From Rhizobium leguminosarum (lineage in GTDB: Bacteria; Pseudomonadota; Alphaproteobacteria; Rhizobiales; Rhizobiaceae), in the NCBI RefSeq assembly GCF_001679785.1, contig NZ_CP016286.1:310001-374000 (forward strand): a stretch of DNA of 64,000 nucleotides, given 5' to 3'. The notes beneath the pieces were generated by a model that made no database searches, was not told the DNA's origin, and saw nothing but the letters and a program-made list of their open reading frames with translations. A program made the translations under genes and the position numbers. This document shows, in pieces, positions 1 to 64,000 of this stretch (within the stretch, counting starts at the first letter, position 1; each line of letters starts with the position of its first letter).

Positions 1-93
1 CCCTTCGGTCATCGCTGGATGTTGTCGCAAACCATCGAGCAGGTCACGCCTGAGGAGATGCAACGCCGCTGGAACGAGGACATGTCGGCGTGA
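1..93 (+). CDS. VOC/PhnB-like protein, C-terminal end (partial)
   Basis: The first frame is open from base 1 to the TGA at 91-93 and encodes the last 30 residues of a protein that begins outside the window. The stretch PFGHRW followed by VTPEEMQRR is the usual C-terminal signature of PhnB/glyoxalase-like VOC family proteins, where DPFGHRW closes the last beta strand. The stop overlaps the GTG start of the next gene (GTGA), so the two are probably translationally coupled. The assignment rests on a short tail only. Confidence 0.7.
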   Translation, partial: PFGHRWMLSQTIEQVTPEEMQRRWNEDMSA

Positions 94-509
94 GTGCCGC
101 AGCCCTTGAAGCGCTCGAGGAGGCTGAGCGCGCCTTCAACGCCGCGATGGTTTCCAACGATCCCACCCAGATCGCCGCCTGCATCACGCAGGACTGGGTG
201 CTGGTGACGCCTGAGCGTGGCCCCATCCCTGCACAGGCTATTCTTTCGGCGATCGAATCCGGTGTCCTCAGCCATGACACGATGACCAAGACGACGCATC
301 ACGTCCATCTGCTCGGCAATGTCGCCACGGTTACCGGTCGCGGACAGAACACGGGCATGTTCCGTGGCGAACCTATATCAGCCGACGAATGGATCACCGA
401 CGTCTATCACCGGGAGGGTAACAGGTGGCGGTGCGTACTGACCCACCTCACCCCTGTTTGCAGCCCCTTGGAAATCCCTCCGATTCAAGACAAGATCATC
501 CCGCTCTAG
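90..509 (+). CDS. NTF2-like (SnoaL/DUF4440-type) protein
   Basis: This gene encodes a 139-residue protein starting at a GTG that overlaps the stop of the upstream VOC-like gene. It has the pattern of small nuclear-transport-factor-2-like proteins: an N-terminal helix rich in Ala/Glu (ALEALEEAERAFNAAM), a D-WVLVTP strand, and a C-terminal W-CVLTHLTPV strand. Such folds bind small hydrophobic ligands or act as small isomerases or hydrolases; the substrate cannot be read from the sequence. Coupling to a VOC gene and the nearby deaminase suggests a small accessory metabolic operon. Confidence 0.65.
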   Translation: MSAAALEALEEAERAFNAAMVSNDPTQIAACITQDWVLVTPERGPIPAQAILSAIESGVLSHDTMTKTTHHVHLLGNVATVTGRGQNTGMFRGEPISADEWITDVYHREGNRWRCVLTHLTPVCSPLEIPPIQDKIIPL

Positions 510-523
510 CTGGGGGGACTCTG

Positions 524-997
524 ATGGAAAACCACGAGCCGTTTTTGCGCGAGGCGATTGCGCTCTCGAAATCCGCGGTGGCAAACGGCGACGAACCGTT
601 TGGCTCGGTGCTGGTGAAGGACGGCGAAGTCATCCTGCGCGCCGAAAACAGCGTCTTCACCGGCCACGATATGACCAACCACGCCGAGATGAACCTGGTC
701 AAACTGGCGGCGCAGCACTACGACACTGCTTTTCTCGCTGACTGCACGCTCTACACCAGCACGGAGCCCTGCGCGATGTGCTCCGGGGCGATCTACTGGT
801 CGGGCATCGGGCGCATGGTGTTTGCATGCTCCGAAACGCGGCTTGGCGAGATCGCCGGGATCGGGTTGAATGTGCCGAGCCGGGCGGTGTTGCAAACCGG
901 CGCACGCATCGTCACTGTGGTTGGCCCGACGAACCTCGAAGACGAAGCCGCCAAAGTCCATCAGGAATTCTGGCCGAAGCATCTGGGCAAGGCTTAG
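524..997 (+). CDS. Nucleoside/guanine deaminase family protein
   Basis: This gene encodes a 157-residue zinc-dependent deaminase of the CMP/dCMP deaminase fold. The zinc site is visible as HAEMN (His and catalytic Glu, about residue 55) and PCAMC (two Cys ligands, about residues 83-87). The frame is open further upstream, but ATG 524 follows the GGGGGGACT spacer and gives the usual family N-terminus (MENHEPFLREAIALS), so it is preferred. The family includes guanine deaminase GuaD and tRNA adenosine deaminase TadA. The lack of a basic tRNA-binding tail favours a free nucleobase or nucleoside substrate, but this is inference. Confidence 0.8.
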   Translation: MENHEPFLREAIALSKSAVANGDEPFGSVLVKDGEVILRAENSVFTGHDMTNHAEMNLVKLAAQHYDTAFLADCTLYTSTEPCAMCSGAIYWSGIGRMVFACSETRLGEIAGIGLNVPSRAVLQTGARIVTVVGPTNLEDEAAKVHQEFWPKHLGKA

Positions 998-1370
998 AGG
1001 CTGCCGGCGATAAGCCGAGGGCTATCTCCCGCAACGCCCGCTATCACGGGATCGCTGCGCGGAGCGGACATTGGACACATGCTCGCTACTGCTGGGCCCG
1101 CCTAAGGGACGGCTAGCTTTTGAGTGGCAGGCTCGCTGGCCGCATCAGAGTTCGGTGCCCGTCGACTAGCTCCGGCTGGCAAAACAATCACAGATCGAAC
1201 TTTTTCGAGTGGATGAAAAGCCGTTCGCCCGCCCCATGAGACAAAAATGCCAGTCCTGCCCCGAAAAGCCAGGGCGTTTGTGTAATAGCGGTCGTTAGTC
1301 AGAATGTCGTAGCGTTCCGTCGCGTAGCGAAACGCGAAGGCCGGCGCACGCGTAAGACGCGGTCTGCGGT
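998..1370. other. Intergenic stretch between convergent genes
   Basis: These 373 bases lie between the deaminase stop and the stop of the leftward aldolase gene. An open frame extends from inside the deaminase gene to 1116, but it has no ribosome binding site or family likeness and is taken as chance. No clear terminator, promoter or repeat was seen. Confidence 0.5.
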
Positions 1371-2162
1371 TCAGCGCTTGTATTCCGGTTCGCTGCGATC
1401 GAGTGTGCGCTTCACCGATTCTAGATGGAGTCGGGCCGATTCCGGGTCTCCTTCGCGCATTTGCCGGTACGCCGCTTCGGCGATCTCAGGCGCGACGGCA
1501 AGGACGTCGCGTCCGGTCGACAGAGCGAGCGTCTGCACTTCGCAGGCGCGCTCGAGATAATAGAGGTCGTCCCAGGCCTCGGCGATATTGGGTGCGCAGA
1601 CCATCACGCCGTGGTGCTTCATGAAGACGATGTCGGCATCCCCGATCGCGGCGGCGATCCGATCGCCTTCGCGCGCGTCGAGCGCCAGGCCATTGTAGTT
1701 CTGGTCGACGGCCGTGCGTCCATAGAATTTCAGTGCGGTCTGCCCGGCAAAGATCAGGGGATCGCCCTCCGTCATGGAAAGGGCGGTGGCATAAGGCATA
1801 TGGGTGTGGAATGCCGCCTTGGCGCGGGGAAGGTTCTTGTGAATCCTGGCGTGGATGTAAAAGGCGGTGGCCTCAGGCTGTCCGCTGCCCGACACCACGT
1901 TGCCGTGAAAGTCGCAGATCAACAACATCGAGGCCGTCAGTTCGGCGAAAGCGTAGCCGTAAGGGTTGACGATGAACAGGTCGTCATAGCCGGGAACGAC
2001 GGCCGAGAAGTGGTTGCAGATCCCTTCCTCCATGCCGAGCCTTGCCGCCATCCGGAAGCAGGCCGCAAGATCGACGCGGGCCTGCCAGATGTCGTCCGTG
2101 TCAAGTTTCGGCTGGTTGGGGCCGCCGGCGGGCGATGGGGCTGTATTGAGGGAGTGCGCCAT
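1371..2162 (-). CDS. Class II aldolase/adducin family protein
   Basis: This gene encodes a 263-residue cytosolic protein of the class II aldolase/adducin family, zinc enzymes that cleave or isomerise sugar phosphates. Visible landmarks are GICNHFS near residue 46, the metal-site HTHMP near residue 118 (two His ligands), and KHHGVMV near residue 182 (third His region). The glutamate normally preceding the HxH pair is not obvious. Many rhizobial members with a free N-terminal extension, as here, are annotated as class II aldolases of unknown substrate. It is transcribed alone, leftwards. A specific substrate cannot be assigned. Confidence 0.85.
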   Translation of the reverse strand: MAHSLNTAPSPAGGPNQPKLDTDDIWQARVDLAACFRMAARLGMEEGICNHFSAVVPGYDDLFIVNPYGYAFAELTASMLLICDFHGNVVSGSGQPEATAFYIHARIHKNLPRAKAAFHTHMPYATALSMTEGDPLIFAGQTALKFYGRTAVDQNYNGLALDAREGDRIAAAIGDADIVFMKHHGVMVCAPNIAEAWDDLYYLERACEVQTLALSTGRDVLAVAPEIAEAAYRQMREGDPESARLHLESVKRTLDRSEPEYKR

Positions 2163-2370
2163 GGGGTCGTTTCAAATTGGTGTCGAAGGAGAGGGCTATG
2201 TTCTGGATTACGCCCGGATCAGCCTCGCATCAAGCCGGCTGGAGACAAACATGGTTCGGTTCATTTGCAAATATCCGCATGGCGCTCGGCGCACGCGTGA
2301 GACGCGGCCTGCGACCGGCTCGCGACAGTCTGACCGTCGATTGCACAATCTGACACGCCGCTGCCCCGCC

Positions 2371-2787
2371 TCACATCGGCGGCATCCCCTCGAATTTTTG
2401 CGCAGCCGGATCGGTCTTGTCCCAGGCAAGGCCGCGCGCGGTATAGGTCACCATCTGCGGCTGGTATCGGCCGGGCTCGTCGAGGCTTGCGGCGTGGATG
2501 GTGAAGAAGTCAGGCATGTAGGAGAAGGTCATGTAGACCGGCGCGCCGCAGGCCGGGCAGAAGCCGCGCGTCTTGACGTTGCCATTGTCGGCGACCATCT
2601 GCCAATGCGTCGCCTGGCCTTCAAGCTTCACCGCCTGCCGGCTCGGGAAGGTCAGATAGGATCCGTGCCCGGTGCCGCTTGAAGCCTGGCAGTCACGACA
2701 CTGGCAGTCGTTCATCGCAATCGGTTCGGCTGCGATTTCATAGTGGATCGCACCGCAGGCGCATCCGCCGGTGTAAGGCTTGCTCAT
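2371..2787 (-). CDS. GFA family (glutathione-dependent formaldehyde-activating-like) protein
   Basis: This gene encodes a 138-residue zinc-binding protein. The GFA cysteine pattern is complete: GGCACGAI at residues 8-15, CQCRDCQ near residue 28-34 and GFCPACGAPVY near residue 76-86. Together these form the two zinc sites of the fold first described in glutathione-dependent formaldehyde-activating enzyme. Most family members of this length have no proven activity, so a role in thiol or aldehyde handling is only suggested. It lies just downstream of the SRPBCC/ArsR pair on the same strand with a short gap, and may be co-transcribed with it. Confidence 0.85.
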   Translation of the reverse strand: MSKPYTGGCACGAIHYEIAAEPIAMNDCQCRDCQASSGTGHGSYLTFPSRQAVKLEGQATHWQMVADNGNVKTRGFCPACGAPVYMTFSYMPDFFTIHAASLDEPGRYQPQMVTYTARGLAWDKTDPAAQKFEGMPPM

Positions 2788-2833
2788 GTCTTTCTCCTGA
2801 TAAAACGCCGTATTGGCGGCGACGGCGGTCGCC

Positions 2834-3298
2834 TCAGTTCGTCTCGTCGGCTATGGCGCCGATATTCTTCACGACCTTCTTCCAGCCTTCGCCCATCTTC
2901 TCGAAGGCGGTCTCGTTTTTCGGCAGCACGAAGCCGGAATGGATGAGGCGCAGCCGCGTGCCGTTCTCGACCTTCGACAGGATGAAGGTGACGACGGTGT
3001 CGAGCGGCGAGCCGTAGCCGACATTCCCCTCATGCCCGCCCTTCCAGGCATAGGTGAGACGCTCGTTCGGCGTCACCTCCAGCACCCGGCAGTGGATCGT
3101 GCCGTCCCAGGCGCCGGCCGGCGTGGTCTGGTAGGTGAAGTGTTTGCCTTCGATGGGCTCGAAGCCGGTGGGCATCATCAGCCAGCGGCCCATCAGATCG
3201 GCCGTGGTCAGCGTTTTCCAGAGCGTCTCCGGCCGATGCGGGAAAACCTCGTCGACCACGATCTCCTGCGTGTCATGCTTCAATGCGGCGTCGGTCAT
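2834..3298 (-). CDS. SRPBCC/AHSA1 family protein
   Basis: This gene encodes a 154-residue protein with the START-like fold typical of AHSA1 domains: an N-terminal VFPHRPETLWKTLT motif, RLTYAWKGGHEG in the middle, and a C-terminal amphipathic helix with GWKKVVKNI. Its start overlaps the stop of the ArsR gene by four bases (ATGA), the common ArsR-SRPBCC pair in alphaproteobacteria. Known pairs respond to small hydrophobic ligands or stress; the ligand here is unknown. Confidence 0.85.
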   Translation of the reverse strand: MTDAALKHDTQEIVVDEVFPHRPETLWKTLTTADLMGRWLMMPTGFEPIEGKHFTYQTTPAGAWDGTIHCRVLEVTPNERLTYAWKGGHEGNVGYGSPLDTVVTFILSKVENGTRLRLIHSGFVLPKNETAFEKMGEGWKKVVKNIGAIADETN

Positions 3299-3624
3299 GG
3301 ATCGATTTCCTTTAGCAATGTTCTGAGATTGGCAAAGCGGTCGCGCCAGAAGGTGCCGTAATGGCTCATCCAGTCGACAAGCGGCTCCAGGCCTTCCGGC
3401 TCGGCGCGGTAATAGACCTTCCGTCCTTCCGGGCGCTCGGCGACGAGGCCCGCCTGTTTCAGCGCCTTGAGATGCTGCGAAATGGCGCCCTGCGTGACGC
3501 TGCTTGCCCGCGTCAATTCGACGACGGTGATCTCGTCGGAGTCGACGATCTGTTCGAAGACGGCCCGCCGCGTGGGATCGGCAAGGGCACGCATGACGGC
3601 GGTGATGGAGGCGGTTTCGGTCAT
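3295..3624 (-). CDS. ArsR-family winged-helix transcriptional regulator
   Basis: This gene encodes a 109-residue DNA-binding regulator. MRALADPTRRAVFEQI is the classic ArsR helix 1-2, SVTQGAISQHLKALKQAGLV is close to the recognition helix, and GRKVYYR is the wing. No Cys-based metal site (ELCVCDL-like) is present, so it is probably not a metal sensor. An upstream in-frame ATG at 3660 exists, but ATG 3624 matches the family start and leaves a palindromic operator-like site free upstream. It is translationally coupled to the SRPBCC gene and probably represses this operon. Confidence 0.85.
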   Translation of the reverse strand: MTETASITAVMRALADPTRRAVFEQIVDSDEITVVELTRASSVTQGAISQHLKALKQAGLVAERPEGRKVYYRAEPEGLEPLVDWMSHYGTFWRDRFANLRTLLKEIDP

Positions 3625-3631
3625 GAAGAAA

Positions 3632-3652
3632 TCAATAGCGAACGCTAATTGA
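3632..3652. promoter_or_regulatory. Candidate ArsR operator (inverted repeat)
   Basis: A near-perfect inverted repeat, TCAAT-AGCG-AA-CGCT-AATTGA, lies directly upstream of the chosen ArsR start. Arms AGCG/CGCT are perfect and the outer arms TCAAT/ATTGA match with one inserted base. Autoregulatory ArsR proteins usually bind such palindromes over their own promoter. The role is inferred from position and symmetry. Confidence 0.45.
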
Positions 3653-3788
3653 TGAGTCAATGCTAATTTGTTTTATGAGTGACGGGTTGCGGTGCGCGTT
3701 GGACGAGGAGCACGGTTGGAGCCTGACATCGCCCCAAACCCGCCCACACTTTTCGGCATCATGCACTGGCGCCAGTGCCTTGTTTTCT

Positions 3789-3812
3789 CCGGCACCTGAA
3801 CTACGGTGCCGG
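3789..3812. terminator. Hairpin, terminator-like
   Basis: CCGGCACC (3789-3796) pairs perfectly with GGTGCCGG (3805-3812) across an eight-base loop and is followed by a T-rich tract (TTTGATGTTTT). It lies between the divergent ArsR operon and the frameshifted gene, so which transcript it would end is unclear; it may equally be a leader hairpin. Confidence 0.35.
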
Positions 3813-3882
3813 TTTGATGTTTTGGGGGTGGTCGAGTGCGTTTCGTTGCAGCTTTGGTGGTTGGGGACGTGGAAGGCCCAAA

Positions 3883-4345
3883 GTGACCAAGAAAAACCGT
3901 AGCAAGCCGCGCTCGGGAAAACACACCGCCGACACGCCAGCGGTCGACGCGTTCACACGCAGTGCGCTTACATCGGATCTGACGTGGCTGCCGGATATGA
4001 CGGCTTTTGGAAAGCCACCGCTTACCGCCGAAGCCTATGTAGAGGCCTATCTCGCAGAATCCCGGCGAATGGTATTGGTCGACGCTTTTGCTGCACGACC
4101 CGAGCGAGATCGTCTTGAAACGGGTGCTCGCCATTATTGATCAAGCCCAATTGCCCGGGCACGAAAAGGCGCTCGGTCAATTGGGCGCCGGTCCGCTCGA
4201 AGACATGATGTCCGAGGAGTTGCTGGATCGTCTGCAACATTGGCTGCCCTTCACGCCGGCTATGCGTTTTGCGCTCAGTCTGGTTCGAATGGCTGTCGAA
4301 TCTCCTGTCTTGCAACAGCGACTGAAGGCGATGCTCTTGCGCTAG
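3883..4345 (+). pseudogene. DUF6869-like gene, frameshifted
   Basis: A GTG at 3883, preceded by GGAAGG, starts a frame that encodes a basic leader and then LTAEAYVEAYLAES. Near 4060 the likeness jumps to another frame that continues PGEWYWSTLLLHDPSE and later LGAGPLEDMMSE, ending at 4345. The joined product reads as one DUF6869-like protein of about 154 residues (EAYLAE, YW, LHDPEE-like, AGPLED landmarks). One extra base, or two missing, near 4058-4062 breaks it. It is either a pseudogene or a sequence error; the domain name is from memory of the family pattern. Confidence 0.55.
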
Positions 4346-4355
4346 TGCCTCTGCG

Positions 4356-4402
4356 GGCGGCGAGCATGGATCCCAGGCTCGAGGCTTGAAATGACGGAGG
4401 GA
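4356..4402. repeat. Partial palindromic intergenic repeat
   Basis: The segment GGCGAGCATGGATCCCAGG..., ending in ATGACGGAGG, matches the right half of the palindromic elements at 5609-5703 and 5970-6066. It is a half copy between two convergent genes. Confidence 0.6.
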
Positions 4403-4452
4403 AGGGGGCGCGTTTTCGCCAAATTGCCGGTGGCGCGCTCCGAGCTCGGGCT

Positions 4453-5298
4453 TTAGTTCGACAGGTACTTTCGAAGGAATGTGCGAACGCTGCGGATGGA
4501 TTTTTCGGCGGCGTCCGGATTGTATTTTTCGATGTGACCCAACACCTTCCTTCCGACCTTAAACTCCGGCGCATCGAAATCGTGGTAGGTACCCTTGTAG
4601 ACATTGAGCTCGATGGGCGGGCTATCGTCACTCAGATTGGCAAGCCTCTTCCGGCATCGGTCGGCCGGGCTCCAATTGTCTCGTTCGCCAGTCAAAATCA
4701 GGATCGGCACCGTCGCATCGCCCTGAGTTGCCGCGCAGCGGGGATAGTAGGCAACCGCTGCCTGGAATTTGTGGTCCATCAGCTGTTCGTTGCCTTCAAT
4801 TTTTGTTCCCTCCAGCGTCGCCGTGCCGCCGGTTGAAAAGCCCATCAAGGCAACGCGCCTGATATCGACAAAACTTTGTTTCGATAAAAAATTCAAAGCG
4901 CCATAGGCGTCGAAGACGCGATCGGGGAGATGGCTTTGACACGTGTCCTTGATATTGCGGGTGGTGAAGCTATCGACGACCAGCACGACGTAGCCCCATG
5001 AGATCAGTCGTTTCGGCCAAAGCTCCTTGACGCTCAACCGCATACCCTCGCATCCATGCAGGACGACAACCGCCGGGAAGGGGCCATCACCCCCGGGGCG
5101 GGATAGATATCCCAGCAGGGGTGTACCTCGCGGTTGAGAAAGAATTTCTCCCTGTTCCCTAGCCTTGCTTATTCGAAACGGGCTGAGCTTGACGGGCGCG
5201 CTTTCGAAGTGAACCAGTTCGTCGGCATCAGCCGGGTTTTCAGCGAACGTGACGCTGAGAAAAGCGACGAGGCAAAGAAAAAGTCTCGTGGTTTTCAC
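4453..5298 (-). CDS. Secreted dienelactone-hydrolase-like alpha/beta hydrolase
   Basis: This gene encodes a 281-residue protein with an N-terminal signal peptide (RLFLCLVAFLSVTFA, cleavage expected near residue 26). The alpha/beta-hydrolase landmarks are VVVLHGCEGM (oxyanion region), GFSTGG with the nucleophile serine near residue 155, TGERDNW for the acid, and GTYHDFD for the catalytic histidine. Dienelactone hydrolases use a Cys nucleophile, so the serine here suggests an esterase-like relative acting in the periplasm. It stands alone, followed by a half palindromic repeat. Confidence 0.8.
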   Translation of the reverse strand: MKTTRLFLCLVAFLSVTFAENPADADELVHFESAPVKLSPFRISKAREQGEILSQPRGTPLLGYLSRPGGDGPFPAVVVLHGCEGMRLSVKELWPKRLISWGYVVLVVDSFTTRNIKDTCQSHLPDRVFDAYGALNFLSKQSFVDIRRVALMGFSTGGTATLEGTKIEGNEQLMDHKFQAAVAYYPRCAATQGDATVPILILTGERDNWSPADRCRKRLANLSDDSPPIELNVYKGTYHDFDAPEFKVGRKVLGHIEKYNPDAAEKSIRSVRTFLRKYLSN

Positions 5299-5422
5299 TG
5301 AACTTCTCCACCGTTAGATCAACAGCCGGCGTATTGTACGCCGGAGCTCAAGGCTCGCAAAGCGGGCGAGGGGTTTTGCCGCCGATTGGGTCGGGTTGGG
5401 TTGATTCAAACAAGCACGTAAC

Positions 5423-5522
5423 CTGCGATCATAAGCCCTTGATCACCCCCTGGGCCATCCGTTATGACTACCGTAAATCCAAGCTGCGAAATTTGAATCC
5501 AGAGGTGAGGTCGACCAAGTCG
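5423..5522. repeat. Long intergenic repeat, copy 1
   Basis: This is the first of three copies of a block containing TTGATCACCCCC, GACTACCGTAAATCCAAGCT and GCGAAATTTGAATC. Copies 2 and 3 begin near 5797 and 6121. The block is followed by a partly conserved arm and a palindromic element, so the whole array is an imperfect tandem repeat with units of about 374 and 324 bases. Confidence 0.8.
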
Positions 5523-5608
5523 GCGCCGCCCGATGTCATGCTTGCGTCGATAATAGCGACCAGTGTCACTGAGCCACCACCATGGATTTGCCACGGAGCT
5601 TACCCCTT

Positions 5609-5703
5609 GCTCCGTCCTCCTCGGGCTTGACCCGAGGATCTACCTTGGCCTCCACCAGCAGCGGGCATGGATCCTCGGCTCAAGGCCGAGGATGACGGAG
5701 GGT
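5609..5703. repeat. Palindromic intergenic element (REP-like)
   Basis: Two hairpins are joined: CCTCGGGCTTGACCCGAGG (5619-5637) and CCTCGGCTCAAGGCCGAGG (5673-5692), flanked by GCTCCGTCC and GGATGACGGAG. The same layout recurs at 5970-6066 and 15687-15771, so it is a dispersed palindromic element of this genome. Confidence 0.75.
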
Positions 5704-5796
5704 GGGGAGCGCGGCTTGCCAAACTTGCCGAAGAGCGGATGGCATTCTGGCGCCCACTTGGTCGGGCAGGCTCGATTTCGAACTGACGTGAGACTC

Positions 5797-5896
5797 ACGA
5801 TTAGCCGTTGATCACCCCCCGGCAAATCAGTTAGGACTACCGTAAATCCAAGCTGCGAAATTTGAATCCAAAGGTGGTGGCAACTAAATCGATGCC
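5797..5896. repeat. Long intergenic repeat, copy 2
   Basis: This is the second copy of the block starting CACGATTAGCCGTTGATCAC and containing GACTACCGTAAATCCAAGCT. It is followed by an arm (AGTCGATAACAGCGGCCAGC) that matches the copy 1 arm (CGTCGATAATAGCGACCAGT), showing that the repeated unit is longer than this core. Confidence 0.8.
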
Positions 5897-5969
5897 GGCC
5901 AATCTTATTGAGTCGATAACAGCGGCCAGCGTCACTGAGTCACCATCTCGGGTTTGCCACAAGGCTCAC

Positions 5970-6066
5970 CCCTTGCTCCGCCCTCCTCGGGCTTGACCCG
6001 AGGATCCACGCCGACCTCCATCGGCAGCGGGCATGGATCCCAGGCTCAAGGCCTGGGATGACGGAG
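5970..6066. repeat. Palindromic intergenic element (REP-like)
   Basis: It has the same two-hairpin layout as 5609-5703: CCTCGGGCTTGACCCGAGG, then CCCAGGCTCAAGGCCTGGG, closed by ATGACGGAG. The second stem differs from the other copy but its paired bases changed together, which suggests that the RNA or DNA hairpin is what is conserved. Confidence 0.75.
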
Positions 6067-6120
6067 ATTGGGGATGCGTTTCCGGCAGACTCGCCGGGGC
6101 GCACAAATTGATCCGCAACC

Positions 6121-6220
6121 CACGATTAGCCGTTGATCACCCCCCGGCAAATCAGTTAAGACTACCGTAAATCCAAGCTGCGAAATTTGAATCAAGAGGA
6201 AATGTCGACCAAGTCGGCGG
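6121..6220. repeat. Long intergenic repeat, copy 3 (truncated)
   Basis: This is the third copy, nearly identical to copy 2 over CACGATTAGCCGTTGATCAC to GCGAAATTTGAATC. The following arm (GTCGACCAAGTCGGCG) matches copy 1 rather than copy 2. The unit stops shortly before the brnA stop codon and has no palindromic element after it. Confidence 0.8.
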
Positions 6221-6254
6221 GCGCCCTCCGATCGAATGTATCAATAACAACCGG

Positions 6255-6578
6255 TCATTTCCCAAGTCCGGACAGCTTCCTCAGATCATCGTTGATTCTG
6301 CTCTGCCATCCTCTTCCGCTTGACCTGTAATGTTCGATCACATCCGGATCGAGCCGGATGGTGATGGTCTGCTTCGTCTGTTCGAGCGCCGGCCGGCCTC
6401 TGCCTCTGCGCACTTCGTCGACATGGTCGAAAAACGCCTTCGGCAGGACCTCTGCCGCCGGCCGGGCCGATGCAAGCTCCTCGTCAGTGAGTTCGGGACT
6501 ATCGACGGCATCCCAATCCTCTTTCGAGTAGCCATTGCCGGACTGAAATTCCTTCTTGACGGGATATTTGGCGGTCAT
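6255..6578 (-). CDS. brnA: BrnA-type antitoxin
   Basis: This gene encodes a 107-residue antitoxin. The N-terminal half carries acidic residues and LTDEELASARPAAEVLP. The C-terminal half is a ribbon-helix-helix DNA-binding domain, with KQTITIRLDPDVIEHYR as the strand and first helix. BrnA binds and neutralises BrnT and represses its own operon. ATGA overlap with brnT (start 6578, brnT stop at 6575-6577) shows coupling, in the toxin-first order typical of the family. The upstream sequence GGAAGGTGCTTCC provides its ribosome binding site. Confidence 0.88.
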   Translation of the reverse strand: MTAKYPVKKEFQSGNGYSKEDWDAVDSPELTDEELASARPAAEVLPKAFFDHVDEVRRGRGRPALEQTKQTITIRLDPDVIEHYRSSGRGWQSRINDDLRKLSGLGK

Positions 6579-6838
6579 GGAAGCACCTTCCTTTCCTTGT
6601 TGCTGGCTGGACGAAAGCTGATAATCGAAACGGCGTCGCTGCCGAGCAGCGCATAGACGACGACGGCGGTTCCGTCTTCATAATAGCCGATCGCCTTGAA
6701 GCGGCCGCCATGGCTGGTGGTGATGACAGCATTCTTCCAGTCGAAGAAATACACGTCTTTACAGTCGAAGCCATGCTTCTGGAGATTGGCAATCCTCTTC
6801 GCTTCGTCCCAGCTGATTTTCATAATTTGTATGGACAT
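6575..6838 (-). CDS. brnT: BrnT-type toxin
   Basis: This gene encodes an 87-residue RNase-like toxin. ISWDEAKRIANLQKHGFD is the defining BrnT N-terminus, followed by a DWKNAVITT strand, GRFKAIGYYEDG and the C-terminal ISFRPASNKERK. BrnT has a RelE-like fold and cleaves RNA to stop translation. The family start fits the second ATG (6823, MKISWDEAK) at least as well as 6838; neither has a good ribosome binding site. The operon lies next to the left edge of the prophage and points away from it. Confidence 0.88.
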   Translation of the reverse strand: MSIQIMKISWDEAKRIANLQKHGFDCKDVYFFDWKNAVITTSHGGRFKAIGYYEDGTAVVVYALLGSDAVSIISFRPASNKERKVLP

Positions 6839-6875
6839 TAATTCGCGGCGTCATGCAAATAAATGTACATACAAA
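6826..6875. promoter_or_regulatory. Candidate BrnA operator (spaced inverted repeat)
   Basis: TTTGTATG at 6826-6833 and its exact complement CATACAAA at 6868-6875 flank the brnT start region, 34 bases apart. BrnA represses its own promoter, and paired inverted sites at this place would fit that role. The link is inferred only. Confidence 0.3.
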
Positions 6876-6919
6876 AATCAATTCCGCTGAAAGCCTCGCC
6901 TCTCACAAGGAGAATTGCA

Positions 6920-7156
6920 ATGGACCCTTCGATTGCTCCGGCCTCGCGGGCGGCAGTGGTGACGCCGAATGATACCGCCATCGTCGGTGCGCGCGCGCTT
7001 TATATCGGCACGGCGGGCGATGTTGCCATTGCGCCGCGTCGGGACATGGATCCGGTCATCTTCAGAAACGTGCCGGCTGGGACGATCCTGCCGGTTCATG
7101 CCGCCATCGTGGCGCTGACCGGGACCACGGCCTCCAACATCGTCGCGCTGTTCTAG
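6920..7156 (+). CDS. Phage spike base protein-like (RCAP_Rcc01079 type)
   Basis: This gene encodes a 78-residue protein with a strong ribosome binding site (AAGGAG, 6907-6912). The pattern AAVVTPNDTA, ARALYIGTAGDVAI, FRNVPAGTILPV and TGTTASNIVALF matches small spike base proteins first named from the Rhodobacter capsulatus gene-transfer-agent head spike gene rcc01079. Such beta-rich proteins form the foot of capsid or tail spikes. It is the first gene of the rightward phage block, immediately before the terminase. Confidence 0.65.
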   Translation: MDPSIAPASRAAVVTPNDTAIVGARALYIGTAGDVAIAPRRDMDPVIFRNVPAGTILPVHAAIVALTGTTASNIVALF

Positions 7157-7178
7157 AACCCTCCAGAAACGACGCCTC

Positions 7179-7652
7179 ATGGGCAGACCCATCAAGTTCA
7201 CCCAGGCGATTGCCGACAGGATTTGCGAGCGCATCGCCGACAGGGAAAGCCTCCGATCGATTTGTCGGGATGAAGAGATGCCGGCCATGTCGAGCGTGCT
7301 CTCCTGGCTCGCCGATGAGAACAAGGCAGCGTTTCGGGTGAAGTACGCCCTGGCGCGCGAGATTCAGGCGGATGGCTTTGTCGACGAGATGGTCGAGATT
7401 GCCGATGACCGCGCAGACGACTGGATCGAAAAGAAGAATGCGAGCGGCGAGACCACCGGCTGGCAGGAGAATGGCGAGGCCATAAGGCGGTCGCAGCTCC
7501 GCATCGCCACCCGCCAATGGGTCGCCGAGAAGCTGAAGCCGAAGAAATACGGTTCCAAGGTCGAGCCCGACCGTGGCGTGGTCACGAGCGAAGTTTCGCA
7601 GTTGCTGGAAGATATTAATGGCAAGACGCGCGGACTTCCAAACGGCAATTGA
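7179..7652 (+). CDS. Phage terminase small subunit
   Basis: This gene encodes a 157-residue protein. RPIKFTQAIADRICERIADG-like sequence followed by LRSICRDEEMPAMSSVLSWL is a helix-turn-helix typical of small terminases that recognise the packaging site. The C-terminal part contains SQLRIATRQWVAEKLKPKKYG, another common feature (KLxPKxYG). It overlaps the large subunit gene by about 35 bases. DNA recognition for packaging is known for the family. Confidence 0.85.
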   Translation: MGRPIKFTQAIADRICERIADRESLRSICRDEEMPAMSSVLSWLADENKAAFRVKYALAREIQADGFVDEMVEIADDRADDWIEKKNASGETTGWQENGEAIRRSQLRIATRQWVAEKLKPKKYGSKVEPDRGVVTSEVSQLLEDINGKTRGLPNGN

Positions 7653-9189
7653 CCAGTTTTCCGACTGGCGCTGGCGTCTGAACAACCTCTATTGGATCAC
7701 CGACAAATCGGGCAAACGCGTCAGGTTCGAGATGAACTGGACGCAGATGACCTTTTTCGAAGAGATGCATTATCTCAACGTGCTGCTCAAGGCCCGCCAG
7801 CTGGGTCTCACGACCTTCATTCAGATCTTCATGCTCGATGCCTGCGTCTTCAACAGGGATATCCGCGCCGGCACGATCGCCCATACGCTGGGCGACGTGC
7901 AGACGATCTTCCGCGACAAGATCAAATATCCCTATGACAATCTGCCTGAGGGTATCCGCAACGCCGTGCCTGTCGTCAGGGCCAATCAGACCGAACTGCT
8001 GCTTGGCAATAATTCGAGCATCCGCGTCGGCACCTCGCTGCGCTCTGGAACGCTGCAATATCTGCATATTTCCGAATATGGAAAGCTTTGCGCGAAATAT
8101 CCTGACAAGGCGAGGGAAGTCCGCACCGGCGCTTTGAATACGGTGCAGGCCGGCCAGCTGGTCTTCGTCGAAAGCACGGCGGAAGGCCAGGAAGGGCATT
8201 TCTACACGCTCTGCGAAGATGGCCAGGTCAAGCAGCGCCAGGCGGCACAACTCACCGAACTCGATTTCAAGTTCCATTTCTTCCCCTGGTGGAAGGAGCC
8301 GCAATATGCGATCGCGCCCGAAGGCGTCATCATCACCGATGCTTTCGCAAAGTATTTCCGCAACCTGGCCGACCAAGGCATCACGCTGACGGACCGGCAG
8401 AAGGCCTGGTACGTCAAGAAGGCCGAAACCCAACTCGGCGACATGAAGCGCGAATACCCCTCGACACCGGCAGAAGCTTTCGAGGCGAGCGTCGAGGGCG
8501 CCTATTACGCCGATCAGATGGCGGTCGCCGACGCCGAAGAGCGGATCGGGGTCTTCCCGCATGTCGAAGGCTATCCCGTCCACACCATCTCCGACATCGG
8601 CATGGATGACACCAACAGCGTCTGGCTGTTTCAGGTACTGCCCGGTCGTGTCCGAATGATCGGCTATTTCGAGCATACCGGCACCGGCATGGACGGCATG
8701 CTCGACGAGCTGGAGCGGCGCGGGGCCGAGCATGGCTATGTCTACGGCGTCCACAACATGCCGCACGACATCAAGGTCAGGGAATGGACGCGCGGCGGCA
8801 TGACCCGCATCGAGGTGATGCTGAGAGAGGTCAGGGCCCGGGATCTCGGCACCGTCCGCAAGATCGAGCGCGCCTATGTGCACGACCGCATCAACGGCAC
8901 CAGGCGCATTCTGGCAAAGATCGAGTTCGATCAGGCCGGCTGCATCCAGGGCATCAAATGCCTGCGGAACTACCGCAAGGACTGGGACGAGGATCTGAGC
9001 GTCTTCCGCGACGCGCCGCTGCACAATTGGGCTTCGCACGGTGCGGACGCTTTCGGCGGACTGGCGATCATCTTCACCGGCTTGGCGCCGGAACCGCTGA
9101 AGCCGCAAGCGAAAACCCTGCCGACCTTCCAGACGATGACATTCAACGAATTTGCCGATTCCACCCCGACCTACAGCGAGCGTGTTTGA
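7618..9189 (+). CDS. Phage terminase large subunit
   Basis: This gene encodes a 523-residue packaging motor. The ATPase half has the atypical Walker A region KARQLGLTT (residues 58-66) and a Walker-B-like hydrophobic strand ending in acid, LVFVESTAEG (near residue 182). The nuclease half shows TISDIGMDDTNSVW with Asp 326 as a likely metal ligand, and a later HDIKVREW. The start at ATG 7618, preceded by GGAAGAT, is preferred over 7573 because the upstream part overlaps the small subunit. It drives DNA packaging together with the portal. Confidence 0.9.
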   Translation: MARRADFQTAIDQFSDWRWRLNNLYWITDKSGKRVRFEMNWTQMTFFEEMHYLNVLLKARQLGLTTFIQIFMLDACVFNRDIRAGTIAHTLGDVQTIFRDKIKYPYDNLPEGIRNAVPVVRANQTELLLGNNSSIRVGTSLRSGTLQYLHISEYGKLCAKYPDKAREVRTGALNTVQAGQLVFVESTAEGQEGHFYTLCEDGQVKQRQAAQLTELDFKFHFFPWWKEPQYAIAPEGVIITDAFAKYFRNLADQGITLTDRQKAWYVKKAETQLGDMKREYPSTPAEAFEASVEGAYYADQMAVADAEERIGVFPHVEGYPVHTISDIGMDDTNSVWLFQVLPGRVRMIGYFEHTGTGMDGMLDELERRGAEHGYVYGVHNMPHDIKVREWTRGGMTRIEVMLREVRARDLGTVRKIERAYVHDRINGTRRILAKIEFDQAGCIQGIKCLRNYRKDWDEDLSVFRDAPLHNWASHGADAFGGLAIIFTGLAPEPLKPQAKTLPTFQTMTFNEFADSTPTYSERV

Positions 9190-11297
9190 TGGAAGACGAA
9201 ACAACGGCTTTGGAGGGCGGGCAGCAATGGGACCTGGCAAAGGTCGGCGCCCGGTGGCAGCAGGAGCTCGAGCGTGCTCAGCGCTATTTTCGCTCCTGGC
9301 ATGACCGCTGCGTCAAGATCGAGAAGATCTATCTCGACCAGCAGTCCGACCAGACGAATGCAGCCAAGCGTCGGTTTCCGATGCTTTGGGCCAACACCTC
9401 GGTGCTGCAGCCGGCCGTCTATGCCCGGGTGCCGCAGCCCGTCGTCGAGCGTCGCTTCAAGGACGCGCAGCCGGTGGCGCGCATGGCCTCCGAACTGGTC
9501 GAACGCAACCTCGCCTATATGGGCGACGAAGCCGATATCGATTCCATTATGCGGGCGGTGCGCGATGATTTCCTGCTCTGCGCCCGCGGCACGGTGTGGC
9601 TGCGCTACGAGGCCGACTTCGAGCCGCTCGATATGGGCGTCCAGCCCTCCGACGCGCCGGCGAATGGTGGCCTCCTCCCTGGCGGCTTGCCCGGTGGCAT
9701 GGGCGAGAATGGCGTTCCGCCGGAGGCAATCACCGACGAACGTGTCTGCATCGATTATGTGCACTGGTCCGATTTCCTGCATTCGCCGGCGCGGCGCTGG
9801 AAGGATGTGACATGGGTGGCGCGGCGCGTGCCGATGACCGACGAGGAGATGGAGAAGCGGTTCGGCCCGGACGCGATGACATCGCTCCAGACGCAAGGCG
9901 CCGGCAGCAACAGGGGCAGCAACCAGACGGAGCGCGCCGAGAACGAGGGCAAGACCCATGTCTGGGAAATCTGGTGCAAGAGCGAAAATTATACCGCCTG
10001 GATTGCCGACGGCGCGCCGGTGGCGCTCGAGGTGTCGGAGCCGCCGCTCGATCTCACGCATTTCTGGCCTTGCCCGCGCCCGGCCTATGGCACGATGTCG
10101 ACCAGCTCGCTGATCCCGGTTCCCGACTATGTCTATTATCAGCAGCAATGCGACGAGATCGATCTCCTGACGAAACGCGTCAACAAGCTGACCGATCAGT
10201 TGCGCCTGAAAGTGTTCTACCCCTCCGGCGACGGCGCGATCTCGCCGGCGATCGAGAAGGCGATGCGGCCGGAAAACGACACGGTGATGGTGCCGATCCC
10301 GGAATGGGCGGCCTTTACCGACAAGGGCGGCTCGAAGGCGATCGTGACGCTGCCGATCGACGAGGTGCAGAAGGTGATCATCGCCTGCATCCAGGCCCGC
10401 AAGCAGCTGATCGAGGACGTCTACCAGATCACCGGCATCTCCGACATCGTCCGCGGCGACACCCAGGCGTCGGAGACGGCGACGGCGCAGCGCATCAAGA
10501 GCCAGTGGGGCTCGATCCGCATCCGCGACCGCCAGTCCGAGCTTGCCCGCTTCGCCCGCGATATCATCCGCCTTGCCGGTGAAATCATCTGCGATCAGTT
10601 CCAGCCGGAAACGCTGATGCTGGTCAGCGGCATCAAGTTGCCGACCATGGCCGAGAAGCAGCAGGTTCAAATGCAGATGCAGCAGATGCAGATGGCGGCG
10701 CAGCAGGCCGCAGCGCGCGCCGGCCAGATGGGCCAACCGGCGCCGCCGCCGCCGCAGATGCCGCCGCAGCTCCAGCAGATGATGCAGCAGCCGACGATCG
10801 ACGAGGTCGTGCAGCTGTTGCGCAATGACAGCATTCGCGGCTTCCAGATCGACATCGAAACGGATTCGACCATCGAGCCCGACGAGGATGCCGAAAAGCA
10901 GCGCCGCATGGAATTCGTGCAGATGATCGGCGGCTTCCTGCAGCAGGCCGGCGCCATGGCGCAGCAGAACCCGATGCTGGTGCCTGTCATGGTCGAGACG
11001 CTGCTCTTTGCCGCCCGCGGCTTCAGGGCCGGCCGCCAGCTCGAAAGCACGCTGGAGCAGGTCGGCGCACAGCTCTCCGAGGCGGCAACCGCACCGAAGC
11101 AACCGCCGGAGCCGCCGGCCGAGCAGATGATCAAGCTGAAAACGGCTGAGGTGAAGGCCGGCGCCGAACAGCGCAAAGCCGAGCTCGGCGTCGCCCAGGC
11201 CGAGATCGAGCATCGCGCCGTGGTCGAGCAGGCGCGCGGCGAGGCGGCAGCGCAGGCGCTGCAGCAGTTCCAGGCGCAGCAGGCCGCCTATCAGTGA
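9189..11297 (+). CDS. Phage portal protein
   Basis: This gene encodes a 702-residue portal of the large podoviral type. The N-terminus reads YFRSWHDRCVKIEKIYL, then FPMLWANTSVLQPAVYAR. VYQITGISDIVRGDTQASET (near 410) is the hallmark of this family, where ITGISDIxRG and ETAT-Q-KSQWGS mark the helical stem and wing. The C-terminal 200 residues are rich in Gln and Met, then Glu/Ala coiled coil. The ATG overlaps the terminase stop (TGATG). It forms the DNA entry ring and tail attachment point of the capsid. Confidence 0.88.
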   Translation: MEDETTALEGGQQWDLAKVGARWQQELERAQRYFRSWHDRCVKIEKIYLDQQSDQTNAAKRRFPMLWANTSVLQPAVYARVPQPVVERRFKDAQPVARMASELVERNLAYMGDEADIDSIMRAVRDDFLLCARGTVWLRYEADFEPLDMGVQPSDAPANGGLLPGGLPGGMGENGVPPEAITDERVCIDYVHWSDFLHSPARRWKDVTWVARRVPMTDEEMEKRFGPDAMTSLQTQGAGSNRGSNQTERAENEGKTHVWEIWCKSENYTAWIADGAPVALEVSEPPLDLTHFWPCPRPAYGTMSTSSLIPVPDYVYYQQQCDEIDLLTKRVNKLTDQLRLKVFYPSGDGAISPAIEKAMRPENDTVMVPIPEWAAFTDKGGSKAIVTLPIDEVQKVIIACIQARKQLIEDVYQITGISDIVRGDTQASETATAQRIKSQWGSIRIRDRQSELARFARDIIRLAGEIICDQFQPETLMLVSGIKLPTMAEKQQVQMQMQQMQMAAQQAAARAGQMGQPAPPPPQMPPQLQQMMQQPTIDEVVQLLRNDSIRGFQIDIETDSTIEPDEDAEKQRRMEFVQMIGGFLQQAGAMAQQNPMLVPVMVETLLFAARGFRAGRQLESTLEQVGAQLSEAATAPKQPPEPPAEQMIKLKTAEVKAGAEQRKAELGVAQAEIEHRAVVEQARGEAAAQALQQFQAQQAAYQ

Positions 11298-11309
11298 ACG
11301 GAGTGAAAG

Positions 11310-11621
11310 ATGAGAGAACGCTATTGCCGCGTCTGCGGCGGCTGGCACCCGCTCGACAAGTGGCCGCACAACTGCATGCCGGTGAAGAACCTGGCGCAAT
11401 CCGATCTGCCGGCGCCGCATTTCGTCAGCGACAGCATCGATATCCAGTCGATGCATGACGGCAGGCATTACACCTCGAAAGCCAAGCTGCGTTCGGCCTA
11501 TCGATCGGCCGGCGTGGTCGAGATCGGCAACGAAAAGCCGCAGCCGATCGAGACACCGAAGACGGATCGCAACGAGATCCGCAAAGAACTGCGGCGAGTT
11601 CACGCCGAATACAACGCCTAG
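11310..11621 (+). CDS. Small phage protein with a zinc-ribbon-like N-terminus
   Basis: This gene encodes a 103-residue protein of unknown role. The N-terminus, CRVCGGWHPLDKWPHNC, has a CxxC and an HxxC-like pair that could hold zinc. The middle, SDSIDIQSMHDGRHYTSK, is common to proteins encoded after portal genes in several podovirus-like phages. It has a good ribosome binding site (GGAGTGAAAG). Its TAG stop lies inside the CTAG target site of the IS element that follows, so the gene remains complete. Confidence 0.6.
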   Translation: MRERYCRVCGGWHPLDKWPHNCMPVKNLAQSDLPAPHFVSDSIDIQSMHDGRHYTSKAKLRSAYRSAGVVEIGNEKPQPIETPKTDRNEIRKELRRVHAEYNA

Positions 11622-12625
11622 GTGTTTAGTCCCGGCATTTGATGGTGCATTATTTTCCTTAGAATGGAGGGAGGCACTATGGGCCAGGTTCTACACGGGA
11701 GCGCCACAACGACAGAGGCAATCCGTCGAGCAATACAAAATAGTGAAGAGAGCCTGAGAGCGCTTTCAAAGCGGTATGGGGTCAATCAGAAGACAATAGC
11801 CAAATGGAAGAGACGGACATCATTGGCCGATCTTCCGACAGGCCCGAAGGACCCGCATTCGACAATCCTCTCCCTTGAAGAAGAAGCCGTCATCGTCGCC
11901 TTTCGCAGGCATACATTGCTGCCTCTTGATGACTGCCTCTATGCCCTTCAACCGACGATCCCGCATCTGACACGTTCGTCCCTGCACAGGTGTCTGCAGC
12001 GCCACGGCATTTCACGCCTGCCGGAAGTGAAAGGCGACAAAGAACCGAAGAAAAAGTTCAAAAGCTACCCGATCGGCTACTTCCACGTCGATATTGCCGA
12101 GGTGCAGACGGCTGAGGGCAAGCTCTATCTCTTCGTGGCGATTGATCGCACGTCCAAGTTCGCCTTCGCTGAGCTCTATGCCAAAGCTGGCAAGATGAAT
12201 GCCGCCCAGTTCCTGCGCAACCTGATCGCGGCGGTGCCCTACACCATCCATACTATCCTGACCGATAATGGCATCCAGTTCACCAACCGGGCCTGTGACC
12301 AAAATGCCTTCCAGCACATCTTCGACCGAGTCTGTGAGGAATACGAGATCGAGCATCGCCTGACAAAGGTTAAGCACCCATGGACCAATGGGCAGGTCGA
12401 GCGGATGAACCGGACGATCAAGGAAGCGACTGTCAAGCGCTTCCACTACGACGATCACGCACAACTGAAAAAGCATCTCGCCGACTTCATCGACGCCTAC
12501 AATTTTGGGCGCAGGCTCAAGACACTAAAGGGCCTCACCCCCTACGAGTTCATCTGCAAAAGGTGGACTTCCGAGCCAGATCGATTCATCATCGATCCTA
12601 TCCATCAAATGCCGGGACTAAACAC
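11622..12625 (+). mobile_element. IS481-type insertion sequence
   Basis: A 1,004-base element is bounded by perfect 24-base inverted ends, starting GTGTTTAGTCCCGGCATTTG on the left (11622) and ending with its complement at 12625. The flanks are CTAG on both sides (11618-11621 and 12626-12629), consistent with a 4-base target duplication, though CTAG is itself a palindrome and could be part of the ends. It carries one transposase gene and separates two phage genes. Confidence 0.8.
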
Positions 12626-12629
12626 CTAG
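11679..12629 (+). CDS. IS481-family transposase
   Basis: This gene encodes a 316-residue DDE transposase starting at ATG 11679 behind a strong GGAGGGAGG. The N-terminal helix-turn-helix is visible as SEESLRALSKRYGVNQKTIAKW. The catalytic core has FHVDIAEV (first D), ILTDNGIQFT (second D) and PWTNGQVERMNRTIKE (catalytic E). The C-terminus, YNFGRRLKTLKGLTPYE, is typical of the family. No frameshift or stop is seen, so the element may be active. The stop codon lies at the right target-site duplication. Confidence 0.92.
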   Translation: MGQVLHGSATTTEAIRRAIQNSEESLRALSKRYGVNQKTIAKWKRRTSLADLPTGPKDPHSTILSLEEEAVIVAFRRHTLLPLDDCLYALQPTIPHLTRSSLHRCLQRHGISRLPEVKGDKEPKKKFKSYPIGYFHVDIAEVQTAEGKLYLFVAIDRTSKFAFAELYAKAGKMNAAQFLRNLIAAVPYTIHTILTDNGIQFTNRACDQNAFQHIFDRVCEEYEIEHRLTKVKHPWTNGQVERMNRTIKEATVKRFHYDDHAQLKKHLADFIDAYNFGRRLKTLKGLTPYEFICKRWTSEPDRFIIDPIHQMPGLNT

Positions 12630-12660
12630 AGCCCAATAGGGCCTCTAACCTTTTGTTTGT

Positions 12661-12710
12661 ACGCAATTCCGGACGGAAAACCGCTTCGCACTTTTCCTGG
12701 AATTGCTCTA
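12661..12710. repeat. RIME-like palindromic repeat, partial
   Basis: ACGCAATTCCGGACGG...CCGCTTCGCACTTTTCC-TGGAATTGCTCT matches the second palindrome of the element at 43212-43250, with a few changes in the left arm. It lies inside the phage block directly downstream of the IS, so the repeat entered this prophage too. Confidence 0.7.
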
Positions 12711-12745
12711 ACGGGCATCAATCCCCGACAAAGGAAGTTTCCGAC

Positions 12746-13831
12746 ATGGATATGGAAGACCTGAACGAGGCCGGCAACGGCAGCGAAGATTTTGGCGCGT
12801 TCGACGAGAAGCCCCTGAATGACAGGCCAGGCAGCATCCGCGACAGCCTGAAGGCGGCGATCGACACCGTCGAAGGCAGCGGACCGGGCGATATCGCCGG
12901 CCAGCCGCGCGACGGGGAAAACGGCCGTTTCCTGGCCAAGGGGCAGGAGCAAGCCGCAGCGGCGAGGGCAGGGCAGGCGTCCGCGGCAAACGCCGCTCAA
13001 CAACCGCCTCAAGCACAGACCGAGATGCAGACCCGTGAACAGCCCGCAACCATCGGCAGCCGGGTTCCGCCCGGCTGGTCGGCGGAAGCCAAGGCGCAAT
13101 TCGCAAGCCTTCCCGGTGAAGTGCAGGCAGCCATCACCAAGCGGGAACAGGAGGTCGATAACGGCTTTCGCGTCCTGCAGGATTACAAGGGGCTCGAGGA
13201 GTTCACGCCGCTCATCCGCCAGGCCGGCATGACCCATGCCGATGTCATGCGCCGGGCGATCGACTGGGAAAAGGCGCTCATCCGCGATCCCGTCAATACC
13301 GTCGTTCACGTCGCCAGGATGGCCGGGGTCAATCTTCATGCCCTGGTCAATGGCCAGACGGAACAGGTCCTGCAGCGGAGTTCGCAGCAGGCCGGACCAC
13401 AGCAAGGAGGGCCGCAGCCGCGACACGTCAACGTCGAGGCGACGGTCGAACATGTTTTGCGGAAAAGGGACACCGAAACTCAAGTCGATGCCTTCCTTTC
13501 CGACCCGGCAAACGCGCACGCCGATGACGTGCTGGACGATATGATCGCCCTTATCAACGCAGGGCGGGCATCATCGCTTCAGGACGCCTACGACGCCGCA
13601 TGCTGGATGCGCCCGGACATTCGCCAGCAGTTGATCAGCCAGACTGCGCAGGCACCCGTCCGAGAACAGCAAGCCCAGAGGGCAGCAGCGGCAGATCAAG
13701 CCCGCCGCGCCTCGCGATCCATCTCTGGATCTTCCGCACCGGGCCCGACCCGCGATGCGGCAAGAGGCCAGCCCACGTCCATCCGAGACTCGCTGCGCGA
13801 CGCCATGCGCTTTTCGCGCGGTCAAGTCTGA
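12746..13831 (+). CDS. Phage scaffolding-like protein
   Basis: This gene encodes a 361-residue, acidic, Gln/Ala-rich protein placed between portal and capsid genes, the usual position of a scaffold or capsid assembly protein. The start ATG 12746 follows AAAGGAAG. RIME-type sequence upstream shows that the open frame extending to 12380 is not coding. Two copies of the motif SIRDSL (GSIRDSLKAAID near residue 29 and TSIRDSLRDAMR at the C-terminus) bracket the protein. The middle, VPPGWSAEAKAQFASLP, is typical of this scaffold group. It probably guides capsid assembly and leaves afterwards. Confidence 0.7.
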   Translation: MDMEDLNEAGNGSEDFGAFDEKPLNDRPGSIRDSLKAAIDTVEGSGPGDIAGQPRDGENGRFLAKGQEQAAAARAGQASAANAAQQPPQAQTEMQTREQPATIGSRVPPGWSAEAKAQFASLPGEVQAAITKREQEVDNGFRVLQDYKGLEEFTPLIRQAGMTHADVMRRAIDWEKALIRDPVNTVVHVARMAGVNLHALVNGQTEQVLQRSSQQAGPQQGGPQPRHVNVEATVEHVLRKRDTETQVDAFLSDPANAHADDVLDDMIALINAGRASSLQDAYDAACWMRPDIRQQLISQTAQAPVREQQAQRAAAADQARRASRSISGSSAPGPTRDAARGQPTSIRDSLRDAMRFSRGQV

Positions 13832-13846
13832 TCGAAGGAATGATCA

Positions 13847-14821
13847 ATGCCCATCTCGCCCAACCTCTCTGAAATCGTGACCACGACGCTGCGCAACCGC
13901 AGCGGCACGGTCGCCGACGACGTGACGAAGAACAACGGCCTTCTCACCCGTCTGAACAGCCGCGGCCGCAAGAAGCCCATCTCCGGCGGCCGCACCATCG
14001 TCCAGGAACTGCAGTACCAGGAAAACTCGACCTTCAAGCGCTATTCCGGCTACGATATCCTGAACGTTCAGCCTTCTGACGTCATCACCGCTGCCGAATA
14101 CGATCTCAAGCAGGCGGCGGTCGCCGTCTCCATGTCGGGCCTCGAACAGCTGCAGAATTCCGGCGAGGATGCGATCCTCGACCTGCTCGAGCAGCGCATC
14201 GAAAACGCCGAAACGACGCTGAAGAACAACATCGCGCTCGACTGCTATTCCGATGGCACGGCCGATGGCGGGCGTCAGATCGGCGGGTTGCAGCTGTTGA
14301 TCTCGACCTCGCCGACATCAGGCACCGTCGGCGGCATCTCGCGCGCTACCTGGGGTTTCTGGCGCAACCAGAAATTCTCGGCCTCGGCCGATGGTGGTGC
14401 AGCCGCCTCGAACGCCAACATCCAGAGCTACATGAACCGGCTCTACATGTCCTGCGTTCGCGGCTCCGACGCACCTGATCTGGTCGTCGCCGACAACAAC
14501 TTCTTCCGCCTCTACTGGGAATCGCTGCAGGCGATCCAGCGCATCACCTCCGCGGACAAGGGCATGGCCGGCTTCCAGTCGCTGCAGTACATGGGCGCCG
14601 ACGTGATCTTCGACGGCGGCTTCGGCGGCGGTGCGCCTCTCAACCAGATGTTCTTCCTGAACACCAAGTACCTGTTCTACCGCCCGCACCGTGACCGCGA
14701 CATGGCGCCGATCGGCGACGAGCGCATGAACACCAACCAGGACGCCTTCGTGCAGCTCATGGGCTTCGCCGGCAACCTCACCATGAACAACGCCTTCCTG
14801 CAGGGCGTGTTGTTCGCCTGA
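13847..14821 (+). CDS. Phage major capsid protein
   Basis: This gene encodes a 324-residue protein with AAGGAA before its ATG. The position after a scaffold-like gene, the N-terminal SEIVTTTLRNRS, GRTIVQELQY and YSGYDILNVQPSDVITAAEYD, and the C-terminal RMNTNQDAFVQLMGFAGNL all match HK97-fold capsid proteins of podovirus-like rhizobial prophages. It should form the icosahedral shell. Codon use is that of a highly expressed gene (mostly C/G third positions). Confidence 0.88.
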   Translation: MPISPNLSEIVTTTLRNRSGTVADDVTKNNGLLTRLNSRGRKKPISGGRTIVQELQYQENSTFKRYSGYDILNVQPSDVITAAEYDLKQAAVAVSMSGLEQLQNSGEDAILDLLEQRIENAETTLKNNIALDCYSDGTADGGRQIGGLQLLISTSPTSGTVGGISRATWGFWRNQKFSASADGGAAASNANIQSYMNRLYMSCVRGSDAPDLVVADNNFFRLYWESLQAIQRITSADKGMAGFQSLQYMGADVIFDGGFGGGAPLNQMFFLNTKYLFYRPHRDRDMAPIGDERMNTNQDAFVQLMGFAGNLTMNNAFLQGVLFA

Positions 14822-14843
14822 TCGTCAACGAAAGGAAAAGCAA

Positions 14844-15629
14844 ATGTCGATCGCTTCAATCCAGTCCGATCGTCTTGGCGCGAACCCGTTCGTCGTCGAA
14901 GGCCCGATCGTCTCCGGCTCCGGTATTCCGGGCCCGAATTTCTCCCTCGGCGCTGTCGCCGGCGGGGACCGCGAATCCGAATGGGTCTATTGCCAGCTGG
15001 TGCTGGCCTCGCAGACGACCCTTCAGCCCGGCCAGTGGTTTCAGTGGACCCGGGATTATGTCGCCTCGCTGCTGACCACGGCGGCTGCCGTCGTCGGCCA
15101 GCGCTGCGGCGTCTTTTCGGGTGCCGCCCAGCCCCCGACACTGACCGGCGGTCCGGTCGGTGCCATCACGCTTGCACCGGGCACCTATTACATCTGGCTG
15201 CAGCGCAACGGTCAGGCGCCGTCTCAGGTGGCAACCGCAACGGCGGCCCTCGTCGTTGCCGAAACCACGACTACGGCAGGCCAGGCGAGCGCCCCGGCAT
15301 CGGCCACGGCAACCACCAAGGCCATCGCCAACGTCAACTTTGCGGCGGCCAACCAGACGTTCACCGCAACCACGGTCAACGGCTCCAACCTGCTGACGAG
15401 CCTTTCCGGTCTGAATGCCGGTTCCGGTCCGTTCATCGGTGCTGCCGTCTCCGGCACCGGCATATCAGGCGGAACCACCATCTCGGGCATCACCTACAGC
15501 CCGAGCGGCGTCGTGCAGAGCATCACGCTCTCAGCCAACGCCACCGCCAACGGCACGGGCATTACCATCACCGCAACGGGCGTGCTCGAGGCAACGCTGA
15601 TGCGTCCGTTCCTGTCGAAGGTGAACTAA
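14844..15629 (+). CDS. Phage structural protein, possibly capsid decoration
   Basis: This gene encodes a 261-residue protein directly after the capsid gene (AAAGGAAAA before ATG). The first 140 residues look like a compact beta domain (GPNFSLGAVAGGDRESEWVY, TLAPGTYYIWLQRNGQAPS). The rest is very rich in Thr, Ala, Gly and Ser, in an Ig-like pattern (ISGTGISGGTTISGITYS). Decoration or fibre proteins often sit here, but no firm family was recognised. Confidence 0.55.
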   Translation: MSIASIQSDRLGANPFVVEGPIVSGSGIPGPNFSLGAVAGGDRESEWVYCQLVLASQTTLQPGQWFQWTRDYVASLLTTAAAVVGQRCGVFSGAAQPPTLTGGPVGAITLAPGTYYIWLQRNGQAPSQVATATAALVVAETTTTAGQASAPASATATTKAIANVNFAAANQTFTATTVNGSNLLTSLSGLNAGSGPFIGAAVSGTGISGGTTISGITYSPSGVVQSITLSANATANGTGITITATGVLEATLMRPFLSKVN

Positions 15630-15686
15630 ACCAAGCATCGACGGGCGTTTCGGCGCCCGTTCAACTGACAAGGCCTGCAAACTTCT

Positions 15687-15771
15687 CTCCGTCATGCTCG
15701 GGCTTGTCCCGAGCATCTGCCACCCGTCGATGCGCAGCAGATCCTCGGCACAAGGCCGAGGATGACGAGGA
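15687..15771. repeat. Palindromic intergenic element (REP-like) in phage block
   Basis: TGCTCGGGCTTGTCCCGAGCA and CCTCGGCACAAGGCCGAGG form the same two-hairpin layout as the elements at 5609-5703 and 5970-6066. It lies in the spacer between two phage structural genes. Confidence 0.75.
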
Positions 15772-15829
15772 GGAGATGCTTCCCGTGCCCATTCCCCATT
15801 TCCCCGCCATCAACAGCGAGACACGCACC

Positions 15830-16399
15830 ATGCCCGACAACAGCACCGGAATTTATGCCTCCTTCAGCCTCGAACCGGTCGAGCAGACTTTTCTGACGGA
15901 GAGGGAAGGCCGGCCGATCTTTGCCGACAAGGAATTCGTCCGCATCTTCATCTCCGGCGACAAACACACCGAAGTCTATCGCGAGGTCACCGACAACGAC
16001 AAACAGCGCTTTTCCGACGCCTATAAGCGCTTCAAGGAAGGGGCTGCCGCCCGCGAGCAGCTGACCGGCACGCCGCTTTCGCAATGGCCCTATCTCAAAC
16101 CCAGCCAGATCAAGGAGCTGGAGGCGGTCAATATCTATACCGTCGAGCAGCTCGCAGCCCTTTCCGACACCGTCAAGCAGAAGATCGGCATGGGTGCGAA
16201 CGAGCTCGTCGCGGCTGCCCGCGCCTATCTTGCCACCGCTGAAAACTCGAGTGCTGCCTCCGCCTTTGCCGCCGAAAACGAGAGGCTGAAGGACGAGGTG
16301 ACGCGGCTGCAGGAGCAGATGAAGGAGATGGCCTCGCGCTTCGAGGCGCTCGAAAAGGACGGCGAGGGCGGCAAGGGCCGCAGCCGGCAAGCGGCCTGA
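15830..16399 (+). CDS. Phage protein with C-terminal coiled coil
   Basis: This gene encodes a 189-residue protein of unknown role. MPDNSTGIYASFSLEP is a likely start; an in-frame ATG at 15776 behind GAGGAG is an alternative that adds 18 residues. The middle (GTPLSQWPYLKPSQIKELE, then NIYTVEQLAALSD) resembles a helix-hairpin-helix. The last 60 residues, ENERLKDEVTRLQEQMKEMA and onwards, form a clear coiled coil. Similar proteins lie between capsid and adaptor genes in podovirus-like prophages. It may be an internal or connector protein. Confidence 0.55.
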   Translation: MPDNSTGIYASFSLEPVEQTFLTEREGRPIFADKEFVRIFISGDKHTEVYREVTDNDKQRFSDAYKRFKEGAAAREQLTGTPLSQWPYLKPSQIKELEAVNIYTVEQLAALSDTVKQKIGMGANELVAAARAYLATAENSSAASAFAAENERLKDEVTRLQEQMKEMASRFEALEKDGEGGKGRSRQAA

Positions 16400-16419
16400 C
16401 GAAGCGCTGACACAAGCCG

Positions 16420-16574
16420 CCCCCTCATCCGCCCTACGGGCACCTTTGCCGGGGTTGAGCCACCGGTCTCAACCCGTCCTTCGGACCCCCGCTGGGGAGA
16501 AGAGGGAATCGAGACCTCGCGGCATAACCCCTTCGCCCCAGCGGGGAGAAGGTGCCGGCAGGCGGATGAGGGGG
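16420..16574. repeat. Intergenic palindromic mosaic with 14-base perfect arms
   Basis: CCCCCTCATCCGCC (16420-16433) is repeated inverted as GGCGGATGAGGGGG (16561-16574). Inside are further paired pieces, GGGCACCTT with AAGGTGCC and CCCGCTGGGG with CCCCAGCGGGG. The layout is that of rhizobial intergenic mosaic repeats. It sits between two phage genes and would fold into a long branched hairpin if transcribed. Confidence 0.75.
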
Positions 16575-16652
16575 CCACGCGGCACAACCCTCAAGCAAAT
16601 TCACCTACCTTGCCACGCCCCACAGCAACTGCTCTGAACGGGAGATCCGCGC

Positions 16653-17360
16653 ATGTCGCTACTGACCATCATTCAGAATGTCTGCGCGGAAATCGACCTC
16701 GATCCGCCGACGGCCGTCATGTCCTCGGCGGATCCGCAGATCATGCAGCTGCGCATCCTCTCCACCCGCGCCGGCCGGGACCTGATGCGCGAGCATGACT
16801 GGTCGACGCTGATGGTGCAGCGGCAATTCGCAACGACGGGCGCCAACCCGGAGCCGGCCGAGCCGCCCGCCGACTGGGACCGCTTTGCCGCCAATTCGAA
16901 GATCTGGAATGCCTCGCGCCTCTGGCAGCTCAACGGCCCTGTGGAGCCGCAGACCTGGCAGCGCAACACCATCATCAATTCGAACCCGGTGCCGCAGATC
17001 TGGCGCATGGCCGGTGGCAAGCTCGACATTCATCCGAACGCTGCCGGCGAGACGATGGCTTATGAGTATATTTCCGGCTTCTGGGTGGCGCTGAATGGCG
17101 AGGCGACCTATGCGGCCAATTGGGCTGGCGACACCGATACCGCCCGTTTCCCCGAAGACCTTCTCGAACTCTCGCTGATCTGGCGCTGGAAGCGGGCCAA
17201 GGGCCTCGACTATGGCGAGGAGATCGCCAGTTTCGGGCGATCCAAGGAAGCCGCGATCGGCGCCGATCGGGCGGCAGCGCCCGTTGACCTCTCGCTGCCA
17301 GGCAGGGGCCAGGCGCCTGACAATTATTGGTCCGGCACGATCACGGTTTTGAACCCATGA
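16653..17360 (+). CDS. Phage adaptor / head-to-tail connector protein
   Basis: This gene encodes a 235-residue protein. The N-terminus (LLTIIQNVCAEIDLDPPTAV) and the centre (LMREHDWSTLMVQR, then ISGFWVALNGEATYAANWAGD) match adaptor proteins of the P22 gp4-like class that dock under the portal ring. The C-terminal WRWKRAKGLDYGEE with ALIG-like helices is also typical. GGGAG precedes the ATG. It overlaps the next gene at CCATGA. Confidence 0.75.
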   Translation: MSLLTIIQNVCAEIDLDPPTAVMSSADPQIMQLRILSTRAGRDLMREHDWSTLMVQRQFATTGANPEPAEPPADWDRFAANSKIWNASRLWQLNGPVEPQTWQRNTIINSNPVPQIWRMAGGKLDIHPNAAGETMAYEYISGFWVALNGEATYAANWAGDTDTARFPEDLLELSLIWRWKRAKGLDYGEEIASFGRSKEAAIGADRAAAPVDLSLPGRGQAPDNYWSGTITVLNP

Positions 17361-19180
17361 CCCGCAGACCTGTCCCTCAAAACGGGCGCACCCGCCGCGT
17401 TTCGCCAGGCAAAGACTGGATCGCGCCGATCGGCGGCTGGCGAACCGATGTCGAGATGGCCGATATGCCTGAAGATGCAGCGTTTCAGCTCGACAATTTC
17501 TTTCCCGAGGCCAACCGGGTGCGCGCCCGCTACGGCTTCCTCGCCTTCGCCACCGGCCTTGGCGCCGACGTGCAGACGGTCATTCCCTATTCCGGCGTCG
17601 GCAAAAGGCTGTTTGCCGCCGCCGGCGACAAGATCTTCGACGTGACGGCGGGCGGCGCTGTCGGTGCACCCGTCGTCTCCGGCATGGCAAGCGCCCATTG
17701 GTCGGTGCAGCAATATACCAATCCCGCCGGCCAGGAGTTTCTGCGCCTGGTCAACGGCCTCGACACGCCGCTGCTCTTCAACGGCACTGCCTGGACGAAT
17801 AATTTTCTGGTCGGCACGGCAACGCTCGCCACCCAGAACGTCGCAGTCCGGAACACGGCCTATACTCTGAGCTTCTTCGGCACCGGCTCCGTCACCCTTT
17901 CCGGCGCTTTCACCGGCACGCTGAACGGCACGGGCGTCGCCAACCGGGTGTCGCTGACCTTCACGCCGGCGGCCGGCACACTTGTCGTCACCGTCTCGGG
18001 AACGGTGACTAATGCGCAGCTTGAGACGGGCGCGGTCGCGACCCCTTACGTTCCCTCGACGATGATATCAGGCATTCCGGACGCCTCGCTGCTGATCGCC
18101 GTCACCGCCTATCGCTCGCGCCTGTGGTTCATCGAGAAGAATTCGACCAATGTCTGGTATCTCGCCACCGACGCCGTCAGCGGCACGGCGACGGTGCTGC
18201 CGGTCGGCGGCAACATGAAATATGGCGGCACGCTGATTGCGATCAACGTCTGGACCATCCCGGTTTCGACGGGCCTGCAGCAGTGCCTGGTGCTGATCTC
18301 CTCGGAAGGCGAGGTGATCGTCTTCCAGGGGTCCGATCCTTCGAGTGCTTCCAATTGGGGCCTGATCGGCACCTTCAAGCTCGGCCGGCCGCTCGGCACC
18401 GATCGATGCCTGCTGTCGGTCGGCGCCGATCTGGCGATCATGACGACGGATGGCATCGTGCCGATCACCAAGGCCGTGCAGCTCGACCGGGGCGCCACCA
18501 GCCTCGGGGCGATCACCGCCAAGATCGGCCCGACCTGGCGCGAGACCGTTGCGGCGACCGGCACGACCTCTGAGGAGTGGCAGCTTTCGAGCTTTCCGGC
18601 GCGGCAGATGGCGATCGTCAACCTGCCGTCCTCCTTCGGCCCCTATCAATATGTGATGAACACCGAAACCGGGGCCTGGTGCCGCTTCGTCGGCATGCCC
18701 GCCTCCTGCTGGACGACGTGGCAGGACCGGTTGTTTTTCGGGGCGGGCGACGGCACGGTTTATGAGGCCGAGGTCGGGGCCAACGACAATGGCGTGGCGA
18801 TCGATGCGCTGATGGTCGGCGCCTGGAGCCGCTATGGCGACGGCCTCTCGACCAAGCTCTCGAAGCTGATCGGGGTGACAGCGCAGATCGGGGTTTCCTC
18901 GCTGATGTATGCCGGCATCTCGGTCGACTACCAGACCAAGATTCCGACAGCGCTTCTGTCATCGATCGAGAACAATACGGCGGCGAAGTGGGGAACGGCG
19001 GTCTGGGGCGTCTCGAAATTTCCCGGCATTTCGCTCGTCCGCAAATTCGCCTCCGCCGGCGGCGCCGGTTCAGCCTTGGCGCCGACGATCCGGGCGCTGA
19101 TCTCGGGCTCGTCCGGCTCCGTCTCGGAAGCGGCGGTGGTTGGCGGCTCCGTGCTTTACGAAAAGGGCGCGCCGATTTGA
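17357..19180 (+). CDS. Phage tail hub-like protein
   Basis: This gene encodes a 607-residue beta-rich protein. The start at ATG 17357 overlaps the adaptor stop. The landmark DNFFPEANRVRARYGF near residue 45 and repeated strands such as LLIAVTAYRSRLWFIEKNST and MNTETGAWCRFVGM suggest a propeller-like hub. Proteins with this opening (PIGGW-T-PLADMPEDAAFQLDN) follow adaptor genes in many podovirus-like prophages and plug the portal or form the tail nozzle. The role is inferred from order. Confidence 0.6.
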   Translation: MTRRPVPQNGRTRRVSPGKDWIAPIGGWRTDVEMADMPEDAAFQLDNFFPEANRVRARYGFLAFATGLGADVQTVIPYSGVGKRLFAAAGDKIFDVTAGGAVGAPVVSGMASAHWSVQQYTNPAGQEFLRLVNGLDTPLLFNGTAWTNNFLVGTATLATQNVAVRNTAYTLSFFGTGSVTLSGAFTGTLNGTGVANRVSLTFTPAAGTLVVTVSGTVTNAQLETGAVATPYVPSTMISGIPDASLLIAVTAYRSRLWFIEKNSTNVWYLATDAVSGTATVLPVGGNMKYGGTLIAINVWTIPVSTGLQQCLVLISSEGEVIVFQGSDPSSASNWGLIGTFKLGRPLGTDRCLLSVGADLAIMTTDGIVPITKAVQLDRGATSLGAITAKIGPTWRETVAATGTTSEEWQLSSFPARQMAIVNLPSSFGPYQYVMNTETGAWCRFVGMPASCWTTWQDRLFFGAGDGTVYEAEVGANDNGVAIDALMVGAWSRYGDGLSTKLSKLIGVTAQIGVSSLMYAGISVDYQTKIPTALLSSIENNTAAKWGTAVWGVSKFPGISLVRKFASAGGAGSALAPTIRALISGSSGSVSEAAVVGGSVLYEKGAPI

Positions 19181-19593
19181 TCGTCTCCGAACCGCGCGAG
19201 GAGATTGCGGCCTGGGTCGGCAACAGGATCGGCGTGAGCTTCCATCCGCCTTACACGACGCTCGCCCATATCGACCGCGGCCGGATCATCGCCGGCTTCG
19301 TCTTCAATGTTTGGACCGAGCATGACGTCGAGGTGTCGCTTGCCGCCGACCGGCTGACGCTGACGCTGATGCGATCGGTCTTTCGCTATGTCGTGCATCA
19401 GCTCGGCTGCCGCCGCGCAACCGCAAGGACCCGCGCCGACAATGCCGAATCTCAGAGGGTTCTGGCAAGACTGGGCGCACGCCTGGAAGGCCGCCAGCAG
19501 GCCTATTTCGGCGACTGCGACGCGCTGCTTTACGCAATCATGAAAGAGGATTTTCCCTATGGTCTCCACGCCGAAGGCCCCAAAGGCGCCTGA
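19177..19593 (+). CDS. Phage-encoded GNAT-like acetyltransferase
   Basis: This gene encodes a 138-residue protein with a TTG start overlapping the upstream TGA. FVFNVWTEHDVEVSLAADR, then GCRRATARTRADNAESQRVLARLGARLEG shows the GNAT C-terminal half, where N-A-S-L-G-F-EG is usual. The acetyl-CoA loop (Q/RxxGxG) is not obvious, so the fold may be adapted. Such proteins are common between tail hub and fibre genes of podovirus-like phages. Their substrate is unknown. Confidence 0.65.
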   Translation: MIVSEPREEIAAWVGNRIGVSFHPPYTTLAHIDRGRIIAGFVFNVWTEHDVEVSLAADRLTLTLMRSVFRYVVHQLGCRRATARTRADNAESQRVLARLGARLEGRQQAYFGDCDALLYAIMKEDFPYGLHAEGPKGA

Positions 19594-20563
19594 TCCGACA
19601 CAGACCGCAGCGGCGCAGACGGCCACCAACGTCGACACCGCCATCGCCAATGCGGGGCTGAGCCACACCAACCAGTACACGCCGGACGGCTCGCTGGAAT
19701 ACAAGGTCAGCGGCTACCAGACGATGACCGACCAGAACGGCAAGACCTATCGGCTGCCGACCTATTCGGCCTATCAGACCTATTCGCCCGAAAACCAGGC
19801 GATCTACGACCAGACGCAGCAGACGCAGCTCGGCCTTGCCAAGCTCGCCAACGACCAGACCGGCAAGATTTCGGGCGTGCTCGGCACCAATGTCGATCTC
19901 AGCGCCGGCAATGTCGACAAATATGTCAACGATCACTGGCAGTCCGGCTTCAACAACCAGTGGGACCGCGATCGGGCGAGCCTCGACCAGAGCCTTGCCG
20001 ACAAGGGCATCTCGATGGGTTCGGCCGCCTATGACAACGCGCTGCGCGATTTTTCGACGCGCAAGCAGGCCGCATCCGACCAGTATCTGGGCGATATGTA
20101 TTCGAATGCTGAGAATTCGATCCTGACCGAGCGAAACCAGCCGTTGAACGAGATTTCGGCGCTGATGTCGGGCTCGCAGGTCCACCAGCCGAGCTATGTC
20201 AACACGCCGACGACGCAACTGCCCACTGTGGATCAGGCTGGCCTCATCAATGAGAATTTCAATCAGAAGATGGGTCTCTACAATCAGCAGCTCGCCCAGT
20301 CGAACGCCGCCATGGGCGGCCTGTTTGGTCTTGGCGGCTCGCTGCTCGGCGGCTGGGCGAAATCCGACCGGCGGCTGAAGGAAGACATCAAACGCGTCGG
20401 CACGCTCGACAATGGCCTGCCGGTCTACGCCTTCCGCTACAAGGACGGCGGCCCGACCCAGATCGGCCTGATGTCCGACGATGTGCGCGCGACCCATCCG
20501 GACGCCGTGTTCGAACACGCCGACGGCTTCGACCGCGTCGATTACGAGAGGGCAGTCGTATGA
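19559..20563 (+). CDS. Phage tail protein with short S74-like chaperone end
   Basis: This gene encodes a 334-residue protein. The N-terminal 260 residues are polar and rich in Gln/Asn/Thr (AIYDQTQQTQLGLAKLANDQ). A Gly-rich turn (GGLFGLGGSLLGGWA) then leads into SDRRLKEDIKRVGTLDNGLP, the signature of intramolecular chaperone (peptidase S74) ends that cleave before the Ser. Only about 70 residues of that domain are present, shorter than in classic tail spikes. It overlaps the preceding and following genes. Confidence 0.7.
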   Translation: MVSTPKAPKAPDPTQTAAAQTATNVDTAIANAGLSHTNQYTPDGSLEYKVSGYQTMTDQNGKTYRLPTYSAYQTYSPENQAIYDQTQQTQLGLAKLANDQTGKISGVLGTNVDLSAGNVDKYVNDHWQSGFNNQWDRDRASLDQSLADKGISMGSAAYDNALRDFSTRKQAASDQYLGDMYSNAENSILTERNQPLNEISALMSGSQVHQPSYVNTPTTQLPTVDQAGLINENFNQKMGLYNQQLAQSNAAMGGLFGLGGSLLGGWAKSDRRLKEDIKRVGTLDNGLPVYAFRYKDGGPTQIGLMSDDVRATHPDAVFEHADGFDRVDYERAVV

Positions 20564-20814
20564 TCCCAACCATCTTCGGCGGCGATACCGGCAAGACACA
20601 GGGTGACCTCAGCGACCAGCGCAAGCGGCTGGCCTACGCCATTCTGCAGCAGGGCACTGATACGAGCCCGATCCAGTCCCCCTGGGAAGGGGTCGCGCGG
20701 CTTGCCGAAGGCGGGCTCGGCGGCTTGGCGATCCGCCAGCAGCGGCAGGAGCAGCAACCGGGTGGCGCCGCAGGGACCGCCGCTCCGGCGGCCGCGCTTT
20801 CCACCCCGCGGTGA
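20560..20814 (+). CDS. Truncated duplicate of the muralytic tail gene 5' end
   Basis: This gene encodes 84 residues beginning MIPTIFGGDTGKTQGDLSDQ, almost the same as the start of the 646-residue protein at 21051 (GGDTGKTQGEISDQRKRLAYAM). It diverges after the GGLAIR-Q stretch and ends in an Ala/Pro run. The two starts are 491 bases apart. It is either a small expressed protein or a relic left by tandem duplication. Confidence 0.55.
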   Translation: MIPTIFGGDTGKTQGDLSDQRKRLAYAILQQGTDTSPIQSPWEGVARLAEGGLGGLAIRQQRQEQQPGGAAGTAAPAAALSTPR

Positions 20815-20860
20815 CCGCTCCCGGCTTCCTGTCGTTGCTCTTCGGCGGCGGACCAGTGCG

Positions 20861-21050
20861 CCGGACCGGCGGCTGAAGCAAGGCATCAGGCGCATCGGCA
20901 CGCTGGATAACGGCCTACCGGTCTATGCTTTCCGATAAAGGACTGCGGCCCGACCCAGATCGACCGGATGTCCGACGATATGCGCAAGATTCATCCGAAC
21001 GCTCGAACAGACGGTTTCGACCTTGTCGATTACGAAAGGGCAGTGAACTC
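20861..21050 (+). pseudogene. Duplicate of the S74-like gene end, disrupted
   Basis: In one frame it reads DRRLKQGIRRIGTLDNGLP then VYAFR and a stop; the match to the end of the 19559-20563 gene then continues in other frames (cgacccagatcg, tccgacgat, gattacgaaagggcagt). It is a decayed second copy of about 190 bases that ends just before the ATG of the large muralytic gene, in the same order as the first copy. Confidence 0.7.
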
Positions 21051-22991
21051 ATGTCATTAAAGTCATTCATATCAGGTGGTGATACCGGCAAAACGCAGGG
21101 CGAGATCAGCGACCAGCGCAAGCGGCTGGCCTACGCCATGCTGCAGGAGGGCATGGAGTCGGGCCCCGTACAATCGCCTTGGCAAGGGGCTGCGCGTCTT
21201 GTCCAGGCACTCATGGGTGGACTGGCGATCCGTCGGCAGGAGCAGCAGGCAAGCGGCGACGGTAGCGCGGCGCCGGCTGCCGAGCCAGGCGGCTTTCCCT
21301 TCGCTCCGCTGCCTGATAACGGGCCTGTTCCGCCGCAAAGACCCTATCTCGACCCCCAGCCTATGGCTCCGGCCGCCCAGCCCGGCGCCGGTCTCTTCGC
21401 AACGCTGCCCGACAACGGACCCATTCCGACGCCGAGGCCCAATCGCGACCCGATGGTCACGACGGATTATCGCCGGGAACAGCCTATGGCGGCCGATCAG
21501 CCTGGCGACGATCCCTTCGGCCCGCTGCCTGACAACGGACCCATTCCGACGCAGAGACCGGCGTACCATGCCCCCGCGGCATCGGCCGCCCAGCCCATCG
21601 ACGGCAATGTCTATGACGGCTTCATGCGCGCGGTGAAGACCAAGGTCTCGAACCCCTATGCGCTCGCCGCCATTGCTTCGACGGGCCAGTCCGAAAGTAG
21701 CTTTTCGCCCAAGCGAGCCAACAGTTCCTGGTCCGACCCGAGTCAGAGCGGGAAGGAAGGCACCTCCGGCGGCATCATGTCGTGGCGCGATAACCGCCTT
21801 CAAAAGCTCTATAACTTTGCTACCGCCAAAGGCGAAAAACCGGGTGCGATCAGCCCGCAGACGCAGGCCGAGTTCTTCCTGCAGGAAGATCCCCGGCTGA
21901 TCGCCAGGCTGAACAGCGCAAGATCGGTCGAGGAGGCGCAGCGTCTCATGAACAATGCCTGGCGATTTGACGGCTACGATCAGCCGGGGGGCGAGGCTGC
22001 CAAGCGGCGCGCGCGAGCAGAGGCCTTTCTGCCGCAGTTCATGACCGCGGGCGCCGATCCGTCGTTCATCGCCATCCCTGACGCCGATCCTTTCGCTCCG
22101 CCGGCCAACATACCCATTCCGACGCCCAGACCCTATCGCGACCCGGTGGTGACGACGGATTATCGTCGCGACCAGCCGATGACGCCCGAACAGCCTAGCG
22201 ACGATACGTTCGCTCCGCTGCCTGATAACGGCCCCATTCCGGCACCGAGACCGGGATATCGCGATCCACAGGTGACGACGGACGATCGTCGGGGACAGTC
22301 TGCGGCGCCGGCCGCGGGCGGTGGCGCGGCCACATCCGCAAACGATGGGGCAGCGCTTAAAACCATTTTGTCCGATCCCACTCGTCGCGCCGAGTTGCCG
22401 GCCGGCATGCGCAACAACAATCCCACCAATCTCAAATACGTCGGCCAGCAAAGGCCAGGGATCATCGGCCCTTCCGAGAACACCGACCAGGGCGATCGAC
22501 AAGTCGTCTATGCGACGCCGGAAGCTGGCATGGAGCACAATTTCTGGCAGGTCATGAGGAAGTATCGAAAAGGCATGCTGACGCCGAATCAGATCATCGC
22601 TGGAGACGGCGGCTGGACACCCGGCGCTTTCGGAGCGGCCGCAAATATCGCGCGATCGATGGGAATCGACCCTGACGACGATATTCGCCTGACTGACCCA
22701 TTAATGGCAAAGAAATTCCTTCGCGCCCTCATTACTCAGGAGCAGGGAACGTCGGGCGATCTTTATCCGGACAGCATGATTGAAGCGGCGATCGCGGCAC
22801 AGCCCAAGGCGGCCGCGCATGCCGTCCCTTCGCTGCCGGCCAACGTGCCCATTCCCACGCCGAGGCCGGATATTGACCCGCGGGGTGCGAAGGACGATCG
22901 CCGCGGACAGAACGGCCCGCCGGCCGACTTTGGCAAATCGGCCGCGCTCGTACGCGCGCTACTTGCTCGGCAGCAAAGTGGCCTTTGGTAG
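21051..22991 (+). CDS. Large virion protein with proline repeats and two lysozyme-like domains
   Basis: This gene encodes a 646-residue protein. Residues 1-60 match the duplicated upstream fragment. Six copies of a proline-rich repeat (PLPDNGPIPTPRP...DP..TTDYRR.QP) lie at about 86-104, 117-146, 158-172, 348-377, 388-416 and 594-622. Between them are two domains: 185-330 (AAIASTGQSESSF, GGIMSWRDNRL, AQRLMNNAW), like phage tail lysozymes, and 450-575 (AGMRNNNPTNLKY, TPEAGMEHNFWQ), like virion structural muramidases. It probably opens peptidoglycan during DNA entry. Domain calls are from motif memory. Confidence 0.7.
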   Translation: MSLKSFISGGDTGKTQGEISDQRKRLAYAMLQEGMESGPVQSPWQGAARLVQALMGGLAIRRQEQQASGDGSAAPAAEPGGFPFAPLPDNGPVPPQRPYLDPQPMAPAAQPGAGLFATLPDNGPIPTPRPNRDPMVTTDYRREQPMAADQPGDDPFGPLPDNGPIPTQRPAYHAPAASAAQPIDGNVYDGFMRAVKTKVSNPYALAAIASTGQSESSFSPKRANSSWSDPSQSGKEGTSGGIMSWRDNRLQKLYNFATAKGEKPGAISPQTQAEFFLQEDPRLIARLNSARSVEEAQRLMNNAWRFDGYDQPGGEAAKRRARAEAFLPQFMTAGADPSFIAIPDADPFAPPANIPIPTPRPYRDPVVTTDYRRDQPMTPEQPSDDTFAPLPDNGPIPAPRPGYRDPQVTTDDRRGQSAAPAAGGGAATSANDGAALKTILSDPTRRAELPAGMRNNNPTNLKYVGQQRPGIIGPSENTDQGDRQVVYATPEAGMEHNFWQVMRKYRKGMLTPNQIIAGDGGWTPGAFGAAANIARSMGIDPDDDIRLTDPLMAKKFLRALITQEQGTSGDLYPDSMIEAAIAAQPKAAAHAVPSLPANVPIPTPRPDIDPRGAKDDRRGQNGPPADFGKSAALVRALLARQQSGLW

Positions 22992-23034
22992 GAACGAATT
23001 TAAACATTCCTAAGATTTTGCAGCACACATTAAT

Positions 23035-23062
23035 GGCCTCGCGATGCGCGGGGCCTTTTCTT
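23035..23062 (+). terminator. Intrinsic terminator at end of virion gene run
   Basis: GGCCTCGC (23035-23042) pairs with GCGGGGCC (23048-23055) with one G-T pair and is followed by TTTTCTT. It lies 43 bases past the stop of the muralytic gene. A near copy lies at 24190-24218. Confidence 0.65.
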
Positions 23063-23150
23063 CGGAGACGATGAACGCCCAGAAAGCCCTCGAGCGGCGC
23101 TGCTCGCAGCCGAAAAGCATGTCTGTGTAGTCGACGGTCTCTCATCCTCG
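23063..23150 (+). pseudogene. Relic of a tail fibre gene 5' end
   Basis: GGAGACGATGAACGCCCAGA then AAGCCCTCGAGCGGCG matches GGAGACGATCAATGCCCAGG then AACCCCTCAACCGGCG at the start of the tail fibre gene at 24230. The relic has lost the frame within a few codons. With the terminator copies it shows that the region was duplicated and the methyltransferase lies between the copies. Confidence 0.55.
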
Positions 23151-23200
23151 ACTACCGGCTGCCTCTTCCAATTTGAACGGCAAAGTTGTAGACGCATCTC

Positions 23201-23959
23201 ATGATCAAGAAGCTCCTCAAAGCGGTATTACCGAAATCGGCAATTGTCGCCGCCTATAAGTGGCATACGCGGGAAAGGCGATATAGATCTTGGGCCCACG
23301 CGGCAGCGGCCAGCCCAGAGTACGGGTCGCGGGATCTCACGGCTTTCAGGGTGGCGCGCTCGCGGCAAATCGTCGGCGACGAGGATTCCTGGGCAAAGCC
23401 GCCCGAAGAACTGCTCCAGACCTTCGACATGCCCTCTGGCCGGTTCGTTGATTTCGGCGGTTCAGCCGGGGAGATGTGCGCCGTCCTGCAACGGCGGTTC
23501 CCTTCGTGGTCATTCACCGTGGTCGAGACCAAGGCAATGTCGGATGCATCGAGGGCGCTGCGCCCATCAATATCGCATTCTGATCAACTGCCCGATGGAT
23601 GCGATGTCTTCTATAGCAGCGGAACGCTTCAATATCTGGCTGATCCTGAACGGCTATGGAGTGATGCTCTCGGCAGGACGGGACGGTACGCTTATCTGGC
23701 GCGGAATTGTTTCTCCAATCGGAAGACATTCAGCGTCCAGTTATCCAGGCTCTTTGACAATGGCGCTGGGCCGATTCCTGAAGGGTTCGACGACGTCAAT
23801 ATCCGCTACCCGCATCAGACCATTTCAGAGGCGTCGTTGACCGCGATAGCTGGTCGAATGGGCTTCGATCTTATCGCCCGGTTCGACGGCCGCAATAGCG
23901 GCCTCACAGGCAGCAAAACGGATGCTTACGGAGCAGACCTCTTATTTAAGAGGCGATAG
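23201..23959 (+). CDS. TIGR04325-like methyltransferase (phage cargo)
   Basis: This gene encodes a 252-residue SAM-dependent methyltransferase-like protein. The Rossmann SAM loop is visible as RFVDFGGSAGEMCAVLQRR (near residue 86), with VVETKAM after it and DVFYSSGTLQYL as motif II. The family is frequent in polysaccharide biosynthesis loci. The two flanking sequences are duplicated (see 23063-23150), so it looks like an inserted cargo gene. It probably alters a surface glycan of the host after lysogeny. Confidence 0.7.
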   Translation: MIKKLLKAVLPKSAIVAAYKWHTRERRYRSWAHAAAASPEYGSRDLTAFRVARSRQIVGDEDSWAKPPEELLQTFDMPSGRFVDFGGSAGEMCAVLQRRFPSWSFTVVETKAMSDASRALRPSISHSDQLPDGCDVFYSSGTLQYLADPERLWSDALGRTGRYAYLARNCFSNRKTFSVQLSRLFDNGAGPIPEGFDDVNIRYPHQTISEASLTAIAGRMGFDLIARFDGRNSGLTGSKTDAYGADLLFKRR

Positions 23960-24189
23960 CCCGACGTAGGTCAGAAAGAACGCGGAAAACGGGTGCACTC
24001 TTTCGAAGCCACCGTTTCTCCCGCTGCACGATCTCAACAGCGAACAAATTCAAGTGCCCGCCTTTGAAGAAACGGGTGCGTTGCCATGTCCGCGATCGTG
24101 AGTGGCCGATCCAGGCTGTCGATCTCTGCGGTGCTCATTCGGTGCGAATACAGTTGCTTGTGCACCCGCCTTCGCCAGACACCACCAAT

Positions 24190-24218
24190 GGCCCCGCATG
24201 CGCGGGGCCTTTTTCTTT
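24190..24218 (+). terminator. Perfect palindromic terminator before tail fibre gene
   Basis: GGCCCCGCATGCGCGGGGCC (24190-24209) is a perfect 20-base palindrome followed by TTTTTCTTT. It ends only about 11 bases before the fibre ATG, so the Shine-Dalgarno GGAGA lies directly behind the U-run. This may keep upstream transcription out of the fibre gene or form a mobile hairpin. Confidence 0.7.
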
Positions 24219-24229
24219 GGAGACGATCA

Positions 24230-25585
24230 ATGCCCAGGAACCCCTCAACCGGCGTCTATTCAAAGCCTGCCGGTACGACACCCTCTGTCGGCCAGGTCAT
24301 CGACCCGGTACCATGGAATGCGCTGACGACCGACCTCGGTAACGAAATCACCAACTCGCTGCCGCGCGACGGCTCGGCGCCGATGGTCGCTCCCCTAAAA
24401 GCCGCAAGCGGAACAGTTTCCGCGCCAGGTGTCGGCTTCGCCTCGAACCCGCAGACCGGCCTCTATCTGAAGGGCGGCGGGTTGCTGGGGTTCACGCAAA
24501 ACGGCGTCGACGTCGGGTTCGAAAAGGCTTCGGTTTACGCGGCGAAGTCAGGCGATTATACGGCGCTTGCGTCCGACGACAATGCGGTTCATCGCTTCAC
24601 GACTGACGCGACCTTAACCCTGATCGCAGCCGCGACGCTCGGCGCGAACTGGCACTATGCCGTCATTGCCGATGGCGGCGATGTGACGATTGATCCGAAT
24701 GGCGCGGAGACGATCGACGGCGCGGCCACGATGGTCGTTCCGGATGGGTACTCCGCCTTCATTATCTGCAGCGGGTCCGGCTTCTTTTCGAACAAGCTTA
24801 TGACGAGGATCCTAAGCAAAGCCGACAGTTCCGCCGTGGGCGATTTCGTTGTTGGGCTCATCCTTTCGAACAACAGCAGCAGCCCGAACACCCATGTCGA
24901 CTTCGCGGCCGGCTCCGCTCGGTCGGGACCACGCTTCGTCTCCAATTCGTCGTCGATCACAAAGCGGATAAATGGGACGTTCGCGGCCGGGCCCGGCGCT
25001 GGTGGCCTCGACACGGGCTCAGTTGCGGCAAACGCCACCTACTTCACCTATGCACTGCGCCAGGATGACGATCAGACGTTCGATGTCGTGCTGTCGACCT
25101 CTGCGACGATCGCCGGAGTCAACACGGCGCTGCTCACCGGCTACACCATCGTTAAATGCATCGGCGTCGTGCTGACTGACGCAAGCTCGAACATTCGACC
25201 GTTTATCCTGTACCCCCGTGACGAATATACCTTCGTGACGCCGGTCAAGGACGCTGTCAGTGCACCGATCTCTTCGACTTCCGCACTCCTCGCGCTGACG
25301 GTGCCGAATGGTACACGGGTTAAGGCAAAATTGAGATTCCAGTATACTTCCACCGCCACGACTGCCTCCGCGCTTTTTTCAGACCCATCGCAGGGGATAC
25401 TCGCTGCAAGCATCGGCAATGACGGTGGCAACGTCGGCGCTGTCCAGGTCGCCAGCAACTATGCCATCGGCTCAGCGGATATATGGACAAACACGAATAA
25501 GCAGATCCGCCAAGTCGCGGGCGCAGCCGGCATTATATGGATGTGGACCGACGGATTCTATTTTCCGTGTGGGAGAGCTGCGTAA
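24230..25585 (+). CDS. Phage tail fibre-like protein
   Basis: This gene encodes a 451-residue protein with ATG 24230 behind GGAGACGATCA. The N-terminus contains PVPWNALTTDLGNEITNSLPRDGSAPMVAPLKAA, and FASNPQTGLYLKGGG, which occur in tail fibre and collar attachment regions of many phages. The rest is beta-rich, Thr/Ser/Ala-rich and ends in TDGFYFPCGRAA. It probably binds the host surface; the adjacent surface-modification genes fit a receptor-changing theme. Confidence 0.7.
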   Translation: MPRNPSTGVYSKPAGTTPSVGQVIDPVPWNALTTDLGNEITNSLPRDGSAPMVAPLKAASGTVSAPGVGFASNPQTGLYLKGGGLLGFTQNGVDVGFEKASVYAAKSGDYTALASDDNAVHRFTTDATLTLIAAATLGANWHYAVIADGGDVTIDPNGAETIDGAATMVVPDGYSAFIICSGSGFFSNKLMTRILSKADSSAVGDFVVGLILSNNSSSPNTHVDFAAGSARSGPRFVSNSSSITKRINGTFAAGPGAGGLDTGSVAANATYFTYALRQDDDQTFDVVLSTSATIAGVNTALLTGYTIVKCIGVVLTDASSNIRPFILYPRDEYTFVTPVKDAVSAPISSTSALLALTVPNGTRVKAKLRFQYTSTATTASALFSDPSQGILAASIGNDGGNVGAVQVASNYAIGSADIWTNTNKQIRQVAGAAGIIWMWTDGFYFPCGRAA

Positions 25586-25649
25586 CCGGCTCAATGATTC
25601 GCCGCGCAGGGTGTGCTTGACGTCATGAAGTCATTGGTGACCCGGCAGG

Positions 25650-25766
25650 ATGGGAAAAGCAGGATCCTTCGTCAAGGACAGCCCGATAGTGGCAGGAGGG
25701 TCCGCGGCCATGGGCTTTTCAGCCGCCGAAATCGACGCCTTCTTCCAAGCGGCGTCGGACTCCTAA
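25650..25766 (+). CDS. Small phage ORF (38 residues)
   Basis: ATG 25650 opens a 38-codon frame (MGKAGSFVKDSPIVAGG, then MGFSAAEIDAFFQAASDS). Its end overlaps the 3' end of the leftward acyltransferase gene by 48 bases. The C-terminal helix is not a typical chance translation, but there is only a weak AGG upstream. It may be a small accessory protein or a relic of a gene after the fibre. Confidence 0.35.
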   Translation: MGKAGSFVKDSPIVAGGSAAMGFSAAEIDAFFQAASDS

Positions 25767-26747
25767 TTGCTCCATCTTCAGCTTGGCATGGCGCGCGGCA
25801 GCGTGGCATGGCTTCTCGATCCATCGATAAAAGGGATAGACCAGAGCAAGGGAAAGAGCGCAGACGATGATCGGCGCCGTCACGATCAGCTCAACAGCAG
25901 CCGCTGCTATGGCGTGGACGAGGTAAATCGAAAAGCAAGCGGCGCCGATCTTTTCCAGAGACCTTATCGGGCCTCGGTCTGTCGCGGTTCTGATCTCTGC
26001 CAGGATCCAGCATCCCGCTAGCACTGAAAACGGCACCATCGTTAGATAGAAGCCGGCGGCGGTGTTCATCGTCGCCCAATAAAGTGTGGAAGCAGTTACG
26101 GCAGTCACGACACGCCAGGCCCAAACATTGCCTGGAAGTTTCAGGCGGTCGAGGTTTTCAGCGAGATAGCAGCCGAGAAGCCAGGCAGGTAACCCGACGA
26201 CCCAATTGAGTTGCGGCCCGTATTTCATAGCGTTCCCATATTGGTCCGAGCCGAAGCCAATTGCTACGCCATAGGAGGCAATGACCGAAACGGCGATAAG
26301 AACCGGCCATCCGATCCGGCGCGATATCGGTAAGATCAGTGGGTACAGGCAGTAGTAGACGGCTTCGCAGACGACGGACCATAGAATGTAGCCGTCTATC
26401 GGATTGTAGGCCCTCATGCCCATCGCTTGAGCCAGGATGAAGGCGGCGGCCGCAGGTGGTACGATCCGGATCAAGCGGCCGGAGAGGAATGGCGCAACCT
26501 GCAGGTCACGGAACCGATACGGGTAGTGGATGCAGAAGCCGGAAACCACGAAAAAGGCAATTACGGCAGGGTGGCCGGTGAAAATGTATCGCGAGATGCC
26601 AGGCATCGACGGCCCAAGCAAATGTGCGAATACTACAGAGAGCGCGGCAACTGCTCTGACCGTATCAAGGCCTTCGATCCTGTTTGAACTCGGAAGTGAT
26701 CGCATCTCGCGAAGTAACCGCGAAGCGAAAATTTTAGCAATAGACAA
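25719..26747 (-). CDS. Membrane acyltransferase (OafA/acyltransferase 3 type), cargo
   Basis: This gene encodes a 342-residue integral membrane protein. RIEGLDTVRAVAALSVVFAH is the defining opening with the catalytic His near residue 42, followed by FFVVSGFCIHYPYRFR (near 73) and about ten hydrophobic segments, and FSIYLVHAI near the end. Such enzymes O-acetylate lipopolysaccharide or exopolysaccharide. It runs against the phage genes, as conversion genes often do, and is divergent from the next cargo gene. Confidence 0.88.
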   Translation of the reverse strand: MSIAKIFASRLLREMRSLPSSNRIEGLDTVRAVAALSVVFAHLLGPSMPGISRYIFTGHPAVIAFFVVSGFCIHYPYRFRDLQVAPFLSGRLIRIVPPAAAAFILAQAMGMRAYNPIDGYILWSVVCEAVYYCLYPLILPISRRIGWPVLIAVSVIASYGVAIGFGSDQYGNAMKYGPQLNWVVGLPAWLLGCYLAENLDRLKLPGNVWAWRVVTAVTASTLYWATMNTAAGFYLTMVPFSVLAGCWILAEIRTATDRGPIRSLEKIGAACFSIYLVHAIAAAAVELIVTAPIIVCALSLALVYPFYRWIEKPCHAAARHAKLKMEQLGVRRRLEEGVDFGG

Positions 26748-26983
26748 CCATTAGTGTACCTCTTGGTACCAATATTTATTTAGCCGTCGACATTGAATTT
26801 GCATGGAATCGCGACCTCGTCGCTGCTCCTCAGGGAATTGGCGGCAACGGTGCTCAAGCTGGGCTAACCCACGCAACCTGTTTACCAACATCGCTCTCCA
26901 AGTTTCCAGCGGGGGATATGCACACGCGATCTCTGGCAATAACTGACGACGTGAGCTAATGACCTCCGAACTTGGAGGAAATC
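26748..26983. promoter_or_regulatory. Divergent promoter region of two cargo genes
   Basis: This AT-richer 236-base stretch lies between two divergent acyltransferase genes. A short hairpin GTACC-TCTT-GGTAC (26756-26769) lies near the leftward start, and CTTGGAGGAA (26971-26980) is the ribosome binding site of the rightward gene. Promoters for both genes are expected here, but no box was confidently read. Confidence 0.4.
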
Positions 26984-27541
26984 ATGGCAGCCGATAAAGC
27001 GTCGTACCGGAATCGCGGAGGAATTCTTCAGCGTCTCGTTAGCGCCTACAAGCGATTTCGCTACTTCAGCCGTGCCGGCTCGAATCTGGTTGTCAAGCGC
27101 AGCGCAGAGTTCCGGATGGTGAAGCACGCCGTTCTTGAGGTCGGCAGCAATGTCACAATACAAGACTATTCGTTCTTCCAGCTCACGATGCCTGAGCCGA
27201 AGGTGTTTATTGGAAACAACACCGTCATTGGGCGCCGGAACATCATCACGGCCAAGAACCGTATATCTATAGGCAATGATGTGCTGATCGGTTCAGATGT
27301 CCAGATCATCGATCACGGCCACGGCATGAGGCGAGACGTACCGATCAGGCTTCAGAAGGCCGAAATCGGCTTTGTCGAAATTGGTGATGATGTCTGGATT
27401 GGTGCGGGTGCCAAAATACTGATGAACGTCACGATAGGGACCGGTGCCGTAATCGGAGCAAATTCCGTCGTCACCGCCGATATTCCCGACTATGCGATCG
27501 CGGTGGGTTCACCGGCGAAAGTTATCAAGTACCGCACTTAA
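26984..27541 (+). CDS. Hexapeptide-repeat acyltransferase (LbH type), cargo
   Basis: This gene encodes a 185-residue protein with ATG 26984 behind GGAGGAA. The left-handed beta helix is visible as IGNNTVIGRRNIITAKNR, ISIGNDVLIGSDVQIIDHGH and IGDDVWIGAGAKILMNVTIG. It closes with VTADIPDYAIAVGSPAKVIK, as in sugar O-acetyltransferases of the WcaF/NodL/CysE group. Asp-His-Gly-His near residue 112 holds the catalytic His. The likely role is O-acetylation of a surface sugar. Confidence 0.85.
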   Translation: MAADKASYRNRGGILQRLVSAYKRFRYFSRAGSNLVVKRSAEFRMVKHAVLEVGSNVTIQDYSFFQLTMPEPKVFIGNNTVIGRRNIITAKNRISIGNDVLIGSDVQIIDHGHGMRRDVPIRLQKAEIGFVEIGDDVWIGAGAKILMNVTIGTGAVIGANSVVTADIPDYAIAVGSPAKVIKYRT

Positions 27542-27661
27542 ATCGGATTGTAAGTGGGGTCGAATTTGGGACGTACCGCGTCCCGTACTGTATCGAGCGC
27601 ATCATGCGCGACCATTGATGCCGTCGTGCCATGTGATTTTTAACTCTAGCTCCTTCTCAGC

Positions 27662-28060
27662 CTGACCAGCGGATGGGCGAGCCGCGAGGTCAATCTACTG
27701 GCGTTGAAGGCAGCGCTTAAGCGGCGATCGACGCGGCGGCCGAGACCGAGCGCCTGGAATACATCTCGGCCGGCGCCGGCCAAGCTCTGACCTATGCGGA
27801 GAAGGCAGATCAGGCTGGCGCCTATCTGGAAGCGGCCGCACCTGTCGACGAGGATTATCCGCTGCTCGTCGCCGAGATCGGCATCACGGGAGCAACGACC
27901 GCAGAGGTCGCGAACGTCATCAATGCAAGCTTTGTCGCCTGGCAGACGATCGGGGCGGCGATCGAGGCCACACGCCTTGGGACTAAGAAAGGCGATCGAC
28001 GCGGCAACCGATGCAGAGGCGGCCATAGGGGCAGCGACCGTTGTCAACTGGCCATCGTGA
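27662..28060 (+). pseudogene. Broken phage tail accessory gene
   Basis: The segment can be read as one protein only by crossing frames twice. LTSGWASREVNLLALKAAL runs to 27718, then in another frame AAIDAAAETERLEYISAGAG and so on to ATRLGTKK (about 27985), then AIDAATDAEAAIGAATVVNW to the TGA at 28058. Each crossing is one base. It resembles small tail accessory proteins of prophages. The gene was probably lost after the cargo genes arrived on each side. Confidence 0.65.
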
Positions 28061-28152
28061 TGCACCGCATACAATAAACTCTGACGCGGCTAACGTTTAG
28101 GAGCACTTTCAATCCCGGTAGGATTGCGTTATTCCGCCGAGAGACGGAGGGA

Positions 28153-29304
28153 TTGGACTTGGATGCTCCTGCACATCGAGAGTTAGACATACAGGCGCGC
28201 GGTCGCATACGCGGTTTAGATGGACTTAGAGCAGTATCGCTACTTCTGGTGCTGATGGCTCATTGGTCACCGCTTCCCTATCTTAACAACGTCGCCGAAT
28301 GGGGGCGAGGCGGGCTCGTAGTTTTCTTCGTCATCAGCGGTTTTTTGATCACGAGAATACTTGTCGACTTAGCCGGCCGAAGGCGTGAGGTTGAGGGGGT
28401 GCAGCTTCTCAAGGGCTTCTATGGCCGCCGATTCTTCCGCATTCAACCCATCTATTATCTGGCACTCGCATTTGTCATTTGCATATCGCTGAATAGCGCT
28501 GTGCGGGAGGATGTGATTTATCACGTCTTCTTCGTGCAGAATCTTTCAAATGTGTTGCTACGAAGCGATATCGGAACTTATGGACCAGCCGCCCCGTGGT
28601 GGTCGCTTGCTGTTGAAGAGCAGTTCTATGTTTTCTGGGCGCCAATCGTCATCTTTCTCCGGCCGAATGCTTGGAGGCTTTCGCTATTGGGAGCATTTGC
28701 CCTTGCGATCGGCTGGCGCGCTTTTGCCTGGTATGCCGATCTTGGGCAGGCGAATGTGCTCGTCACATTCGGAAATCTGGATTCGCTGGCTGCTGGTGCA
28801 GCGGTCGCCATCGTCATTTCGACAGGCCGGATTACGCCCGCGGTGTCGCGCTGTTTCTCCGTAATTCTGACGGTTGGCATCGTGGGACTCTGCCTGCTGT
28901 CATTGACGGAGATGAGCGAAGGTATACTCGCGTTTCGGACTAGCTTTGTTGGCAAAGTACTTGCCGACGTGCCGGTTTATATGATCGCCTCATCGCTGAT
29001 ATTTTTCTTGGCTGTCGGCAGGGCGACGACCGCAGCGAAGGTTATGGAAACCCCGGTTCTAGTGTTCATAGGCAAGCGTAGCTATGGTGCCTATGTCTAT
29101 CATCAGGTCGTGAACTACACGTTCTTTTTCTTCGTGACACCCCATTGGCTGGAGCCAAGTTTCGGCGTGAAGCCTCAATTGCATGGTCCCGGTGAGTTCT
29201 TAGTTTTCACGGCAATAACGCTGCTGCTCGCAGCCCTGTCCTACAAATACATCGAGCAGCCGATATTCAGGCTTCGTGATCGGATCTATCCGACTACTCG
29301 ATAG
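28153..29304 (+). CDS. Membrane acyltransferase (OafA type), second copy, cargo
   Basis: This gene encodes a 383-residue membrane protein starting at TTG 28153 (a second TTG lies two codons on), behind GGAGGGA. GRIRGLDGLRAVSLLLVLMAH (catalytic His near residue 36), GGLVVFFVISGFLITRILVD, YGRRFFRIQPIYYLAL and WWSLAVEEQFYVFWAP are all classic acyltransferase-3 landmarks. SYGAYVYHQVVNY near the C-terminus is the final conserved helix. It is not a close copy of the 25719 gene. It likely acetylates another surface sugar. Confidence 0.9.
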   Translation: MDLDAPAHRELDIQARGRIRGLDGLRAVSLLLVLMAHWSPLPYLNNVAEWGRGGLVVFFVISGFLITRILVDLAGRRREVEGVQLLKGFYGRRFFRIQPIYYLALAFVICISLNSAVREDVIYHVFFVQNLSNVLLRSDIGTYGPAAPWWSLAVEEQFYVFWAPIVIFLRPNAWRLSLLGAFALAIGWRAFAWYADLGQANVLVTFGNLDSLAAGAAVAIVISTGRITPAVSRCFSVILTVGIVGLCLLSLTEMSEGILAFRTSFVGKVLADVPVYMIASSLIFFLAVGRATTAAKVMETPVLVFIGKRSYGAYVYHQVVNYTFFFFVTPHWLEPSFGVKPQLHGPGEFLVFTAITLLLAALSYKYIEQPIFRLRDRIYPTTR

Positions 29305-29400
29305 CGTTCGTTGAACGTGTCGCCTTACTGAATAACCAAAAGACGTCGCCCGTCTCCTTCGACACGGGTGCGTCGCCACATCCAAAATCCGGAGCCTCCC

Positions 29401-29655
29401 ATGCTCGTCCATAACTGGCGCGAGGTGCTGAAACGCGCCTGGAGCGTACGCCTCATGGTGCTCGCTCTGCTCTTCATCGTCCTTGAGCCGATCTACACCT
29501 TCGTGGCCGCAACCTGGGTAGCGAAGAACATCTACATCCAACTCGGCATGTCGATCGTCACCGGGCTTATCACCCTCGCGGCAATCATCGCCCGCATCTT
29601 CGTCCAGCAGAAAATCTCAGGAGACTTGAATGGCAAACCGCCTGCAGAAGGGTAG
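29401..29655 (+). CDS. Phage holin-like protein (DUF7940 type)
   Basis: This gene encodes an 84-residue protein. VHNWREVLKRAWSVRLMVLA is the opening of small holin-like proteins of proteobacterial phages. Two hydrophobic segments (VLALLFIVLEPIYTFVAATW and LGMSIVTGLITLAAIIARIF) form a hairpin in the membrane. It is the first gene of a complete lysis cassette and overlaps the endolysin start by 26 bases. Confidence 0.75.
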   Translation: MLVHNWREVLKRAWSVRLMVLALLFIVLEPIYTFVAATWVAKNIYIQLGMSIVTGLITLAAIIARIFVQQKISGDLNGKPPAEG

Positions 29656-30094
29656 TGCCGCCGCGGCCATGGCCGTGGCGCTCGTCGGATCATTCGAGGG
29701 GCTGCGCCAGAATGCCTATCCCGATCCGGCGACGCAAGGAAAGCCGTGGACGATCTGCTATGGCAGCACCAATGGCGTGAAGCCGGGGGACCGCAAGACG
29801 GTGGAGCAATGCAAGGCGCTCCTGGCGCTGGAGCTGCAGACCTATGCCGGCGGCATCGAAAGCTGCGTGCGCGTGGCCCTGCCGGATGCGCGCTTCGTGG
29901 CGCTGACCTCCTTTGCCTATAATGTCGGCGTCAAGGCGGCCTGCGGCTCGAGCGCAATCAGGCTCATCAATCAGGGCAGGACGGCTGAGGGCTGCGAGGC
30001 GCTGTTGAAGTGGAACCGCGCGGCCGGCATCGTCTTTCCCGGCCTTATCAGGCGCCGGCAGAAAGAGCGCCAGTTCTGCCTCGAGGGCATCTGA
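29630..30094 (+). CDS. Phage endolysin, GH24 lysozyme
   Basis: This gene encodes a 154-residue muramidase. SFEGLRQNAYPDPAT holds the catalytic Glu 23 and Asp 32 in the GH24 spacing, and PWTICYGSTNGV (Thr 41) completes the triad with three extra residues between. ALTSFAYNVGVKAACGSS and RRRQKERQFCLEG are family-typical. The N-terminal AAAAMAVALVGSF may act as a signal-anchor-release segment. It cleaves the host wall at the end of the lytic cycle. Confidence 0.9.
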   Translation: MANRLQKGSAAAAMAVALVGSFEGLRQNAYPDPATQGKPWTICYGSTNGVKPGDRKTVEQCKALLALELQTYAGGIESCVRVALPDARFVALTSFAYNVGVKAACGSSAIRLINQGRTAEGCEALLKWNRAAGIVFPGLIRRRQKERQFCLEGI

Positions 30095-30456
30095 TGTTCG
30101 GGCTCCTCGACACGCTCAAGATGGGCGCCGGCCTCGCCGGTGGCCTGATGCTCTATCACCTCTATGCCGTCTCGATCGGCTATCCCTCGGCGGCAAGGCA
30201 GGCGCGCGCCGGCTATGTCCTTGTTGCCGAGAAGAGCGCAGCCGAGGCCCAGGCGGCCGAGATGGAACGCCAGCGCAACGCCGCCGCCCAGGCGACCGAA
30301 GAGCATCGCAAGCGCCTCGCCGCTGCCTCGGCCGCCGAGCAGGCCGCCAGAGACACACTCGAAACCGAGATCCAATCCTATGAGCTTCAGCTTTCGGAAA
30401 AGAACCGCGCTTGCGCTGTCACTGCTGCTGATCGTCAATGGCTGCTCCGCCACTGA
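30094..30456 (+). CDS. Inner-membrane spanin (Rz-like)
   Basis: This gene encodes a 120-residue protein. One N-terminal hydrophobic segment (MGAGLAGGLMLYHLYAVSIG) precedes a long Ala/Glu/Gln-rich coiled coil (AEAQAAEMERQRNAAAQATE and further). This is the shape of an Rz i-spanin. The ATG overlaps the endolysin stop (TGATG). The C-terminal end overlaps the o-spanin gene in another frame. It works with the lipoprotein partner to fuse inner and outer membranes. Confidence 0.75.
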   Translation: MFGLLDTLKMGAGLAGGLMLYHLYAVSIGYPSAARQARAGYVLVAEKSAAEAQAAEMERQRNAAAQATEEHRKRLAAASAAEQAARDTLETEIQSYELQLSEKNRACAVTAADRQWLLRH

Positions 30457-30688
30457 GCGATTGAACAAGGCGGCGGTGACGAAGGGGCAGGCGGCGGCCG
30501 GCCTCGCTCTGCCGCCGTTGCCGGACGATCTCCGCCGGCAGGAAGCGCATGCGCCGGTTGTCGAAGGCGAGCCCGTCATCGCCATCCTCGCCCGCGAGCG
30601 GCAGGCGCTCGACCGCGCCAATGCCCGCCAAGTGCGCACCATCCAATTCTACGACGACCTCACCAGAAAATACGGAACACGCCGATGA
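30380..30688 (+). CDS. Outer-membrane spanin lipoprotein (Rz1-like)
   Basis: This gene encodes a 102-residue protein whose first 77 bases overlap the i-spanin in another frame. LALSLLLIVNGCSATERLNK is a lipoprotein signal with the lipobox VNGC. A Pro-containing stretch (LALPPLPDDLRR) follows, as in Rz1 proteins, though this one is longer than usual. It should sit on the outer membrane and bind the i-spanin. Confidence 0.75.
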   Translation: MSFSFRKRTALALSLLLIVNGCSATERLNKAAVTKGQAAAGLALPPLPDDLRRQEAHAPVVEGEPVIAILARERQALDRANARQVRTIQFYDDLTRKYGTRR

Positions 30689-32526
30689 TGAACGCTATTT
30701 CGCTTGCCCTTGCGAATCCGATGCTGAGAGGTGGAGGCGGGGCGGGCGGCGACCCCGATCGCTACATGTTCTTCGCGACCCGCAATCGCATGCCGTCTGG
30801 AAACATCGTCACCGCCGCATCCGGCACGAATTATGTCTGCAGCAAGATTGTCGTCAACACGCCGCAGTACAAGACCAGGACCTTCCGCTTTCACCTCTCG
30901 GGCTTCGCCTCGACAGAAGGCGGAAACTCGCCGCAGGAAACGGTCGTCACCGGCACGATCGGCACGCCCGGTAATTCAGTGGTCGCCGATGCGATGTTCA
31001 TCAGGGTCGCAGGCGTCTTTTATCAATGCACCTTCGCCGGCCTGAACACGGTGACCGTCGCCGATCAGACGAATGGCGCCTGGACGGACGAGCTGACCAT
31101 TCCCGATGTCGCGCCGGAAAGCGAAATCGAAATCTGGCTGTTTTATCATACCGCCGTCGGCGAGAAGATCTGGCCGGTCTACCGCATCCAGAAGCATCGC
31201 GGCGAGCGCGTCTGGGGTGCAGGCGATCTCGCCACGCTGCTCGCCTTCAAGGACACGCCCCTCGCCGACAGCACGGCGGCACTCGATATCAATTACGCGA
31301 CCGTCACCCAGCCGCAATATTACGGGCCTGACTTCATGGTCGCCAAGGGTGATTGGGATGGAAGGCCGGTCGTTCTCGGCCTTGTGGACAGCATCGGTGA
31401 GGCGCGCCAGCAGTTTTCCGCCGCTGCCGATGCGCGCGGCAATCTCGGCTGGTTGCGCCGCTGGCTCGATAGGGATGGCGGCATCGGCCGCATTCCGCAT
31501 CTGATGATCGGCATGCCGGGAAACGGTTCGGTGCGAGAGCTCACCGGCACCGGGGCTGCGATCGCGACCCGGCGCTGGGCCATTCTCGACGAGATCACCG
31601 CCTTCAACAACAACAAGAAGCCGTTCACCGTCATCGCCAACCAGATGGGGCAGAACGATACGGCCGCCACCTACACGCAGTTCTTCAACACCAACTATAG
31701 AAGCCTGGTGACACGGCTTCGGGCGCGCTACCCCGGCGTCAAAATCGTCGCCTTGCCGCCGCTCGGCCGCACGGTTTCCACCCGCGCGGTCACCCTGACA
31801 TCGGTCGGCACCGTCGTCACGGCAACCATCGCGTCGGGCATCAACGGGCTCGCGACCGGCCAGACGGTGTCGATCTCCGGCGCTGCGCAGACGGAGTATA
31901 ACGGCAATGTGGTGATCACGGTCACCGGGCCGAACAGCTTTACCTATAATTTCGCCGGATCGGCGACATCGCCGGCGACCGGCACAATCACCGCCAACGA
32001 TCTCTACCTCAGGGCCGCCTACCAGAGCTTCTCGGCCAACAACACCTGGCCGGCGGACGGCACGGATGCCTCGGGCAAATGGCGGCTGCGCGCCGATATC
32101 CTGGCGAAGACCTCGGCCTGCTGCGACGATGCGATCGATACCTATGCGGCCTGGGTTTCCGGTGAAAGGGATGGCGTCTGGCCCGGCATGCTGGAACTGC
32201 CGAGCACGGTGGTGACCGTGCAGTCGGGCACGGATGGAGTCGCGACCTACACGACGATCGAAGTGGCGGATGCCAGCATCTTCGGGCCGGAGCAGGAGAT
32301 CAGCACCTATGCCGGGCCGGATGGCCTTGCCCGCCTGTCGACCACGTCGATCGGCAGCGTCTCCGGCAATATGATCACCATCTCGATCCCGCGCTCCACG
32401 GTGCTGCCGGTCGGCTCCATCGTGCGGCCGAGCGTCACGCCGGATGGCGTTCATCCCTATGGCGTCGTGATCGACCGTAGCGCGGGCGGCATTCCCCAAT
32501 CCGAGAAGGTGAAATTCAATCCATAG
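30685..32526 (+). CDS. SGNH-hydrolase-like virion protein
   Basis: This gene encodes a 613-residue protein. The three SGNH blocks can be seen far apart: GLVDSIGEAR (Ser 236), MGQND (Gly 322 to Asp 325) and DGVHPYG (Asp 587, His 590). An inserted Thr/Gly-rich Ig-like piece (about 370-435, VTLTSVGTVVTATIASG and GPNSFTYNFAG) separates blocks III and V. The N-terminal 200 residues are beta-rich and may attach it to the virion. Such enzymes de-acetylate or cleave esters on host polysaccharide. Confidence 0.65.
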   Translation: MMNAISLALANPMLRGGGGAGGDPDRYMFFATRNRMPSGNIVTAASGTNYVCSKIVVNTPQYKTRTFRFHLSGFASTEGGNSPQETVVTGTIGTPGNSVVADAMFIRVAGVFYQCTFAGLNTVTVADQTNGAWTDELTIPDVAPESEIEIWLFYHTAVGEKIWPVYRIQKHRGERVWGAGDLATLLAFKDTPLADSTAALDINYATVTQPQYYGPDFMVAKGDWDGRPVVLGLVDSIGEARQQFSAAADARGNLGWLRRWLDRDGGIGRIPHLMIGMPGNGSVRELTGTGAAIATRRWAILDEITAFNNNKKPFTVIANQMGQNDTAATYTQFFNTNYRSLVTRLRARYPGVKIVALPPLGRTVSTRAVTLTSVGTVVTATIASGINGLATGQTVSISGAAQTEYNGNVVITVTGPNSFTYNFAGSATSPATGTITANDLYLRAAYQSFSANNTWPADGTDASGKWRLRADILAKTSACCDDAIDTYAAWVSGERDGVWPGMLELPSTVVTVQSGTDGVATYTTIEVADASIFGPEQEISTYAGPDGLARLSTTSIGSVSGNMITISIPRSTVLPVGSIVRPSVTPDGVHPYGVVIDRSAGGIPQSEKVKFNP

Positions 32527-32529
32527 GCG

Positions 32530-32555
32530 GAGGCAACGAAGGGGCCTTCGGCCTC
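32530..32555. terminator. Hairpin between convergent genes
   Basis: GAGGC (32530-32534) pairs with GCCTC (32551-32555), and inside CGAAGG (32537-32542) pairs with CCTTCG (32545-32550). It starts four bases past the stop of the SGNH gene and ends just before the stop of the leftward 45-residue gene. There is no T-run, so it may be a bidirectional end or just a stable hairpin. Confidence 0.4.
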
Positions 32556-32556
32556 G

Positions 32557-32694
32557 TCACTTCGGCTCCGGCTGCTGGATGACCGGCGGCGGCGTTTCGC
32601 TCTTGCCGCTGCCTTGAATGAACGGCTTGATCACCGGGATGCTCAGGATCGACGCGACCATGACCCCGATGATGATCATCAATAGCATTCTCAT
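32557..32694 (-). CDS. Small membrane protein, 45 residues
   Basis: The frame from ATG at 32694 to TGA at 32557 encodes MRMLLMIIIGVMVASILSIP, then VIKPFIQGSGKSETPPPVIQ and a short Pro/Gln tail. It has one hydrophobic segment at the N-terminus and a polar Pro-rich tail, like a bitopic small membrane protein. GAGG lies upstream. It points against the phage genes, and may be a host gene or a phage control gene. No family was recognised. Confidence 0.55.
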   Translation of the reverse strand: MRMLLMIIIGVMVASILSIPVIKPFIQGSGKSETPPPVIQQPEPK

Positions 32695-32814
32695 GGGCGC
32701 CTCGCTTCAGATCGATTGAGCTGTCTTGCGGCATGTATACGCCTCTTCGGGAATCCGAAGATTCAACATCCCTAGGCTGAAAACGTTCCATCCCACAACA
32801 GAGCACCGATAGAG

Positions 32815-33243
32815 ATGACATCCAATGACGATATCCTGCGCGCCCTCGGGCGCGTCGAAGGCAGGCTGACCGGCATCGAGGAAAACGTGGCACTTCTGCG
32901 CAACGAGGTCGGCGACGAAAAGGCCAATGCCCATGACAGCCGCGCCGTGATCCACAAGCGGCTCGACGAGCAGGCCAGGCAGATTGCCCAGCTCGATACC
33001 CGGGTGGCGATCAGCGGCGGCGCGGATGTGCATATCCGCGAGGAAATCAGAACCCTCAAGGAGACCGTCGAGAAGAACCAGGAGGCGGCGGGGCCGGCGC
33101 TTGAGGAGTGGAAACGGATGAAGACGATCGGCTACGGAATATCGGGGTTGATTGCCTTCGCCGGCCTGACGATCGGCGGGATGATTGCTTATGCGAGCGA
33201 TGGGGCTGTGGCGGCTCTACGGCATTGGTTGAAGATCAATTGA
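32815..33243 (+). CDS. DUF1515-like phage protein
   Basis: This gene encodes a 142-residue protein. The first 100 residues are a coiled coil (ILRALGRVEGRLTGIEENVA, VIHKRLDEQARQIAQLDTRV) and the C-terminus holds one membrane segment (GYGISGLIAFAGLTIGGMIA). The pattern is that of DUF1515 proteins, found in rhizobial prophages near lysis genes. It may serve as an accessory holin or membrane tether. It is the last gene of the rightward phage run. Confidence 0.7.
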   Translation: MTSNDDILRALGRVEGRLTGIEENVALLRNEVGDEKANAHDSRAVIHKRLDEQARQIAQLDTRVAISGGADVHIREEIRTLKETVEKNQEAAGPALEEWKRMKTIGYGISGLIAFAGLTIGGMIAYASDGAVAALRHWLKIN

Positions 33244-33368
33244 TCGGCGAGCACCAGGGCGCCAGCAGAATCACGTGCCCCAACCGAAGCAAACAGATTC
33301 CTAAATTTTAGGCATCGCTAACGAACAAATCTGCGCCCTGCTGGTTTTCCTCTCAGGAGGAAACAGAC

Positions 33369-33554
33369 ATGAAGAGCATGAGCAATCGCCAAGTTCGCAT
33401 TCCCGGCCCGCGAGAGCACGATGTTGCGGAGCATTGCCGCAAGTTTGGGATTAGCCCGGCAGAGGAGAAGAAGCTGAAGAAACTTCTCGGGCCGCGGGCG
33501 CCGCTGCATGAAATCCAGGCCAATGCTCCGCCGCGGCAGCCAAGGTGGCGTTAG
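33369..33554 (+). CDS. Small basic protein of unknown function
   Basis: This gene encodes 61 residues with a strong ribosome binding site (CAGGAGG before ATG). It reads VRIPGPREHDVAEHCRKFGI, then SPAEEKKLKKLLGPRAPLHE and a basic Pro-rich tail. The pattern DV-E-C-KFGIS-EEK-LKKLLG is reminiscent of DUF3606-type small proteins, but this is not firm. It opens the island of small genes right of the prophage. Confidence 0.6.
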   Translation: MKSMSNRQVRIPGPREHDVAEHCRKFGISPAEEKKLKKLLGPRAPLHEIQANAPPRQPRWR

Positions 33555-33562
33555 TCCAAGCG

Positions 33563-33650
33563 CGAAGCGGTTTCCCCGGGAATTGCATGAGGCAAAAGGT
33601 CAGAGCGGTTCAGCTTCCATGAAAGCTGAACCGCTCTGAGTCGTGGGGTC
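33563..33650. repeat. RIME-like palindromic repeat
   Basis: GCGAAGCGGTTTCC and GGGAATTGC belong to the same element as at 43212. CAGAGCGGTTCAGCTT (33601-33616) then pairs over 16 bases with AAGCTGAACCGCTCTG (33623-33638) around a six-base loop. It may also act as a transcript end for the small gene at 33369. Confidence 0.75.
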
Positions 33651-33699
33651 GCAAAAGGCTGTCCATCTGATCGTTTCACGCCGCATTACGGCATTGATT

Positions 33700-33853
33700 C
33701 AAAGATTGAGCGAAACGGAGCAGCGCTGCGAATGTGGGTAAAAGAGATTCTATTGCCGGGCTTTTCAGTCATCGATTTTGTTTAAGATGTGGGCCGGCTG
33801 CTCGGCCTGCCACACTCCGATCCACTCAAAGCCCTGCTCCGGCAGGGTTTTTT
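33700..33853 (+). ncRNA. Candidate small RNA ending in an intrinsic terminator
   Basis: A clear terminator, CCCTGC (33832-33837), loop TCCG, GCAGGG (33842-33847), then TTTTTTG, has no protein gene before it. Upstream, GGCCG-GCTGCT-CGGCC (33791-33807 region) forms another hairpin, and CCACACTCCGATCCACTC lies single-stranded between them. This is the shape of a trans-acting sRNA. The 5' end is a guess. The overlapping open frames lack ribosome binding sites. Confidence 0.4.
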
Positions 33854-34156
33854 GTTGGCGTTGTCGTGTGCCTATCGATTTTCACCCGGGCCGGAGTCTA
33901 TTGGTGTGCCGGCCGAATCTTGTCGGGGCAGGTGCCGATGGCCCTTCCACGGATTTTTCGGGATCGCGGCGCCGTCGCTCTGCCGGGAACTTCCGGCAAT
34001 ATCAGGGGTTTTGCCGGCGGATCGCGCGGCAGGTCTCGTCTCCTGTACCACTGCTACCCCTGCAGTTGCTGCGCGGTCCACTGATCCAAGACGGAAGGCT
34101 TTCTCCCGGCGATCGCCGGGGCGCAAAGCCAAACAGCTGCGCGCCCGGAAAGCGTG
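33854..34156. other. Stretch with no supported gene
   Basis: Several open frames overlap here on both strands, but they share no family patterns, lack ribosome binding sites and exclude each other. Nothing further was seen. Confidence 0.4.
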
Positions 34157-34357
34157 TCAGTGCCGTGGTTGCCGCGACAGCATCAGAATGTAATCGTCGG
34201 CGATATCGGCAACTACCATGGCGGCTTCCGCGGCCGTGTATCCCCTGCCGATGGCGTCGCTGACGATCTTCATCACAGCAGGTTCAAGCGCTTCCCGGCA
34301 GTCGGACAGGCTTTCGACATGCGGGCATTTTGGACGAAATTCCAAGACATTATTCAT
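34157..34357 (-). CDS. Small protein of unknown function, 66 residues
   Basis: ATG at 34357 follows GGAGGGTGTGCC. The product (MNNVLEFRPKCPHVES, then LEPAVMKIVSDAIGRGYTAA and VVADIADDYILML) is a mostly helical protein with a short polar leader. The opening NNVLEFRPK resembles other small rhizobial proteins. No function is known to me. Confidence 0.65.
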   Translation of the reverse strand: MNNVLEFRPKCPHVESLSDCREALEPAVMKIVSDAIGRGYTAAEAAMVVADIADDYILMLSRQPRH

Positions 34358-34667
34358 GGCACACCCTCCATTTGATTGAGCTCGGGACCTATGAAGGCAA
34401 GCCGGCCTCTCCCCAGAAAGGCGGCTATGGTTCCGGCGAGCTGCCTCAGGAACCAGAAGCGTTATCGTGACGCTACGATGGCATAGGAGCCGATGTATTC
34501 AAGCGCATGCTGATATTAAGGTAAGCCAGTAGGGTTAATTCGTTCGTCGATGTTGCATCGTGGCATCGCCGGCAGTTGCAAAGCCGGCAGTCGCGAATAC
34601 ATGTCAGCCAAAAGTTGCAGCGGTTTTGGGATGACGACATATTCAAGTCTGCCAGGCTATTTAAGCT

Positions 34668-34850
34668 TTAGGCGCTGATGCGCCGGCCGGCCTTGTCCGC
34701 CTCCTTGCGATTGGCGCCGTGCTTTTCGATGATGGCTTTGGCATCCTCGTTGGAAATGCGGTGTTTCTTCGCGAAGTAAATGACGTCGTAGGGGGCGTCA
34801 GCCACGGCCGCTTTGGCGGGCTGGATCTTTTTCATTGTGTCATTGGTCAT
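34668..34850 (-). CDS. DUF3606-like small protein
   Basis: This gene encodes 60 residues from ATG 34850, which follows GGAAGGAAAAATC; an upstream in-frame ATG at 34865 is less likely. PYDVIYFAKKHRISNEDAKA, then IIEKHGANRKEAD matches the DUF3606 pattern (Y-V-YWxxKFGVS-EEL-xAVxKVG). These small proteins are widespread in rhizobia and often stress-induced. Confidence 0.65.
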   Translation of the reverse strand: MTNDTMKKIQPAKAAVADAPYDVIYFAKKHRISNEDAKAIIEKHGANRKEADKAGRRISA

Positions 34851-34965
34851 GATTTTTCCTTCCATGGAAATGTTGAGCTGGACGTGCCAACGCCGCCTCC
34901 GGAGCGAGGATCGGAGAACCGGCGCTTCAAGTCGGCCTCAGTCGAAGAACTGGCTTGGTGCCGTC

Positions 34966-35202
34966 CTATCGATGCGCTCGGGCCGTCATATGTTTTTCCC
35001 AGATCTGCGTTGCCTGCGCTGCCGTGCCGGTCTTGTGAAATCGCAGCAGGTGCAGTCCTTCGTTCCGTCGTTTTTCATTAAAGGCGCTGTTTTCGTAGTC
35101 GGTGCCTTCGACAATGCTCTCGCTTTGAAGAACGGCCTTCAATTCCTGCACATAATGTCCGGTGATGTTGAAAAGCGCTTCATTCTCAGGTGCGTCTGTC
35201 AT
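34966..35202 (-). CDS. Small protein of unknown function, 78 residues
   Basis: The product begins MTDAPENEALFNITGHYVQE, followed by LKAVLQSESIVEGTDYENSA, and ends in basic ARAHR. GGGAAAACG precedes the ATG. The protein is polar without membrane segments. No family was recognised; it is placed between other small genes of the same strand. Confidence 0.55.
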   Translation of the reverse strand: MTDAPENEALFNITGHYVQELKAVLQSESIVEGTDYENSAFNEKRRNEGLHLLRFHKTGTAAQATQIWEKHMTARAHR

Positions 35203-35416
35203 CGTTTTCCCTATGAGTGGTCGCGTGGCATTGAACGCAGTGCTGCGGTTCAGCTGGCCACGTTGGTGGATGCATCAAGCAATCCGCGCCCCTATGGGAA
35301 AGGCTGGTATCGGACAGCGTTTAGCTGGAGGTGTCTGTCTGGAGTTCCATATATCATGCAGCAGCGCACCCTTGCCAATCAAGGATTAAGGCGCGGCGAG
35401 TCTGAACGCCCGCATG

Positions 35417-35872
35417 TTAAACTACTTGCCTCCCCGATACCACCTCAATCGAAATGCCGAAGAATATGGAGGGAGCAGGGCTGTCTTCGCTTTCCGAGTT
35501 TAAGGCAAGCGATCCGGGTTCCCACCAGAATGGTTGCTTCTGCAGGAGAGACCAGGCGTGGAGGCGTTCGTCATGCCGGGCCGGCGTATCGGTCAGCTCA
35601 TCATAGGTGCCCTGAACAAGCACGCTTTTCCATGTTCGATTTTCGCCGAATTCTTCAACCTGAACACAGGCCGGTGAATGGGCCCGCAATAGGTCAATCT
35701 TCAGGCCCGGCATGGAAAATACGAAAAGCCGGTCTTTTTCAAAAGCATACTGAATGGGAACGATGTAGGGATATTTCTCGCCCAGGCATGCCAGGTGGCC
35801 ACGGGTGTGGCTTGCCAGAAAGGCGAGGCAGTCTTGTTCACCCATTTCTTGCAGTTGCATCGCGTTATCCAA
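35417..35872 (-). CDS. Pyridoxamine 5'-phosphate oxidase-like flavin protein
   Basis: This gene encodes a 151-residue protein with the split-barrel FMN-binding fold. CLAFLASHTRGHLACLGEKY, PYIVPIQYAFEKDRLFVFSM, GLKIDLLRAHSPACVQVEEF and WKSVLVQGTYDEL are the standard landmarks (strand, phosphate-binding, dimer strands). Members reduce F420-like or haem substrates or bind FMN only. The reaction cannot be told here. It is the largest well-conserved member of the small-gene island. Confidence 0.85.
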   Translation of the reverse strand: MDNAMQLQEMGEQDCLAFLASHTRGHLACLGEKYPYIVPIQYAFEKDRLFVFSMPGLKIDLLRAHSPACVQVEEFGENRTWKSVLVQGTYDELTDTPARHDERLHAWSLLQKQPFWWEPGSLALNSESEDSPAPSIFFGISIEVVSGRQVV

Positions 35873-35945
35873 TTCCGTCAGCGTTCAGCCCTTAGTTTGA
35901 TAGGCAACAAAGCGTCTTCGGCTCGCGGCAACAGTCTTTGCAGCG

Positions 35946-36092
35946 CTACCAGAACACATCGTTGAGAATGATATAGACGATAAAGACCAGACAGATTGCT
36001 GGTGTCGATTTCACCAGGAAGTCGATATACCGGAACCTGCCGATATGCTGAGCCAGGCGTTTCCACGAATGGATGTTTACCGTGGAAGACAT
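35946..36092 (-). CDS. Small membrane protein, 48 residues
   Basis: ATG at 36092 follows AAAGGAGGGCATC, a strong ribosome binding site; the open frame upstream of it is not needed. The product (MSSTVNIHSWKRLAQHIGRF, then STPAICLVFIVYIILNDVFW) has an amphipathic basic helix and one C-terminal membrane segment. It resembles small stress-related inner-membrane proteins in shape only. Confidence 0.65.
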   Translation of the reverse strand: MSSTVNIHSWKRLAQHIGRFRYIDFLVKSTPAICLVFIVYIILNDVFW

Positions 36093-36163
36093 GATGCCCT
36101 CCTTTGGTTGGGGCCGGGGAACTCTGATTACCCCGGGAAGCAGCGCCCGTTCACAAGCTGCCA

Positions 36164-36526
36164 CTACACCAAATATGGGCGCCAAACATCTGCGCTACAA
36201 GGCGTGGCGGATTGCCGGTCCGGCAGAGAGGTCCCGCTGCTGTGCACGATCGCAAAGGGCGGCGCGGAGGTGCCAGGATTGCTGGGCACGTCCATAGAGG
36301 ATTGCGCTTCTACCTCAACCATCGCTTCGATCAGTTTCAGCCGATCGAGCTTCCGCCGTTGATCGTCGTAGAGCCTGCTGAGCAGCGCATAGGCCGGCCC
36401 GGAGGGTCTGCCTTTGCGCAATAGTTTCCTGATCACCATTTCCTGATCGGCAACGCGATGCGCCGCCTTCACGATATGGCGACGCGCCAGTTTCAGGTCT
36501 TTCGGGCGGTATCGTGTGGAAACCAT
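36164..36526 (-). CDS. Small helical protein of unknown function
   Basis: ATG 36526 (MVSTRYRPKDLKLARRHIVK) behind GGGGAGC is preferred to 36574. The product of 120 residues is strongly helical and basic over the first 70 (QEMVIRKLLRKGRPSGPAYA, LLSRLYDDQRRKLDRLKLIE), followed by a polar Ser/Pro tail. No family was recognised. Its 3' end lies shortly upstream of the small membrane gene at 36092. Confidence 0.6.
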   Translation of the reverse strand: MVSTRYRPKDLKLARRHIVKAAHRVADQEMVIRKLLRKGRPSGPAYALLSRLYDDQRRKLDRLKLIEAMVEVEAQSSMDVPSNPGTSAPPFAIVHSSGTSLPDRQSATPCSADVWRPYLV

Positions 36527-36605
36527 ATGCCTTGCTCCCCCTGTCTCATCCGGCAGTAGCAGGATGGTGGCCATTTCAGTTCACCGGCCGCACGCCTTCT
36601 CGCGA

Positions 36606-36869
36606 TCAGCGAAAATCTGCAGCCGTGAGCGTGAAGTTGTTTCCGCGTCGATGCTGATAGGCTCTCGATGCGGCCTCCTGAATGGCAGAGCGCGCTGCAT
36701 CAAAGGCATTGAGATAGGCGGCTTCGGAGGAGTTCTGGGTGATCGCGCTGCCGAGGGCTGCCTCTTCGACCAGAAACCGGACTTCGAACATGCCGTCATA
36801 GCCGGTGAAGCGGACGCCTTTTCGCGCTTCGTCGAAGCTGCGGCTTCTGTTGGGAAAAATAAGTGCCAT
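36606..36869 (-). CDS. DUF1488 family protein
   Basis: This gene encodes 87 residues. MALIFPNRSRSFDEARKGVR, then FTGYDGMFEVRFLVEEAAL is the DUF1488 opening (F-N-SRSFD-TR-CVRF-GYD-A-EV-FFVE), and AFDAARSAIQEAASRAY is its C-terminal helix. The family is common in rhizobia and has no known role. The gene lies in the leftward run of small genes. Confidence 0.85.
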   Translation of the reverse strand: MALIFPNRSRSFDEARKGVRFTGYDGMFEVRFLVEEAALGSAITQNSSEAAYLNAFDAARSAIQEAASRAYQHRRGNNFTLTAADFR

Positions 36870-37015
36870 TGTGGTTGATCCTTGGAAGTGGGCGGGAGCC
36901 GCTGTGCGGACCTCGAACCCGGCGATGATTATCGATGCACGGCTGGCCGGAACGGGCAGCTTGATGCCAAATGGTTGGCAATCAGCCTGCCGCCATGCCC
37001 GACCGTCGGCAGGTC

Positions 37016-37318
37016 TTAATGAATCGTCTGGACGATAACCCGGTCATCGAGCAAAGCTTGCGACGTCTTGATCAAGCGCACCGTACCAGTGATGATCTCG
37101 TCGGAATAGACAGGGTCCGCGCGCGAAATCTCGTCCGTCATATCGCGGAGGACTTTGTTTATCTCCAGCAGAGGCGGCACAAGGTCCAGCAATCCGTCGG
37201 CGGCCAGCCCGTGAGCCAAGCCTGCGATCACCTCTCTGAGGTGATCTATGAGCGCTCGCCGTTCCGAAACCGCCAGTGCCGACGGCTTTGTGAGGGTCGC
37301 TTCACCGTTCAACTGCAT
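37016..37318 (-). CDS. Small protein of unknown function, 100 residues
   Basis: ATG at 37318 follows AGGAGGATACGCATC, a strong site. The product is helical (SERRALIDHLREVIAGLAHG, LLDLVPPLLEINKVLRDMTD) without membrane segments. No family was recognised. It is divergent from the rightward gene at 37509. Confidence 0.6.
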   Translation of the reverse strand: MQLNGEATLTKPSALAVSERRALIDHLREVIAGLAHGLAADGLLDLVPPLLEINKVLRDMTDEISRADPVYSDEIITGTVRLIKTSQALLDDRVIVQTIH

Positions 37319-37508
37319 GATGCGTATCCTCCTCTCTCTAAAATGGGTTCCGCCACGCCATTATCAATGGCCGCCACCGAATGAGGTTGCGGTCAGATGG
37401 CAAAGAGCGCAAGCTGATCTATCGGCGGGCACGATACGGGCACCGCTGCTTGGGGCGCGGCAGGAAATCTGCCGCCAGTCAACCCTAGCCCCAACGAAGG
37501 AGGACGCC

Positions 37509-37913
37509 ATGTCTTCCACATCAGATCAGTTTTTCGGCGTCGGCAATTTGAGGATGCTCGATCGTATCCTGCGAAAGGCCGGCTTTCGCGGCGGCGAAAC
37601 CCACGCGGCCGATGAGGGTGAGATCACCGCCACAAGTTTCCTCATTGATTGCTTCCAGATGGGGATCGTCGATGAGGCGGCGTTGAAATCGGCGCTGAAA
37701 ATGTATCTCGCGACACAGTTGAGCTCAGGCCCGCTTCCGCAGGCAATGGAAGACGCCTCATTTGCCCGATGGCAGGATGACGGCGGCGCCCCGGTGAAAG
37801 CCTATCGGATCGCGCGGTATACGGCGTCCGGGCGTGCGGACGCACCCCTGCGGCCGCCAGCCTACCGCTTTCCCAAAACCAGGCTGCCTGAACGATTGTC
37901 CGAGATCCCGTGA
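37509..37913 (+). CDS. Small protein of unknown function, 134 residues
   Basis: ATG 37509 follows CGAAGGAGGACGCC. The product contains ADEGEITATSFLIDCFQMGI, then VDEAALKSALKMYLATQLSS, a helical region seen in hypothetical proteins of rhizobia, and a basic Pro-rich tail. No function is known to me. It begins a short rightward pair with the gene at 37984. Confidence 0.65.
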   Translation: MSSTSDQFFGVGNLRMLDRILRKAGFRGGETHAADEGEITATSFLIDCFQMGIVDEAALKSALKMYLATQLSSGPLPQAMEDASFARWQDDGGAPVKAYRIARYTASGRADAPLRPPAYRFPKTRLPERLSEIP

Positions 37914-37983
37914 ACGTCCTGCCGCGATGTCGCCGGCACCCCCGATCGATCGTCGCGATGACATGACGAACAAGGAAGAAGAC

Positions 37984-38358
37984 ATGTCTGGGATTCACGC
38001 AGATCAAAAGGACAGGGCCAGGAAAAGCAAAATCATCGCCTTCCTGCGGAAAATCGCAACCTTGGGCCCGACTGCAGACGATCTCATAGCGCAGGCGCGT
38101 CAAGCGCGATCATCGTCAGCGGAGGAGGGGATCGATAGCGCCGATGGGCAAGCCTATGGATTGGCGCGTCCACACAGAGGTCCGTTCGATAACGCGACGG
38201 CATTCAGTGCTTCCACCTACGACCATGATCTCCCGACGCGGCAGCAATTGGAGGCCGCGCAACGCAGCCACTCCGATGCGGTAAAGCAGCAAGAGGCAAA
38301 CCGCCAAACAGGCAAATTTCGTAGGCGTGCAAAGCGGACGAAGCTGAAATCTCCCTGA
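37984..38358 (+). CDS. Small protein of unknown function, 124 residues
   Basis: ATG 37984 (MSGIHADQKDRARKSKIIAF) behind AAGGAAGAAGAC is preferred; an in-frame ATG seven codons upstream (37963) is possible. The protein has a short helix (IAFLRKIATLGPTADDLIAQ) and a long disordered, charged part ending in a Lys/Arg-rich tail. It may bind nucleic acid through that tail, but this is only a guess. Confidence 0.55.
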   Translation: MSGIHADQKDRARKSKIIAFLRKIATLGPTADDLIAQARQARSSSAEEGIDSADGQAYGLARPHRGPFDNATAFSASTYDHDLPTRQQLEAAQRSHSDAVKQQEANRQTGKFRRRAKRTKLKSP

Positions 38359-38445
38359 GCAGGAGATAGAGGGGTGGACGGCGCCCTATAGATCTTCACC
38401 GACTGAGCGGTGCTTGGCTTCAAGGTCTCGCCGCTCCGGTCCGTC

Positions 38446-38471
38446 GAAAAGCCCGCGTCAGGCAGGCTTTC
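38446..38471 (-). terminator. Terminator of the Do protease gene
   Basis: Read on the minus strand, AAAGCCTG pairs with CGGGCTTTT around a short loop and ends in TTTT, 30 bases past the protease stop. On the plus strand the arms are at 38447-38455 and 38463-38470. Confidence 0.55.
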
Positions 38472-38500
38472 CCTGTTTGCAGCAACAGCTCAGGCTACCG

Positions 38501-40006
38501 TCAGGCCGCCCCAAACGGCACGGCGACGAAGGTCTTGTTGCCGTCGCGCTCGACAAGCAGCAGCACCGACTTGCGGCCGGCCTTGCCGGCATCGGCGATT
38601 GCGGTCTTGACGTCGCGGGCATTGTGGACCGGTCTGTCATTCACCGAGACGATGACATCGCCGGACTGAATGCCGGCGGCAGCCGCAGCCTTGTCCGGGA
38701 CGACCTTGGCGACCACCGCGCCGCTGATCGAGTGCGGCAGGTTGAGCTCTTGGCGCACGTCGGGTGTGAGATCGGCAAGGCCGATGCCGAGGCTCGGCTG
38801 GCCGGTGCTCTGGCCTTGGACGTCGGGGCTTTCGGCCGCCGCCTCCTTCTGGCCTTCCTCATTGGTGCCGACGGTGACGTTGAGATCGATCGTCTTGCCG
38901 TCGCGCCAGACGCCGAGGGATTTTTTGGCGCCCGGCGAAAGGTCGGCGACCAGGCGCGACAGGTCCTTCGGCGTCTTGACGCTCTCGCCGCCGACTGAGG
39001 TGACGATATCGCCCGGCTTCAGGCCGGCATGCGCGGCCGGCGTATCGGCAGTGACGGCGGCAACCAGCGCGCCGCCGGTCTTGTCGAGGCCGACGGCATC
39101 GGCGACATCCTTGGTGACCGGCTGGATCTGCACGCCGAGATAGCCGTGATCGATCGAGCCGTCCTTCTGCAGCTTGGCGACGATCGCCTTGGCCTCGTCG
39201 GAGGGAATGGCGAAACCGACACCGACGCTGCCGCCGTTCGGCGAATAGATAGCGGTGTTGATGCCGACGACATTGCCGTTGCGGTCGACCAGCGGACCGC
39301 CGGAATTGCCATGGTTGATCGGCGCGTCGATCTGGATGAAATCGTCATAGGGCCCGCTGTGCAGGTCGCGGCCGCGCGCCGAGACGATGCCTGCCGTCAC
39401 CGTGGTGCCGATGCCGAAGGGGTTGCCGATCGCCAGAATCTGGTCGCCGAGCTTCAGCCTGTCGGAATCGCCCCAGGCAACGGTCTGCAGCGGCTTGCCC
39501 GCCCCTATCTTCAACACGGCGACATCGGATTTCGGGTCGGTGCCGATCAGCTTGGCCGGCAGTTCCGTGCCGTCATCCAACGTCACCTTGATGTCGACGG
39601 CATTGTCGATGACATGGTTGTTGGTGACGATCACCCCGTCGGGGCTGATGATGAAGCCGGAGCCGAGCGCCATCGCCTGCTGCGAAGGCCGCTTTTGCGG
39701 TGCCTGGCGCGGCAGCGGGATGCCCTGATCCTCGAAGAACTGGCGGAACTGCTCATCCATCGGCGATTCCTGCTCTCCGGCGCTGACATCGGTCGCCTTC
39801 ATCGTCGTGGTGATGGTGACGACGGCAGGCTTGTCGGCATCGACGATGGAGGCGAAGGAGCCGCTCGGCGCGAGAATGCCGCCGGTATCAGAGGGCGCGG
39901 CAACGGCATTGGAGGCGTTGATGGCGAAGGGCAGGCAGGCTGCGCCGGCGATGATGGCGGCCCCGACAAGGGTTGCGGTGCGATGGTTGCGGAGGATGTG
40001 TGACAT
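38501..40006 (-). CDS. degP: Do/DegP-family periplasmic serine protease
   Basis: This gene encodes a 501-residue protease-chaperone of the periplasm. A signal peptide (ATLVGAAIIAGAACLPFAIN) ends near residue 37. The trypsin-like domain has the triad His 131 (TNNHVID), Asp 161 (KSDVAVLK) and Ser 235 (NHGNSGGPLV). Two PDZ domains follow (GYLGVQIQPV near 290 and SLGIGLADLTPDVRQELNLP near 400). The start at 40006 with AAGGGATCACC before it gives the normal signal sequence. It degrades misfolded envelope proteins. Rhizobia have several paralogs, so the exact symbol is uncertain. Confidence 0.92.
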   Translation of the reverse strand: MSHILRNHRTATLVGAAIIAGAACLPFAINASNAVAAPSDTGGILAPSGSFASIVDADKPAVVTITTTMKATDVSAGEQESPMDEQFRQFFEDQGIPLPRQAPQKRPSQQAMALGSGFIISPDGVIVTNNHVIDNAVDIKVTLDDGTELPAKLIGTDPKSDVAVLKIGAGKPLQTVAWGDSDRLKLGDQILAIGNPFGIGTTVTAGIVSARGRDLHSGPYDDFIQIDAPINHGNSGGPLVDRNGNVVGINTAIYSPNGGSVGVGFAIPSDEAKAIVAKLQKDGSIDHGYLGVQIQPVTKDVADAVGLDKTGGALVAAVTADTPAAHAGLKPGDIVTSVGGESVKTPKDLSRLVADLSPGAKKSLGVWRDGKTIDLNVTVGTNEEGQKEAAAESPDVQGQSTGQPSLGIGLADLTPDVRQELNLPHSISGAVVAKVVPDKAAAAAGIQSGDVIVSVNDRPVHNARDVKTAIADAGKAGRKSVLLLVERDGNKTFVAVPFGAA

Positions 40007-40558
40007 GGTGGTGATCCCTTGGGCGGTTGTCCCGTGCGAGAGCGTTGGCTTTGGATGGCGTCGTGGTTCCATGTCCTGGGACCTGGCGTCGGATGGCGTT
40101 TGGCGCCAATTCCTCTTGGGAACGCGCCGTCGTCGGGGGCGGCGACCGGGGGAAGAGAAGAATTGGCGCTCGGGATTCATATGATCCCACCAAGCGGATT
40201 TACAAATTAAAGTTTGATCATGTTTATATTGCCGATTTGTAAGCTAATGACTGGAACTTAATCTTCGCTCACCCAGCGTTTGAGCGGCTCAAAAATTCCG
40301 GCCTGATTTTGCTTCGCTGGCGGCCGCCACGATGTTTTCATTCGAAAATAAACGCACTTTTTCCAGGAGGCGGTGATCCGATCGCCGCATGCGCCCGTAA
40401 TTTGCCGACAGACGATCCCGCTGCCGTTTCTGTAAATTATATTCCGGGATCCTGTTGCGAATATAAAATGTTAGTAGACTCTAAATTATTTCTTCTTCAG
40501 AAAGTAAAGATCGCGAATCGAGGGCAAGCGAGACTCGCGGGCTAGATATAACGGGGCG
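40007..40558. promoter_or_regulatory. Divergent promoter region of protease and LacI genes
   Basis: These 552 bases separate two divergent genes and become AT-rich from about 40200. A perfect spaced palindrome TTTGAGC-G-GCTCAAA lies at 40279-40293, possibly a LacI-family operator. Other boxes could not be assigned. Confidence 0.4.
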
Positions 40559-41596
40559 GTGGGGACGGCAGTGGAGCGGGGGCGGAAGGGCAGGCGCGGC
40601 GCGCATGTGAAGTTGAGCGATGTGGCGAAGAGGGTGGGGGTCAGCCCCATCACCATTTCGCGCGCGCTTCGCAATCCTGAAATCGTCTCGGAGGATCTGC
40701 GCGAGGTTATTCTGCGCACGGTAGACGAGATGGGCTATATCCCCAATCTTGCCGCCCGGGCGCTGGCCGGCCGCCACAACGGCACCGTCGGCGTCATCAC
40801 GCCCGCTTTGCACCGGCCCGCCTTTGCAGGCCTGATGATCGGCATCGAGGATCGCTTGCGCGCCACCGAATTCGGTGTGCAGTATTCCAACACGCTCCAC
40901 CATGCCGATCGGGAGGCCGGCCAGCTGAAATCCTTCCTGATGCAGAAGCCGGCCGGCGTCATCATCGCCGGTGCCGAATCCTATGATGATCTTCTGCCGC
41001 TGATCGAGAATGCCGCCTGTCCGATCGCCCACATCACCGATCTCAGCCAGGAGCCGGAAAGGCTGGTCGTCGGCCTTGATCATCATGCGGCGGGCGCCGA
41101 ACCCACCCGTTTCCTGCTGTCGAGGGGCTATCAGAGGATCGGCTTCATCGGCGGCAGCATGGATATTCGCTCGCGCCGCCGCCGCGAAGGCTATGAGGCC
41201 GCGATGCGCGAAGCCGGCCGTTTCGATCCCGATCTTGCCATCGGCGCGGATGCGCCGGGCACCACCGGTCTCGGAAGGGAATTGTTGACCCGCCTGCTGG
41301 CGCGCGTGCCTGATGTCGATGCCGTCTTTGCCCAGAACGACGAACTGGCGCTTGGCGTGCTCATCGAATGCGGCGTGCGCGGCATCCGCGTGCCTGAGGA
41401 TTTCGGCATCTGCGGCTTCAACGATCTGGAATTTTCGGCCTTCACCGAACCGTCGCTGACGACGGTGCACATACCGCGCTACGATATCGGCTACCGCGTC
41501 GCCGATATGCTGCTGCGCGCCGTCCGCGACGAGCCGCCCGGCGAAGACAAGGTCGATTGCGGCTTCTCCATCATCCCACGCGGCTCGACGCGGTAA
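40559..41596 (+). CDS. LacI-family transcriptional regulator
   Basis: This gene encodes a 345-residue regulator. The helix-turn-helix and hinge are clear: KLSDVAKRVGVSPITISRAL, then VDEMGYIPNLAARALAGRHN. The sugar-binding domain follows (VGVITPALHRPAFAGLMIGI, RGYQRIGFIGGSMDIRSRRR, AVFAQNDELALGVLIECGVR, GFNDLEFSAFTEPSLTTVHI), like GntR/IdnR-type gluconate regulators. GTG 40559 is the start used, with GTG 40571 as an alternative. No sugar operon is adjacent in the window, so its target is open. Confidence 0.9.
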   Translation: MGTAVERGRKGRRGAHVKLSDVAKRVGVSPITISRALRNPEIVSEDLREVILRTVDEMGYIPNLAARALAGRHNGTVGVITPALHRPAFAGLMIGIEDRLRATEFGVQYSNTLHHADREAGQLKSFLMQKPAGVIIAGAESYDDLLPLIENAACPIAHITDLSQEPERLVVGLDHHAAGAEPTRFLLSRGYQRIGFIGGSMDIRSRRRREGYEAAMREAGRFDPDLAIGADAPGTTGLGRELLTRLLARVPDVDAVFAQNDELALGVLIECGVRGIRVPEDFGICGFNDLEFSAFTEPSLTTVHIPRYDIGYRVADMLLRAVRDEPPGEDKVDCGFSIIPRGSTR

Positions 41597-41615
41597 TTTG
41601 GTACGGTCTGCGACG

Positions 41616-42041
41616 ATGATGGAGCGAGCTTTGCTAAGAAGAGCGGTCATTTCAGACGTCCCTCGACTTAAGGCTATTCGGGCATCCGTCACTGAAAACG
41701 TCCTTGGCGATCCGTCCAAAGTCCTCGATGTTCACTATGAATGGTTCGTCGCAAACCCCGGCATTTTCGTGTGGGAAGAGCAAAACGAAATTGTCGGCTT
41801 TTCTGCCGCTAATCCACGAGATGGCAGCATTTGGGCGCTTTTTGTTGTTCCCGGATTTGAAGGAAAAGGAATAGGTTCCGTTCTCTTCCGCGAAGCTTGC
41901 AACGTTTTGAAAGCCGCCGGTGTCCACCGTGCCTGGCTTACAACCGATCCAAACACGAAGGCGGAGCGGTTCTATCGGAACTCGGGATGGGAAGTGGCCG
42001 GGACGAAAGACAATGAGCTGCTCTTTGAGCGCACCCTCTGA
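41616..42041 (+). CDS. GNAT family N-acetyltransferase
   Basis: This gene encodes about 141 residues. The acetyl-CoA site is ALFVVPGFEGKGIGSVLFRE (R/Q-x-x-G-x-G pattern as GFEGKGIG), and AERFYRNSGWEVAG is motif B. A TTG six codons upstream (41598) could also serve as start. The substrate cannot be deduced. It lies 20 bases after the LacI stop and may be co-transcribed with it. Confidence 0.85.
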   Translation: MMERALLRRAVISDVPRLKAIRASVTENVLGDPSKVLDVHYEWFVANPGIFVWEEQNEIVGFSAANPRDGSIWALFVVPGFEGKGIGSVLFREACNVLKAAGVHRAWLTTDPNTKAERFYRNSGWEVAGTKDNELLFERTL

Positions 42042-42167
42042 TCCATCCGTTGTGCGGACCTCGCCAGCCTCGCCGGAATATGCCATCGAACTGCCGGCGC
42101 ATGCTCGAACTAGCCATAGCCCTGATTATTCCCTATACCGAGGGAATGACGATCACTGTGCTGAAAA

Positions 42168-43088
42168 ATGGATAGTACGGGACTGTCTCTGGACAGAATG
42201 CGCACCTTTGTCCGCGTCGCCGAACGCGGCAACCTATCGATGGTCGCAAGAGAGCTGGGTGTCGGTCAATCCACCGTGACGCGGCATCTCAATGAGCTTG
42301 AGGAGGCTGTCGGCGTCCCGCTTCTCAGCCGAACCACGCGTCGCGTGACCCTTACCGACGAGGGTAGCCGTTATTATAGCAACTGCCTGCAGATATTGCG
42401 CCTGGTCGAACAGGCTGCTGAAGAAGCCAGAGATGCCCGTCAGGCCCCCGCGGGTGCTGTCCGGCTTTCCTGTACTGCAGCGCTCGGTGTGATGCACATC
42501 ACGCGCCTGATCTTTGATTTCCAGGACAAGCATCCGGACATCCGGGTCGACCTCAACCTGACGGACGAGCGGATCGATTTGGTTCGCGAAGGCGTCGACG
42601 TCGCACTCCGTCTTGGGCCCCTCGCCGACAGCGCGATGAAACTTCATGCGCTCGGAGAAAGCCATCGGCTGCTGGTGGGCGCTCCGGCCTATTTGTCCGC
42701 CCACGGACGGCCGGAGCGCCCAGCCGATCTGTCCCGCTACGAAACCGTCATAATGTCCAATGTGGCCGGCAGCGATCGGCTCGTTCTTTCCTCTCCCGAT
42801 GGCGCAACGCTGATGATCCCCGTCAGTGGCAAGTTGCGCGTCGATCACGGGCTTGCGGCGCGCAAAGCCCTTGCCGCCGGGCGCGGAATTGGTCCCGCAC
42901 ACCTCTGGTTGGTTCACGATCTTCTCGACGACGGTCAGCTCGAGGTCTTGCTTGGCGACTATCGTCCCGCACCGGTTCCTGTGAGCTTGCTGATCGTTCC
43001 GGAGCGCGCCGCCATTGCCCGCGTTCGGCTTCTCGTCGATTTTCTTGTCGCCGAGGTTTCTAAATTGCCGGGAATCCGACCGTCGTGA
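42168..43088 (+). CDS. LysR-family transcriptional regulator
   Basis: This gene encodes a 306-residue regulator. The N-terminal winged helix-turn-helix reads RMRTFVRVAERGNLSMVARE, LGVGQSTVTRHLNELEEAVG and LLSRTTRRVTLTDEG. The ligand-binding half has the CrgA/DsdC-like pattern VRLSCTAALGVMHITRLIFD, DERIDLVREGVDVALRLGPL. It is convergent with the NmrA-like gene that follows. LysR proteins often control a neighbouring gene, and the NmrA-like reductase is a candidate target. Confidence 0.9.
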   Translation: MDSTGLSLDRMRTFVRVAERGNLSMVARELGVGQSTVTRHLNELEEAVGVPLLSRTTRRVTLTDEGSRYYSNCLQILRLVEQAAEEARDARQAPAGAVRLSCTAALGVMHITRLIFDFQDKHPDIRVDLNLTDERIDLVREGVDVALRLGPLADSAMKLHALGESHRLLVGAPAYLSAHGRPERPADLSRYETVIMSNVAGSDRLVLSSPDGATLMIPVSGKLRVDHGLAARKALAAGRGIGPAHLWLVHDLLDDGQLEVLLGDYRPAPVPVSLLIVPERAAIARVRLLVDFLVAEVSKLPGIRPS

Positions 43089-43095
43089 TTTAAAG

Positions 43096-43256
43096 CATGT
43101 CGAGCAAAAGTGTGCAGCGGTTTTGCCCTACGACATGCGGAAAAACAAAGAGCTAGAGCGGTTCAGCTTTCAACGGAAGCGCAGGACCGCTCTAGCCTTT
43201 TTATTTTTACGCAATTCCAGGAAAACCGCTTCGCACTTTTCCTGGAATTGCTCTAG
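43096..43256. repeat. RIME-like composite palindromic repeat
   Basis: Two hairpins occur in tandem: GCTAGAGCGGT (43152-43162) with ACCGCTCTAGC (43186-43196), followed by CTTTTTATTTTT, and CAATTCCAGGAAAA (43212-43225) with TTTTCCTGGAATTG (43237-43250). Pieces of the same element lie at 12661-12710 and 33563-33650. The first hairpin with its T-run can also serve as terminator of the LysR gene. Confidence 0.8.
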
Positions 43257-43292
43257 AGCGCGACAAGCGAATCCGAAAGATCGCGACGCGCT

Positions 43293-44246
43293 TTAGAATC
43301 TAAAAGATTGTTTATCGCCACGCCACCCCGTCTTCCGCAGATACTGCTCCCAGTTGAGCGTATCGGGGTTCACCCGACGGCTCCATTCGAGGTCATGCTC
43401 CTTGCCGAAATATCCATATTCGACAGCATATTCGACCATCCCGAGAATCTCTCGAACGAGAAGTTCGTTGGCGGCAAACTCTGGAAAATAGCGCAGCAGG
43501 CCATCCCTGGTGAAAGCGTTTCGATACTCGGCCTTGAGCCCGGTCACGCGCTGAAAGGTTTCGACCATCTCCCGCGGGGAAATGATGTCGCCAAGGATCG
43601 GCAGTGTTTTGCCGTTGTAACGCTCGGGGTTTGAGAAAATTTCGAGGACGACCGGCCCGGTAGCCGTCAGCGGATCGACAAAAGGCGCTCGGAAATCTTC
43701 CGGAAGATAAATCGGCAGGAGCAGCCTATCGCCCTCCATCCGCGGCACATAATATTCAAGAAGATTGGTGTAGAAGAACGCCAGCATGACGAAGGAATGA
43801 GAGATAGGCAGGCCGCGAATATGGTCTGCAACGCGCGCCTTGTCGGTAAAATGCGGCGCATACTTCGTCCCGCCGGTGATCTTGTCGACATTCTCAAGTG
43901 TGCTGAAAACAATATGCCCGACGCCGGCCTCCACGGCGGCATCCGCCAGTTGCCGGCCGAGCGGAGCCTCGATTGTCTCCGGCGGGGCGATCGGCGGCGT
44001 CATCAGAAATGCGCCATCGGCACCTTTGAAGGCAGCAACGAGGTCCTTCTGCAGGCCAAGTTGGAGAGGCACGGTGACGATTTCAGCGCCGAGCTCCTCC
44101 AGACGTAAAGCTTCAGGCGAATCCTTTTTCCGGGTGAAAGCTCGCACCCGGAAACGTTGGCTCTGAAGCAGTGCAGCGGCGACGCTACGCCCTTGTTTGC
44201 TCGTTGCACCGGCAATCGCGATAAGCGGCTTTTCATCTGCAGACAT
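43293..44246 (-). CDS. NmrA-like NAD(P)-binding protein
   Basis: This gene encodes a 317-residue SDR-type protein. IAIAGATSKQGRSVAAALLQ is the N-terminal nucleotide loop (GATxxxG), and FRVRAFTRKKDSPEALRLEE follows with the basic residues typical of NADP binding. GHIVFSTLENVDKITGGTKY lacks the YxxxK pair, as in NmrA/HSCARG-like regulators and quinone reductases. It is a lone leftward gene, convergent with the LysR gene. Confidence 0.85.
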   Translation of the reverse strand: MSADEKPLIAIAGATSKQGRSVAAALLQSQRFRVRAFTRKKDSPEALRLEELGAEIVTVPLQLGLQKDLVAAFKGADGAFLMTPPIAPPETIEAPLGRQLADAAVEAGVGHIVFSTLENVDKITGGTKYAPHFTDKARVADHIRGLPISHSFVMLAFFYTNLLEYYVPRMEGDRLLLPIYLPEDFRAPFVDPLTATGPVVLEIFSNPERYNGKTLPILGDIISPREMVETFQRVTGLKAEYRNAFTRDGLLRYFPEFAANELLVREILGMVEYAVEYGYFGKEHDLEWSRRVNPDTLNWEQYLRKTGWRGDKQSFRF

Positions 44247-44782
44247 AGAGCTTTGAACCTTTCCCTGTCATTGACGCCGGCTACGATGCCAGGCGTTATT
44301 TTGCGGGAGAGCGCTCGGCCTGTGCCGAGGACCCACTCGATTGCGGGCAACCCTATCGCAACAAGTTCTATGGCTGTAGATCTCTGAAATACATAACATA
44401 ATGCCATTTTCTGGATAAATGGACACCAGCCCGGCCCGGATACAAATCGTTCGCCATCCATCGCGACGGCGCAAGTGTCGTTCTTGAAACCATTTCTCAT
44501 CAGACATCTCTTCGCCAATGGCGGCTCTGATGGACTAAAGCTGAGAGCTACATTGCAAAGTTCACCCTGCTGATCGTCAAATAAACCGATAAAGCCAAGG
44601 GTTTCGAAGTGCTGCCCGGTCGCCGCAAGATATTACTTTCATTGAATTCTTTTCGACTTAGGATCTTAGCCTGTCTGGCAGATGTATTAATCATTGTTAA
44701 GTACTGTTGAATATGGTTAATATTATGTTAACCTTAAAGAGATCAAGGGGCGTTCAGCGCTTTCAAAGCGGAAATTCGAAAC
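44247..44782. promoter_or_regulatory. AT-rich promoter region of the polysaccharide cluster
   Basis: A 536-base stretch contains no supported gene. From about 44630 it is AT-rich. An inverted repeat GGTTAA (44715-44720), seven-base spacer, TTAACC (44728-44733) lies about 50 bases before the exporter ATG, with another GTTAAG (44697-44702) nearby. It could be an operator. A leftward open frame at 44003-44518 overlaps the NmrA gene and is discarded. Confidence 0.45.
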
Positions 44783-46123
44783 ATGAAGCTTTCGAAGATA
44801 ATATCTCCAGCGAGGCCTCAATATAGGTCGAGAATCGGTTCTCGCCTACATCAAACAATACTGTGCATGGTGTTTGCAGCAATTGTTCCATTGGCGCCAG
44901 CAGCGGAAGAGTTACCTTCGCCTACGGAAGTGGTCTCGGTTGTGACCCCTGGTGAGACTTCGGCCCGGCAGCCTCAATTGTTGCGTGACGGTCTTCGCTC
45001 AGGCGATAAATTGAATCTCGCATTTTACGAAAGCTTGGCCTCCGTCGAAGATCGCTGGACGGGCTCGCGGGGTACGGTTCCCTGGAACTTTTACCAGCGC
45101 CCCGAGCTCACTGGCGAATACGTCGTTGAAGCGGACGGAACGATTGCGCTTCCGCTTTTGGGACGCTTTCCGGTTCGAGGGCTTCCTCCGGCGGATGTGG
45201 AGGCGATAATTCTTCCTTCGTACGAAAGTTTGGTCGGCAGAAAGGGGTTCGTGAATATCGTCAAGATTGAGCACCAGCCAATCTATATTACCGGCCCGGT
45301 TCGTAATCCTGGCTCGTTTCGATATGTTGATGGCATGACTGTTCTGCATGCCGTTGCGCAAGCGGGTGGCATGGCTGCGAAGAGTATCGAGCCATGGCAG
45401 AGCGTGGAAATTACACGCCAGATCGAGCGGTTGAAGGCTGGGCTGGCCGATCTGAAGCGGCTTGCGTCGCGAACCGAGGTGCTCAGGGCAAAGCGCGATT
45501 CCGTACAAATTGCCAGCATTGGCACGCTTGTTCTTGGTCCCGATCCCGACGCTCAAAGGTTGCTGGATGATGAGACATGGCAGCGCCAATTGGTAACGAC
45601 GAGCAAGGATGCGCAGAGCAGCGCTTACGCAAAATCTGTGGCCAATGCTCAGGCCGATCTCGATCTGCGTCAGGCACGCGTCGGTAATTATGATGCCACC
45701 ATTCGGGTCCGTCAGGATCGGCTGGCAAGTATCGAGAAATTGGCCAAAAACAAACTTGTCACCAGCATTGAGTTGACTCGGGCACAAAGCGAACTGACCG
45801 AATCGGAAGATCGAAAGCAGCAGGCCGTCATCGATGTCGAGAGCGCGAAGCAACGGCTGGCGGCAGCGAAACAGGACGTTGAGCGCGATCGTATCGAACG
45901 CGAGATCGAGATCGAAAAGTCGGCAGCGGATGCCGAAAGAGGCCTATCCACGGCGTTGAAGACGACCGAGAGCGATCTTGAAATTTTCCGGTCGATGGTA
46001 TCGTCGAATGATAGCGCCGGTGTTGAATTTGAAATCGTTCGGCCTGGACCGAATGGTGTCATCGTCGAACCTGCGACCGAAGAAACGGTCTTACAGCCAG
46101 GCGATCTGATCAAAGTACATTGA
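44783..46123 (+). CDS. ExoF-like polysaccharide export protein
   Basis: This gene encodes a 446-residue envelope protein. A hydrophobic segment (LHQTILCMVFAAIVPLAPAA) acts as signal near residues 24-43. The polysaccharide export domain (LRSGDKLNLAFYESL, GEYVVEADGTIALPLLGRFP) and a SLBB-like piece (QPIYITGPVRNPGSFRYVDG) follow. A long coiled coil (about 210-400) ends in a second export-like tail (ETVLQPGDLIKVH). This is the ExoF/OpnA layout of rhizobial exopolysaccharide exporters. No Wzc/ExoP copolymerase lies in the window. Confidence 0.85.
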   Translation: MKLSKIISPARPQYRSRIGSRLHQTILCMVFAAIVPLAPAAEELPSPTEVVSVVTPGETSARQPQLLRDGLRSGDKLNLAFYESLASVEDRWTGSRGTVPWNFYQRPELTGEYVVEADGTIALPLLGRFPVRGLPPADVEAIILPSYESLVGRKGFVNIVKIEHQPIYITGPVRNPGSFRYVDGMTVLHAVAQAGGMAAKSIEPWQSVEITRQIERLKAGLADLKRLASRTEVLRAKRDSVQIASIGTLVLGPDPDAQRLLDDETWQRQLVTTSKDAQSSAYAKSVANAQADLDLRQARVGNYDATIRVRQDRLASIEKLAKNKLVTSIELTRAQSELTESEDRKQQAVIDVESAKQRLAAAKQDVERDRIEREIEIEKSAADAERGLSTALKTTESDLEIFRSMVSSNDSAGVEFEIVRPGPNGVIVEPATEETVLQPGDLIKVH

Positions 46124-46240
46124 GGCTTAGCCGCATACTCTTCCCGACTGGGGAGAGTTTAGTCCTCCTCTCGGCCAAAGAGCTCAGGGGCATCGTCGAT
46201 TTGCGATTTGTCACGCGGTCCAAAAGGCCAAGGAGAGCTT

Positions 46241-47014
46241 ATGTCTACAATCGAAGCTTTAGAATCCTCGCATTCCTCAATGCCGGTCCAAGGTCCGATG
46301 TTCAAGTTGCCAAGGACCTCACTCGTCATTCCAACCTTGAACGAAGCGGAAAATATCAAGCTGCTTTTGCCCCGCATACCGACATGGGTGCATGAAATTA
46401 TCATCGTCGATGGGCGATCGACAGACGGAACGCCGGACATAGCGCGAAGCATGCGCGATGATGTCAAGATCGTACTTCAGCCTAAGAAGGGCAAAGGCAT
46501 CGCATTGCGGACGGGCTTCGAAGCCGCATCTGGCGATATGATCGTGATGCTTGATGCTGACGGGTCGATGGATCCCTACGAAATCATCCTGTTCGTCGCG
46601 GCTCTTGTTGCAGGTGCGGATTTCGTCAAGGGTTCGCGCTTTATGCAGGGTGGCGGCACCAGCGATATGACAGTCATCCGCCGTTTCGGCAATCTGGGCC
46701 TGACCCTCCTGGTCCGGATGCTCTATGGCAGCTCTTTCAGCGATCTGTGCTACGGCTACATGGGCTTTTGGAGACGGCATGTTCCCTTGCTGCGTGCCGA
46801 TTGCGACGGCTTCGAAATTGAGACGCTGATCAATTTGCGGGCCCTGAAGAACAAGCTCAAAATCATGGAAGTCGCGAGCTTTGAATCGGAGCGTATCTAC
46901 GGCGTCAGCAATCTGCGTGCCCTTCCGGACGGCTGGCGCGTGCTGAAGACGATCTTCCGAGAACGCGTCAGTACGCCGACGGGCGTCCAAGTCCTCGAGC
47001 AGGGCATGTCCTGA
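46241..47014 (+). CDS. Glycosyltransferase family 2 (dolichol-phosphate-mannose-synthase-like)
   Basis: This gene encodes 257 residues from ATG 46241 behind AAGGAGAGCTT. TSLVIPTLNEAENIKLLLPR, IIIVDGRSTDGTPDIARSMR and MIVMLDADGSMDP (the DxD metal site) are GT-A family 2 landmarks; CYGYMGFWRRHVPLL is the acceptor region. No C-terminal membrane domain is seen. It likely transfers a sugar from a nucleotide or a lipid-phosphate donor during repeat-unit assembly. Confidence 0.88.
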   Translation: MSTIEALESSHSSMPVQGPMFKLPRTSLVIPTLNEAENIKLLLPRIPTWVHEIIIVDGRSTDGTPDIARSMRDDVKIVLQPKKGKGIALRTGFEAASGDMIVMLDADGSMDPYEIILFVAALVAGADFVKGSRFMQGGGTSDMTVIRRFGNLGLTLLVRMLYGSSFSDLCYGYMGFWRRHVPLLRADCDGFEIETLINLRALKNKLKIMEVASFESERIYGVSNLRALPDGWRVLKTIFRERVSTPTGVQVLEQGMS

Positions 47015-47040
47015 GGTCCGGATGTAATTGGCGAGGCCGC

Positions 47041-48201
47041 ATGATGCGCATTTTGATGCTCAGCGCGAGATACCTGCCTTTTGCCGGAGGAACGGAAACC
47101 CATGTAAGCGAGGTCGCAATCCGGCTCGTGCGCAAGGGGCATACGGTGACGGTCTTGACGGGCAATCCCGACGGCCTTCTTCCGGCAGCGGAAACCCGAG
47201 ACGGCGTGGAGATTGTCAGGCTGAGGACGTTTCCCCGTGGGCGGGATTGGTGCTTCGCCCCCGGCGTCTTCAAGGCGGTCGCCGAAGGCGATTGGGACCT
47301 GATGCATGTTCAGGGCTACCACACCTTGCTGGCACCGCTGGGAATGGCCGCCGCATCGCGGAACGGGCTTCCTTTCGTGGTCACCTTTCACAGCGGGGGC
47401 CACTCGTCACGATTTCGGTCCTCGATCCGGCGCTTCCAACATAGAATGCTTGCGCCTCTGGCTGCCAGGGCAGCGCAACTCATTGGCGTGTCGCGATTCG
47501 AAGCGGATCTGTTCAGCCACAATATGGCAATCGCGAGAGACCGGTTCATCGTGATCCCAAATGGCGCGCGCCTTCCGGAAAAGTCCGGGCGGCGGCCGGC
47601 TTCACTTTGCAATGGGCCGCTGATTGTCTCGCTCGGCAGGCTGGAGCGCTACAAAGGTCATCATCGGGCGCTTGCTGCATTTCATGTGCTAGCAACAAAA
47701 TTCCCTGATATGCGCCTTCGGATCCTGGGAGAGGGGCCTTTTGAGGCGAAGCTGCGTCAGCAGGTGGCCGAGCTCGGGCTCGGCAACCGTGTCGAGATCG
47801 GGGCAATTCCGCCGACCGACCGGTCCGCAATGGCCGATCTTTTGTCTTCGGCCGCTCTTGTCGTGCTCCTCAGCGATTATGAAGCTCACCCCGTGGCGGT
47901 TATGGAGGCGCTTTCGGTCAAGGCTCCCGTACTGACCACCGACACATCCGGCTTTCGGGAGCTGGCTGAGGAGGGCCTCGTGCGATCCATTCCGCTCAAC
48001 GCTTCGCCAGACTTCACCGCGCGTGAAATGCTCGCCGCCATGGACGCGGGGCCGATCTCAATCGAGACGAGGTTGCCCGACTGGGACGATTGCACGGATC
48101 GGCTGCTGATGGTGTACAGACGCGTCCTTTCGCATCCGCAGGCCGAACTGCGAACCGGTCCGGCACTGCTTGGAGATTTGAAGCACGATGACCGTTGTTA
48201 A
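47041..48201 (+). CDS. Glycosyltransferase family 4
   Basis: This gene encodes a 386-residue GT-B enzyme. MRILMLSARYLPFAGGTETH is the N-terminal acceptor loop with the GGxE-type Gly pair. VFVIPNGA-like FIVIPNGARLP, PLIVSLGRLERYKGHHRALA and LVVLLSDYEAHPVAVMEALS (E-x7-E donor site region) are present. It adds a sugar with retention. It starts 26 bases behind the GT2 stop and its end overlaps the next gene by 14 bases. Confidence 0.9.
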   Translation: MMRILMLSARYLPFAGGTETHVSEVAIRLVRKGHTVTVLTGNPDGLLPAAETRDGVEIVRLRTFPRGRDWCFAPGVFKAVAEGDWDLMHVQGYHTLLAPLGMAAASRNGLPFVVTFHSGGHSSRFRSSIRRFQHRMLAPLAARAAQLIGVSRFEADLFSHNMAIARDRFIVIPNGARLPEKSGRRPASLCNGPLIVSLGRLERYKGHHRALAAFHVLATKFPDMRLRILGEGPFEAKLRQQVAELGLGNRVEIGAIPPTDRSAMADLLSSAALVVLLSDYEAHPVAVMEALSVKAPVLTTDTSGFRELAEEGLVRSIPLNASPDFTAREMLAAMDAGPISIETRLPDWDDCTDRLLMVYRRVLSHPQAELRTGPALLGDLKHDDRC

Positions 48202-50287
48202 GGGGCGGGCTTCTCCAGGCCGGCAGAAGGCCTACCAGGACGGAGCTTATCGTCATGGCTATCCAGGAAGGGTTACCATTCCACGCGTCGATCTGTGGAT
48301 CGCTGCATTTCTGGGCCTGCGCAAGCAGGACAGCGCGATCGGGGATGCTGCCGATCCTTCGTCGCTGGGGATGTCGCCGGTCTTTGCCTTCCTATGCAGC
48401 TGCGCCCTTATTGTGGCCGCTCTTGCTGCAAATGCCAGTCGGCTGGGAGAGGGCTGGGCGGTTCCGACGTTCTATTGCGCCATCGCCGCGATCTTTCTCC
48501 CCGCGGCGGCGCGGATCATCCATCCAGGGGCCAGCCGCCTGGAGCGCTTGGCGCTCATAATGATCGTGACCTCAGCCCTCTTCGTGGTGCGCCTCATCCG
48601 CGCACCCGTCGCCTTCATAGACCATGACGAATTCCTGCACTGGGCGACGGTGAACGACATTCTGGAGGCGGGGCGACTGTTCCTGCCCAATCCCCTTTTG
48701 CCGGTCAGCCCCCTCTATCCCGGGCTGGAGCTCATAACGTCCGCCTTGGTCAACCTGTCCGGACTGTCCGTCTTCGCGGCAGGCCTCATCGTATTGGCGG
48801 CCGCACGGATGATGCTGATGTGCGCGCTCTTCCTGCTCTTTGAGAAGATCACGGGCTCGGCACGGATCGCCTCCATCGCCTGCCTGATCTACATGGGCTC
48901 GTCCGCGTTTTTGCTGTTTGACGTCCACTACTCCTATGAAAGCCTGGCGATCCCCATGCTTGCGGCGGTGCTGTTGGCTTCGGAAAGCCGACGCATCGAG
49001 CGAAGCGACGCGGCAGGCTGGCCGACGGTCGTCGCCACCATGGTCCTGATCGTGGCTCTCGCGGCTACTCATCATCTCACCTCCTATTTTTGCACGGCCC
49101 TTTTGTGCGGCACGGCGGTGATGGAATGCCTGCGACAGGGCGCGTCCGCTATGCAGAGGCGGCAGGCGATCCTGCTGGCCTCGATCGCCGTGATTGCTCC
49201 GGTCGCCTGGTCGAAGATCGTCGGGAACCCCACCGGCAGCTACATCCTTCCCGTACTGGCAGGCGGCATACACGAGGTAGCGCAACTCCTATCGAACTCG
49301 ACCGCGACGCGTAAGCTTTTCGTGTCGGACACGGGAGCCTTGGCGCCTGCGTGGCAACGTTATCTGACGATGGCGGGCGTCGCGCTGATCTGCCTGGGAC
49401 TTCTCACCGGCTTTCTCCGCTCGCTCGTTTTCAATGGGCAGCACCCGAATGCGAGTATCCTCTGGCCGCCGACCAGATGGCGCCTATGGCGGTCAAGCCC
49501 TCTCGTCGTCCTCGTTTTGGTGACGCTGGCCTATCCTGTCAGCATCATCTTCCGCCTGACGCGCAGTGGGTGGGAGATCGGCAACCGCATCGGCTCGCTA
49601 TCTTTCCTCGGCGTCGCAATTGTCGTCGCGGTGGCCGTCGCGGCATTCTGGCACGGCACGTCGCGTGGCTGGCTGCGCGCAACGGCGCTTGCCGCCGCCG
49701 CAACGACGGTGCTGATTGGTGGCGTCATCAGCTCCGAGGGGCCGCGTATCCTGGTTCCGGCCGGCTATGAAGTTTCGGCCGACTCCTCGTCGATAGAACC
49801 GATGGGGATCAGCGCCGCAAAGTGGACCAGGGAATGGCTGGGCGGCGACCGGCATTTCGCAACCGACCGGATCAATCGCCTGCTCCTGTCCACCTACGGC
49901 CGGCAAAAGGTCTCGACCACGCTTGAGAGCGGGCAGGACACAGGCATGGCCATCACCGCTGCCGATCTCGGCTCGATGGAACGCAAGCTGCTGATCGGCT
50001 CGAGCGTTGGTTTCGTCATGGTCGATCTGCGCATGACCACTGGCCTGCCCGGCGTCGGCGTCTATTTCGACGGCGGCGCACAGGACCGAAACCACACGGT
50101 CCCCCTCCAGGCATCGTCGCTGCTCAAGTTCAATTCCGAGCCCGATGTCGACCGCACCTTCGACAACGGCTTCATGGTCATTTTCGATGTCGGGCGGCTC
50201 GGGAAAACAAGGCAGCCCGCCGTCCCTGGTAAGCGGACCGGAGAGCCGGTGCAATCCTTGGGACGAACAGACGGAGATTTGCAATGA
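48188..50287 (+). CDS. Large membrane protein, GT-C-like or polymerase
   Basis: This gene encodes 699 residues with roughly eleven hydrophobic segments up to about residue 530, then a soluble C-terminal part of about 160. A conserved acidic motif IDHDEFLHW (residues 144-152) lies in the first large outer loop, like the metal-binding loop of GT-C enzymes. HYSYESLAIPMLAAVLLASE and FRLTRSGWEIGNRIGSLSFL are further marks. It may transfer a lipid-linked sugar or act as the chain polymerase; no separate Wzy is seen in the cluster. Confidence 0.6.
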   Translation: MTVVKGRASPGRQKAYQDGAYRHGYPGRVTIPRVDLWIAAFLGLRKQDSAIGDAADPSSLGMSPVFAFLCSCALIVAALAANASRLGEGWAVPTFYCAIAAIFLPAAARIIHPGASRLERLALIMIVTSALFVVRLIRAPVAFIDHDEFLHWATVNDILEAGRLFLPNPLLPVSPLYPGLELITSALVNLSGLSVFAAGLIVLAAARMMLMCALFLLFEKITGSARIASIACLIYMGSSAFLLFDVHYSYESLAIPMLAAVLLASESRRIERSDAAGWPTVVATMVLIVALAATHHLTSYFCTALLCGTAVMECLRQGASAMQRRQAILLASIAVIAPVAWSKIVGNPTGSYILPVLAGGIHEVAQLLSNSTATRKLFVSDTGALAPAWQRYLTMAGVALICLGLLTGFLRSLVFNGQHPNASILWPPTRWRLWRSSPLVVLVLVTLAYPVSIIFRLTRSGWEIGNRIGSLSFLGVAIVVAVAVAAFWHGTSRGWLRATALAAAATTVLIGGVISSEGPRILVPAGYEVSADSSSIEPMGISAAKWTREWLGGDRHFATDRINRLLLSTYGRQKVSTTLESGQDTGMAITAADLGSMERKLLIGSSVGFVMVDLRMTTGLPGVGVYFDGGAQDRNHTVPLQASSLLKFNSEPDVDRTFDNGFMVIFDVGRLGKTRQPAVPGKRTGEPVQSLGRTDGDLQ

Positions 50288-51171
50288 TCGATAGCCGTAT
50301 CGACGCTTTCATGTGCGTCCATTCGCGGGACATCGAATATTTGCTCGAAGCGTCCCTTCGCTCCTACCAGCAGCATTTCCCCGACAAGGGAAACCTGACC
50401 ATGGTCACCGACAACCCGGCCGCTTTAAGAGCCTTCCTCGACGCGAAGGGTCTCGTGCCCGGCGCAGCCGTCACCGGCGACAACGACTGGCTTTCGGCAC
50501 GCGAACTGGAACTTCCCGGCTGGTTTCGGCAGCAGATCGTCAAGCTGCGCGCCTTCGAATTCTGCCGCACCGAGCATTTCTGTAATCTGGGTGCGGATAC
50601 GCTGCTGCTGCGGCCCATCGCGACGACCGATCTGATCGACCGGGGCGAACCGGTTCTCTATTATTCCAGCCACAGGTTGCCCGATCTGCATTACCGTTTC
50701 GAGAAGCAACGGTTGCGCAATGTTGCAAAGATCCTCGGCGTCGAGCCGGCTCGATCTTTTCGCTACGTCGATTTCATCAACGATTTCTTCTGCTTCAAGC
50801 GTGAATGGCTCATCGCGCTGAATGACTACATCGCGTCGAAATACGGCTCAAAACCCTACGTCGAGCTGCTCAACGGTCTCAGCGCGTCAAAAGACCAGAC
50901 ACGGTTCGGAGAATGGACACTCTATTCCGTCTTTCTGCTCGATGTGATGCACCTGTCGCCGACGATGCGCGATGCGCGCGGGGCCTATCTGACGCAGATC
51001 CATAGCCGTCTCGGCCTCACTCTGAGCCGGCTGGACAGCAAGATCGTTCATCTCGTCCAGAAATCCTTCGACCCCAACGTGATACGGCAGAAGCTCATGA
51101 AGGTGAACCCAGGCGCCGCGCAGATCATCGGCGCGACGGCATGGGTGGATGCAGGAGTTCGTCCCCGATGA
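50284..51171 (+). CDS. DUF6492-like putative glycosyltransferase
   Basis: This gene encodes 295 residues. IDAFMCVHSRDIEYLLEASL is a GT-A-like opening, WFRQQIVKLRAFEFCRTEHF and CNLGADTLLLRPI contain a donor-site-like D-TLLL, and INDFFCFKREWLIALNDYIA follows. The pattern is that of DUF6492 proteins, often placed in polysaccharide loci. It overlaps its neighbours on both sides by four bases (ATGA). A transferase role is likely but not shown. Confidence 0.7.
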   Translation: MIDSRIDAFMCVHSRDIEYLLEASLRSYQQHFPDKGNLTMVTDNPAALRAFLDAKGLVPGAAVTGDNDWLSARELELPGWFRQQIVKLRAFEFCRTEHFCNLGADTLLLRPIATTDLIDRGEPVLYYSSHRLPDLHYRFEKQRLRNVAKILGVEPARSFRYVDFINDFFCFKREWLIALNDYIASKYGSKPYVELLNGLSASKDQTRFGEWTLYSVFLLDVMHLSPTMRDARGAYLTQIHSRLGLTLSRLDSKIVHLVQKSFDPNVIRQKLMKVNPGAAQIIGATAWVDAGVRPR

Positions 51172-51995
51172 TGGCCCGTCGTGTCTTTCTGGGAATCATT
51201 CCGCTGTGGGTTCTTGCCGCTGCCTTGGCCGTAACGTGGCTGCCCGAAACCTTCTCGACCTGGGAGAAGGTGGTCCGCCTGGCGCTCTGCGCGCCACTGA
51301 TATTGTATTTCCCTGGCTGCATGCTGGTGGACACCCTGCGCATCGAGGGCGACACAGTCACAAGGGGGACGTTCGCGGTGTTCCTGAGCTTCGCGACCTG
51401 CATTTTTTGCGGCCTTCTGCTGCATGTCGCCGGGCATCTCGATGCGCGAGGCTGGGTATACGCGTTGGGCCTGACGACTATTGCCGTTCGGTGGCTGAAT
51501 GTCGTTTTGCAGCTCGCAAGGCCGGTTCCAGCCATTCCCTGGGCCTGGCCCGGCCGCCGTTTTGGGGCATTCGCAGTTTCCATGATCTTGGCGACGAGTT
51601 CCGTCCTCATGGCGCGCCCGGTCGCGCTTGAACACAAGCCGTTTCAGTTCACTGAGCTTTGGATGGTGCCCAAATGGACCTGGACGAACAATGTGGTAAC
51701 GGTCGGCGTGCGCAATTCGGAAGACGCCAGGACGCTTTACAGTCTTGACCTTGTTCTGGGCGGCACATTGATTGGAAAGATGCCAGCCTTCGAACTGGCG
51801 CCTTCCTCCAGTCAAACCTTCGAATTCTCCATACCGACAAAAACGCACCCTCCCGCACGGCTGGAAGCCTGGCTCTACAAGGGCGGCGACAGGGGAACGA
51901 TCTACCGCAAGGTCTGGATGACCATCGACGCGCTCCAGTCGCCGGCACCGACCGGAATAACCCTTCAGTTCGCCCCGGAGCTGAAGAATGGATAA
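51168..51995 (+). CDS. Membrane protein with DUF1616-like N-terminus
   Basis: This gene encodes 275 residues from ATG 51168 overlapping the upstream stop. Four hydrophobic segments (FLGIIPLWVLAAALAVTWLP and following) end near 150, then a soluble beta-rich domain (WTWTNNVVTVGVRNSEDART, SLDLVLGGTLIGKMPAFELA) lies outside. The layout, four helices followed by an Ig-like domain, resembles DUF1616 proteins of archaeal and bacterial glycan loci. It may assist assembly; no activity is known to me. Confidence 0.55.
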   Translation: MMARRVFLGIIPLWVLAAALAVTWLPETFSTWEKVVRLALCAPLILYFPGCMLVDTLRIEGDTVTRGTFAVFLSFATCIFCGLLLHVAGHLDARGWVYALGLTTIAVRWLNVVLQLARPVPAIPWAWPGRRFGAFAVSMILATSSVLMARPVALEHKPFQFTELWMVPKWTWTNNVVTVGVRNSEDARTLYSLDLVLGGTLIGKMPAFELAPSSSQTFEFSIPTKTHPPARLEAWLYKGGDRGTIYRKVWMTIDALQSPAPTGITLQFAPELKNG

Positions 51996-52989
51996 TTTCC
52001 AGCACCCCTTACCCGGCAGGCTCACGACGGCAATCGTCATCTGCTGCTATTCCGACAAGCGCTGGGACATTCTCAATAAGGCAATCGAGGCGGCAGCGCG
52101 CCAGGTCCCGGCCGCGGACGAGATCGTTGTTATCGTCGATCACAATCCGGCACTCGCGCTGCGTCTGCGCGCCAAGCGCTTCGAAACCCCGCTCAGCATC
52201 GTCGAGAATATTCATTCGCCCGGCCTCTCCGGTGCCCGCAACACCGGGATTTCTGTCAGCTGCGGCGAGGTCATCCTGTTTCTCGACGACGACGCCGTGG
52301 CGGATCAAGATTTGCTGGCGACCTTGGTGCGGCAACTCGAGGATCCCTCGGTTCTGGGCGCCGTATCCGCCATCCGCCCCTTGTGGGAAACAGACCGTCC
52401 GTCCTGGTTTCCCGACGAATTCCTGTGGACCCTCGGCTGCACCTATCGCGGCCTTCATCCGGGGGCGGTGCGCAACCTCATCGGCGCGTCGATGTGCATC
52501 CGCCGCTCCGTCTTCGATCATACGGGCGGCTTCGATTCCGGCTTGGGCCGAACGGCCAAGGCTTTGCCGCTCGGATGCGAGGAAACCGAACTCTGCATCC
52601 GTGCAACCAAGGCCTTGCCGCATGGCCGTTTCGTCTTCGAGCCATCGAGCGGCAGCGATCACGCCATACCCGCCGATCGCGCAACGTGGAAGTATTTCCT
52701 CCACCGCTGCTGGGCCGAAGGGCTTTCAAAGGCCAGCCTCTCGTTGATGGCGGGCTCCGGCGAGGCGCTGGCGTCGGAAAAGACCTATGTGACCAGGACG
52801 CTGCCGCAAGGGGTTATGCGGGGATTCGCCGATGTGCTGCTTGGCCAGCCGAGCGGCCTTCTTCGGGCCGTCGCGCTGGGCGCCGGCCTGGCGGCCACTG
52901 TGGCCGGCTTCGCTCTCGGCCGGACCCGCGCTGCCCTTACGCGACCGTTCACCTCCGTTCCTGCTCGCGCTCTCGAACCGGTGGAATAG
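51988..52989 (+). CDS. Glycosyltransferase family 2
   Basis: This gene encodes 333 residues. TTAIVICCYSDKRWDILNKA, DEIVVIVDHNPALALRLRAK, NIHSPGLSGARNTGISVSCG and VILFLDDDAVADQDLLATLV (DxD site) are GT2 landmarks; GCEETELCIRATKALPHGRF is the acceptor region with ED-like base. A C-terminal hydrophobic segment (LRAVALGAGLAATVAGFALG) anchors it to the membrane. It overlaps the upstream stop by eight bases. Confidence 0.9.
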   Translation: MDNFQHPLPGRLTTAIVICCYSDKRWDILNKAIEAAARQVPAADEIVVIVDHNPALALRLRAKRFETPLSIVENIHSPGLSGARNTGISVSCGEVILFLDDDAVADQDLLATLVRQLEDPSVLGAVSAIRPLWETDRPSWFPDEFLWTLGCTYRGLHPGAVRNLIGASMCIRRSVFDHTGGFDSGLGRTAKALPLGCEETELCIRATKALPHGRFVFEPSSGSDHAIPADRATWKYFLHRCWAEGLSKASLSLMAGSGEALASEKTYVTRTLPQGVMRGFADVLLGQPSGLLRAVALGAGLAATVAGFALGRTRAALTRPFTSVPARALEPVE

Positions 52990-52991
52990 GC

Positions 52992-54371
52992 ATGATGACC
53001 CTCAGCGCCGCCATGACTAAGGTCCGCAGCCTCCTGATCAATCAGGCGGTTTTGCTCCTCAATGCAGGCATGCTGGGGCTTGGAACGTTGATGACGGCCG
53101 TTCTCGGCTTCGTCTACTGGTGGTTCGCGGCGCGTTCCTTCTCGGCCGAGGCTGTCGGGCTCGCCGCCGCCGCCATATCGTTGATGAATCTCCTCGCGAA
53201 TCTCGGGGAAGTCGGTCTCGGGCCCTTCCTGATGGGCGAGATAGGCCGTCAGAAAAGAGCGGGCCCCTTTCTGACGGGCGCCCTCCTGGCCTCGTTCAGC
53301 GCCTCCATCATGGTGGGGCTGATCTATCTTGCTATCGCAGCCCGGACATCGACGCAGCTTGGCTCGATCGTCGGTTCCTCAGCGACCGATCTCTTCTTCG
53401 TCGGTGCTTGCGCTCTGACGGCCGTGACCCTCGTGCTCGACCAAGCCCTTGTTGGCCTTCTGCGCAGCGGCCTTCAACTGGCCCGAAATGTTGTCTTTGC
53501 CGCCAGCAAGCTTCTTCTGTTGGTCGCTCTCGGCCTGACACTAGGCCGGGCGAGCAGCGAACTGGCGATCTTCACCACCTGGTTTACCGGCCAGCTTGTC
53601 TCGCTGGTCGTCGTGGCCGGGCTTCTTGTTTATGCCGGTGGGCACGTTTTCCACCGGCCGGAGATCCGCGCCTTCCGCCCGGTGCTCGGACAGGTTTTCG
53701 GCCATCATACGCTCAGCATGGCTGTTCAGGCGCCGGCGCTGCTGCTGCCCTTCGTCGTCACGGTGATGCTGTCCGCTGAGATCAACGCCGCCTTCTATGC
53801 CGCCTGGACGGTGCTGAACGTCGCGCTTCTCGTCCCTGCGTCACTCGCCTCGGTGTTGTTTGCCATCGCTGTTCGGGAGCCGGAGCTATTTCCCGCGCGC
53901 CTGCGCCTGTCGCTCGGCTTGTCGATGCTGGTTTGCGCGGCGACCGCCTTGGCGTTCCTCTTCCTGTCGCGCTTCATGCTCTGGATATTCAATCCGGCCT
54001 ATGCTGTGATTGCAGGAAATAGTCTCCAGTTTCTGGGCGTTGCCGCTTTCGGAATGGCGTTGAAGTATCATTATCTGGCGGTTCAACGTGTCCGGCGGCG
54101 CCTGGGTTTTGCTACGCTCGTTCTGACCGGCGGTGCGGTGCTGGAGATCGCGGCCGCCGTCGGTGGTGCGCAATTCGGGATCGCCGGCACTGCCAACTTC
54201 TGGGTCATTGCTGTTCTTCTGGAAGGCCTCCTTCTGTGCCCGGCATTGTATTGGGCCGCGCGGCGCACTGCGACGCCGTCCGCCACCGCGCCATCAGCGG
54301 CTGCCGGCGTCTCGACATACGGCAATGTCCTCGACAAGGCAGACCAAATCGGAATTGCGTCACGGGCTTGA
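52992..54371 (+). CDS. Wzx-like polysaccharide flippase
   Basis: This gene encodes 459 residues from ATG 52992, two bases behind the GT2 stop. About twelve hydrophobic segments are seen. LLLNAGMLGLGTLMTAVLGF, VYWWFAARSFSAEAVGLAAA and AISLMNLLANLGEVGLGPFL form the standard N-terminus of MATE/Wzx-type lipid-linked oligosaccharide flippases. It should move the finished repeat unit to the periplasm. The open frame upstream of the start lies in another frame of the GT2 gene. Confidence 0.85.
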   Translation: MMTLSAAMTKVRSLLINQAVLLLNAGMLGLGTLMTAVLGFVYWWFAARSFSAEAVGLAAAAISLMNLLANLGEVGLGPFLMGEIGRQKRAGPFLTGALLASFSASIMVGLIYLAIAARTSTQLGSIVGSSATDLFFVGACALTAVTLVLDQALVGLLRSGLQLARNVVFAASKLLLLVALGLTLGRASSELAIFTTWFTGQLVSLVVVAGLLVYAGGHVFHRPEIRAFRPVLGQVFGHHTLSMAVQAPALLLPFVVTVMLSAEINAAFYAAWTVLNVALLVPASLASVLFAIAVREPELFPARLRLSLGLSMLVCAATALAFLFLSRFMLWIFNPAYAVIAGNSLQFLGVAAFGMALKYHYLAVQRVRRRLGFATLVLTGGAVLEIAAAVGGAQFGIAGTANFWVIAVLLEGLLLCPALYWAARRTATPSATAPSAAAGVSTYGNVLDKADQIGIASRA

Positions 54372-54387
54372 AAGGGAGTTTCTTCGC

Positions 54388-55569
54388 ATGAGGCCTATTC
54401 ACCATTTCCGGAATTTCGCTGTCGGCGCTGCGGCGGTGGCGCTTTTTTGGTCTGCTCAAGTCGGATCTGCGGACGCGCAGTCATCTCCGCAGCAATCTTT
54501 CGTCACGACGAAAGAGGGGGGCTTCCTGCTGGACGGCAAGCCATTTCGCGTGGCCGGCGTCAACAACCATTATCTGACATTTGGCTCGTCAGGCGAAGTC
54601 ACGCGCGTGTTGGACGATGCCACGGCAATGGGTGCCAATGTGGTGCGCACCTTCCTGCAACCGGTTATAGGGTCGCTGGACGGCCGGGTGCCGACGATCT
54701 GGAATTCAAAAAGCACGGCCGATTCCAGCAATCTGGGAACCAAGGGCATCTACATGATGAGTTGGGATCCGATAACCAACAAGATGGTTCCCAACGACGG
54801 ACCTGACGGCTTGCAAAAGGTCGATTACCTCATCGCGGAAGCGGCGAAGCGCAAGCTTAAGCTGATCCTCGCATTCGTCGATTTCTGGGCCTATACGGGC
54901 GGTGCCCAGCAGATGAATGCCTGGTACGGGAGTTCGGACAAATACACCTTTTTTGCCGCTGATCCGCGAACCCGACGCGATTACAAGGCATGGGTCGGGC
55001 ATGTTCTGTCGCGCGTCAACACGATTACTGGTGTGCGCTATTCCGATGACCCCACCATATTTGCCTGGGATCTGGCCAATGAACCTGACATCCATCCCAA
55101 ACCGCTCCTTCATGACTGGGTGTCGGAAATGTCAGCCTATGTCAAATCCCTGGCACCGAAACAGCTCGTCACGACGGGCCATGGGAACATGGAACAGAAG
55201 CTGGCGGATATGAACATTCCGAGCGTCGATTTCGGCACGTGGCATGGCTACCCATCCTACGTCAAAATGAGCCATTCCGATTTTGACGCCCGCATTCGCG
55301 AATACTGCGCGATCGCACGAAATATCGGAAAACCGGTGATCCTGGAGGAATTTGGAGTTCCCCGATCCGATCCCGATCAGGCAAATGCCTATGAAACTTG
55401 GCTGAACACGATCGCCACGTCGGATTGCGGAGGCTGGGTGGTCTGGCGGCTCACCAGCACGCAGGACTCGGGCCTCTATCCTGAGGACGACCACGACAAA
55501 TTCGATATCCATAACGATGGAGGCGCTGCTTGGCAGGCTCTGCGCGCCGCCGCCCTCAAGTTTCAATAA
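54388..55569 (+). CDS. Secreted GH5 glycoside hydrolase
   Basis: This gene encodes 393 residues from ATG 54388 behind AAAGGGAG. A signal peptide (GAAAVALFWSAQVGSADA) ends near residue 31. The GH5 barrel shows ANVVRTFLQPVIGSLDGR, IFAWDLANEPDIHP with acid/base Glu 232, TWHGYPSYV, and PVILEEFGVPRSDP with nucleophile Glu 321. The closest pattern is endo-beta-1,4-mannanase. In the cluster it probably trims or releases the polymer, as ExoK-type glycanases do for other rhizobial polysaccharides. Confidence 0.88.
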   Translation: MRPIHHFRNFAVGAAAVALFWSAQVGSADAQSSPQQSFVTTKEGGFLLDGKPFRVAGVNNHYLTFGSSGEVTRVLDDATAMGANVVRTFLQPVIGSLDGRVPTIWNSKSTADSSNLGTKGIYMMSWDPITNKMVPNDGPDGLQKVDYLIAEAAKRKLKLILAFVDFWAYTGGAQQMNAWYGSSDKYTFFAADPRTRRDYKAWVGHVLSRVNTITGVRYSDDPTIFAWDLANEPDIHPKPLLHDWVSEMSAYVKSLAPKQLVTTGHGNMEQKLADMNIPSVDFGTWHGYPSYVKMSHSDFDARIREYCAIARNIGKPVILEEFGVPRSDPDQANAYETWLNTIATSDCGGWVVWRLTSTQDSGLYPEDDHDKFDIHNDGGAAWQALRAAALKFQ

Positions 55570-56019
55570 TCAGGGCCACCGGAGCCATTCCGCCGTTCAG
55601 CATTCGTCGTCTTGAGCGATGGATCGGGTACGACATCGGGTGTTGCCATTCGATTTGATGGCTGCCAACAACATGTGGCATATCGCTTGAAGGCGGAAAC
55701 CGATTTCAAGAAGAAAACATACGTGACACGACGATCGGAAGCGCGCCCGCGAACCGGGATGGTTGCGCGAACGAACAAATGACAGCGATCTCAACACGCC
55801 AGAGTATTGACCTAAATGCTTCCATATTTTCTTGCGATCTAAACTGGGTCTCTAGCTTCGCCAAATATTCGCGGTATATCCAGGATATCGGGGACAAGTT
55901 GGAGATTTTCGAAGGTCAACAGTTGGCAATATGAATAATGCGGACGGCTCGCTCCCAGAAGCGGTATCGTATATTGACTCATCATCGGGCTATCCCGATT
56001 CGAAAGAGGGATTCCGGCA
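55570..56019. other. Spacer after the polysaccharide cluster
   Basis: These 450 bases hold several short leftward open frames without ribosome binding sites or family likeness. No clear terminator was seen behind the GH5 stop. A promoter for the next gene is expected near the right end. Confidence 0.4.
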
Positions 56020-56523
56020 GTGAACTCTTCACGCTTTCTCCAATCAATCGTCGAAGCCGAGTCCCATGATACACGCTTGAATTTCGCCCGCGCCGCGATT
56101 TTTCAGCTTTATAGTGCTTGCCTGCCAACCGGTTCTGCGCCGGCTCAGTTTTCCGTCGAACTCACTCTATCTGAAGAAGAAGCGGTCACGCTTGTCGTAC
56201 GGCCGTTCGTCAATAAGGTGGAAGCACTTGGCGGGCTTGTGAAATCCCTGTTTTCGACAAACGCGGAAACCGTACTGCGAGCCCTGCCATGCAGGGTGGA
56301 GGATAAGCTTGGATCCGGCATTGGATTGATACTTTTCGTCGACGACGAGCCGATGATTACCATCGGATCTCTCGCGGATAACAGCGGACTGTTTCTCCGC
56401 CAGATAGAGCCCGCATCCGGGAATACTCCCGGGGTTGCCACAATCGGTACGGTGGTAGGCCAACGACTTGCCAGTGTGGTTCCTATTCCGACTGGATCTC
56501 TCCATCTGCGTAAGCCGAAATAA
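56020..56523 (+). CDS. Hypothetical protein, 167 residues
   Basis: The frame from GTG 56020 encodes MNSSRFLQSIVEAESHDTRL, then ARAAIFQLYSACLPTGSAPA and later GIGLILFVDDEPMITIGSLA. It is a mixed alpha/beta protein without signal or membrane segment. The start codon is preceded by only a weak AGAGGG nine or more bases away. No family was recognised. It stands alone between the glycan cluster and a broken oxidoreductase. Confidence 0.55.
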   Translation: MNSSRFLQSIVEAESHDTRLNFARAAIFQLYSACLPTGSAPAQFSVELTLSEEEAVTLVVRPFVNKVEALGGLVKSLFSTNAETVLRALPCRVEDKLGSGIGLILFVDDEPMITIGSLADNSGLFLRQIEPASGNTPGVATIGTVVGQRLASVVPIPTGSLHLRKPK

Positions 56524-56537
56524 CGGGCTCTGACCGA

Positions 56538-56690
56538 TCAAGGTATCAGCAGGATACTGCCCGCCGAGCGTCGAGATTCCATCTCTTCGTGCACCTTCGC
56601 AACATCGGCCAAACGATATTCAGCACCGATCTGCGAAACGGGTGTGAGGCAAGGATGACCGGTGCTCGATCTCTGCCGAATCACATCACT
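56538..56690 (-). pseudogene. Zinc-type quinone oxidoreductase, C-terminal remnant
   Basis: The leftward frame ends in AEYRLADVAKVHEEMESRRS, then AGSILLIP, the standard C-terminus of quinone oxidoreductases (YPLADA-AH-DLE-R-T-GK-VL-P). No start or the rest of the enzyme is present; upstream runs into the penicillin-binding protein gene in another frame. It is a short relic. Confidence 0.65.
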
Positions 56691-58971
56691 TTTCACAAAG
56701 CCGTCGGCTGCCGGAATATGGCTGATATGTACAATCGGACGGCCGAAAAGAGCGGTAACTGCGCGCGCAGGCGGTGATGTTACAGGACAGGGGTGCGCCT
56801 TGACCATCGACTACTGCTTCGGTCGATCGCATTCCGTTCAGCGTCGGTTCGGTCGTTGCCTCACGCATGAAGTCCCGCCAGATATGCGCTGGCAGGTCGC
56901 CGCCCGTCACCCCCTTCATCGGCGCGTCATCATCATTGCCGACCCAGACACCGACGACGAGCGCTTCCGTGAAGCCGACGAACCAGGCATCACGATTGTT
57001 CTGGCTCGTGCCGGTTTTACCGGCCGCAAACGTGCCGGGATCTGCCCCACGTCCAGTGCCGTGCTCGACCACCAACTGCAGCAGGCCGAGGAGGTCGGAC
57101 TGGTAGGGCGAAAGATCGACATTCGGCTTTGCTTGTAAGCCAACTCGAAACGTCTTGGGCTGCCCTGCCGCCTGGAAGTCGATGATGCCCCAGGGCCTGA
57201 CAGGTGCCCTGCCGAGTTGGACGGACGCATAGGCGCTGGTGAGGTTAAGCAGATTTACTTCTGATGTGCCAAGCGCCAAAGACGGCGTATTTGCCAGTGG
57301 CGCATCGATGCCGAGTTCACGCGCTGCGGCAATCACATTGTCCAGCCCTACCTCTTCGGCAAGCGCCACTGTCGCGGCATTGAGCGATCGCGCGAACGCC
57401 TCGGCAAGCGTTACCCAGCCGCGATAATTGCCACCGGAATTTTCTGGCGACCAGCCATTGATGTCAATTGGCGCGTCCGGAACCTGGTCAGACAAGGTGA
57501 GCCCAGCCTTCAATGCTGCGTAATAGACGAATAGCTTGAAGGTGGAACCCGGCTGGCGCATCGCAGTGACGGCGCGGTTGAACTGGCTTGCCTTGTAGTC
57601 GCGCCCTCCAACCATCGCTACGACCGCGCCGTCGGGCGTCATCGCAACCAAGGCCGCCTGCGATGCTTCGACTGTCTTTCCCTCACTGTCCAGGGCTCTT
57701 TTCACGACCTTTTCGGCGATCTGCTGCAACCGCGGCACCAGCGTGGTGCGCACCGTCGTCGAACCTGGCGAGGAGCCGGCGATTTCGCTTGCTTGCGGTG
57801 AAATCCAGTCGGCAAACCAGCTTCCGGAGCGCGGCGTGGGCGTCGTTGGGTGCAGCCTGGCAAAGCTCGTCTTGGCCTCCGCCGCCTGTGGCTCGGTGAT
57901 CTTGCCATTGGCTGCCATCGCGTCGAGAACCACCAGGGTTCGCTGCCGGGCGCCTTCGAAATTGTCGATGGGATTCCATTGGCTCGGCGCCCGCAGCAAC
58001 CCCGCCAGCATCGCCGACTCCGGCAGGTTGAGTGCGCCGATGTCCTTGTTGAAATAGATGCGCGCGGCGGCAGGCATGCCGGTGGCGCCCGCGCCAAGAT
58101 AGACGCTGTTGAGATAGCGCGTCAGGATTTCCGCCTTGCCGAGCTTCCACTCCAGCCAGAATGCGATGACGACCTCCTGTATCTTTCGCTTTATGGTTCG
58201 GTCGCTGTCGAGGTATTGCAGCTTGATGAGTTGCTGGGTGATCGTGCTGCCACCCTCCACCACCGCGCCAGCCTCCAAGTTCCGCAGAAGCGCTCTCCCG
58301 ATGCCCCTGGGGTCGACGCCGAAATGATCCATGAACCGGCGATCCTCGATTGAAAGGACGGAATCGATCAGATGGGGCGGAAACTGGTCGTATCGAGCAT
58401 ATGGCCCTTGATAAGGTCCCTGTCTTACCAATGGCGCGCCGTCGGCAGTTTCCAGCACGACGATCGGCTTTAATGTTCCATCCCGGATTTCGCTCCAGGG
58501 CACGTCTTTCAGTGCCCACACCAGCACGCTTCCTGCGATGAGGCAGACAAGCAAGGCCAACCCGATAGCGAATTTCCGCCAGCCCGCAATGAACGGAGCG
58601 CTTCGTCGACTGTCATGCGGCTTTGAACGCTGACCGCGCCCCACTCTGACCAAAGCACTCGTCATCCACTTAAAGGGAGCGGACGCGATTCCGGGCCGCG
58701 TCGACCTCAGCTTCGTCCTCCAAGACAAGGCGGCCGTCTTGATCTTTGCCAAAACAGAACTTGCCTGCAAATCTTGGCGCAGCGCACGCAACAGAGTCCT
58801 GGCGGCCCGTCGAGTGTGGCCGAATGATCCGTTGGGCGGTTGCGAGTCGTCGGCTTGAGTGCTTCCCGGCGGATCCGAGGCGGCCACTTGCGCTGGCGAA
58901 TTTGGTGTCTGATCGCGACCCGAGCTCGAGTTGCTAACGCTTTCACCTGAGGATTCGGGAGAATTGGGCAT
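56686..58971 (-). CDS. Class A penicillin-binding protein (PBP1A-type)
   Basis: This gene encodes 761 residues. A long polar cytoplasmic N-terminus of about 130 residues precedes one membrane helix (FAIGLALLVCLIAGSVLVWA). The GT51 domain has SIEDRRFMDHFGVDPRG (catalytic Glu) and GGSTITQQLIKLQYL. The transpeptidase has RQPGSTFKLF (SxxK), RSLNAAT (SxN) and GKTGTSQNN (KTG). The tail ACARSYRSFRPSDCTYQPYS, with GSRRLCEK, is the usual rhizobial end, so the gene is whole. It polymerises and cross-links peptidoglycan. Confidence 0.93.
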   Translation of the reverse strand: MPNSPESSGESVSNSSSGRDQTPNSPAQVAASDPPGSTQADDSQPPNGSFGHTRRAARTLLRALRQDLQASSVLAKIKTAALSWRTKLRSTRPGIASAPFKWMTSALVRVGRGQRSKPHDSRRSAPFIAGWRKFAIGLALLVCLIAGSVLVWALKDVPWSEIRDGTLKPIVVLETADGAPLVRQGPYQGPYARYDQFPPHLIDSVLSIEDRRFMDHFGVDPRGIGRALLRNLEAGAVVEGGSTITQQLIKLQYLDSDRTIKRKIQEVVIAFWLEWKLGKAEILTRYLNSVYLGAGATGMPAAARIYFNKDIGALNLPESAMLAGLLRAPSQWNPIDNFEGARQRTLVVLDAMAANGKITEPQAAEAKTSFARLHPTTPTPRSGSWFADWISPQASEIAGSSPGSTTVRTTLVPRLQQIAEKVVKRALDSEGKTVEASQAALVAMTPDGAVVAMVGGRDYKASQFNRAVTAMRQPGSTFKLFVYYAALKAGLTLSDQVPDAPIDINGWSPENSGGNYRGWVTLAEAFARSLNAATVALAEEVGLDNVIAAARELGIDAPLANTPSLALGTSEVNLLNLTSAYASVQLGRAPVRPWGIIDFQAAGQPKTFRVGLQAKPNVDLSPYQSDLLGLLQLVVEHGTGRGADPGTFAAGKTGTSQNNRDAWFVGFTEALVVGVWVGNDDDAPMKGVTGGDLPAHIWRDFMREATTEPTLNGMRSTEAVVDGQGAPLSCNITACARSYRSFRPSDCTYQPYSGSRRLCEK

Positions 58972-59061
58972 CGATTACCGCGAAAAAGCCAACGCACAAT
59001 GACCTTTATAGCCGGGTGACGCGGAGTGTTCCACCGCAAAAGGCCGCAACGGTTCCGAGGA

Positions 59062-59146
59062 GTTTCCGGGCTCGATGCCCTCGGGCTGCAAGGCAACGAT
59101 CTGCGCGTCGAAGAGAAGGCCGACTTTCGGCTAGTCGTCGAGCGAG
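59062..59146. repeat. Fragment duplicated from cysN
   Basis: CCGGGCTCGATGCCCTCGGG, then CTGCAAGGCAACGATCTGCG and onwards matches cysN at about 60545-60625 over roughly 80 bases with some 80 percent identity by eye. Both read leftwards as FDAQIVALQPEGIEPG, but here a stop interrupts the frame. It is a relic of a second cysN-like gene or a small duplication. Confidence 0.65.
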
Positions 59147-59156
59147 TTTTTCGCTG

Positions 59157-59798
59157 TTAATGTGCGACTTGGGAAGCGACCGACATCAATTCCTGGGAAT
59201 TTAATGCATTATATGTCTGGAGACCAGCCTCCAGAACTTCAGTGAAGCTCCAGCGTACGATGCCCTCCCGGTCGATTAGGAACTGACCGACAAGCTGCCC
59301 GTGGTCGGCAGCCATCATCTGCTGATCGGCTTCCGTCATTTGATATCCTTCCTTCTTGTTGAGAAATTCGTCCATTGCCTTCACGCCCATAGGCTCGGGC
59401 AACTCGCCAGGAAGATCGATCCGTATCGCCATGAGCGTGTCGATCCCGACCTCGCGTAAGCCGAAGGCTTGGTGCGAAGCCCGCACCGGATCGGAAGCAG
59501 CAAGAAGATCGGGTATCGGATGGTAACGGAAATAGAGCCGCGCGCGTTCGACCGGGGTGTTTACCACCGCCAGGGATTGGACGCCTTTCTCACGCAGCAT
59601 CGGGTTGAGATATGCCATGGCCGCGACATGCCGCCGACAGAACGGACAATGCAGGCCTCGAAACAAACCGATCAACAACGGGCTGCGGCCACGAAAATCA
59701 TCAAGTGCGATCTTCCCCTCGCGCGAGATCGCATCAAACACAACGTTCGGGACCCGGTCGCCCGGTTGTAGCGGATGGTCGACATAGCGCGTGGACAT
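59157..59798 (-). CDS. AhpC/TSA-type redoxin
   Basis: This gene encodes 213 residues from ATG 59798 behind GAGGAGG; an ATG at 59846 in frame has no such site. RSPLLIGLFRGLHCPFCRRH holds the redox motif CPFC in a thioredoxin fold, and VPNVVFDAISREGKIALDDF is the N-terminal strand. The peroxidatic motif of typical peroxiredoxins (PxxxT-C) is not the usual one, so it may act as a thiol oxidoreductase. It lies between the cysN fragment and the sulfate operon. Confidence 0.75.
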   Translation of the reverse strand: MSTRYVDHPLQPGDRVPNVVFDAISREGKIALDDFRGRSPLLIGLFRGLHCPFCRRHVAAMAYLNPMLREKGVQSLAVVNTPVERARLYFRYHPIPDLLAASDPVRASHQAFGLREVGIDTLMAIRIDLPGELPEPMGVKAMDEFLNKKEGYQMTEADQQMMAADHGQLVGQFLIDREGIVRWSFTEVLEAGLQTYNALNSQELMSVASQVAH

Positions 59799-59846
59799 GG
59801 ACAACCTCCTCGCTCGGGGATCAGCCGAGAAAAGGCGCCACGTCAA

Positions 59847-60107
59847 ATGCTTCGAGGTCTAGATTGAGCGTTGCAAGGCCTGACCTCTCGTCTTACCGCA
59901 CCGCCGGGATCCGATCTAAGAATGGCCTCACATTGGCCCGTGGGCAAGCGGTAAACAGCGAATCGTGAATTGAAAAGGTTCGTTTTCTGCGAATTCTGAT
60001 TTTTTTAGCGGCCGTAGAGGCCGACAGGGAATCCGCTAGCCCTGCAGCCAGCGGATTCGGCTGCGGTGAGGGGCCAGTCTTGCTGGCCCCTTGTCCCTTA
60101 TCCCTTA
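59847..60107. terminator. Spacer with hairpins behind cysN
   Basis: GGGGCCAG (60070-60077) pairs with CTGGCCCC (60083-60090) and lies 18 bases past the cysN stop. AATCCGCT (60030-60037) pairs with AGCGGATT (60050-60057) a little further on. Neither has a strong T-run on the minus strand, so termination by them is likely but not certain. Confidence 0.4.
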
Positions 60108-61604
60108 TCAGATATCGCTTGCAGCGCTCGACCAGAGGTCGGCGGCTTCGGCGGCCGTCATGCGCCGCACCTCGGCCTCGTGGCTGCGGCTGGCGAAGAG
60201 TTCGCTCGCCATGATCTGTTCGGCAAGATCGGCCGGGAGCGAGAGGATGACGCGGGCTTCGCCATTGTGCAGGCCGCCAAGTTCGGTGCGCTTGCCGGTC
60301 ACCATGCCGCCGGCGACCGTGTTGTTGGTCTCCGGATCGATCAGGATGAAGGAGCCGGAAAGCCGGTTCTGCTCATAGGGATCGAAGATCGCCGCTTCGT
60401 CGAAGACGAGCCGGACTTTGCCGATGGCGTTCATGTAGAGCCGCTGGGCGGCGTTCCAGGCGCCGGTCTTCAGCTCCAGCTGGCTGAGCGGCTGCACTTG
60501 GACACGCTGGCGGCGGCTGCCGCTCTTCAGCCAGTAACGCTTGCCGGGCTCGATACCCTCAGGCTGCAGCGCGACGATCTGCGCGTCGAAGGCAAGGCCG
60601 ACCTGCGGCTGGGCGTCGATCGAGACGATCATGTCGCCGCGCGCCACATCGACCTGGCGATCGAGCACCAGGGTGATCGCGTCGCCGGCAACGGCGGCGT
60701 TGCGGACGAGATCGAAGGTGACGATCTTCGAGACATTGGCGACCATGCCGGACGGCAGGATCATGACGCTGTCGCCCGGCTTGACCGAGCCGCCGGCAAC
60801 CGTGCCCTGATAGCCGCGGAAGCTTTCGCCCGGACGCGAGACGCGCTGGACGGAAAGGCGGAAGCCGACCGTCTGCGACGAGCGCACGGTGGCAAGCTCC
60901 AGCGTCTCCACCAGCGACGGGCCGGTGTACCAGGGCATGGCGGCCTGGCCGGAATAGACGACGTTTTCGCCCTTCAGCGCCGACATCGGAATGGCGGTGA
61001 TCTGCTTGACGCCGAGCGACAGGGCAAATTCCCGGAAGTCATGGCTGATCTTGTCGAAGCCGGCGCGGTCGTAGCCTGTCAGGTCGATCTTGTTGACGGC
61101 AAGCACGAACTGCTTGATCCCGAGCAGCGAGGCGATCGTCGCGTGGCGGCGCGTCTGCTCGAGAATGCCGAAGCGCGCATCGACCAGCAGGATGGCGAGA
61201 TCGGCGGTCGAGGCGCCGGTCGCCATGTTGCGGGTATATTGCTCATGGCCGGGCGTGTCGGCGACGATGAAGGAGCGCTTGTCGGTCGAGAAATAGCGAT
61301 AGGCGACATCGATGGTGATGCCCTGTTCGCGCTCGGCCTGCAGGCCGTCGAGCAGTAGCGCGAAGTCGGGCAGGCCGAGATCGTTCTGCTTGCCGGTGGA
61401 ATCGCGTTGCAGCGTGGCGGCCTGGTCTTCCTTGACCGCCTTGGTGTCCCAGAGCAGGCGGCCGATCAGGGTCGACTTGCCGTCATCGACGCTGCCGCAG
61501 GTGATGAGGCGCAGCGGCCTGGTATCGCGCAGGGCCTTGAGCGGCTCGGCGGCGGGCAGGTTGACGACGGTTGCGGCCGAGACGGCGGTTTGGGCTGCGG
61601 TCAT
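60108..61604 (-). CDS. cysN: Sulfate adenylyltransferase subunit 1 (CysN)
   Basis: This gene encodes 498 residues of the GTPase subunit of ATP sulfurylase. GTP motifs are G1 GSVDDGKST (37-45), G3 DTPGHEQY (116-123) and G4 AVNKIDLTGYD. The C-terminal beta-barrel domains follow (GFRLSVQRVSRPGESFRGYQ). It is too short to carry a fused APS kinase, unlike NodQ/CysNC. The start at 61604 overlaps the cysD stop. With CysD it makes adenylyl sulfate using GTP hydrolysis. Confidence 0.95.
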   Translation of the reverse strand: MTAAQTAVSAATVVNLPAAEPLKALRDTRPLRLITCGSVDDGKSTLIGRLLWDTKAVKEDQAATLQRDSTGKQNDLGLPDFALLLDGLQAEREQGITIDVAYRYFSTDKRSFIVADTPGHEQYTRNMATGASTADLAILLVDARFGILEQTRRHATIASLLGIKQFVLAVNKIDLTGYDRAGFDKISHDFREFALSLGVKQITAIPMSALKGENVVYSGQAAMPWYTGPSLVETLELATVRSSQTVGFRLSVQRVSRPGESFRGYQGTVAGGSVKPGDSVMILPSGMVANVSKIVTFDLVRNAAVAGDAITLVLDRQVDVARGDMIVSIDAQPQVGLAFDAQIVALQPEGIEPGKRYWLKSGSRRQRVQVQPLSQLELKTGAWNAAQRLYMNAIGKVRLVFDEAAIFDPYEQNRLSGSFILIDPETNNTVAGGMVTGKRTELGGLHNGEARVILSLPADLAEQIMASELFASRSHEAEVRRMTAAEAADLWSSAASDI

Positions 61605-61605
61605 C

Positions 61606-62559
61606 TCAGAAATATCCTTCACGCTTCTTCTTTTCCATGGAGCCGGACTGGTCGCGATCGATGGCGCGGCCTTGGCGTTCGGACACCGTTGCAATTTCGA
61701 GTTCGGCAATCACCTCTTCGAGGGTGGTGGCCTGTGAGCGGATGGCGCCGGTCAGCGGGAAGTCGCCGAGGGTGCGGAAGCGGATCATGCCTTGCTGGCG
61801 GACTTCACCGGGCAGCAGTTCCAGGCGCGGATCCTCGGCCAGGATCATCATGCCGTCGCGCTCCACGAACGGCCGCTTCTTGGCGTAATAGAGCGGCACC
61901 AGCGGAATGTCCTCGGCCTGGATGTAGCGCCAGATATCGACTTCGGTCCAGTTCGACAGCGGGAAGGCGCGCACGCTCTCGCCCTTGCGGATCATGCCGT
62001 TATAGACATTCCAGAGTTCCGGCCGTTGGTTTCGTGGATCCCAGCGATGATCGGGCGTGCGGAAGGAGTAGATCCGCTCCTTGGCGCGGCTGGCTTCCTC
62101 ATCGCGCCGCGCGCCGCCGAAAGCGGCGTCGAATTGGCCGGCATCGAGCGCCTGGCGCAGCCCCTCGGTCTTCATAATGTCGGTGAAGGCGGCCGATCCA
62201 TGCGTGAACGGCGTGATGTTTTCGGCCTTGCCGCGCGGATTGATGTGCTCGATCAGATCGAGATCGTACTTCTTCGCGGTCTCGTCGCGGAAGGCGATCA
62301 TCTCGGAAAACTTCCAGCCGGTGTTCACATGCAAGAGCGGGAAGGGCACGCGGCCGGGATAGAAGGCCTTGCGCGCCAGATGCAGCAGCACCGAGGAATC
62401 CTTGCCGATCGAATAGAGCATGACGGGACGCTCGAATTCGGCCGCAACCTCGCGGAAGATGTGGATGGATTCGTTTTCCAGCGCTTTCAGATGCGGGTCG
62501 AGCGGCGCCTTGGCGCTCTGCGGATTGCTGAGTTCCGTATCCGGACGGCTATCGGGCAT
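61606..62559 (-). CDS. cysD: Sulfate adenylyltransferase subunit 2 (CysD)
   Basis: This gene encodes 317 residues of the catalytic subunit of ATP sulfurylase. The PP-loop is [20 protein letters not shown] (S50 to S56 region), and [35 protein letters not shown] and [18 protein letters not shown] are diagnostic. It lies between cysH and cysN in one leftward operon. It transfers AMP from ATP to sulfate. Confidence 0.96.
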
Positions 62560-62673
62560 GTTTTACTCCAGACTGTCGATCGTTTGCGGGTGCCCGCAAA
62601 GCAATTCCTTGATGTTGGTTTTCCCAAGGCTGCGGCGGTCGCCGCGCCCTGATTGGGAAAGCCGTGGGGTGAT

Positions 62674-63414
62674 TTACTGTGCGGCGATCGCTGCGGCCTC
62701 TTCGGCGACATGCAGGCCGCATTCGCGCGTCTCGTCCTGCTCCCACCACCAGCGGCCGGCGCGCTCCGGCTCGCCGGGCTTGATCGCCCGCGTGCAGGGC
62801 TCGCAGCCGATCGAGGGGTAACCGCGGGCGTGCAGCGGATTGACCGGCACGCCGTTTGCGGAAACGAAGGCCTTGATCGCCTCCAAGTCCCAGTCGGCGA
62901 GCGGATTGACCTTCAGCAGGTGGCGTTCGGCGTCGTATTCGGCAAAGGGCGTCTCGGCGCGGTTGGCCGATTGGCCGCGGCGCAGGCCGGTGATCCAGAT
63001 CGCAGCACCTTCGAGGGCACGCGCAAGCGGCTTCAGCTTGCGCACGCCGCAACAGGCATGCCGGGCTTCGACGCTCTCGTAGAAACCGTTAAGGCCGTAT
63101 TGCGCCGCATAGGCGTCGATATCGGCCTTCTCGGGCTCGAAGCGATGGATATGGATGTCGTACTGGCTTTCAGTCTCTTCGATCAGCGACAGCGTCTCGG
63201 CAAACAGCCGGCCGGTCTGCAGCGTCGCGATATCGATCGGCAGGCGGTGCGTGCCGATCCCGGCGGTGATCACCTGGTCCTCGATGCCGAGTGACGTGGT
63301 GAACACCACGCGGCCGCCAAGGCCGGAGACCAGCGACAGTCGTCCGGCAAGGTCGAGGCCTGCCAGCCGGTCGTTCAGCGCCTCGGCCTCTGCGATGGGA
63401 TTGTTAACAGTCAT
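62674..63414 (-). CDS. cysH: Phosphoadenylyl/adenylyl-sulfate reductase (CysH)
   Basis: This gene encodes 246 residues. The iron-sulfur ligands are Cys 121 and 122 (ACCGVRK) and Cys 204 and 207 (GCEPCTR), as in the adenylyl sulfate reductases of rhizobia and plants, and the catalytic Cys 232 sits in RECGLH. VFTTSLGIEDQVITAGIG is the nucleotide loop. It reduces APS to sulfite with thioredoxin. It is the first gene of the cysHDN operon. Confidence 0.95.
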   Translation of the reverse strand: MTVNNPIAEAEALNDRLAGLDLAGRLSLVSGLGGRVVFTTSLGIEDQVITAGIGTHRLPIDIATLQTGRLFAETLSLIEETESQYDIHIHRFEPEKADIDAYAAQYGLNGFYESVEARHACCGVRKLKPLARALEGAAIWITGLRRGQSANRAETPFAEYDAERHLLKVNPLADWDLEAIKAFVSANGVPVNPLHARGYPSIGCEPCTRAIKPGEPERAGRWWWEQDETRECGLHVAEEAAAIAAQ

Positions 63415-63834
63415 GAGAATCCTGTCCTTTGTTGACGGGAGTATCGCAGTTCACGCATGGATCGGACAGAAAAAGGGATTTCGAAAGCTGCGGCCGGAGG
63501 AGCAAATATCTCTCCGAAGCTGCCGCGATGCAGAAAAGTAGCCGCCTGCGGATGAAAATCCACATCGGCAGCTCGAATGTCTATAGAAATAGTAGGGTTA
63601 CACACAGCCTGTCAATCCGAAATCTGAAGTGATGCCGAAAATGGTGCAGAAAGCGCGGTTTTGGCATAGATTGAGAGAGCTTGGCCGAGGGCGAAAAACA
63701 AGGCCAAAACGCTTGTCTCTCAAGGCTTTCTCCGGCGCGTTCAAATTCCGTTCATGCTGGTTGTGTCATAGAGGCAAAAGTACTTCCGTAGCGGTGCGGA
63801 AATTCGCGCCGCCTGTGTGTGTCGATGGTCAAAA
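63415..63834. promoter_or_regulatory. Divergent promoter region of cysHDN and the Rrf2 gene
   Basis: These 420 bases lie between the divergent cysH and Rrf2-family genes. An AT-rich piece around 63570-63605 (CTATAGAAATAGTAGGGTTA) is a candidate promoter or binding site for an Rrf2/CysR-type regulator. A rightward open frame at 63629-63838 has no ribosome binding site and is not accepted. Confidence 0.4.
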
Positions 63835-64000
63835 ATGATTACGCAAAAGGCGAAATATGCGCTGCGGGCGCTCACGGTCTTGGCTGATGCCGATGCCGAC
63901 GAACCGGTGATGATTTCCGATATCGCGGCGCAGCAGAAGATCCCGAAGAAGTTCCTCGAACAGATCCTGCTCGACCTGAAACATCACGGCGTCGTCGCCA
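63835..64000 (+). CDS. Rrf2-family transcriptional regulator (partial)
   Basis: The first 55 codons of a gene that runs off the window are seen from ATG 63835. MITQKAKYALRALTVLADAD, then ISDIAAQQKIPKKFLEQILL and DLKHHGVV is the winged-helix start of Rrf2 proteins (RYALRAL-LA, IAE--IP--YLEQIL--L-KAGLV). Divergent placement from cysHDN suggests that it controls sulfate assimilation or cysteine synthesis. The cysteine cluster region lies beyond the window. Confidence 0.85.
   Translation, partial: MITQKAKYALRALTVLADADADEPVMISDIAAQQKIPKKFLEQILLDLKHHGVVA

Follow-up and report, generated by a model that had tools for sequence, protein, structure and literature searches.

The Pss-III region of Rhizobium leguminosarum, a ten-gene block for a putative surface polysaccharide pathway with a GT-C-like membrane protein

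We analyzed a window of 64,000 nucleotides of the Rhizobium leguminosarum contig NZ_CP016286.1. Nine co-directional open reading frames, A to I, were found in the plus strand of this window at positions 44783-55569, where an earlier note made from the same DNA had placed them. Adjacent frames overlap at four of the eight junctions (C/D, D/E, E/F and F/G), and the remaining four are separated by 2-84 bases, the gap before B becoming 117 bases with the start annotated in strain 3841. Comparison with plasmid pRL11 of strain 3841 showed that the unit is larger: ten genes, A to J, form one block common to both replicons (44625-56524, plus strand; blastn block ends, 94.8% identity). Thus the nine frames described previously are real, but the tenth gene and the boundaries of the block had been missed. 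J, the last gene of the shared block (56020-56523, plus strand), is an open reading frame for a 167-aa protein with a counterpart in strain 3841 and without a credible Pfam match. Its location varies, being chromosomal in some cases and on a pRL11-type replicon in others. In other Rhizobium genomes the chromosomal site that it occupies here is empty.

Gene A (44783-46123, plus strand) encodes an ExoF-like outer-membrane polysaccharide exporter (OPX) of 446 aa. Pfam and NCBIfam support this assignment (Poly_export 1.1e-9, SLBB 4.7e-9), with a HlyD-like stretch at residues 209-391 (type_I_hlyD model, 1.7e-7), and Wza was matched at 2.8e-8 in the PDB. OPX exporters are normally paired with a co-polymerase. 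The same databases agree with the previous assignment of two GT2 glycosyltransferases (B and G) and one GT4 (C). B (46208-47014, plus strand; the 3841 start corresponds to 46241) appears to be of the polyprenyl-phosphate sugar synthase type: its closest NCBIfam model is AglJ (TIGR04182; 6.7e-36, 124.2 bits, which is under the 325-bit equivalog cut-off), its closest PDB entry is dolichol monophosphate mannose synthase (2.3e-17), and ArnC is among its relatives. C (47041-48201, plus strand) matched Glyco_transf_4 (6.9e-27) and Glycos_transf_1 (2.2e-24). G (51988-52989, plus strand) matched Glycos_transf_2 (1.1e-15), and its closest NCBIfam model, GtaseAglG_Halo, scored 157.7 bits against a cut-off of 440.

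The product of E (50284-51171, plus strand) is a DUF6492 protein, as proposed (1.7e-12), without a credible match among solved structures (best 0.079, a helicase). E is found in Rhizobium and Agrobacterium only and is absent from the other loci compared. F (51168-51995, plus strand, using the 3841 start; a longer open reading frame begins at 51141) encodes a DUF1616-related membrane protein. The DUF1616 likeness is seen in its relatives, six of the ten aligned having a match at E <= 0.01 (7e-17 for the best of them), but the window copy itself reaches only 0.15. A similar situation exists for H (52992-54371, plus strand), which had been called a Wzx-type flippase: its counterpart in strain TA1 is annotated as an oligosaccharide flippase, but no Pfam match above cut-off was obtained, either for H (Polysacc_synt 0.89) or for its Chloroflexi homologue (2e-5, 24.6 bits, cut-off 28.2 bits). 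No ABC domain is present among Pfam matches of A to J, and an ABC-transporter-dependent route was rejected on this ground.

The locus is the Pss-III region, which was catalogued years ago from R. leguminosarum bv. trifolii TA1 (Krol et al. 2007, as cited in the accessible text of PMC3123555, PMC5748678 and PMC4185100). Published primers for pssM, the marker of Pss-III, match without mismatches at 52237 (plus strand) and 52658 (minus strand) inside G, and delimit a product of 440 bp (52237-52676, plus strand), identical to the size given in the accessible text. The same nine genes are present in identical order on pRL11 of strain 3841, and the TA1 plasmid carries them in order together with J. 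The claim of the earlier note that the cluster corresponds to no described locus is therefore not upheld by the primers and the TA1 gene order. Because the locus is Pss-III, its whole gene order does match a described one, albeit one catalogued without a function published in the text available; reviews, in their accessible parts, give none. The two copies differ in location: that of TA1 is on a pRL11-type plasmid, whereas that of the window is on a contig of 5.0 Mb. According to the accessible text of PMC4185100, loss of the TA1 plasmid bearing Pss-III did not significantly change the amount of EPS.

The co-occurrence search which the earlier note had suggested was performed with the D protein, and the nine-gene order was kept in 10 of the 15 loci found. 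All nine genes are present in Agrobacterium larrymoorei, eight of them recur in Hyphomicrobium and Mesorhizobium, and six (B, C, D, F, G and H) lie together in a Chloroflexi MAG, where OPX was not detected. Exporter A is part of the cluster everywhere except in this MAG and in one locus whose contig stops at D. Alignment searches with D gave matches in 6 of 397 genomes at the order level, two of the six being short and weak and therefore dropped, and at the class level in one of 385, the source genome itself. Values of dN/dS were 0.04-0.31 across the ten genes in three within-Rhizobium comparisons. These low values, a sign of purifying selection, and the preserved gene order indicate that the array is more than a chance assembly; a chance or decaying array was rejected on these grounds.

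Overall, the gene content supports an exopolysaccharide-type assembly locus. The earlier note had also stated that the cluster has no obvious initiating transferase, Wzy or co-polymerase, and this was confirmed within the reach of the models PF02397, PF04932 and PF02706. On the available contigs of 11 genomes of different families, no match to these models was found at up to 15 kb from D, a divergent Wzy being able to escape PF04932. In one of these genomes PGT, Wzy_C and Wzz matches lie 18-29 kb from D. It follows from the lack of such matches near D in 11 of 11 genomes that the block travels with no polymerase that can be recognised as its own.

This could be explained by a conventional Wzx/Wzy pathway in which the priming transferase, polymerase and co-polymerase are supplied by other loci, while B and D add a periplasmic side sugar. 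Such a side-sugar step would resemble those of GtrB/GtrC or ArnC/ArnT, and B and D do count ArnC and ArnT among their relatives. Matches to all three models exist elsewhere in the genome in 11 of 11 cases (in the source genome the closest are about 450 kb from the cluster), and most GT-C_A families use lipid-phosphate monosaccharides (accessible text of PMC10920833). On the other hand, none of the 11 genomes, which belong to different families, has such a gene within 15 kb of D, and we would argue that every new host would have to provide a Wzy specific for the repeat unit. We regard this explanation as a serious, if tentative, possibility.

The central gene in this respect is D (48188-50287, plus strand), which encodes a 699-aa membrane protein. 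No Pfam or NCBIfam match was obtained for it or for its aligned family, and its sequence profile matched no solved structure at E <= 1. Two structural models, both only modestly confident (pLDDT averages 57 in one and 65 in the other, with loop regions under 50), point to a GT-C fold, in agreement with the earlier suggestion. The closest folds are oligosaccharyltransferases, with AglB among the near ones, and neither model has a Foldseek match reaching E 0.001. Unrelated transporters also appear in both lists, from rank 11 and rank 5, at low probability. A Wzy/WaaL-type fold was considered and set aside: WaaL (7tpg_B) was only at rank 17 (E 0.26) for the first model and was not among the 50 matches listed for the second, ranks which leave such folds open. 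The first outer loop of GT-C_A enzymes carries an acidic residue with a catalytic role. D combines the modelled GT-C fold with an acidic residue at this place, Asp147, which is present in all 15 aligned rows within the motif F-x-x-[HY]-D-x-x-[LI]-H-W (residues 143-152; 48614-48643, plus strand). In the table of PMC10920833, as far as accessible, the GT-C_A families are users of lipid-phosphate monosaccharides except GT66, and bacterial repeat-unit polymerases are placed outside them.

Resemblance to oligosaccharyltransferases raises the possibility that D transfers glycan onto protein or lipid, which would yield a glycoconjugate instead of free polysaccharide. A common fold does not tell the acceptor, however, and an OPX exporter accompanies D outside the Chloroflexi MAG and the truncated locus. 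We consider a glycoconjugate product improbable.

Gene I (54394-55569, plus strand) had been described as a secreted GH5 glycanase hinting at a mannan- or glucan-like backbone. The GH5 assignment is supported by Pfam (Cellulase PF00150, 6e-14, 52.6 bits, cut-off 23.5), and a signal peptide is likely as judged by eye. The mannan hint was supported: of the 16 PDB sequence matches with E <= 0.001, every one bears the name of a mannanase or mannosidase, 1uuq being called Man5A; the best is a mannanase (5.7e-46). The sequence of I is thus mannanase-like. The glutamate pair of GH5 enzymes has catalytic roles, and both residues were retained in eight of eight homologues checked. GDP-mannose genes lie close to the Mesorhizobium locus, as does a GH16 glucanase-like gene, so that the neighbourhood does not consist of mannan genes only. 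No GH5 match was found in 19.5 kb of one further locus.

A secreted hydrolase with mannanases as its best solved relatives, carried by bacteria some of which are plant-associated, might instead target plant mannans and say nothing of the cluster's own polymer. Against this, GH5 is found at the same cluster end in four of four Hyphomicrobium loci, and a GH113 mannanase-like protein, unrelated to GH5, adjoins the Chloroflexi locus on the opposite strand. Targeting of plant mannans seems to us distinctly unlikely.

Based on these data we favour, with a probability of roughly 0.4, the interpretation that Pss-III encodes a mobile pathway whose product is a surface polysaccharide, probably containing beta-linked mannose, and in which D replaces Wzy. 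B would charge polyprenyl monophosphate, the carrier, with a hexose. Further sugars would be added in the cytoplasm by C and G, and perhaps by E in the Rhizobium and Agrobacterium versions, and H would flip the lipid-linked glycan. D, a putative GT-C enzyme with F as a possible membrane partner, would act on the outer side of the inner membrane and transfer lipid-linked sugar or glycan to the growing chain. A would then pass the chain across the outer membrane, and I may trim or release the polymer. The mannanase likeness of I, the GH113 protein beside the Chloroflexi locus and the GDP-mannose genes near the Mesorhizobium locus favour this interpretation. It is weakened by the modest confidence of the D models, by the lack of a co-polymerase in the block, by the PGT, Wzy_C and Wzz matches elsewhere in all 11 genomes, and by the lack of a significant change in EPS amount when the TA1 plasmid was lost.

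Pss-III shares an OPX exporter, glycosyltransferases and a putative Wzx-type flippase with Pss-I and Pss-II of R. leguminosarum, but these have a co-polymerase and Wzx/Wzy parts (accessible text of PMC4182512 and PMC5748678), whereas no PGT, Wzy_C or Wzz match occurs in the block. A second likeness is to the archaeal AglJ/AglG/AglB system, AglJ and AglG being the closest models for B and G and AglB a near fold for D. In EPS synthesis there is a polyprenyl-phosphate-sugar precedent in AepG, a DPM-like GT2 which supplies an archaeal EPS pathway with dolichol phosphate-GlcA (PMC9943897, accessible text). For Pss-III and its relatives a separate bacterial route resembling archaeal N-glycosylation can be envisaged, where an AglJ-like GT2 primes repeat units on polyprenyl monophosphate and a GT-C_A protein of oligosaccharyltransferase fold, with its DUF1616 partner, polymerises them outside the membrane, with no need of PGT, Wzy or Wzc. 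Such a route is unlikely in our judgement. B and G score under the equivalog cut-offs, and OPX and GH5 are present here, unlike in the archaeal system. A mannose-containing surface polymer, glucomannan (gmsA), is already described for the same species group in the accessible text of PMC11406972, but the tag given there, RL1661, is of the chromosomal style and lies outside the cluster.

Pss-III can be regarded as a polysaccharide locus which changes replicon within the R. leguminosarum complex and which distant bacteria have in large part, named but with no product published in the sources accessible. The evidence offers a putative mannose-containing product class, a candidate non-Wzy polymerase of GT-C type and a cleanly bounded genetic unit for which naturally empty sites exist. 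Should D polymerise lipid-linked units, it would be an exception to the rule that assigns repeat-unit polymerisation in bacteria to Wzy proteins.

Within the main text of the papers open to searching, no mention was found of the tags pRL11038x, pRL11039x or RL_RS3173-3176, and one paper carries pRL110374. The tag pRL110400 denotes a Leu/Ile/Val-binding protein and was equated with the ABC substrate-binding gene that follows J in strain 3841; the old tags of the cluster should therefore fall just below pRL110400.

ORF analysis bore out the coordinates of the earlier note: nine genes, here A to I, lie on the plus strand at 44783-55569. Domain searches identified these, in order, as OPX exporter, GT2, GT4, no family (D, GT-C-like according to its model), DUF6492, a weak DUF1616, GT2, flippase-like and GH5. 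The genome, from which the window is positions 310001-374000 of contig C1, totals 8.57 Mb; in the window, neither a tRNA nor an Rfam family reaching its gathering score was detected. Identity of the cluster genes to their counterparts at nine Rhizobium loci (members of the R. leguminosarum complex or Rhizobium sp.) is 89-99%, so the host is probably itself a member of that complex.

The nine genes are present with order unchanged in pRL11 of R. johnstonii 3841 (RL_RS31730 to RL_RS31770) and in identical order in pRltTA1B of strain TA1, followed in both by a gene for a 167-aa protein. Primers for pssM of the Pss-III region on pRleTA1b, giving a 440-bp product, appear in the accessible portion of PMC3123555. 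Both match the window with no mismatches, and the product would span 52237-52676, exactly 440 bp. Because of this exact match, the span and the gene order shared with 3841 and TA1, the cluster is, on sequence grounds, Pss-III, with GT2 gene G carrying the pssM marker. The locus is already known by name. In the parts available, PMC5748678 treats Pss-III as a plasmid-borne region of unknown function, and PMC4185100 reports no significant change in the amount of EPS after loss of the plasmid bearing it. No description of its relatives, boundaries, mannanase link or GT-C component was found in those portions of the literature that were searched.

Homology to the pRL11 stretch covers 44625-56524 at 94.8% and ends on both sides when compared within 40001-62000. 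The right end of this block is the stop codon of gene J (56020-56523, 167 aa), with which the shared block closes in Rhizobium loci. A Pfam search gave no credible match for J, and the Agrobacterium, Hyphomicrobium and Chloroflexi loci read yielded no copy of it. The chromosomal neighbours of the block (44460-56530) are an NmrA-like gene on one side and a penicillin-binding-protein gene on the other. The site beside the NmrA-like gene was analyzed in seven other genomes (L048-L054). In L049-L052 the penicillin-binding-protein flank lies within about 110 bases of the left flank and the block is absent; L048 and L053 have, within about 80 bases of the left flank, a short match to 56530-56640 only, and in L054 the right flank was not seen. 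The site lacks the block in four of the seven genomes and probably in two more. The genome containing L048 (G011) carries the block on another contig. This pattern agrees with the placement of pssM given in the available part of PMC3123555: 19 strains have it on the chromosome and four on chromid-like replicons, and K3.22 lacks it. Pfam matches revealed no integrase among genes A-J, and no evident repeat was noted at the site.

Among 61 relatives, 4 carry D, three of these belonging to the 37 same-genus genomes (own included). Wider searches matched it in 6 of 397 order-level genomes, two of the matches being weak and partial, and in 1 of 385 class-level genomes (its own). The genome_contigs set yielded 15 loci with D and the plasmid set 19 records, 18 from Rhizobium and one from Mesorhizobium. 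These sets overlap, as L024 with G026, L033 with G011 and L032 with G037. In three of the 18 Rhizobium records (CP140818.1, CP050557.1, CP050563.1) D matches in two pieces, which may reflect a broken gene or a sequence error. All nine genes are in order in 10 of the 15 genome_contigs loci, those of nine Rhizobium and that of Agrobacterium larrymoorei. E (DUF6492) is missing from four Hyphomicrobium loci, which retain the other eight genes, and in one Chloroflexi MAG the genes B, C, D, F, G and H occur in a different order. Elsewhere, locus L044 has A, B, C, D, F, G and H, with C relocated and no GH5 match in the 19.5 kb examined; L045 has D, F, G, H and I, its contig stopping at D; and the Mesorhizobium plasmid (L046) has every gene except E, three of them (A, G, I) lying on the opposite strand. 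F, loosely related to DUF1616, directly follows D or E in the relatives examined. The one Hyphomicrobium locus scanned for domains (L030) has an extra GT4 and a GINT1-like protein (13798-15381; GINT1_N, 6.1e-28) between F and G. Among the shared genes, the Chloroflexi locus (L035:7634-9598, 12725-14865) also encodes a type I phosphodiesterase-like protein, an unassigned protein and a further membrane protein of large size.

To locate priming, polymerase and co-polymerase genes, 11 genomes in which D was also placed were scanned with PF02397, PF04932 and PF02706. Judged by contig and position, none of the 11 has a match closer to D than 15 kb; in G246 and G813 one side is only partly covered, the contig ending less than 15 kb from D. 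A Wzy of very divergent sequence would be missed by this search. The nearest matches are at 18 to 29 kb (G037), then 57 to 62 kb (G811, G812) and over 400 kb (the own genome and G026), and in the other six D's contig has none. Repeat-unit polymerases tend to be specific; because of this, and because the block moves as a unit in which no other candidate was found, D would be its polymerase, a reading weighted by argument and not by measurement. It is nearly as likely that other loci supply the priming transferase, Wzy and co-polymerase in trans, B and D adding a side sugar: genes of the three families are present elsewhere in all 11 genomes. One PF02397 match in the own genome, outside the window (C1:4740040-4740602), consists of two adjacent pieces in different open frames and is possibly a broken gene. 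As to the two GT2 proteins, B most closely resembles dolichol and undecaprenyl phosphate sugar transferases (NCBIfam and PDB sequence comparison), and G the NCBIfam AglG model (157.7 bits; next model 63). Both score below the equivalog cut-offs and therefore were not named AglJ or AglG.

Sequence comparison of the GH5 hydrolase I with the PDB gave 16 matches at E <= 0.001, each of them named a mannanase, a mannosidase or Man5A. Both expected glutamates, which we take to be the catalytic pair, are conserved in the eight homologues checked (NE motif by pattern in seven and by alignment in Mesorhizobium; second Glu in eight). The domain search found no GH5 in the Chloroflexi locus; a GH113 protein (2.7e-61), with endo-beta-1,4-mannanases as best PDB matches, adjoins H there on the opposite strand. 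Among the nine non-Rhizobium loci, within the stretches examined, seven have GH5, one GH113 and one neither. Genes for phosphomannomutase, mannose-1-phosphate guanylyltransferase and a GH16 beta-glucanase-like protein lie near the Mesorhizobium locus. Together, the predicted hydrolases and neighbouring sugar genes point to mannose, possibly with glucose, and are proof of neither.

Nei-Gojobori dN/dS was 0.04 to 0.31 for the ten genes against loci L022, L027 and L033. Compared with L034, nine genes gave 0.08 to 0.25, a rough ratio at a dS of 0.8 to 1.6.
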